A stretch of DNA of 17,389 nt from Bordetella parapertussis (GTDB taxonomy: Bacteria; Pseudomonadota; Gammaproteobacteria; Burkholderiales; SG8-41), in assembly GCA_945870465.1 (NCBI GenBank), contig CAMBSS010000090.1:1-17389 (forward strand), in the 5' to 3' direction. How positions within the stretch are numbered: the stretch's first letter is position 1; every line of letters starts with the position of its first letter. Under the pieces are notes generated by a model. That model worked only from the letters and a program-made list of their open reading frames with translations. It was not told where the DNA came from and ran no database searches. A program made the position numbers and the translations under genes. Positions 1-17,389 of this stretch are shown here, in pieces.

Positions 1-31
1 GGAACAGATACCGCAGGTTTTTATTTTTCAT
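1..31 (-). CDS. tolB: TolB N-terminus (partial, runs off the left edge)
   Basis: Reading the minus strand, an ATG at 31-29 opens MKNKNLRYLF and continues past the window edge. It lies 26 nt after the tolA stop, exactly where tolB sits in the proteobacterial tolQRAB-pal operon. The Lys/Asn-rich start followed by Leu-Arg-Tyr-Leu-Phe fits the beginning of a Sec signal peptide, as expected for this periplasmic beta-propeller protein that binds Pal. Only ten codons are visible, so the assignment rests mainly on gene order; no strong Shine-Dalgarno sequence is seen. Confidence 0.7.
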   Translation of the reverse strand, partial: MKNKNLRYLF

Positions 32-57
32 TGCGCAGTATTTTACGCAGAAATGTC

Positions 58-825
58 CTACTCTTGAGCATTGAATTTCAGGTTTAGTTCCCGGAATTCT
101 TTCAGCAACTGGGGGTCTGGCGGCATCGGAAATGGCTGCGCACGGACGATCGCCTTCTCGACCGCGTTGTCATAGGCGGCGTTGCCGCTCGGGCGCCGCA
201 GCTTGACGTCCAGGATATTCCCGTCAGGCAACGATATCACGTTGAATTCGGCCTCCTCGTTGCCCTTCAGGTTCTGCGGCTTGATGAGACCCTTGCGAAT
301 CTTGGCGCGGATGCGCTCCATGTATTCGCTGCGCATCTTGGCCAGCGCGGAAGCCGCCTGCGCCGCCATTGCGTTCTGCGCGTCCGCCTGCTCTTTGGCG
401 ATGCGCTGCGCTTCCGCCTGTTGCGACTTTTGGGCCGCCTGGGTGTCGTCTTCGCGTTTCTTGGCTTCCTTTTGCTTGTCCTCGACGACGCGAGGCGCCG
501 TTTTTTCGACCTTTTGCTTGTCTTTGAACGCAATGTCCGGCTTGGCCACCTCGGGTTTGGCGACCGGCTGGGGCGGGACAGGATCGACCTTGGGCTGCAC
601 TTCGGGCTTGGGCGGGGGCGGGGGCGGCGGCGGGGGTGGCGCTGCCTGCGGCGGGGTCGCCGACGGCGGGCTCCACAGATCGACGATATTGACCTGCGGC
701 TCGACTTTTTTCTGCCAGTTGACGCCGAACACCAGCAGTGCGATGAACAGGAGGTGCATGGTGGACGCGAACGCGCCCGAGATCATTTTCTCCTGGGAGG
801 TCGTGTAGACGTGGGCGTATTGCAT
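58..825 (-). CDS. tolA: TolA, envelope-spanning Tol-Pal protein
   Basis: TolA links the inner-membrane TolQR motor to TolB/Pal and the outer membrane and is needed for envelope constriction during division. The 255-residue protein has a short cytoplasmic N-terminus, one membrane anchor at about residues 17-36 containing His24 (the TolA/TonB family anchor typically carries a His), and a proline-rich stretch with ten consecutive prolines. A Lys/Ala/Gln/Glu-rich helical region at about 95-165 follows, then a C-terminal TonB/TolA-like domain (about 170-255, with FNVISLPDGNILDVKLRRPSG). It is shorter than enterobacterial TolA because the helical domain is short. The gene begins 18 nt after the tolR stop without a clear Shine-Dalgarno and ends in TAG; tolB follows. 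M14 is a less likely alternative start. Confidence 0.93.
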   Translation of the reverse strand: MQYAHVYTTSQEKMISGAFASTMHLLFIALLVFGVNWQKKVEPQVNIVDLWSPPSATPPQAAPPPPPPPPPPKPEVQPKVDPVPPQPVAKPEVAKPDIAFKDKQKVEKTAPRVVEDKQKEAKKREDDTQAAQKSQQAEAQRIAKEQADAQNAMAAQAASALAKMRSEYMERIRAKIRKGLIKPQNLKGNEEAEFNVISLPDGNILDVKLRRPSGNAAYDNAVEKAIVRAQPFPMPPDPQLLKEFRELNLKFNAQE

Positions 826-843
826 GGCGCGCGGCGGGCGGGC

Positions 844-1269
844 CTATTGGGCGCGCGGCTTGACCATCAAGCCGACCTTCTTGACCTGGTTCTGCTGCAG
901 CATGTCCATCACGTCGAGCACGGCTTCGTACTTCACGTCCTTGTCGGCGGCGATCACCACCGCCTGCTCCGGGCTCTGCGTCTGCTTCTGCTTGATGGCG
1001 GCAATCAGGTCGTTGCGCGACACCTTGCGATCGTCGCTGCCCGCGGCGCGGTCGCGCAGCCACAGCGACTGGTCGGTGCGTATCGACACTTCCAGCGGCG
1101 CCACCGGCGGATTCGACGACTTGCCGATCGACGGCAGCTCGACCTGGCCGGGGTTGATCAAGGGTGCTGTGACCATGAAGATCACCAGCAGAACCAGCAT
1201 GACGTCGATGTACGGCACGACGTTGATCTGGTTCATCAGCCGCCGGCTGCTTCTTTTTTCGATCAGCAT
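844..1269 (-). CDS. tolR: TolR, proton-channel/peptidoglycan-binding subunit
   Basis: TolR pairs with TolQ to form the proton-motive-force-driven motor that energises TolA; it belongs to the ExbD/TolR family. The 141-residue protein has one N-terminal transmembrane helix (about residues 17-38, INVVPYIDVMLVLLVIFMV). It carries the essential membrane aspartate at D22 in the family signature NVVPYIDVMLVLL. A periplasmic domain of about 100 residues follows (QAVVIAADKDVKYEAVLDVMDMLQQ). Length is usual for the family. It starts with ATG 9 nt downstream of the tolQ TAG stop and is followed 18 nt later by tolA, so the three genes are almost certainly co-transcribed. Confidence 0.95.
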   Translation of the reverse strand: MLIEKRSSRRLMNQINVVPYIDVMLVLLVIFMVTAPLINPGQVELPSIGKSSNPPVAPLEVSIRTDQSLWLRDRAAGSDDRKVSRNDLIAAIKQKQTQSPEQAVVIAADKDVKYEAVLDVMDMLQQNQVKKVGLMVKPRAQ

Positions 1270-1278
1270 ATCGAGCGC

Positions 1279-1965
1279 CTAACCCTGCCGCTGCAGGATG
1301 TTGGAGAACTCTTCCATGAACGAATCGAAGCGCGTGGCGAGCCGGTTCAAGTCGCCGGCGAAACGGTTATACGCAACCACCGCCGGGATCGCCGCGAACA
1401 AGCCCATCGCGGTTGCGATCAGCGCTTCCGCGATGCCGGGCGCGACCGTGCCCAGCGTAGCCTGCGCGACCTGCGCGAGGCCGCGGAAAGAATTCATGAT
1501 GCCCCACACCGTGCCGAACAGGCCGACGTAGGGGCTGACCGAGCCCACCGAGGCGAGAAACGACAAATGGGATTCGAGGACTTCCATCTCGCGCTGGTAG
1601 GTCGCGCGCATGGCCCGCCGGGTGCCGTCCATCACCACCGCGATGTTTTGCGCCCCGCTCTGCCCGGGCTGCTTCCTCAACTTGGTGAATTCGCGGAATC
1701 CCGATTCGAACAGCCGCTCCATCGTGCCGGAAGCGTCGCGCGAGTTGACCGCGCGCTGAAAAAGCTCGTTGAGATCCCCGCCGCTCCAGAATTCTTTTTC
1801 AAACTTGTCGGACTGCTTCGACGCGCGCTTGTAGGTAAAAATCTTGATGAAAATGTAATACCAGGAAAATACCGAGCACAGCAGCAAACCGGCCATCACC
1901 AGTTGTACCAGCACGCTGGCGCCGGTTATCAGGCTCAGTACCGACATATCGTGCGTCACGTTCAT
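1279..1965 (-). CDS. tolQ: TolQ, inner-membrane motor subunit
   Basis: TolQ is the MotA/TolQ/ExbB-family subunit of the Tol-Pal motor. The 228-residue protein has three predicted membrane segments: about 8-41, about 132-160 (SVSPYVGLFGTVWGIMNSF) and about 178-202 (IAEALIATAMGLFAAIPAVVAYNRF). The last two contain the conserved GTVWGI and GIAEALIATAMGL signatures. A cytoplasmic loop lies between the first two segments. The ATG is preceded by TGAGG, in which the ybgC stop codon (TGA) is part of the Shine-Dalgarno, implying tight coupling to ybgC, 7 nt upstream. The length matches typical TolQ (about 225-230 residues). Confidence 0.95.
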   Translation of the reverse strand: MNVTHDMSVLSLITGASVLVQLVMAGLLLCSVFSWYYIFIKIFTYKRASKQSDKFEKEFWSGGDLNELFQRAVNSRDASGTMERLFESGFREFTKLRKQPGQSGAQNIAVVMDGTRRAMRATYQREMEVLESHLSFLASVGSVSPYVGLFGTVWGIMNSFRGLAQVAQATLGTVAPGIAEALIATAMGLFAAIPAVVAYNRFAGDLNRLATRFDSFMEEFSNILQRQG

Positions 1966-1972
1966 GCTTGCC

Positions 1973-2404
1973 TCATAACAGGATGGCGAGTTTTTTCAGG
2001 ATGGGTTGCGGTATTCTAACGGGCTTGAATGACTGCGTGTTGACGCACGCAATCTTGACGGCACCCGTCACCAGATCGTGCTGCCCGCGCCTGACCGTCT
2101 GCGCGATTTCGAGCAGGCTGCCGCGCGCGGCGAGCAGCGTTACGGACACTGCCAGCTCATCGTTGAACAGCGCCGGCCGCAAATATTCGGCCGCCAGTGC
2201 GCGCACCACAAACACCACGTTGTGCTCGTCTTTCAGCGCAGTCTGCTCGAAACCCAGCGCGCGCAGCCATTCGGTGCGCGCGCGTTCCATGAATTTGAGG
2301 TAATTGGCGTAATACACCACGCCGCCGGCGTCGGTGTCTTCGTAATACACGCGCACCGGCCACACGAAAGCGGGCGCCGCGAAACGGGGTTCAGGAGTTT
2401 TCAC
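1973..2404 (-). CDS. ybgC: YbgC, Tol-Pal-associated acyl-CoA thioesterase
   Basis: This is a hotdog-fold thioesterase of the 4-hydroxybenzoyl-CoA thioesterase type that heads Tol-Pal operons and hydrolyses acyl-CoA/acyl-ACP thioesters in the cytoplasm. The family signature VRVYYEDTDAGGVVYYANYL lies at residues 18-37, with the catalytic aspartate likely D25, followed by ERARTEWLR. Length is 143 residues, normal for the family. The longest frame starts at GTG (2404); no Shine-Dalgarno is seen. TATACA ends 6 nt upstream of the GTG, so a leaderless or readthrough transcript is possible, and an internal GTG at residue 14 is an alternative start. It is followed 7 nt later by tolQ. Confidence 0.92.
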   Translation of the reverse strand: MKTPEPRFAAPAFVWPVRVYYEDTDAGGVVYYANYLKFMERARTEWLRALGFEQTALKDEHNVVFVVRALAAEYLRPALFNDELAVSVTLLAARGSLLEIAQTVRRGQHDLVTGAVKIACVNTQSFKPVRIPQPILKKLAILL

Positions 2405-2484
2405 GCTGACTGTATAAACGCGCCAACTATCAAAATGGGGTTAAAAGTCGATAGACGAAGTAGCGGGATAGACGTTTCTAATCT

Positions 2485-2578
2485 GGAGAGAGGAAAAGGC
2501 AGGAGAGACGATAGACGGTTTCCACCTCTCGCCTGGCGTCTCTCGGCAAAGCATGTCTCTCGCCTCTCGCCTCTCGCC
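2485..2578. repeat. Family A inverted GA/CT heptad element, copy 1 (ruvB 3' end)
   Basis: On the plus strand a purine-rich arm (2485-2518, GGAGAGAGGAAAAGG followed by CAGGAGAGACGATAGACGG) is followed by a pyrimidine-rich arm (2523-2578) built of CTCTCGCC units. The arms are complementary in composition and could fold in RNA or DNA. Read on the coding strand of ruvB, the array begins 7 nt after the stop codon. The core at 2485-2518 recurs on the minus strand at 13109-13077 with two mismatches and one gap. The rest of the ruvB-ybgC gap (2405-2484) has no gene but carries GATAGACG twice more, at 2450 and 2467. Confidence 0.8.
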
Positions 2579-2585
2579 TTACCCC

Positions 2586-3644
2586 TCACTCCTCACTTTT
2601 TTTAAGCGGTTCTTCCCACAATTCGGGCGTGGCCTGCGTCTTCGGCTGCGCAAGCCCGAAATGGCGGTAGGCGGAGACCGTTGCCATGCGGCCGCGCGGC
2701 GTGCGCTGCAGATAACCCTGCTGTATCAGATAGGGCTCGAGCACGTCTTCAATCGTATCGCGTTCTTCACTGATCGCCGCGGCGAGATTATCGACGCCGA
2801 CCGGGCCGCCGGCGAATTTTTCGATCACTGCGAGCAGCAGTTTGCGGTCCATGACATCGAGCCCCAGCGGATCGATGTCGAGCATTTTCAGCGCCGCATC
2901 GGCGACTTCCTGAGTGACCTTGCCCTGCGCCTTGACCTGGGCGTAATCGCGCACGCGCCGCAAGAGCCGGTTCGAGATACGCGGGGTCGCGCGCGAACGG
3001 CTCGCGATTTCGCGCGCGCCGTCGGCGTTAACTTCGATCTCCAGCAATTTGGCCGAGCGCGCGACGATGCGCGTGAGTTCGGGGACCGAATAAAACTCCA
3101 GCCGCGCCACGATGCCGAAGCGGTCGCGCAGCGGATTGGTCAGCATGCCCGCACGCGTGGTCGCGCCGATCAGGGTAAAGGGCGGCAGGTCGAGCTTGAC
3201 CGAGCGCGCCGCCGGGCCCTCGCCGATCATGATATCGATCTGGAAGTCTTCGAGCGCCGGATAGAGTATTTCTTCGACCACCGGCGACAGGCGATGTATC
3301 TCGTCGATGAACAGCACGTCGTTCGGCTCGAGATTGGTGAGCATCGCCGCGAGATCGCCCGCGCGCTCCAGCACGGGGCCGGAGGTGTGGCGCAGGTTCA
3401 CGCCCATTTCACGCGCGATGATATGCGCGAGCGTTGTTTTGCCCAACCCCGGCGGGCCGAACAGCAGCACGTGATCGAGCGACTCCTTGCGCTGGCGCGC
3501 GGCCTCGATGAAGATTTCAAGCTGGCCGCGGATTTTTTCCTGGCCGATATATTCGTCGAGCTGCTTCGGCCGCAGCGCGCGCTCGAACGCTTCCTCCCGC
3601 GGGGAGGCGGGCGCGGCGGCTATCAGTCGGTCAGTTTCAATCAT
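2586..3644 (-). CDS. ruvB: RuvB, Holliday-junction branch-migration ATPase
   Basis: RuvB is the AAA+ hexameric motor that, loaded by RuvA, drives branch migration of Holliday junctions before RuvC cleavage. The 352-residue protein shows Walker A GPPGLGKT (63-70), Walker B DEIH (114-117), the sensor motif GATTRAG and the C-terminal winged helix ending near [20 protein letters not shown]. Length is usual. It starts at ATG 3644, 15 nt after the stop of the Fic gene, instead of directly after ruvA as is typical. Its last codons (PLKKSEE) and TGA abut the family A repeat, so its 3' end has been reshaped by that element. Confidence 0.96.
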
Positions 3645-3659
3645 ATTTCATTTTCCCAC

Positions 3660-4838
3660 TCATTTGATCGGCTCCGCGCCCTCGCCCAGTAATTTCAGAT
3701 ATGCATGATACGCGTACACCTTGCTGCGTCTGCGGCCGGTCATTTCGCGCACGACACCGAGCTTAACCAGATGTTTCATCGCTGCCGTCACCGTCGGTTG
3801 TGACAACCGAAGTCGCTTGGCGGCACGCGGTATTGAATAGACGACGTGCGCCTTGAATGCATCGTGCAATCTCAACGCCGAGGCAGCAGACCGTCCCAGC
3901 TTTTCCACTCTTGTGCGGTCCTCGCGAAATAATTCCAGGATGCGCTGTGCCGTACGCGTTGCCTGCTCGGTGGTGTCGATGATGCCCGACAGAAAGAAAT
4001 GCAGCCACGCTTCCCACGCGCCCTCCGTGCGCACGCGTTGCAATAACTGGTAATAAGCATCGCGATGCTTCTTGAAATACAGACTTAGATAAAGCATCGG
4101 CTGCGCGAGCGCGTCTTCGACACAAAACAGCAGCGTGATCAGCAGCCGGCCGACGCGGCCATTGCCGTCGAGAAACGGGTGGATTGTCTCGAACTGGACG
4201 TGTGCCAATGCGGCCTTCACCAATAGCGGCACTTTCACGGGGTCGTCGTGCAGAAATTTTTCAAGTGCGCCCATGCACTCCATAACCTTGTGCGGCGGCG
4301 GCGGGACAAATGACGCGTTACCCGGTCGCGAACCGCCGATCCAGTTTTGCGTCGTGCGGAATTCTCCGGGCGCCTTGTTACCGCCGCGCCCCTTGGACAA
4401 CAGTTTTTGATGTATCTCCCTGATTAACCGGAGCGAGAGCGGGAATCCACCGCGCAAACGTGTGAGGCCGTGATTCATCGCCGCAACGTAATTTGATACT
4501 TCTTGGACATCGTTAATGGGTACGCCGGGCACTTCCTTGTTTTCGTAGAGCAGCAGATCGGAGAATGACGATTGCGTGCCTTCGATTTGCGAGGAAAGCA
4601 GCGCCTCCTTGCGCACATACATGTACAGGAAAAGTTCCGGGTCGGGAAACAGACGCGCGATGCCGTCCAGGCGCCCGAGTCCGCGGTTCGCCTTCTCAAG
4701 CAAGTCGTGCAGGTCTGGGCCGATGTCGAGTGGAGGATCGGGCGGCAACGGGGGTGGCACGAATGCCCGTACGTTTTCGCCCCCAACGCTCGTTGTCACG
4801 TGGGTTCCCAGACGTGGATTTGCGGAGGCTGCCGGCAC
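3660..4838 (-). CDS. Fic-family AMP-transferase with C-terminal winged helix
   Basis: Fic proteins transfer AMP (or another nucleotide moiety) from NTPs to hydroxyl groups of target proteins. The 392-residue protein has a Fic N-terminal domain with the inhibitory motif SSQIEG at 82-87 (pattern S/TxxxEG/N, so N-terminal class II autoinhibition). The canonical active-site motif HPFLDGNGRVGR is at 220-231 (catalytic H220), and a substrate-clamping flap lies around WIGGSRPGNASFVPPPP. A C-terminal wHTH (about 330-380, RLRLSQPTVTAAMKHLVKLGVV) suggests DNA binding. GTG 4838 gives the longest frame; GTG 4799 is an alternative. It interrupts the usual ruvA-ruvB adjacency and carries its own upstream dyad, so it is probably an acquired gene. 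The target is unknown. Confidence 0.9.
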   Translation of the reverse strand: MPAASANPRLGTHVTTSVGGENVRAFVPPPLPPDPPLDIGPDLHDLLEKANRGLGRLDGIARLFPDPELFLYMYVRKEALLSSQIEGTQSSFSDLLLYENKEVPGVPINDVQEVSNYVAAMNHGLTRLRGGFPLSLRLIREIHQKLLSKGRGGNKAPGEFRTTQNWIGGSRPGNASFVPPPPHKVMECMGALEKFLHDDPVKVPLLVKAALAHVQFETIHPFLDGNGRVGRLLITLLFCVEDALAQPMLYLSLYFKKHRDAYYQLLQRVRTEGAWEAWLHFFLSGIIDTTEQATRTAQRILELFREDRTRVEKLGRSAASALRLHDAFKAHVVYSIPRAAKRLRLSQPTVTAAMKHLVKLGVVREMTGRRRSKVYAYHAYLKLLGEGAEPIK

Positions 4839-4856
4839 TGGATGTTAGTAAAGCCC

Positions 4857-4885
4857 GCTTTAATTAGTGGTGGTCTAATTAAAGC
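4857..4885. promoter_or_regulatory. 11-bp perfect dyad upstream of fic (putative operator)
   Basis: GCTTTAATTAG (4857-4867) and CTAATTAAAGC (4875-4885) are perfect inverted arms around the 7-nt centre TGGTGGT. The dyad is AT-rich in a GC-rich neighbourhood and ends 19 nt upstream of the fic GTG. Because the Fic protein carries a winged helix, autoregulation through this site is a reasonable inference. It is not a typical terminator: no T-tract follows on either strand. Nothing else was recognised in 4886-4995. Confidence 0.65.
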
Positions 4886-4995
4886 TTACCGCCACAACCT
4901 TTAATAAGCAAGCGGCAGATTAATCCGTTCGAAGATATGCGCCTGCCCACTCCAGCGTCAGTGCAGACGCAGTTTCAGCCGAACATCTCCCGACA

Positions 4996-5568
4996 TCACG
5001 ATTTCGAAAGCAACTTCAGCGCCTGCCGTATGCCATCCGCCACTGCGGTGCCCGCCGGCAATTGCTTGACGGCCCACGCCGCTTCTTTCTCATTGTAGCC
5101 CAGCGCCTGCAATGCATTGAGGATGTCGCCGCCGTTCGCGCCCGCGGAATTCGCCGCCACCACTGTTACGTCGAGCTTGTCTTTCAGTTCCAGCAGCAGA
5201 CGCTCGGCGGTCTTCTTGCCGATGCCGGGGACTTTGATGAGGCGCGCGCTGTCCTGCGTGCTCACCGCGTCGTACAAATCGCCGATGCTCATGCCGGAGA
5301 GCACCGATAACGCGGTGCGCGCCCCGACACCGGAAATTTTCAGCAACTGGCGGAAAACGTGGCGCTCCTGCTCGCTGGCAAAACCGTAGAGCAGGTGCGC
5401 GTCTTCACGCACCAGCAGGTGGGTGAAGAGAGTGACGTCGCTGCCCGTCGCCGGCAACTGGTAGAAGGTACTCATCGGCACGTCGATTTCGTAGCCGATG
5501 CCCTGCACGTCGACGATCACCTGCGGCGGGTGCCGCGCGATGAGTTTGCCACTGATCCTGCCGATCAA
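4996..5568 (-). CDS. ruvA: RuvA, Holliday-junction-binding protein
   Basis: RuvA tetramers clamp the Holliday junction and recruit RuvB. The 190-residue protein has the N-terminal OB-fold domain (MIGRISGKL..., about 1-62), the acidic pin E55-D56, and two helix-hairpin-helix motifs ([10 protein letters not shown] at 78-87 and [13 protein letters not shown] at 113-125). A C-terminal RuvB-binding domain contains [12 protein letters not shown]. The start is a TTG (5568-5566) overlapping the ruvC TGA stop by TTGA and preceded by a good Shine-Dalgarno, GGGAGG, supporting translational coupling. No ruvB follows directly; fic intervenes. Confidence 0.95.
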
Positions 5569-6134
5569 ACCAGCCTCCCGCGTTTCATGCGATACCCTGC
5601 AGTCGCCAGTTTACCGAGTCCCTGCCCGCCGTGCGCATGGCAGATTGCGCAAGCCAGCGCGTCGGCGGCGTCCGCGCTGGGGCTGCCCGTGAGCTTGAGC
5701 AGACGCTTGACCATGTCCTGCACCTGGCTCTTGTCAGCGTGGCCATTGCCGACCACCGCCTGCTTGACCTGCAATGCGGTGTATTCCGACACCTGCAGTT
5801 CATGCAGCACCGCCGCGCAGATCGCAGTGCCGCGCGCCTGTCCGAGCAAAAGCGTGGATTGCGGATTGACGTTGACGAATACTTTTTCGATGGCAACCTG
5901 GTCGGGCTTCACGCTGGCTATGACTTCACGCAGACCATCAAGTATGACTTTGAGGCGCGTCGCCAGGTCGCCGGCCGCCGGTGTCTTGATGCAGCCGCTG
6001 GTGACATAGGCGAGCGTGCTGCCGGTCTTGTCGAGCACGCCGAAACCCGTGATCCGGAGTCCCGGATCTATTCCCAGGACGCGAATGCGTCCTGGGGGAG
6101 AGACGAGAGGCGAGAGGTGAGAGGCGCGTTTCAC
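5565..6134 (-). CDS. ruvC: RuvC, Holliday-junction resolvase
   Basis: RuvC is the Mg-dependent endonuclease that cleaves Holliday junctions symmetrically. In this 189-residue frame the four RNase-H-fold catalytic acids are D23 (GIDPG), E83 (VAIEKVF), D155 and D158 ([17 protein letters not shown]), spaced as in the family. The start is a GTG that overlaps the TGA of the preceding four-helix-bundle gene (GTGA). The first roughly 15 residues ([15 protein letters not shown]) are translated from the CT arm of the repeat and are not part of the family core, which begins at IRVLGIDPG. No Shine-Dalgarno is evident. A 10-bp perfect hairpin (6073-6082/6087-6096, loop GAAT) lies at the junction between repeat and core. 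Confidence 0.93.
6097..6127. repeat. Family A element, left arm flanking the four-helix-bundle gene
   Basis: The plus strand reads GGAGAGACGAGAGGCGAGAGG then TGAGAGGCG, a 7-nt-periodic GAGAGGC array. It is the inverted counterpart of the array at 6505-6536 on the other side of the four-helix-bundle gene. On the coding strand it begins 5 nt after that gene's TGA and lies inside the 5' coding part of ruvC. Confidence 0.8.
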
Positions 6135-6496
6135 GTGGACGCGCTTTTTCCGCGCTCCGCGTTAATCAATCCCCCAATCAACGCGAAAACCCTGTCAACG
6201 ATTCCCGAAATTTCCGCGGTATCGGATGCGAACCCAAGTTCCTTCGCAAGCACGATCAATGTATCCAGCTCTGACAGTGACCCCCTCGCAATAACGAAAA
6301 ACTGGACACGGTCTTTTGCGCCGCTACGGCCCACACCCTCTGCGATGTTTGCCGGGATCGACACGGCTGCCCGCCGGATTTGACTCGTAAGACCATAGAC
6401 CTCACTCTGCGGAAACCTCGCAGATAGCGCATAGACCGCCTTGACGAGAAGTATGGCCTGCTGCCAAACGACAAGGTCGTAGTGTTTGCGTGCCAT
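6131..6496 (-). CDS. Four-helix-bundle protein (S23/IVP, 23S rRNA-intervening-sequence type)
   Basis: The 121-residue protein matches the four-helix-bundle family first found in intervening sequences of bacterial 23S rRNA. Signature stretches are [19 protein letters not shown] at the N-terminus, then [27 protein letters not shown] at about 29-55 (split here as [16 protein letters not shown] / [11 protein letters not shown]), then [17 protein letters not shown]. The family pentamerises and is related to the Avd accessory protein of diversity-generating retroelements; its molecular role outside rRNA is unknown. Here there is no rRNA nearby. It sits between yebC and ruvC, where these genes are usually adjacent, starts at ATG 6496, and overlaps the ruvC GTG by 4 nt. 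Inverted GAGAGGC arrays lie immediately outside it on both sides, suggesting it arrived as a unit. Confidence 0.88.
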
Positions 6497-6504
6497 TTCC
6501 TAAC

Positions 6505-6536
6505 CGCCTCTCGCCTATCGCCTCTCGCCTCTCTCA
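6505..6536. repeat. Family A element, right arm flanking the four-helix-bundle gene
   Basis: The plus strand reads CGCCTCTCGCCTATCG then CCTCTCGCCTCTCTCA. Read on the minus strand this is TGAGAGAGGCGAGAGG then CGATAGGCGAGAGGCG, so the TGA stop codon of yebC is the first triplet of the array. It forms inverted arms with 6097-6127. Only 8 nt separate it from the four-helix-bundle ATG. Confidence 0.8.
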
Positions 6537-7262
6537 GGCAGTGTCGAACACTGCCGTCGTATACACTTCCTGCACATCATCGACCGCTTCAAGCGCGTCG
6601 AGCAATTTCTGCATCTTGACCGCGTCGTCGCCTTTCAGCTCGCTTTCGGTCTCCGGCTTCATCAGCACGTCGGCGATTTCGGACTTGAAAGCCGCCTTCT
6701 CGAGCGCCGCTTTGATTTTCGAAAATTCGGTCCACGCCGTGATGACTTCGAGACTGCCATCATCGTTGGCTATGACGTCTTCGGCGCCGGCCTCGAGTGC
6801 GGCTTCCATCAATTTGTCTTCATTGGTGCCCGGCGCGAACACGAGCTGCCCGCAATGCTTGAAGAGGAAAGCAACCGAGCCGTCGGTGCCGAGATTGCCG
6901 CCGTACTTGGTGAAGGCGTGCCGCACGTCGGCGACAGTGCGCGTCCGGTTGTCGGTCATGCAATCGACGATGACCGCCGCGCCCGCGATGCCGTAGCCCT
7001 CGTAGCGGATTTCCTCGTAATTGACGCCTTCAAGATCGCCAGCGCCGCGTTTGATGGCGCGCTCGACGTTGTCCTTCGGCATGTTGTTGGCGTAGGCCTT
7101 GTCGACCGCCAGCCGCAGGCGCGGGTTCGCCCCCGGATCGCCGCCGCCCATGCGCGCGGCCACCGTAATTTCCTTGATGAGGCGGGTGAAGATCTTGCCG
7201 CGCTTGGCGTCCTGCTTGCCTTTGCGGTGCTGGATGTTCGCCCACTTGCTGTGACCTGCCAT
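6534..7262 (-). CDS. yebC: YebC/PmpR-family protein (TACO1 family)
   Basis: The 242-residue protein begins [23 protein letters not shown], the hallmark of YebC/TACO1 proteins. It contains the usual motifs [15 protein letters not shown] and [18 protein letters not shown]. Family members have been described as transcriptional regulators and, more recently, as ribosome-associated factors helping translation of difficult sequences such as proline runs; which applies here cannot be seen. It is the first gene of the minus-strand ruv cluster, divergent from the DUF853 gene. Its ATG (7262) is preceded by a weak purine stretch (CGGGAAAAAGC), and its stop codon is fused to the repeat arm that precedes the four-helix-bundle gene. 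Confidence 0.95.
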
Positions 7263-7367
7263 GCTTTTTCCCGGGGGCTATCGCCCGTTCAAATAAAATA
7301 ATTTTTAATTTGCAGAGCGCCATGCCGGCACGCGCGCCGTTACGCGCCGTTACTTACTAACCTGCGC

Positions 7368-7376
7368 TGATATAAT
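7368..7376 (+). promoter_or_regulatory. Extended -10 promoter of the DUF853 gene
   Basis: TGATATAAT (7368-7376) is a perfect extended -10 (TGnTATAAT). No good -35 is present at the usual spacing; TTACTT at 7350 is a poor match 15 nt upstream. Transcription would start near 7383, giving a leader of roughly 30-40 nt. The rest of the yebC-DUF853 divergent region (7263-7411) contains an AT-rich stretch (7291-7312) likely to hold the yebC promoter, and a small GGGC-TATC-GCCC hairpin, but nothing I can define precisely. Confidence 0.6.
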
Positions 7377-7411
7377 CAAAGCAGACTCAAAATTTTAACA
7401 CAGCGCTCGAC

Positions 7412-8947
7412 GTGAGCCCCATGCCTGAACCATTATCGATCGCGCAATCCACGCATGAAATCGCACTGCTGCCGGCGCTCGCCAACCGTCACGGCCTGAT
7501 CACCGGCGCGACGGGCACCGGCAAGACGGTCACGCTGCAAGTCATGGCCGAACGCTTTTCATCGATAGGCGTGCCGGTCTTCATGGCCGACGTCAAAGGC
7601 GATCTGGCGGGGCTGGCCGCGGCAGGCAGCAATTCGCCGAAAATGCAGCAGCGGCTCGCCACGCTCAAGATCGCGGAACCCGCATGGAGCGCCTGCCCCG
7701 TGGTGTTCTGGGACACGTCGGGTGCCGCCGGGCACCCGGTGCGCGCGACGATATCCGACATGGGCCCGCTGCTGCTCGGGCGCTTGTTCAACCTGAACGA
7801 CACGCAGCAAGGCGTGCTCGCCCTCGTCTTCAAGATCGCCGACGACAACGGCCTCTTGCTGCTCGACGCCAAGGACCTGCGCGCGATGCTGCAGCACATC
7901 GGCGACAACGCTTCGCAGTTCACCACCGAATACGGCAACGTGTCGGCAGCGTCGATAGGCGCGATTCAGCGTTCCTTGCTGGAGATTGAACAGCAGGGCG
8001 GCACGCAGTTTTTCGGCGAGCCCATGCTCGACATGAACGACCTGATGCAGACCGACAGCAAAGGGCGCGGCGTGATCAACATCCTCGCCGCCGACAAGCT
8101 GCTGAATTCGCCCAAACTCTATTCGACCTTCCTGCTGTGGATGCTGTCGGAGCTCTTCGAGCACCTGCCCGAAGTCGGCGACCTCGACAAACCCAAGCTC
8201 GTGTTCTTTTTCGACGAAGCGCATCTTCTCTTTAACGAAGCGCCCAAGGCGCTGCTCGACAAAATCGAGCAGGTGGTGCGCCTCATCCGCTCGAAAGGCG
8301 TGGGCATCTATTTCGTGACGCAAAACCCGCTCGACGTGCCTGAAACCGTGCTGGGCCAGCTCGGCAACCGCGTGCAGCATGCATTGCGCGCGTTCACGCC
8401 GCGTGACCAGAAAGCAGTCAAGGCCGCGGCGCAGACGATGCGGGCCAATCCCGGCCTCGATACCGCCACCGCCATCACCGAACTGTCGGTCGGCGAAGCG
8501 CTGATTTCGCTGCTCGACGAAAAAGGCCGGCCGGCGATGGTCGAACGCGCGTTAATACTGCCGCCCGCATCGCGCATCGGCCCGCTGACCGACGTGGAAC
8601 GCGCCGCGATCATCAAGTCGTCAGTGCTTTTCGGCCACTACGAGCAGGCGGTCGATCGCGAGTCGGCATACGAAAAACTCAAAGGCCGTACCACCGCCAA
8701 GCAGGATTCCGCCGGGCAAACATCCGCGCCCGCGCCGGGCACAGCGTCTCCCGCTGAAGGCGGCGGCTGGATGGGCAAGCTGGGTGAAGTCCTAATGGGA
8801 AAAACCGGCCCGCGTGGCGGCCACACGCCTGGCATACTCGACGCTGCCGCAAAGAGTGCGGCGCGCACCATGGGCTCGCAGGTCGGGCGTGAAATCATCC
8901 GCGGCGTACTCGGAAGCATCCTGGGCGGCGGCAGTCGCCGCCGCTAG
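7412..8947 (+). CDS. HerA-like ATPase, DUF853 family
   Basis: A 511-residue HerA/FtsK-superfamily P-loop ATPase of the DUF853 type, widespread and of unknown physiological role, suspected to translocate nucleic acid. Seen are Walker A GATGTGKT (32-39), Walker [14 protein letters not shown] with DEAH at 268-271, and the motif [39 protein letters not shown] (split: [18 protein letters not shown] / [15 protein letters not shown]), the HerA-like sensor/arginine-finger region. A Pro/Ala/Gly-rich linker at about 430-450 precedes a Gly-rich tail ending GGGSRRR. Length is typical. GTG 7412 gives the longest frame; ATG 7421 is equally plausible (MPEPLS). Unusually, the TAG stop codon forms the first three bases of a terminal inverted repeat. 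Confidence 0.88.
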
Positions 8948-9137
8948 AACCCATCTCAAAAACACTACCCCGACAAGCAACCGCCGATAACCGCAGATTA
9001 ACGCCGACATAATTCCAGACATTGCCTCGAACCAACGACCAGTCACTTGAGCTTATCTGCGTTCATCCGCGTACCCCTCAAGGGGGTATTAAAAAGAATT
9101 CATCGGCGGTTCCAAATTGTTTTTGAGATAGGTTCTA
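8945..9137. mobile_element. MITE-like element, family B copy 1 (193 bp)
   Basis: The ends are near-perfect 20-bp terminal inverted repeats. TAGAACCCATCTCAAAAACA at 8945-8964 pairs with TGTTTTTGAGATAGGTTCTA at 9118-9137 with a single mismatch. Just inside are AACCGCCGAT and ATCGGCGGTT. No coding capacity is seen. The terminal TA could be a target duplication (as in IS630/Tc1-type elements), although CTAG on both sides also fits a YTAR-type target. A second copy is at 13604-13770. This element fills the whole DUF853-EamA gap and includes the DUF853 stop codon. An internal ACCCCT-CA-AGGGGGT hairpin at about 9072-9087 is specific to this copy. Confidence 0.8.
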
Positions 9138-9144
9138 GTCCCAA

Positions 9145-10071
9145 ATGCCGGGCTTAGCGCGCCGTCGCGACTTGTGGGGGCCGCTGCTGGTCGTCATCGC
9201 CGCGACCGGCTTTTCGTTCAAAGCGATTTTCATCAAGGTCCTTTACGCGGAATTCCCGGTCGATCCGGAAACCCTGCTCGCGCTGCGCATGCTGTTCGCG
9301 CTGCCGTTTTTCCTGGTGATGGCCGCAATCTCGCGCGACTACGCGCAGAAGCTGGATAGACGCGACTGGATCAATCTCGTCGCCATGGGCTTCATCGGCT
9401 ATTACCTGTCGAGCTATCTCGACTTCCTCGGCCTGCAATACATTACGGCCGGCCTTGAGCGGCTGATCCTGTTCCTGCAACCGACCATGGTCGTGTTGTT
9501 GTCGGCGCTGTTTTTCCGCACGGCGATACGCCGGCATCATGTGATTTCTCTGGCGCTGAGCTATTCCGGCATCGCCCTGGTGTTCGCGAGCAATCTGAAT
9601 CTTGCGCAGGATCCGCATGCCATCCTGCTCGGCGGCGGGCTGGTATTCCTGAGCGCATTCACTTATGCGCTGTACATGATAGGCAGCGGCTGTGTGATCC
9701 CGCGCGTGGGCGCTGCGCGTTTCACCGGCTACGCTTCGAGCGCTGCATGCGGATTCGCAATCGGCCAGTTTTTCGTTTTTCATGGCGTAGACGGGCTGGC
9801 GCAACCCGCGAAGGTCTACTGGCTATGCATTGCCATGGCGGGGATTTCCACCGTGATGCCGATCTGGCTGATGGCCGAAGGCATCAAGCGCATAGGCGCG
9901 AACCAGGTCGCGATGATCGCGGCCATCGGTCCGGTGCTGACGATATTCTTTGGCTGGCTGATCCTGCGCGAGGCGATCACTTTCGTGCAGATCGTGGGCG
10001 CCGCGCTGGTGCTGGCAGGCGTGCTGGTGGTGAGCCTCAAGGCGGAAGCGACTACGGTGCGAAGCGCGTGA
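9145..10071 (+). CDS. EamA/DMT-superfamily permease
   Basis: A 308-residue integral inner-membrane protein with ten predicted hydrophobic helices arranged as two EamA repeats. The first repeat (about 12-150) contains LLALRMLFALPFFLVMA and GLQYITAGLERLILFLQPTMVVLLSALF (split: GLQYITAGLERLILF / LQPTMVVLLSALF). The second (about 160-300) ends with GANQVAMIAAIGPVLTIFFGWLILRE followed by a last helix. These are family hallmarks of drug/metabolite transporters, but the substrate cannot be read from sequence. The ATG (9145) lies 7 nt after the end of the MITE-like element and lacks an obvious Shine-Dalgarno. The next gene starts 4 nt after its TGA, so the two are probably co-transcribed. Confidence 0.9.
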   Translation: MPGLARRRDLWGPLLVVIAATGFSFKAIFIKVLYAEFPVDPETLLALRMLFALPFFLVMAAISRDYAQKLDRRDWINLVAMGFIGYYLSSYLDFLGLQYITAGLERLILFLQPTMVVLLSALFFRTAIRRHHVISLALSYSGIALVFASNLNLAQDPHAILLGGGLVFLSAFTYALYMIGSGCVIPRVGAARFTGYASSAACGFAIGQFFVFHGVDGLAQPAKVYWLCIAMAGISTVMPIWLMAEGIKRIGANQVAMIAAIGPVLTIFFGWLILREAITFVQIVGAALVLAGVLVVSLKAEATTVRSA

Positions 10072-10075
10072 AACC

Positions 10076-10906
10076 ATGAGCGAGAACGACGGCAATCAAT
10101 CCGGCGGCCCGCGACGCTTCGATGTGCGCGCTTTCCTGCGCGCGGCACTGCGCGTGCTGATCGAAATTGTCTTGTCGCTGGCGGTGGGCTGCGCCGCCGC
10201 TTACCAGACCTTCGTGATCGCGTGCGATGCGGCCAAGTGCAACAGCGGCACCAACACTGCGGCGATTCCCATCATGCTGCTCGCCGCAGTCGTGGGCGTA
10301 GTCGCGGTCGGCGTATATTTTCTCATCTACCGCATCAAGGGCCGCGTGCTGCGCGTGCGCCATGCGCTCGACGCGGTGGCGATAGTCGCGGTACTCGTCC
10401 TGCTCGTCTATCCGCTGGTGCAGACCGAATTGCGCGAACGCGCGCGCCAGGAGCAGTTCCGCGCGCAGCAAAAAGCCGCTGACGATAAATACCAGGCTGC
10501 GCGGCTGGCGTGGATCGCAAAATTGCGCGCGAGCGACGCGCATGGCCCGCCCGGCGCCGTGCCGCCCATGCTGAAGGCCGAGGACGACGGCATCAAGGTG
10601 GTAGTGGAAAACACCACCGCGAAAGGCCTGACCGTTGCGCTCACCCGCGTGATCGAGCAGCCGTCCGCGCCGACCGGCTGGCGGGGCTGCCCCATGCGCA
10701 CCAACGGCAAAACCGGCGGCACTTATCACTCTTACTGGGTCGGCCCGGGCGAACGCATTACCTATGAACCGGATGCGCCCTGCGCGGAGAAGTTTCGCGG
10801 CGCCGCGGTCGAATACCGCATCGGCAAGGATCAGCGCGACATCGGCTGGTGGAGTGAGTCAGCGTTTGCTGCGCCCAACGGCCGGCAAAACCAGACCGGC
10901 GATTAA
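10076..10906 (+). CDS. Hypothetical three-TM membrane protein with soluble C-terminal domain
   Basis: I do not recognise this 276-residue protein. It has three hydrophobic segments (about 25-47, 63-86 and 97-115). A charged, probably coiled-coil stretch follows (about 117-150, RERARQEQFRAQQKAADDKY). A soluble domain of about 125 residues comes next, with beta-rich character (IKVVVENTTAKGLTVALTRVIE) and two cysteines in C-PMRTNGK and PCAEKF contexts that could form a disulfide if the domain is periplasmic. It starts 4 nt after the EamA stop, pointing to one transcript. The codon use resembles its neighbours, so it looks like a real gene. Confidence 0.7.
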   Translation: MSENDGNQSGGPRRFDVRAFLRAALRVLIEIVLSLAVGCAAAYQTFVIACDAAKCNSGTNTAAIPIMLLAAVVGVVAVGVYFLIYRIKGRVLRVRHALDAVAIVAVLVLLVYPLVQTELRERARQEQFRAQQKAADDKYQAARLAWIAKLRASDAHGPPGAVPPMLKAEDDGIKVVVENTTAKGLTVALTRVIEQPSAPTGWRGCPMRTNGKTGGTYHSYWVGPGERITYEPDAPCAEKFRGAAVEYRIGKDQRDIGWWSESAFAAPNGRQNQTGD

Positions 10907-10910
10907 TCAA

Positions 10911-10929
10911 ACCGCCGCCTGCGGGCGGT
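10911..10929. terminator. Hairpin between convergent genes (possible terminator)
   Basis: ACCGCC (10911-10916) pairs with GGCGGT (10924-10929) across a 7-nt loop, 4 nt after the stop of the hypothetical membrane protein. A second short dyad, CACTAG...CTAGTG, lies at about 10933-10951, just before the stop of the convergent PIN gene. Neither has a T-tract, so intrinsic termination is uncertain; a bidirectional role is inferred from position only. Confidence 0.4.
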
Positions 10930-10962
10930 CCTCACTAGTCGCCCGCTAGTGGCCTCTAGCCA

Positions 10963-11442
10963 TCAGTCCGGGTAGAGCGATGAGTCGGTCAACAACGGCA
11001 GCTTCGCCGCGCGCGCGGCCTTAACCAGCGCCGCGTCGAGTGTCGCGAGCGGCAGCTTGCGGCGGCGGGCAAGTTCGAAGTAAATGGCGTCGTAGGGCGT
11101 GAGATCGTGGCTGGCCGCAAGCTCGCTCAGTTCTATGACCGAGGGCATTTCATAGTCTATCCGCAACGGCAGGCTGTCCGCGCTTTTCAGCACCGCGTGG
11201 CGTTGCCCGCCGCTCATTCGCTTACGGCGCTCGGCGTTGAGCAAAGCGCTTGCCAGCTCGGGGCGCCATAGCGACGGGACCCAGACCTCGGCCCGGCCGA
11301 GTGTTCCCGCCAAGCGGGCGCAGAATTCACTTGCCTCATCATTGATGTACCAAGGCAGACACGCCGAGCAGTCGATAACGAATGCGTCGGGCAAGTAGGC
11401 GGGGGCCGGCTCGCGCAGCCTGGACTTTCGCCGCGGCTTCAA
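10963..11442 (-). CDS. vapC: PIN-domain toxin (VapC-like ribonuclease)
   Basis: The protein has the PIN-fold acidic set: D24 (FVIDCSACLPWY), E62 (WRPELASALLNAE), D118 (TPYDAIYFELA) and D136 (LATLDAALVKAA). This predicts a Mg-dependent ribonuclease of the VapC type acting as the toxin of a type II system. The longest frame (159 aa) starts with TTG at 11442 and overlaps the antitoxin TGA by 4 nt (TTGA). A second TTG at 11394 would give the more family-typical start M-PDAFVIDCS and shorten the protein by 16 residues. The 3' end lies against the convergent hypothetical gene. Function is inferred from fold and partner; the RNA target is unknown. Confidence 0.88.
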   Translation of the reverse strand: MKPRRKSRLREPAPAYLPDAFVIDCSACLPWYINDEASEFCARLAGTLGRAEVWVPSLWRPELASALLNAERRKRMSGGQRHAVLKSADSLPLRIDYEMPSVIELSELAASHDLTPYDAIYFELARRRKLPLATLDAALVKAARAAKLPLLTDSSLYPD

Positions 11443-11687
11443 TACTTGCGACCTTCGTCGATCAACTGCCTGATCGTAACAGTGCCGCCCAACGTGATTC
11501 CTTTACGCAGGCGTTTCATTTCAGCGAGCCACTGCTCTCCGGTTTTTACAGGCTTGGAGGCCGCGACGGGCGCGAGCACCGCCACTGGCCGGCCATGACG
11601 GGTAATCGTGACAGCCTCACCCTTCTCGACCTCGTCGAGCAGTTGCGACAACTGGGTCTTGGCCTGAAATGCGCCGACGGTCTTCAT
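11439..11687 (-). CDS. Phd/YefM-family antitoxin
   Basis: An 82-residue antitoxin beginning MKTVGAFQAKTQLSQLLDEVEKGEAVTITRHGRPVAVLAP (split: MKTVGAFQAKTQLSQLLDEV / EKGEAVTITRHGRPVAVLAP), the classic Phd/YefM N-terminal DNA-binding and dimerisation domain. The C-terminal part (about 50-82) would wrap and inhibit the PIN toxin encoded immediately downstream, whose start overlaps its stop. A good Shine-Dalgarno, GGGAG, is 6 nt upstream of the ATG, and a 9-bp dyad suitable for autoregulation lies in the leader. Antitoxin-first order and 4-nt overlap are typical of vapBC-type operons. Confidence 0.9.
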   Translation of the reverse strand: MKTVGAFQAKTQLSQLLDEVEKGEAVTITRHGRPVAVLAPVAASKPVKTGEQWLAEMKRLRKGITLGGTVTIRQLIDEGRKY

Positions 11688-11697
11688 GCGGAACTCC

Positions 11698-11717
11698 CAA
11701 ACTGGTCAACCAGTTTG
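11698..11717. promoter_or_regulatory. 9-bp operator dyad upstream of the antitoxin gene
   Basis: CAAACTGGT (11698-11706) and ACCAGTTTG (11709-11717) are perfect inverted arms around a 2-nt CA centre, 10 nt upstream of the antitoxin ATG. This position and symmetry fit conditional autorepression by a Phd/YefM-type antitoxin-toxin complex. The remaining sequence to 11762 shows no clear -35/-10 pair. Confidence 0.7.
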
Positions 11718-11762
11718 CAGTGTAGCGCAAACCACGGCGCCTCGACTTGTTAGCGTAATAGT

Positions 11763-11786
11763 GAAACCGGGCTACGTCCCCGTATT
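11763..11786 (+). repeat. 24-bp direct repeat, left copy
   Basis: The sequence is GAAACCGGGCTAC followed by GTCCCCGTATT. It matches 12942-12965 at 23 of 24 positions in the same orientation. The two copies bracket the HTH-ATPase-STAS gene and its promoter, 1179 bp apart. The motif GGGCTACGTCCCC resembles the short sequences often left near REP-associated (IS200-like) transposases; that association is from memory and not verified here. Confidence 0.75.
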
Positions 11787-11853
11787 GACAGGCGGGCAGA
11801 GCGCCAGATACTGCTTCGTTGTTTTAAGATGGTTAAATCCCTTCTTTAAGCAC

Positions 11854-11908
11854 TTATTGTCAACATTTAGAACATTTATTGACAATAATGGCAGTAAATA
11901 TTTACAAT
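11854..11908 (+). promoter_or_regulatory. Dyad-overlapped, probably leaderless promoter of the ATPase-STAS gene
   Basis: TTGACA (11879-11884) and TACAAT (11903-11908) are separated by 18 bp, a near-consensus sigma70 promoter. The predicted transcription start falls at or within a base of the ATG (11916), so the mRNA is likely leaderless, and no Shine-Dalgarno is seen. A perfect 10-bp dyad, TTATTGTCAA (11854-11863) / TTGACAATAA (11879-11888), has its right arm over the -35. A direct ACATTTA pair sits between the arms. The encoded protein's N-terminal HTH is the obvious candidate to bind here. The stretch 11787-11915 is strikingly AT-rich. Confidence 0.65.
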
Positions 11909-11915
11909 TAGCGCT

Positions 11916-12938
11916 ATGAATCCTGCCAAAAACGACATTCGACGCCGCGCATTGGCGCTAATTGCGGAGAAGGGCCAAGGGGTGGCAACGCACTTGGCGA
12001 CGGAATTCGGCCTTTCACGTCAGGTCGCGAACAGCTACTTGCAGGCCTTGTTGCGCGATGGCCTGGTCGAGGCCGATGGGAGTACCCGTGCCCGGACCTA
12101 TCACTTGAAGACTCTCACCGAGTCCAATCAGTCGTTTCCCCGGGAAGGTCTGCAGGAAGATCTGGTCTGGCGGCAAATGTTTGCGCCCGCGCTTGCAGAT
12201 TTGGCAGCGAACGTACGCGATATCTGGCACTACGCCATGACCGAGATGATCAATAACGCTATCGACCATTCCGGGTCGTCACAAATACACGTTGGCTTCC
12301 GGCGCAACGCGTTGTTAACGGACGCATGGGTAGCGGACGACGGCGAAGGCATTTTTCTCAAGATCCAGCGCGCGCTCGGGCTGTTCGATCCGCGTGAAGC
12401 AATACTCGAACTGGCGAAAGGCAAACTTACGACGGCGCCCAGGCAACACTCAGGCGAAGGCATCTTCTTTACGTCGCGTATGGTTGATGAATTCGAAATC
12501 CGGTCGGGGAATCTCCATTTCTCGCACAATCAGCGCCGCCTCGATTTGCTGGCCGAGCGGTCTGCCGACACACCGGGAACAGTTGTGCAGTTGCGTCTCG
12601 CCAACGATAGCCCGCGCACGATGAAAGCCGTCTTCGACAAGTTTTCCGAGAACGAAGACTACACATTCGACAAAACCGAGGTGCCGATTCGCCTTGCGCA
12701 GCACGAAGGCGAAAAACTCGTCTCGCGCTCGCAAGCGAAGCGCGTGGCGCATCGCTTCGAACGATTCCGGCACGTGGTGCTTGATTTCGAGGGCGTTGCG
12801 GAAATCGGCCAGGCGTTCGCGGACGAGCTATTCCGCGTGTTCGCTGCCGAGCATCCGGACGTGCGATTGGTACCGATTAACACTGCTCCAGCGGTCGCTC
12901 AGATGGTGAGCCGCGCTTTGAAGGCTGGGGAGATTTGA
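11916..12938 (+). CDS. wHTH - GHKL ATPase - STAS-like (DUF4325) fusion protein
   Basis: The 340-residue protein has three parts. An N-terminal helix-turn-helix (about 7-60, GVATHLATEFGLSRQVANSYL) is followed by a histidine-kinase/Hsp90-type ATPase domain (about 100-230). That domain has the N-box E110-N113-N114 in TEMINNAIDHS, the G1 box DDGEGI (141-146) and the G2 box GEGIFFT (180-186). A C-terminal STAS-like domain of the DUF4325 type (about 286-335, VVLDFEGVAEIGQAFADELF) closes it. There is no HisKA phospho-acceptor helix, receiver or sensor domain, so it is not a classical sensor kinase. It resembles an anti-sigma-factor kinase and its STAS antagonist fused in one chain with a DNA-binding domain. 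Function is unknown. It is flanked by 24-bp direct repeats. Confidence 0.85.
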   Translation: MNPAKNDIRRRALALIAEKGQGVATHLATEFGLSRQVANSYLQALLRDGLVEADGSTRARTYHLKTLTESNQSFPREGLQEDLVWRQMFAPALADLAANVRDIWHYAMTEMINNAIDHSGSSQIHVGFRRNALLTDAWVADDGEGIFLKIQRALGLFDPREAILELAKGKLTTAPRQHSGEGIFFTSRMVDEFEIRSGNLHFSHNQRRLDLLAERSADTPGTVVQLRLANDSPRTMKAVFDKFSENEDYTFDKTEVPIRLAQHEGEKLVSRSQAKRVAHRFERFRHVVLDFEGVAEIGQAFADELFRVFAAEHPDVRLVPINTAPAVAQMVSRALKAGEI

Positions 12939-12941
12939 AAA

Positions 12942-12965
12942 GAAACTGGGCTACGTCCCCGTATT
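12942..12965 (+). repeat. 24-bp direct repeat, right copy
   Basis: GAAACTGGGCTAC followed by GTCCCCGTATT begins 3 nt after the ATPase-STAS stop codon. It differs from the copy at 11763-11786 at a single position (C to T). Confidence 0.75.
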
Positions 12966-12980
12966 TTCGAAGCAGGGGGG

Positions 12981-13109
12981 CGAGGAAAGACCCGAGAGAC
13001 GCCAGGCGAGAGACGAGAGGCGCGCTTCGCCGAGAGGCGCCGGGCGAGAGACGAGAGGCGTAAAAGCGTTAAAACTCCGTCTATCGTCTGTCCTGCTTTT
13101 CGTCTCTCC
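12981..13109. repeat. Family A inverted GA/CT heptad element, copy 3 (cupin 3' end)
   Basis: The plus strand has a long purine-rich array (12981-13060, repeated CGAGAGACGAGAGGCG and CGAGAGGCGCCGGGCG units) and then a pyrimidine-rich core (13077-13109). On the minus strand the core reads GGAGAGACGAAAAGCAGG then ACAGACGATAGACGG and begins 1 nt after the cupin TGA. The core and the later CTCTCGCC-GGCG-CTCTCGGC-AAGC stretch both align with copy 1 near ruvB, in the opposite chromosomal orientation. Confidence 0.8.
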
Positions 13110-13110
13110 A

Positions 13111-13596
13111 TCAGGAGCGGTACGGCGTGCCGTCCTTGCGCGTGAATTGCCAGCCCCCGTCGATTGCCTTGGCGACAATATCGTCGTCGGGATAGGTCGC
13201 GCCGTCGCCGGGCGTGCGGTCGCCGACTTCAAGATAAGTGGCGTCGGCGCCGGAGCGATTGACCAGATGATGTCCGTCAGCCTTGCCGGCCACGAAACCC
13301 GCGCACATGCCCGCGGTCAGCAATTGCTCGCCGCCATCGGTCACCAGTACCAGTTCACCGCTGACGATGTAAACGAATTCGTCCTGCTTCAAGTGCCAGT
13401 GGCGCAGCGCGGACGCACTCCCCGGTTTGATCGTGGTCAGATTGACGCCGAAGTTTTTCAGCCCGAGCGCATCGCCCAGCCGCTACTTGAGGCGGCCCGC
13501 TACCGCCGGCTTGAATGGCGCGGGATAGTTGGTAATCTGCGTCGCGGCTACAGACGCGGGATCGAGCGCGGGTAGTTTGAGCGTGGGCTTAGTCAT
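13111..13596 (-). pseudogene. Cupin-domain protein interrupted by one amber codon
   Basis: Translating from ATG 13596 gives MTKPTLKLPALDPASVAA then TQITNYPAPFKPAVAGRLK, a TAG (13485-13483, codon 38), then RLGDALGLKNFGVNLTTIKP and on in the same frame. It continues through the RHWHLKQDEFVYIVSGELVLVTDGGEQ cupin core (split: RHWHLKQDEFVYIVSG / ELVLVTDGGEQ), with metal-ligand-type His/Glu residues HWH-xxxxE, to the TGA at 13111. Total 161 codons, a normal length for small cupins of this type. One C-to-T change (CAG to TAG) would explain it. The downstream remainder (from 13392, 93 aa) lacks the first metal-binding residues. The ATG lies 7 nt from the family B element and lacks a Shine-Dalgarno. 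Confidence 0.85.
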
Positions 13597-13603
13597 GTTT
13601 AAT

Positions 13604-13770
13604 TAGAAGCTGCCTCAAAAACAGTTTGGAACCGCCGATGCACGCCGATAAACGCAGATAAGATCACGGGATTCTGACCTGGATTCTGGGAAAGTTCTGG
13701 AATTATATCGGCGTTAATCGGCGTACATCGGCGGTTGCTTGTCGGTGTTGTATTTTTTAGATGAGTTCTA
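13604..13770. mobile_element. MITE-like element, family B copy 2 (167 bp)
   Basis: Terminal inverted repeats TAGAAGCTGCCTCAAAAACA (13604-13623) and the complementary end at 13749-13770 (ATTTTTTAGATGAGTTCTA) enclose AACCGCCGATG/CATCGGCGGTT and GATAAACGCAGATAAG. Read on the minus strand it aligns along most of its length with the copy at 8945-9137, sharing for example CCGACAAGCAACCGCCGAT and TAATTCCAGA. It fills the gap between the DSD1-type gene (stop 8 nt away) and the cupin ATG (7 nt away). No coding capacity is seen. Confidence 0.8.
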
Positions 13771-13778
13771 ATGATTTA

Positions 13779-14921
13779 TCACCAGCCACTAAAGCGCGGC
13801 CAGACTGCCGCGATCTGCGCACTGTCATCGACGACATGATAGCGATCGTGCTGCGCCGCCGTCGCGCAAGCGTGATTGGGTAATACGCGCAGCAGCGTGC
13901 CGACCGGGTACTGCGCCGCGTCGAGAGCGCCGCCGCCGCGACGGCCGACGATGCCGTGCTCCTGGTTGGTCGAAACCACCAGCAGGTCTGCGAGCGGCGC
14001 ACCCGCGGCATCGCAGACCACGCCGTAGCCCTGGTCTATTTTCTGACTGGAGGTGCCGCGGTCGCGCGACATCGCCATCCAGCCCGCGTCCGTGATGATC
14101 CAGCCTTTGTCGGCCTGATGGCCGATGACGGTCGCCAGCACCGACACCCCGATGTCGTCGATGGCGCACACGTTGAGGCCCGCCATCACCAGGTCGAAAA
14201 ACATGTAGACACCGGCGCGCACTTCCGTGACGCCGGCGAGGTCTTCGCTGTAAGTGGCGGTCGGCGTCGAGCCGACGCTCACGATGGGGCAAGGCAGCCC
14301 CGCCGCGCGCAAACGCTCCGCGCAGCGCGCAACTGCATTGCGCTCGCGCACCGCCATTGCGCGTATTTTTTCCACGGTATCGCAGTTGTACGAATCGCCT
14401 GCGTGGGTCATGATTCCGCGCAATTGCGCGCCGCCGCCGGCCGCGAGGACGCGGCCGATTTCGATCAGCACCGCATCTTCGGGTTTGACGCCCGAGCGAT
14501 GGCCGTCGCTGTCGATCTCGATCAGTGCCGGAAATTCAAGACCGAGCGCTTTGCCGCGCGCGGCGACGATGCGCGCCGACTCGACATTATCGAGAATGAT
14601 GGTGACGTCGGCGCCCTTGCGCCGCAAAGCCGCGACGTGGTCGAGCTTGTTCGGCGTGATGCCGACCGCGTAGAGGATGTCCGTGATGCCGTGCGCGAAA
14701 AACTGCTCGGCTTCTTTCAGCGTCGACACCGTGATGCCGCCGGGCTGGCCGGCCAGCGCCAGGCGCGCGACCTCGAAACACTTGGCCGTCTTGACGTGCG
14801 GACGCAGCCCGACTTTCAGTTTCGCGAGGTGGTCGCGCATGCGCGCGATGTTGCGCTCCACCTTGCCGCGCTCGAGCACGAGGCAGGGCGTTTCCAGTTG
14901 CTCCAGACTGCTCACGCTCAT
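13779..14921 (-). CDS. DSD1-family PLP enzyme (D-threonine aldolase / D-serine dehydratase type)
   Basis: A 380-residue fold-type III PLP enzyme with an N-terminal alanine-racemase-like barrel. The PLP lysine is K44 in LRPHVKTAK, and ETPCLVLERGKVERNIARM precedes it. Family motifs include GGITVSTLKEAEQF, LIEIDSDGHRSGV and VSVGSTPTA. The C-terminal domain carries PNHACATAAQHD, whose H350 and C352 match the metal-binding His-x-Cys of D-threonine aldolases and eukaryotic-type D-serine dehydratases. It therefore probably cleaves or dehydrates D-beta-hydroxy-amino acids; the exact substrate is not determinable. The start is an ATG at 14921. A family B element separates it from the broken cupin gene downstream. 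Confidence 0.88.
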   Translation of the reverse strand: MSVSSLEQLETPCLVLERGKVERNIARMRDHLAKLKVGLRPHVKTAKCFEVARLALAGQPGGITVSTLKEAEQFFAHGITDILYAVGITPNKLDHVAALRRKGADVTIILDNVESARIVAARGKALGLEFPALIEIDSDGHRSGVKPEDAVLIEIGRVLAAGGGAQLRGIMTHAGDSYNCDTVEKIRAMAVRERNAVARCAERLRAAGLPCPIVSVGSTPTATYSEDLAGVTEVRAGVYMFFDLVMAGLNVCAIDDIGVSVLATVIGHQADKGWIITDAGWMAMSRDRGTSSQKIDQGYGVVCDAAGAPLADLLVVSTNQEHGIVGRRGGGALDAAQYPVGTLLRVLPNHACATAAQHDRYHVVDDSAQIAAVWPRFSGW

Positions 14922-14942
14922 CGCCAGACCTCACTTCACCCC

Positions 14943-15013
14943 GCGCAAATTCAGCGGCAGCCCTGCTGCCCGCCGCAATTTGCGCAGACGGCGCGGCACG
15001 CGCTTTGCGCGTG
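14943..15013. other. Two stem-loops between ychF and the DSD1-type gene
   Basis: GCGCAAATT (14943-14951) and AATTTGCGC (14977-14985) are perfect 9-bp inverted arms around a GC-rich loop that itself contains GCAG-CC-CTGC. A second dyad, CACGCG-CTTTG-CGCGTG (14997-15013), lies 11 nt downstream of the ychF stop. There is no T-tract, so these may be mRNA 3'-end or attenuator structures, but they are not clear intrinsic terminators. Confidence 0.45.
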
Positions 15014-15024
15014 TCCGTACGCCG

Positions 15025-16116
15025 TCAAACGTTAAACCGGAAATGCATGACATCGCCATCGCGCACGATGTATTCCTTGCCTTCCAGCCGCATCTTGCCG
15101 GCCTCCTTGGCGCCGTGCTCGCCTTTGTGTTTGATGAATTCGTCAAAAGCGATCACTTCGGCGCGAATAAAACCTTTTTCGAAATCGGTGTGGATGACGC
15201 CCGCCGCCTGCGGCGCAGTGTCGCCCTTGTGCATGGTCCACGCGCGCACTTCTTTCGGCCCGACGGTGAAGTAGGTCTGCAGGCCCAGCAATTCGTAGGT
15301 CGCGCGGATCAGGCGGTTGAGTCCCGGTTCCTGCATGCCGATGTCGGCCAGAAACACATTTTTGTCTTCGTCCGACAGATCGGCGATTTCGGCTTCGAGC
15401 GCGGCGCAGATCGCGACCACCGGCGCATGCTCGGCGGCGGCATAGGCCTTGACCTTGTCGAGCAACGGATTGTTCTCGAACCCCTTGTCGTTGACGTTGG
15501 CGACGTAAATGGCGGGCTTGGCCGTCATCAGACACAGCGGTTTCAACAGCACGGCATCTTCTTTTTCAAGCTTCATGCCGCGCACCGGCTTGCCCTGGTC
15601 GAGCTGCGCGCGCACCTTTTCGAGCAGAGCTGCGAGCTTGATCGCCTCCTTGTCGCCGGCCTTGGCGGTCTTGCCCGCGCGCTGGACCGCTTTTTCGACG
15701 GTCTCCAGATCGGCTAGCGCCAGTTCCGTATGAATGGTCTCGATGTCCGAGATGGGATCGACCTTGCCGGACACGTGGATGACGTTGTCGTCGACGAAAC
15801 AGCGCACCATGTTGATGATGCCGTCGGTCTCGCGGATATTGGCGAGAAATTTGTTGCCGAGACCTTCGCCTTTTGACGCGCCTGCGACCAGGCCCGCGAT
15901 GTCGACGAACTCGACCACTGCGGGTACCGTTTTTTCCGGTGTCGCGATGTCGACCAGCGGCTGTAGCCGCGGATCGGGCACTTCGACGATGCCGACGTTG
16001 GGCTCGATAGTGCAGAACGGATAGTTTTCCGCAGCGATGCCGGCCTTGGTCAGCGCATTAAACAAGGTCGACTTGCCGACATTGGGCAGGCCGACGATTC
16101 CGCATTTGAGGCTCAT
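15025..16116 (-). CDS. ychF: YchF/OLA1-family P-loop NTPase
   Basis: YchF is an OBG-type translation-factor-class P-loop protein that prefers ATP over GTP, binds ribosomes and is linked to stress control. The 363-residue length is standard. Seen are the P-loop GLPNVGKST (9-17), the switch/G3 region [20 protein letters not shown], the altered G4 region YVANVND replacing NKxD (family-typical, explaining ATP use), and the C-terminal TGS domain ending MHFRFNV. It starts at ATG 16116, 7 nt after the CT/GA repeat, without a Shine-Dalgarno. As in many betaproteobacteria it follows pth. Confidence 0.96.
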
Positions 16117-16123
16117 ATGTTTT

Positions 16124-16295
16124 GGGAGAGGGGGAGAGGGGAGGATTGAAGAGCGAGAGGGGAGAGGGGAGAGGCGAGTGGGGAGGCGGGAGTTGCTCTA
16201 AGGCTTCACTTCACTCCTCTCTCCTCTCTCCTCTCTCCTCTCTCCTCTCGCTTCTCGCTTCTCGGTTATTCGCTTCTCGGTTATTCGCTTCTCGC
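16124..16295. repeat. Family A inverted GA/CT heptad element, copy 4 (pth-ychF)
   Basis: The gap is filled by a purine-rich block (16124-16192, GGAGAGGGG units) and a pyrimidine-rich block (16214-16295). The latter includes four perfect tandem CCTCTCT heptamers (16216-16243), a fifth with T to G, and a 15-bp tandem pair CTTCTCGGTTATTCG (16258-16272 and 16273-16287). On the minus strand it starts 1 nt after the pth TGA and ends 7 nt before the ychF ATG. Confidence 0.85.
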
Positions 16296-16296
16296 T

Positions 16297-17145
16297 TCAT
16301 TTCTTGCCGTCCGGCAAAAGTTTTTTGAACAACGATTTCAGGCCGCCTTTTTTCTCCTCTGCTGGCGCCTGCTGCGGCTCCGGCGCGGGCATGGCCTTTT
16401 GCTGCTGCGCGGTCGACTCGGCAACGGCCGGCTTATCCGCCTTGGGCCGTTTGGTCGCCGCGGCCGGCTTTGCGTCCGATTCCGCCGCGGATGCATTTTC
16501 CGGCGTTTTCTCTTTCGTTTTCTCTTTCGCTTTGGCGGGCGCTTTTTCCGGTGCCGCTTTTTCCGGTGCTTTTGCCGGCGTTTTCTCAACTGTGTGCAAT
16601 TTCAACATCACGCCCGACATGTCACCGGCCAGCACCAGCGGCATAACATCCAGCGCGCGTCCTATGGTCTCGTCGATGGCCGCCCGGTCATCCGCACTGG
16701 GTTTGTTCAGTACGTAATCGCTCACCCCCTGGCGATCGCCCGGATGGCCGATGCCTATCCGCAACCGCCAGTAGTCGTGCGAGCCCAGGCGCGCCGATAT
16801 ATCCCGTAGCCCGTTGTGGCCGGCAATGCCGCCGCCCTGCTTGACCTTGGCGACGCCCGGCGCGAAATCGAGTTCGTCGTGCACCACCAGGATGTCGGCG
16901 GGCGCGATCTTGAAAAAGCTTGCCATCATCTGCACCGGCTGGCCGCTCGCGTTCATGAAGGTCTGCGGCAACAGCAGCCACACGCCGGACTCGGCGTGGC
17001 GGCCGACCAGCGCCTGGAACTTGGCGTCCTTGCGCATCGCGATGCCGTTCTGGGCGGCAAAACGCTCGATCAGCCAGAAGCCTGCGTTGTGGCGCGTGCG
17101 TTCGTATTTTTCGCCCGGATTGCCGAGCCCGATGATCAGTTTCAT
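16297..17145 (-). CDS. pth: Peptidyl-tRNA hydrolase with long C-terminal tail
   Basis: Pth recycles peptidyl-tRNA released from ribosomes. Residues 1 to about 187 form the catalytic domain with N9 (GLGNPG), H19 (TRHNAGF), N65 (TFMNASG), D90 (VVHDELDF) and N111 (AGHNGLRD), corresponding to the known active-site and tRNA-binding residues. The protein is 282 residues, whereas the family is usually about 190. The extra roughly 95 residues are low-complexity Lys/Ala/Pro/Glu repeats (TPAKAPEKAAPEKAPAKAKE) ending in a basic amphipathic segment, GGLKSLFKKLLPDGKK. The tail keeps an open frame and a strong codon bias, so it appears real. An ATG at 17145 follows the family C repeat by 5 nt. Confidence 0.93.
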   Translation of the reverse strand: MKLIIGLGNPGEKYERTRHNAGFWLIERFAAQNGIAMRKDAKFQALVGRHAESGVWLLLPQTFMNASGQPVQMMASFFKIAPADILVVHDELDFAPGVAKVKQGGGIAGHNGLRDISARLGSHDYWRLRIGIGHPGDRQGVSDYVLNKPSADDRAAIDETIGRALDVMPLVLAGDMSGVMLKLHTVEKTPAKAPEKAAPEKAPAKAKEKTKEKTPENASAAESDAKPAAATKRPKADKPAVAESTAQQQKAMPAPEPQQAPAEEKKGGLKSLFKKLLPDGKK

Positions 17146-17150
17146 AAATT

Positions 17151-17289
17151 AACCGCCAAGCCGCCAAGACCGCCAAGAACTGCAAGAGAAAGAGTCGGAA
17201 AATAAAACGTCATATGTAACACTTTAAAGATCAGCCCACCGAATACCCACACCGTCTCGGATTCGAATTTCCTGGCGGTCTTGGCGGTT
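17151..17289. repeat. Family C inverted repeat upstream of pth
   Basis: A left arm at 17151-17179 (AACCGCCAAG-CCGCCAAGA-CCGCCAAGAA) pairs with a right arm at 17269-17289 (TTCCTGGCGGTC then TTGGCGGTT), separated by about 90 bp of unremarkable, AT-richer sequence that may hold the pth promoter. The 9-10 nt unit CCGCCAAGA is repeated three times in the left arm. This is a third repeat family with arms facing each other, distinct from families A and B. No gene is seen in 17146-17389. Confidence 0.75.
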
Positions 17290-17307
17290 CAATCCATTCA
17301 AGGCAAC

Positions 17308-17361
17308 AAAAAAAGCCCGCCAACTTCCGTTCGCTTGCACGCAAACGCCAGTATGGCGGGC
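17308..17361 (-). terminator. Rho-independent terminator of a gene beyond the right edge
   Basis: Read on the minus strand, GCCCGCCA (17361-17354) pairs with TGGCGGGC (17322-17315), enclosing an inner TTGC-containing hairpin, and is followed by seven T residues (17314-17308). This is a good intrinsic terminator for a minus-strand gene lying to the right. The neighbourhood suggests the ribosomal protein L25 gene (rplY), which often precedes pth, but none of it is visible. Confidence 0.8.
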
Positions 17362-17389
17362 CCGTTTCCGGACAACGCAGCCCGGACTA

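Follow-up and report, generated by a model that had tools for sequence, protein, structure and literature searches.

An S23-type gene between inverted heptamer arrays at the yebC-ruvC junction: a candidate mRNA-borne relative of 23S rRNA intervening sequences

An S23/IVP-type four-helix-bundle gene flanked by inverted arrays of a 7-nt repeat is located between yebC and ruvC in the window, i.e. the whole stretch of 17,389 nucleotides that was analysed. Gene and arrays are interpreted here, with a probability of roughly two in three, as an "S23 element": an mRNA-borne relative of the intervening sequences (IVS) of 23S rRNA, whose S23 protein would recognise its own repeat unit, the binding and the chemistry of movement being putative.

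The gene (6131 to 6496, minus strand) encodes 121 amino acids and is the sole gene-like ORF in the gap between yebC and ruvC. Profile searches assign its product to PF05635 (110.8 bits, cut-off 33.8) and TIGR02436 (105.4 bits, cut-off 24), which confirms the original prediction that an S23-type gene is the only one at this junction. The closest solved structure is 2gsc (XCC0516, E-value 4.9e-27), a homopentamer of four-helix bundles according to literature cited in the accessible text of PMC4990558. A profile of 12 IVP proteins compared with solved structures retrieved 2gsc and 2rld and no Avd entry; Avd is the protein of diversity-generating retroelements whose fold is given as homologous to S23 in the accessible part of PMC10053308. 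In Pfam, PF05635 is the sole domain of the window protein, which thus contains no known nuclease, transposase or reverse transcriptase.

The host genes yebC (6534 to 7262) and ruvC (5565 to 6134) are found upstream and downstream on the same minus strand. The 5' arm (6505 to 6533, minus strand) comprises about four GAGAGGC units and lies between the yebC stop and the IVP start, a distance of 37 nt that is array for the most part. In the 3' arm (6098 to 6126, minus strand) the unit is inverted relative to the 5' arm. This arm doubles as coding sequence for RuvC residues 4 to 12, and the ruvC start is located inside the element, its GTG codon (6132 to 6134) sharing bases with the IVP stop (GTGA). 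The arms are 29 nt long each and 90% complementary, and a tandem-repeat finder reports period 7 and 4.1 copies for each of them, which places both among the heptanucleotide STRR, defined as tandem 7-nt intergenic repeats. The inverted 7-nt-periodic arrays expected on both sides of the gene are therefore present, with limits a few bases inside those given before. Their arm score of 21.5 was reached by none of 1000 dinucleotide shuffles of both 120-nt flanks (maximum 14). The element measures about 0.44 kb, and in the predicted RNA fold the arms are paired with each other (MFE -196.3 kcal/mol, z -4.95, 0/100 shuffles as low). A search for a sigma-70-like promoter between 6050 and 6650 found none, and an Rfam scan of the whole window gave no match. 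With complementary arms and an ORF in the loop, the architecture resembles an IVS outside 23S rRNA, in a protein-coding operon, as had been proposed.

The unit GAGAGGC occurs 11 times in the window compared with 2.73 expected occurrences, and none of 200 shuffles contained as many. Paired arrays without a gene, also noticed in the original prediction, are located at three further places: a GAGAGGC-type inverted pair at 2495 to 2596 between ruvB and an acyl-CoA thioesterase-like gene (named from our own reading), a GAGAGGC/GAGAGAC-type inverted pair at 12991 to 13107, and an inverted pair of the GAGAGGG/GAGAGGA type at 16124 to 16298 between pth and ychF. At the pth-ychF junction, the window has this gene-less array only, and the loci L167 and L170 have an IVP gene within arrays. 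Together with three remnants at the yebC-ruvC junction of relatives (L113, L115 and L139, see below), this supports the view that gene-less copies are derivatives.

Inverted arms, defined by an inverted-arm score of at least 14 within 120 nt of the gene, were detected at 100 of 156 IVP genes, compared with 6 of the 697 further ORFs in these loci, which served as controls, and 1 of 468 shuffles, so that the proposed link between S23-type genes and arrays is upheld. An array score of at least 10 on at least one side was obtained for 121 of the 156 IVP genes, 124 of the 697 control ORFs and 3 of the 468 shuffles. Since control ORFs often have a one-sided array, arrays without an S23 gene appear to be common in the sampled loci. 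Neither arrays nor arms were found at 10 of the 156 genes at the thresholds used. The 156 genes are full-length and stem from loci of many phyla; they remained from 173 non-redundant genes after full length and flanks of at least 80 nt on both sides were required. The first statistics are based on 80 loci picked for likeness to the window protein, plus loci from their genomes and relatives. Later sets were obtained with other queries. The gene-finding profile was built from 30 of the 80 proteins. Inverted arms are present at 17 of 25 genes of a hold-out set (reduced from 30 loci, one of the 25 being L001's own element), at 26 of 28 S23 genes in Mesorhizobium, many of them at one site, and at 12 of 28 in Spirochaetota, a lower share than in the other sets. 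PF05635 matches above the cut-off occur in 23 of 60 genomes around G001, 48 of 61 Mesorhizobium genomes and 39 of 247 Spirochaetota genomes, and 61 of 369 genomes of the class encode XCC0516-like proteins (E ≤ 0.001). The inverted-array architecture is a property of most sampled family members across phyla.

Among the 88 genes with arrays on both sides, the period is 7 in 75 cases, 8 in 12 and 9 in one. A unit common to both arms was found for 67 of these 88 genes, compared with 181 of 5682 combinations of swapped arms and 10 of 88 genes when both arms were read on the same strand. S23 genes within one genome differ in their units. The 5' arm is purine-rich at 47 of 54 independent sites, and units are slightly more alike within an arm than between arms (0.821 vs 0.770, p 0.04). 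At non-homologous sites, units are alike in at least 6 of 7 positions in 27% of 140 pairs at 60-70% protein identity and 21% of 14 pairs at 70-80%, compared with 1.8-2.0% of pairs at 30-50%. Unit and protein are correlated overall (Mantel r 0.284, 0/5000 permutations) in a set of 45 genes of period 7, each with matching arms and each from a different site. Arrays of Shine-Dalgarno sequences were rejected as the whole explanation: many units are AGGAGTC-like, but AGTTTTT, GTTCAAA and TAATTAT are not, and the 3' arm carries the complement. Recognition of the unit by the S23 protein would be the simplest account of units that are gene-specific, inverted and track the protein. The earlier suggestion that the four-helix bundle recognises the arms has thereby gained indirect support from comparison of sequences, as the unit tracks the protein and, in several genomes, the arrays scattered elsewhere have the unit of the yebC-ruvC element.

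To follow the element in relatives, RuvC was searched in G001 and 59 relatives and matched in 55 of these 60 genomes; the best 30 of the 55 matches were turned into loci. By eye, four of these 30 yebC-ruvC junctions contain a full S23 element (L111, L119, L122 and L123, with L111 and L001 belonging to one genome), three contain an internally deleted element with arrays (L113, L115, L139), ten are gene-less with a one- or two-sided array, and at the remaining 13 neither arrays nor gene are found. The latter are empty sites of the kind for which a comparison of close relatives had been recommended. Arrays are present in all five full elements (window, L001, L119, L122, L123), so that a gene without arrays, an arrangement named beforehand as speaking against the link, does not occur among them. 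All five also share an ATGA or GTGA overlap with the ruvC start. Across the relatives, the units at this junction are GAGAGGC, GTGAGGC, GAAAGAC, GGATTGA and GTGAAGG. With a FastTree support of 0.965, the five full S23 proteins are monophyletic, which argues for a single and old insertion that is inherited and whose unit has changed in both arms in concert. Repeated recent insertion at yebC-ruvC is rejected for the five full elements, which form one clade. The original reading as a mobile element is partly supported: the architecture is IVS-like and an element in G016 is present in duplicate (see below), but yebC-ruvC itself carries one old insertion. In the empty relative L118, the sequence after yebC is, in our reading, GCGTGACGGCA, in which a possible GTG start of ruvC may likewise overlap with the yebC stop; in that case, the insertion would have interrupted an existing coupling and established a new one.

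Two further observations concern the ruv operon. At its second junction, ruvA-ruvB, an S23 gene with a GGATTGA-type array is found in G033 (L114/L147) and G025 (L117/L165). The window itself carries a Fic-family gene (PF13784 and PF02661) between ruvA and ruvB (3660 to 4838), and L001 has a near-identical Fic-family ORF in the same position.

Across the family, the genomic location follows a common pattern. In a sample of 70 independent sites, the S23 gene is codirectional with both neighbours at 43 of 45 tandem gene junctions (control ORFs, 174 vs 30). The S23 start follows the upstream stop at a median distance of 60 nt, and the next start follows the S23 stop at a median of 51 nt. At the mmsB junction of Mesorhizobium, the best 30 of 61 matches comprise 8 filled alleles, one gene-less array of another unit and 21 array-free junctions, one of the latter with an unrelated short insert. 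Filled alleles extend from the upstream stop to the mmsB Shine-Dalgarno sequence; in 7 of 8 cases the array provides this stop with a TAG of its own, and by eye the element replaces about 8-15 nt of spacer. Filled and unfilled alleles are scattered over the tree of the flanking genes, with 11 changes, at least 6 of them forced by starred branches; shuffled assignments gave a mean of 12.4 changes, and 135 of 500 were as low as 11. The IVP gene at this junction shows a dN/dS of 0.069, as low as the 0.072 of mmsB. Its dS is similar to that of mmsB, being lower in only 87 of 225 pairs (six loci counted twice), and a recent sweep at mmsB is thus unsupported. In Mesorhizobium G492 (L245), a gene-less inverted GTAGTGA-type array occupies the mmsB junction where relatives have a TAGGCAG S23 element, which suggests that the junction may be a repeated target.

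A plasmid junction of Nostoc, represented by six records, is filled in NZ_CP040276 and NZ_CP054697, empty in NZ_CP040292 and NZ_CP117770, and contains gene-less repeats in NZ_CP046706 and NZ_CP040289. A target-site duplication was not seen by eye at the empty and filled sites of mmsB and the Nostoc plasmids. In G016, one element is found at two unrelated places with 91% protein identity and 88% DNA identity over 523 nt. The duplicated stretch begins 90 nt ahead of the gene, ends 55 nt behind it and includes the arms, and the remainder of 700 nt on either side shows no similarity. According to our reading of the translations, one copy is located between two ABC-transporter-like genes and the other behind a gene resembling that of alanine racemase, both no more than about 15 nt from a stop codon. 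A pair of Calothrix plasmids was discarded as a further case; the regions are homologous and hence uninformative. One cyanobacterial S23 protein searched against phages gave no match. Taken together, the empty sites, the remnants, the two-site duplication and the codirectional arrangement indicate that the element resides downstream of a stop codon and ahead of the ribosome-binding site that comes next. Insertion at operon junctions could also explain, without a role in CRISPR, the 18 S23 genes inside cas loci that are listed in the accessible text of PMC3936711.

The strongest competing explanation is that the locus is regulatory and not mobile. The arms would then form an RNA stem in the operon transcript, acting as an RNase III site or in translational coupling or attenuation, and the S23 protein would be a host RNA-binding regulator of its own and other arrays. 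The codirectional position between stop and ribosome-binding site, the pairing of the arms in the predicted fold, the purifying selection and the coupling to ruvC in all five full elements are what a regulator would also show, and translational regulation has been proposed earlier for TAACTGA arrays (PMC4679880, accessible text). However, the scattered presence at a single junction, with 11 changes against a shuffled mean of 12.4 and at least 6 forced, the different units at orthologous junctions of relatives, and the occurrence of the G016 element at two unrelated places fit an element better than a regulon, and the regulatory explanation is considered unlikely.

The repeat units also occur as dispersed arrays, which were counted as exact matches to a GAGAGGC pair or a GTGAGGC pair, overlapping matches included. 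The respective counts are 86 and 8 in G001, 24 and 3 in G050, and 59 and 12 in G043, which has a remnant with GAGAGGC at yebC-ruvC. Where the unit at yebC-ruvC is GTGAGGC, they are 0 and 150 (G046), 24 and 31 (G022), 0 and 26 (G037), and 1 and 2 (G053), the last at the level of the control pattern; G035, with GAAAGAC at this junction, has 2 and 1. Dispersed arrays thus often follow the unit of the yebC-ruvC element, most clearly in G001, G050 and G046. In Mesorhizobium, the median number of TAGGCAG matches per genome is 20.5 with an S23 gene at mmsB (n=18), 5.5 with other S23 genes only (n=30) and 5.0 without any (n=13); the first group differs from the rest with p 1e-4, a comparison of related genomes that are not independent samples. 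Arrays also exist apart from a cognate gene. G033 has 60 GAGAGGC-pair matches, yet its single detected S23 gene carries a GGATTGA-type array; G028 has 80 such matches and none of its three S23 genes carries the unit; and G478 has at least nine TAGGCAG places versus 2 S23 matches. Arrays in genomes with no family member, which the original prediction regarded as breaking the link, do literally occur: exact TAGGCAG arrays in 8 of 13 Mesorhizobium genomes without a PF05635 match, and 77, 33, 26 and 17 GTGAGGC-pair matches in the betaproteobacterial drafts G047, G052, G037 and G029, likewise without one. These arrays may be relics, or genes may have been missed in the drafts.

Such surpluses would also be expected if the arrays came first, i.e. 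if tandem repeats born by slippage served as a landing site and S23 genes, carried by another agent, settled in the loop of existing inverted pairs. Array places that outnumber S23 genes as in G478, arrays that persist without a detected gene and the slightly greater likeness of units within an arm, as local slippage would give, agree with this order of events. However, an insertion splitting a single tandem array would produce direct instead of inverted arms, unit and protein stay associated at unrelated sites, the piece duplicated in G016 includes the arms, and the mmsB and Nostoc plasmid junctions come close to a comparison of array-free empty alleles with filled alleles that have gene plus arms. 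Arrays as the primary component are therefore regarded as improbable, even more so than a regulatory role. Chance or base composition can be dismissed: two-copy short repeats are frequently accidental, but the comparisons with shuffles (0/1000 at the window, 1/468 vs 100/156) and control ORFs (6/697) rule it out, and the result was repeated in separately fetched sets (17/25, 26/28 and 12/28).

For the S23 element, the following course of events is proposed. The S23 gene probably lacks a promoter of its own and would be translated from the host mRNA. Its product would bind the element's own unit, which is purine-rich in most cases, and would most likely do so on the transcript or where the arms form a single-stranded hairpin; the orientation of the gene, the purine polarity of the arms and the position between stop and ribosome-binding site point to a transcript or transcribed hairpin as the likely substrate. 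Recognition of the unit would keep the two arms, and the gene-less arrays elsewhere in the genome, from diverging in unit, and it would allow gene-less copies to move in trans. The element may be tolerated since it can restore the stop/start coupling of the host genes. As a guess, host enzymes could copy a nucleic-acid intermediate to give a new element, with specificity provided by the S23 protein. The classical IVS of 23S rRNA would be the rRNA-borne form of the same element.

The S23-type IVS of Coxiella and Leptospira 23S rRNA and the window element both have complementary arms that enclose an S23/IVP ORF as their loop. Unlike these, the window element is located in a protein-coding operon and not inside a 23S rRNA helix, its arms are inverted heptamer arrays, and gene-less relatives are found in the same window. 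For the Coxiella IVS, the accessible text of PMC4990558 describes tandem heptamers (GACAGAT) directly before the S23 ORF and a 28-bp terminal stem that is cleaved by RNase III in vitro, and it states no known function for the S23 protein. In our reading, the GACAGAT heptamers may form a bridge between rRNA-borne and mRNA-borne forms. None of the S23 genes in 39 loci scanned with Rfam is located in 23S rRNA; these loci include 29 new Spirochaetota loci (L299-L327), the scan covering PF05635 matches strong enough to be given a locus. The tie to the 23S IVS therefore rests on the literature.

The STRR of cyanobacteria are heptamer repeats. Further heptamers are GGGAATC in Xanthomonas and GGGGA(C/T)T in Nostoc, with 70 convergent pairs in X. 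campestris (PMC4692102, accessible text), and the TAACTGA arrays of Beggiatoaceae, in which indels mostly occur in 7-nt steps (PMC4679880, accessible text). All of these resemble the window arrays in being intergenic, tandem, close to stop and start codons and arranged in convergent pairs; in the window, in contrast, the unit is tied to a neighbouring protein. The accessible texts of PMC4692102 and PMC4679880 do not mention 23S, four helix or intervening, and XCC0516 is not mentioned in that of PMC4692102, the Xanthomonas heptamer paper. A search of the class sample for XCC0516 itself, meant to show whether GGGAATC flanks its gene, gave 55% identity at best among the top rows and hence no close match. 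In the literature searched, which left preprints and most subscription journals uncovered, no paper was found that links S23 genes with tandem arrays, apart from the heptamers of the Coxiella IVS, nor one that gives a source for the heptamer repeats of cyanobacteria and others.

REPIN/RAYT systems consist of dispersed gene-less palindromic repeats and a cognate Y1 transposase gene flanked by the same repeat. The window likewise combines gene-less repeats with a cognate gene, but its protein is a four-helix bundle and not a Y1 transposase, the enclosed gene matches PF05635 only, and S23 units are 7-9 nt long and in tandem. The element shares inverted ends with insertion sequences and MITEs and differs from them in having an S23 gene as its sole gene and no target-site duplication recognisable by eye.

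S23 elements may account for scattered heptamer repeats that have been puzzling for decades, and a link between protein and unit makes both S23 function and repeat origin directly testable. If correct, the family would comprise small proteins reading short tandem repeats, their specificity varying from copy to copy, and a natural dataset of protein-unit pairs would already be available in genomes.

A comparable arrangement was found for an unrelated, nuclease-like protein. GxxExxY/PDDEXK_3 (PF13366) genes of relatives are flanked by inverted short tandem arrays at 19 of 26 genes (L328-L357, 30 matches reduced to 26) versus 0 of 75 control ORFs. The units are mostly 8-10 nt long, in contrast to the S23 units, and unit length may go with the protein family. 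A general class is conceivable as a tentative extension that falls slightly short of even odds. In it, a small protein gene would lie between inverted arrays, the protein family would set the unit length (7-8 nt for S23, 8-10 nt for PDDEXK_3/GxxExxY) and the protein would read its own unit. Such elements would settle between stop codon and ribosome-binding site, seed gene-less arrays and drag them along when specificity drifts, and the heptamers of cyanobacteria, Xanthomonas and Beggiatoa as well as the 23S IVS would originate from them. The window contains gene-less 10-nt arrays of the ACGCCGATAA kind at 8979 to 9110 and 13630 to 13736, whose unit is the one found at GxxExxY genes in L333 and L334.

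Two arrangements of S23 genes were seen in addition. A tandem pair of S23 genes, 72% identical and with arrays around both, is present in G039 (L150). In four alphaproteobacterial genera (L022, L028, L046, L106), the end of a nuoC-like gene, named from a reading of the flanking DNA, is directly followed by an S23 element, with units of the GGCAGTC, GTGAATG, GGCGAAT and GTAGTGA types.
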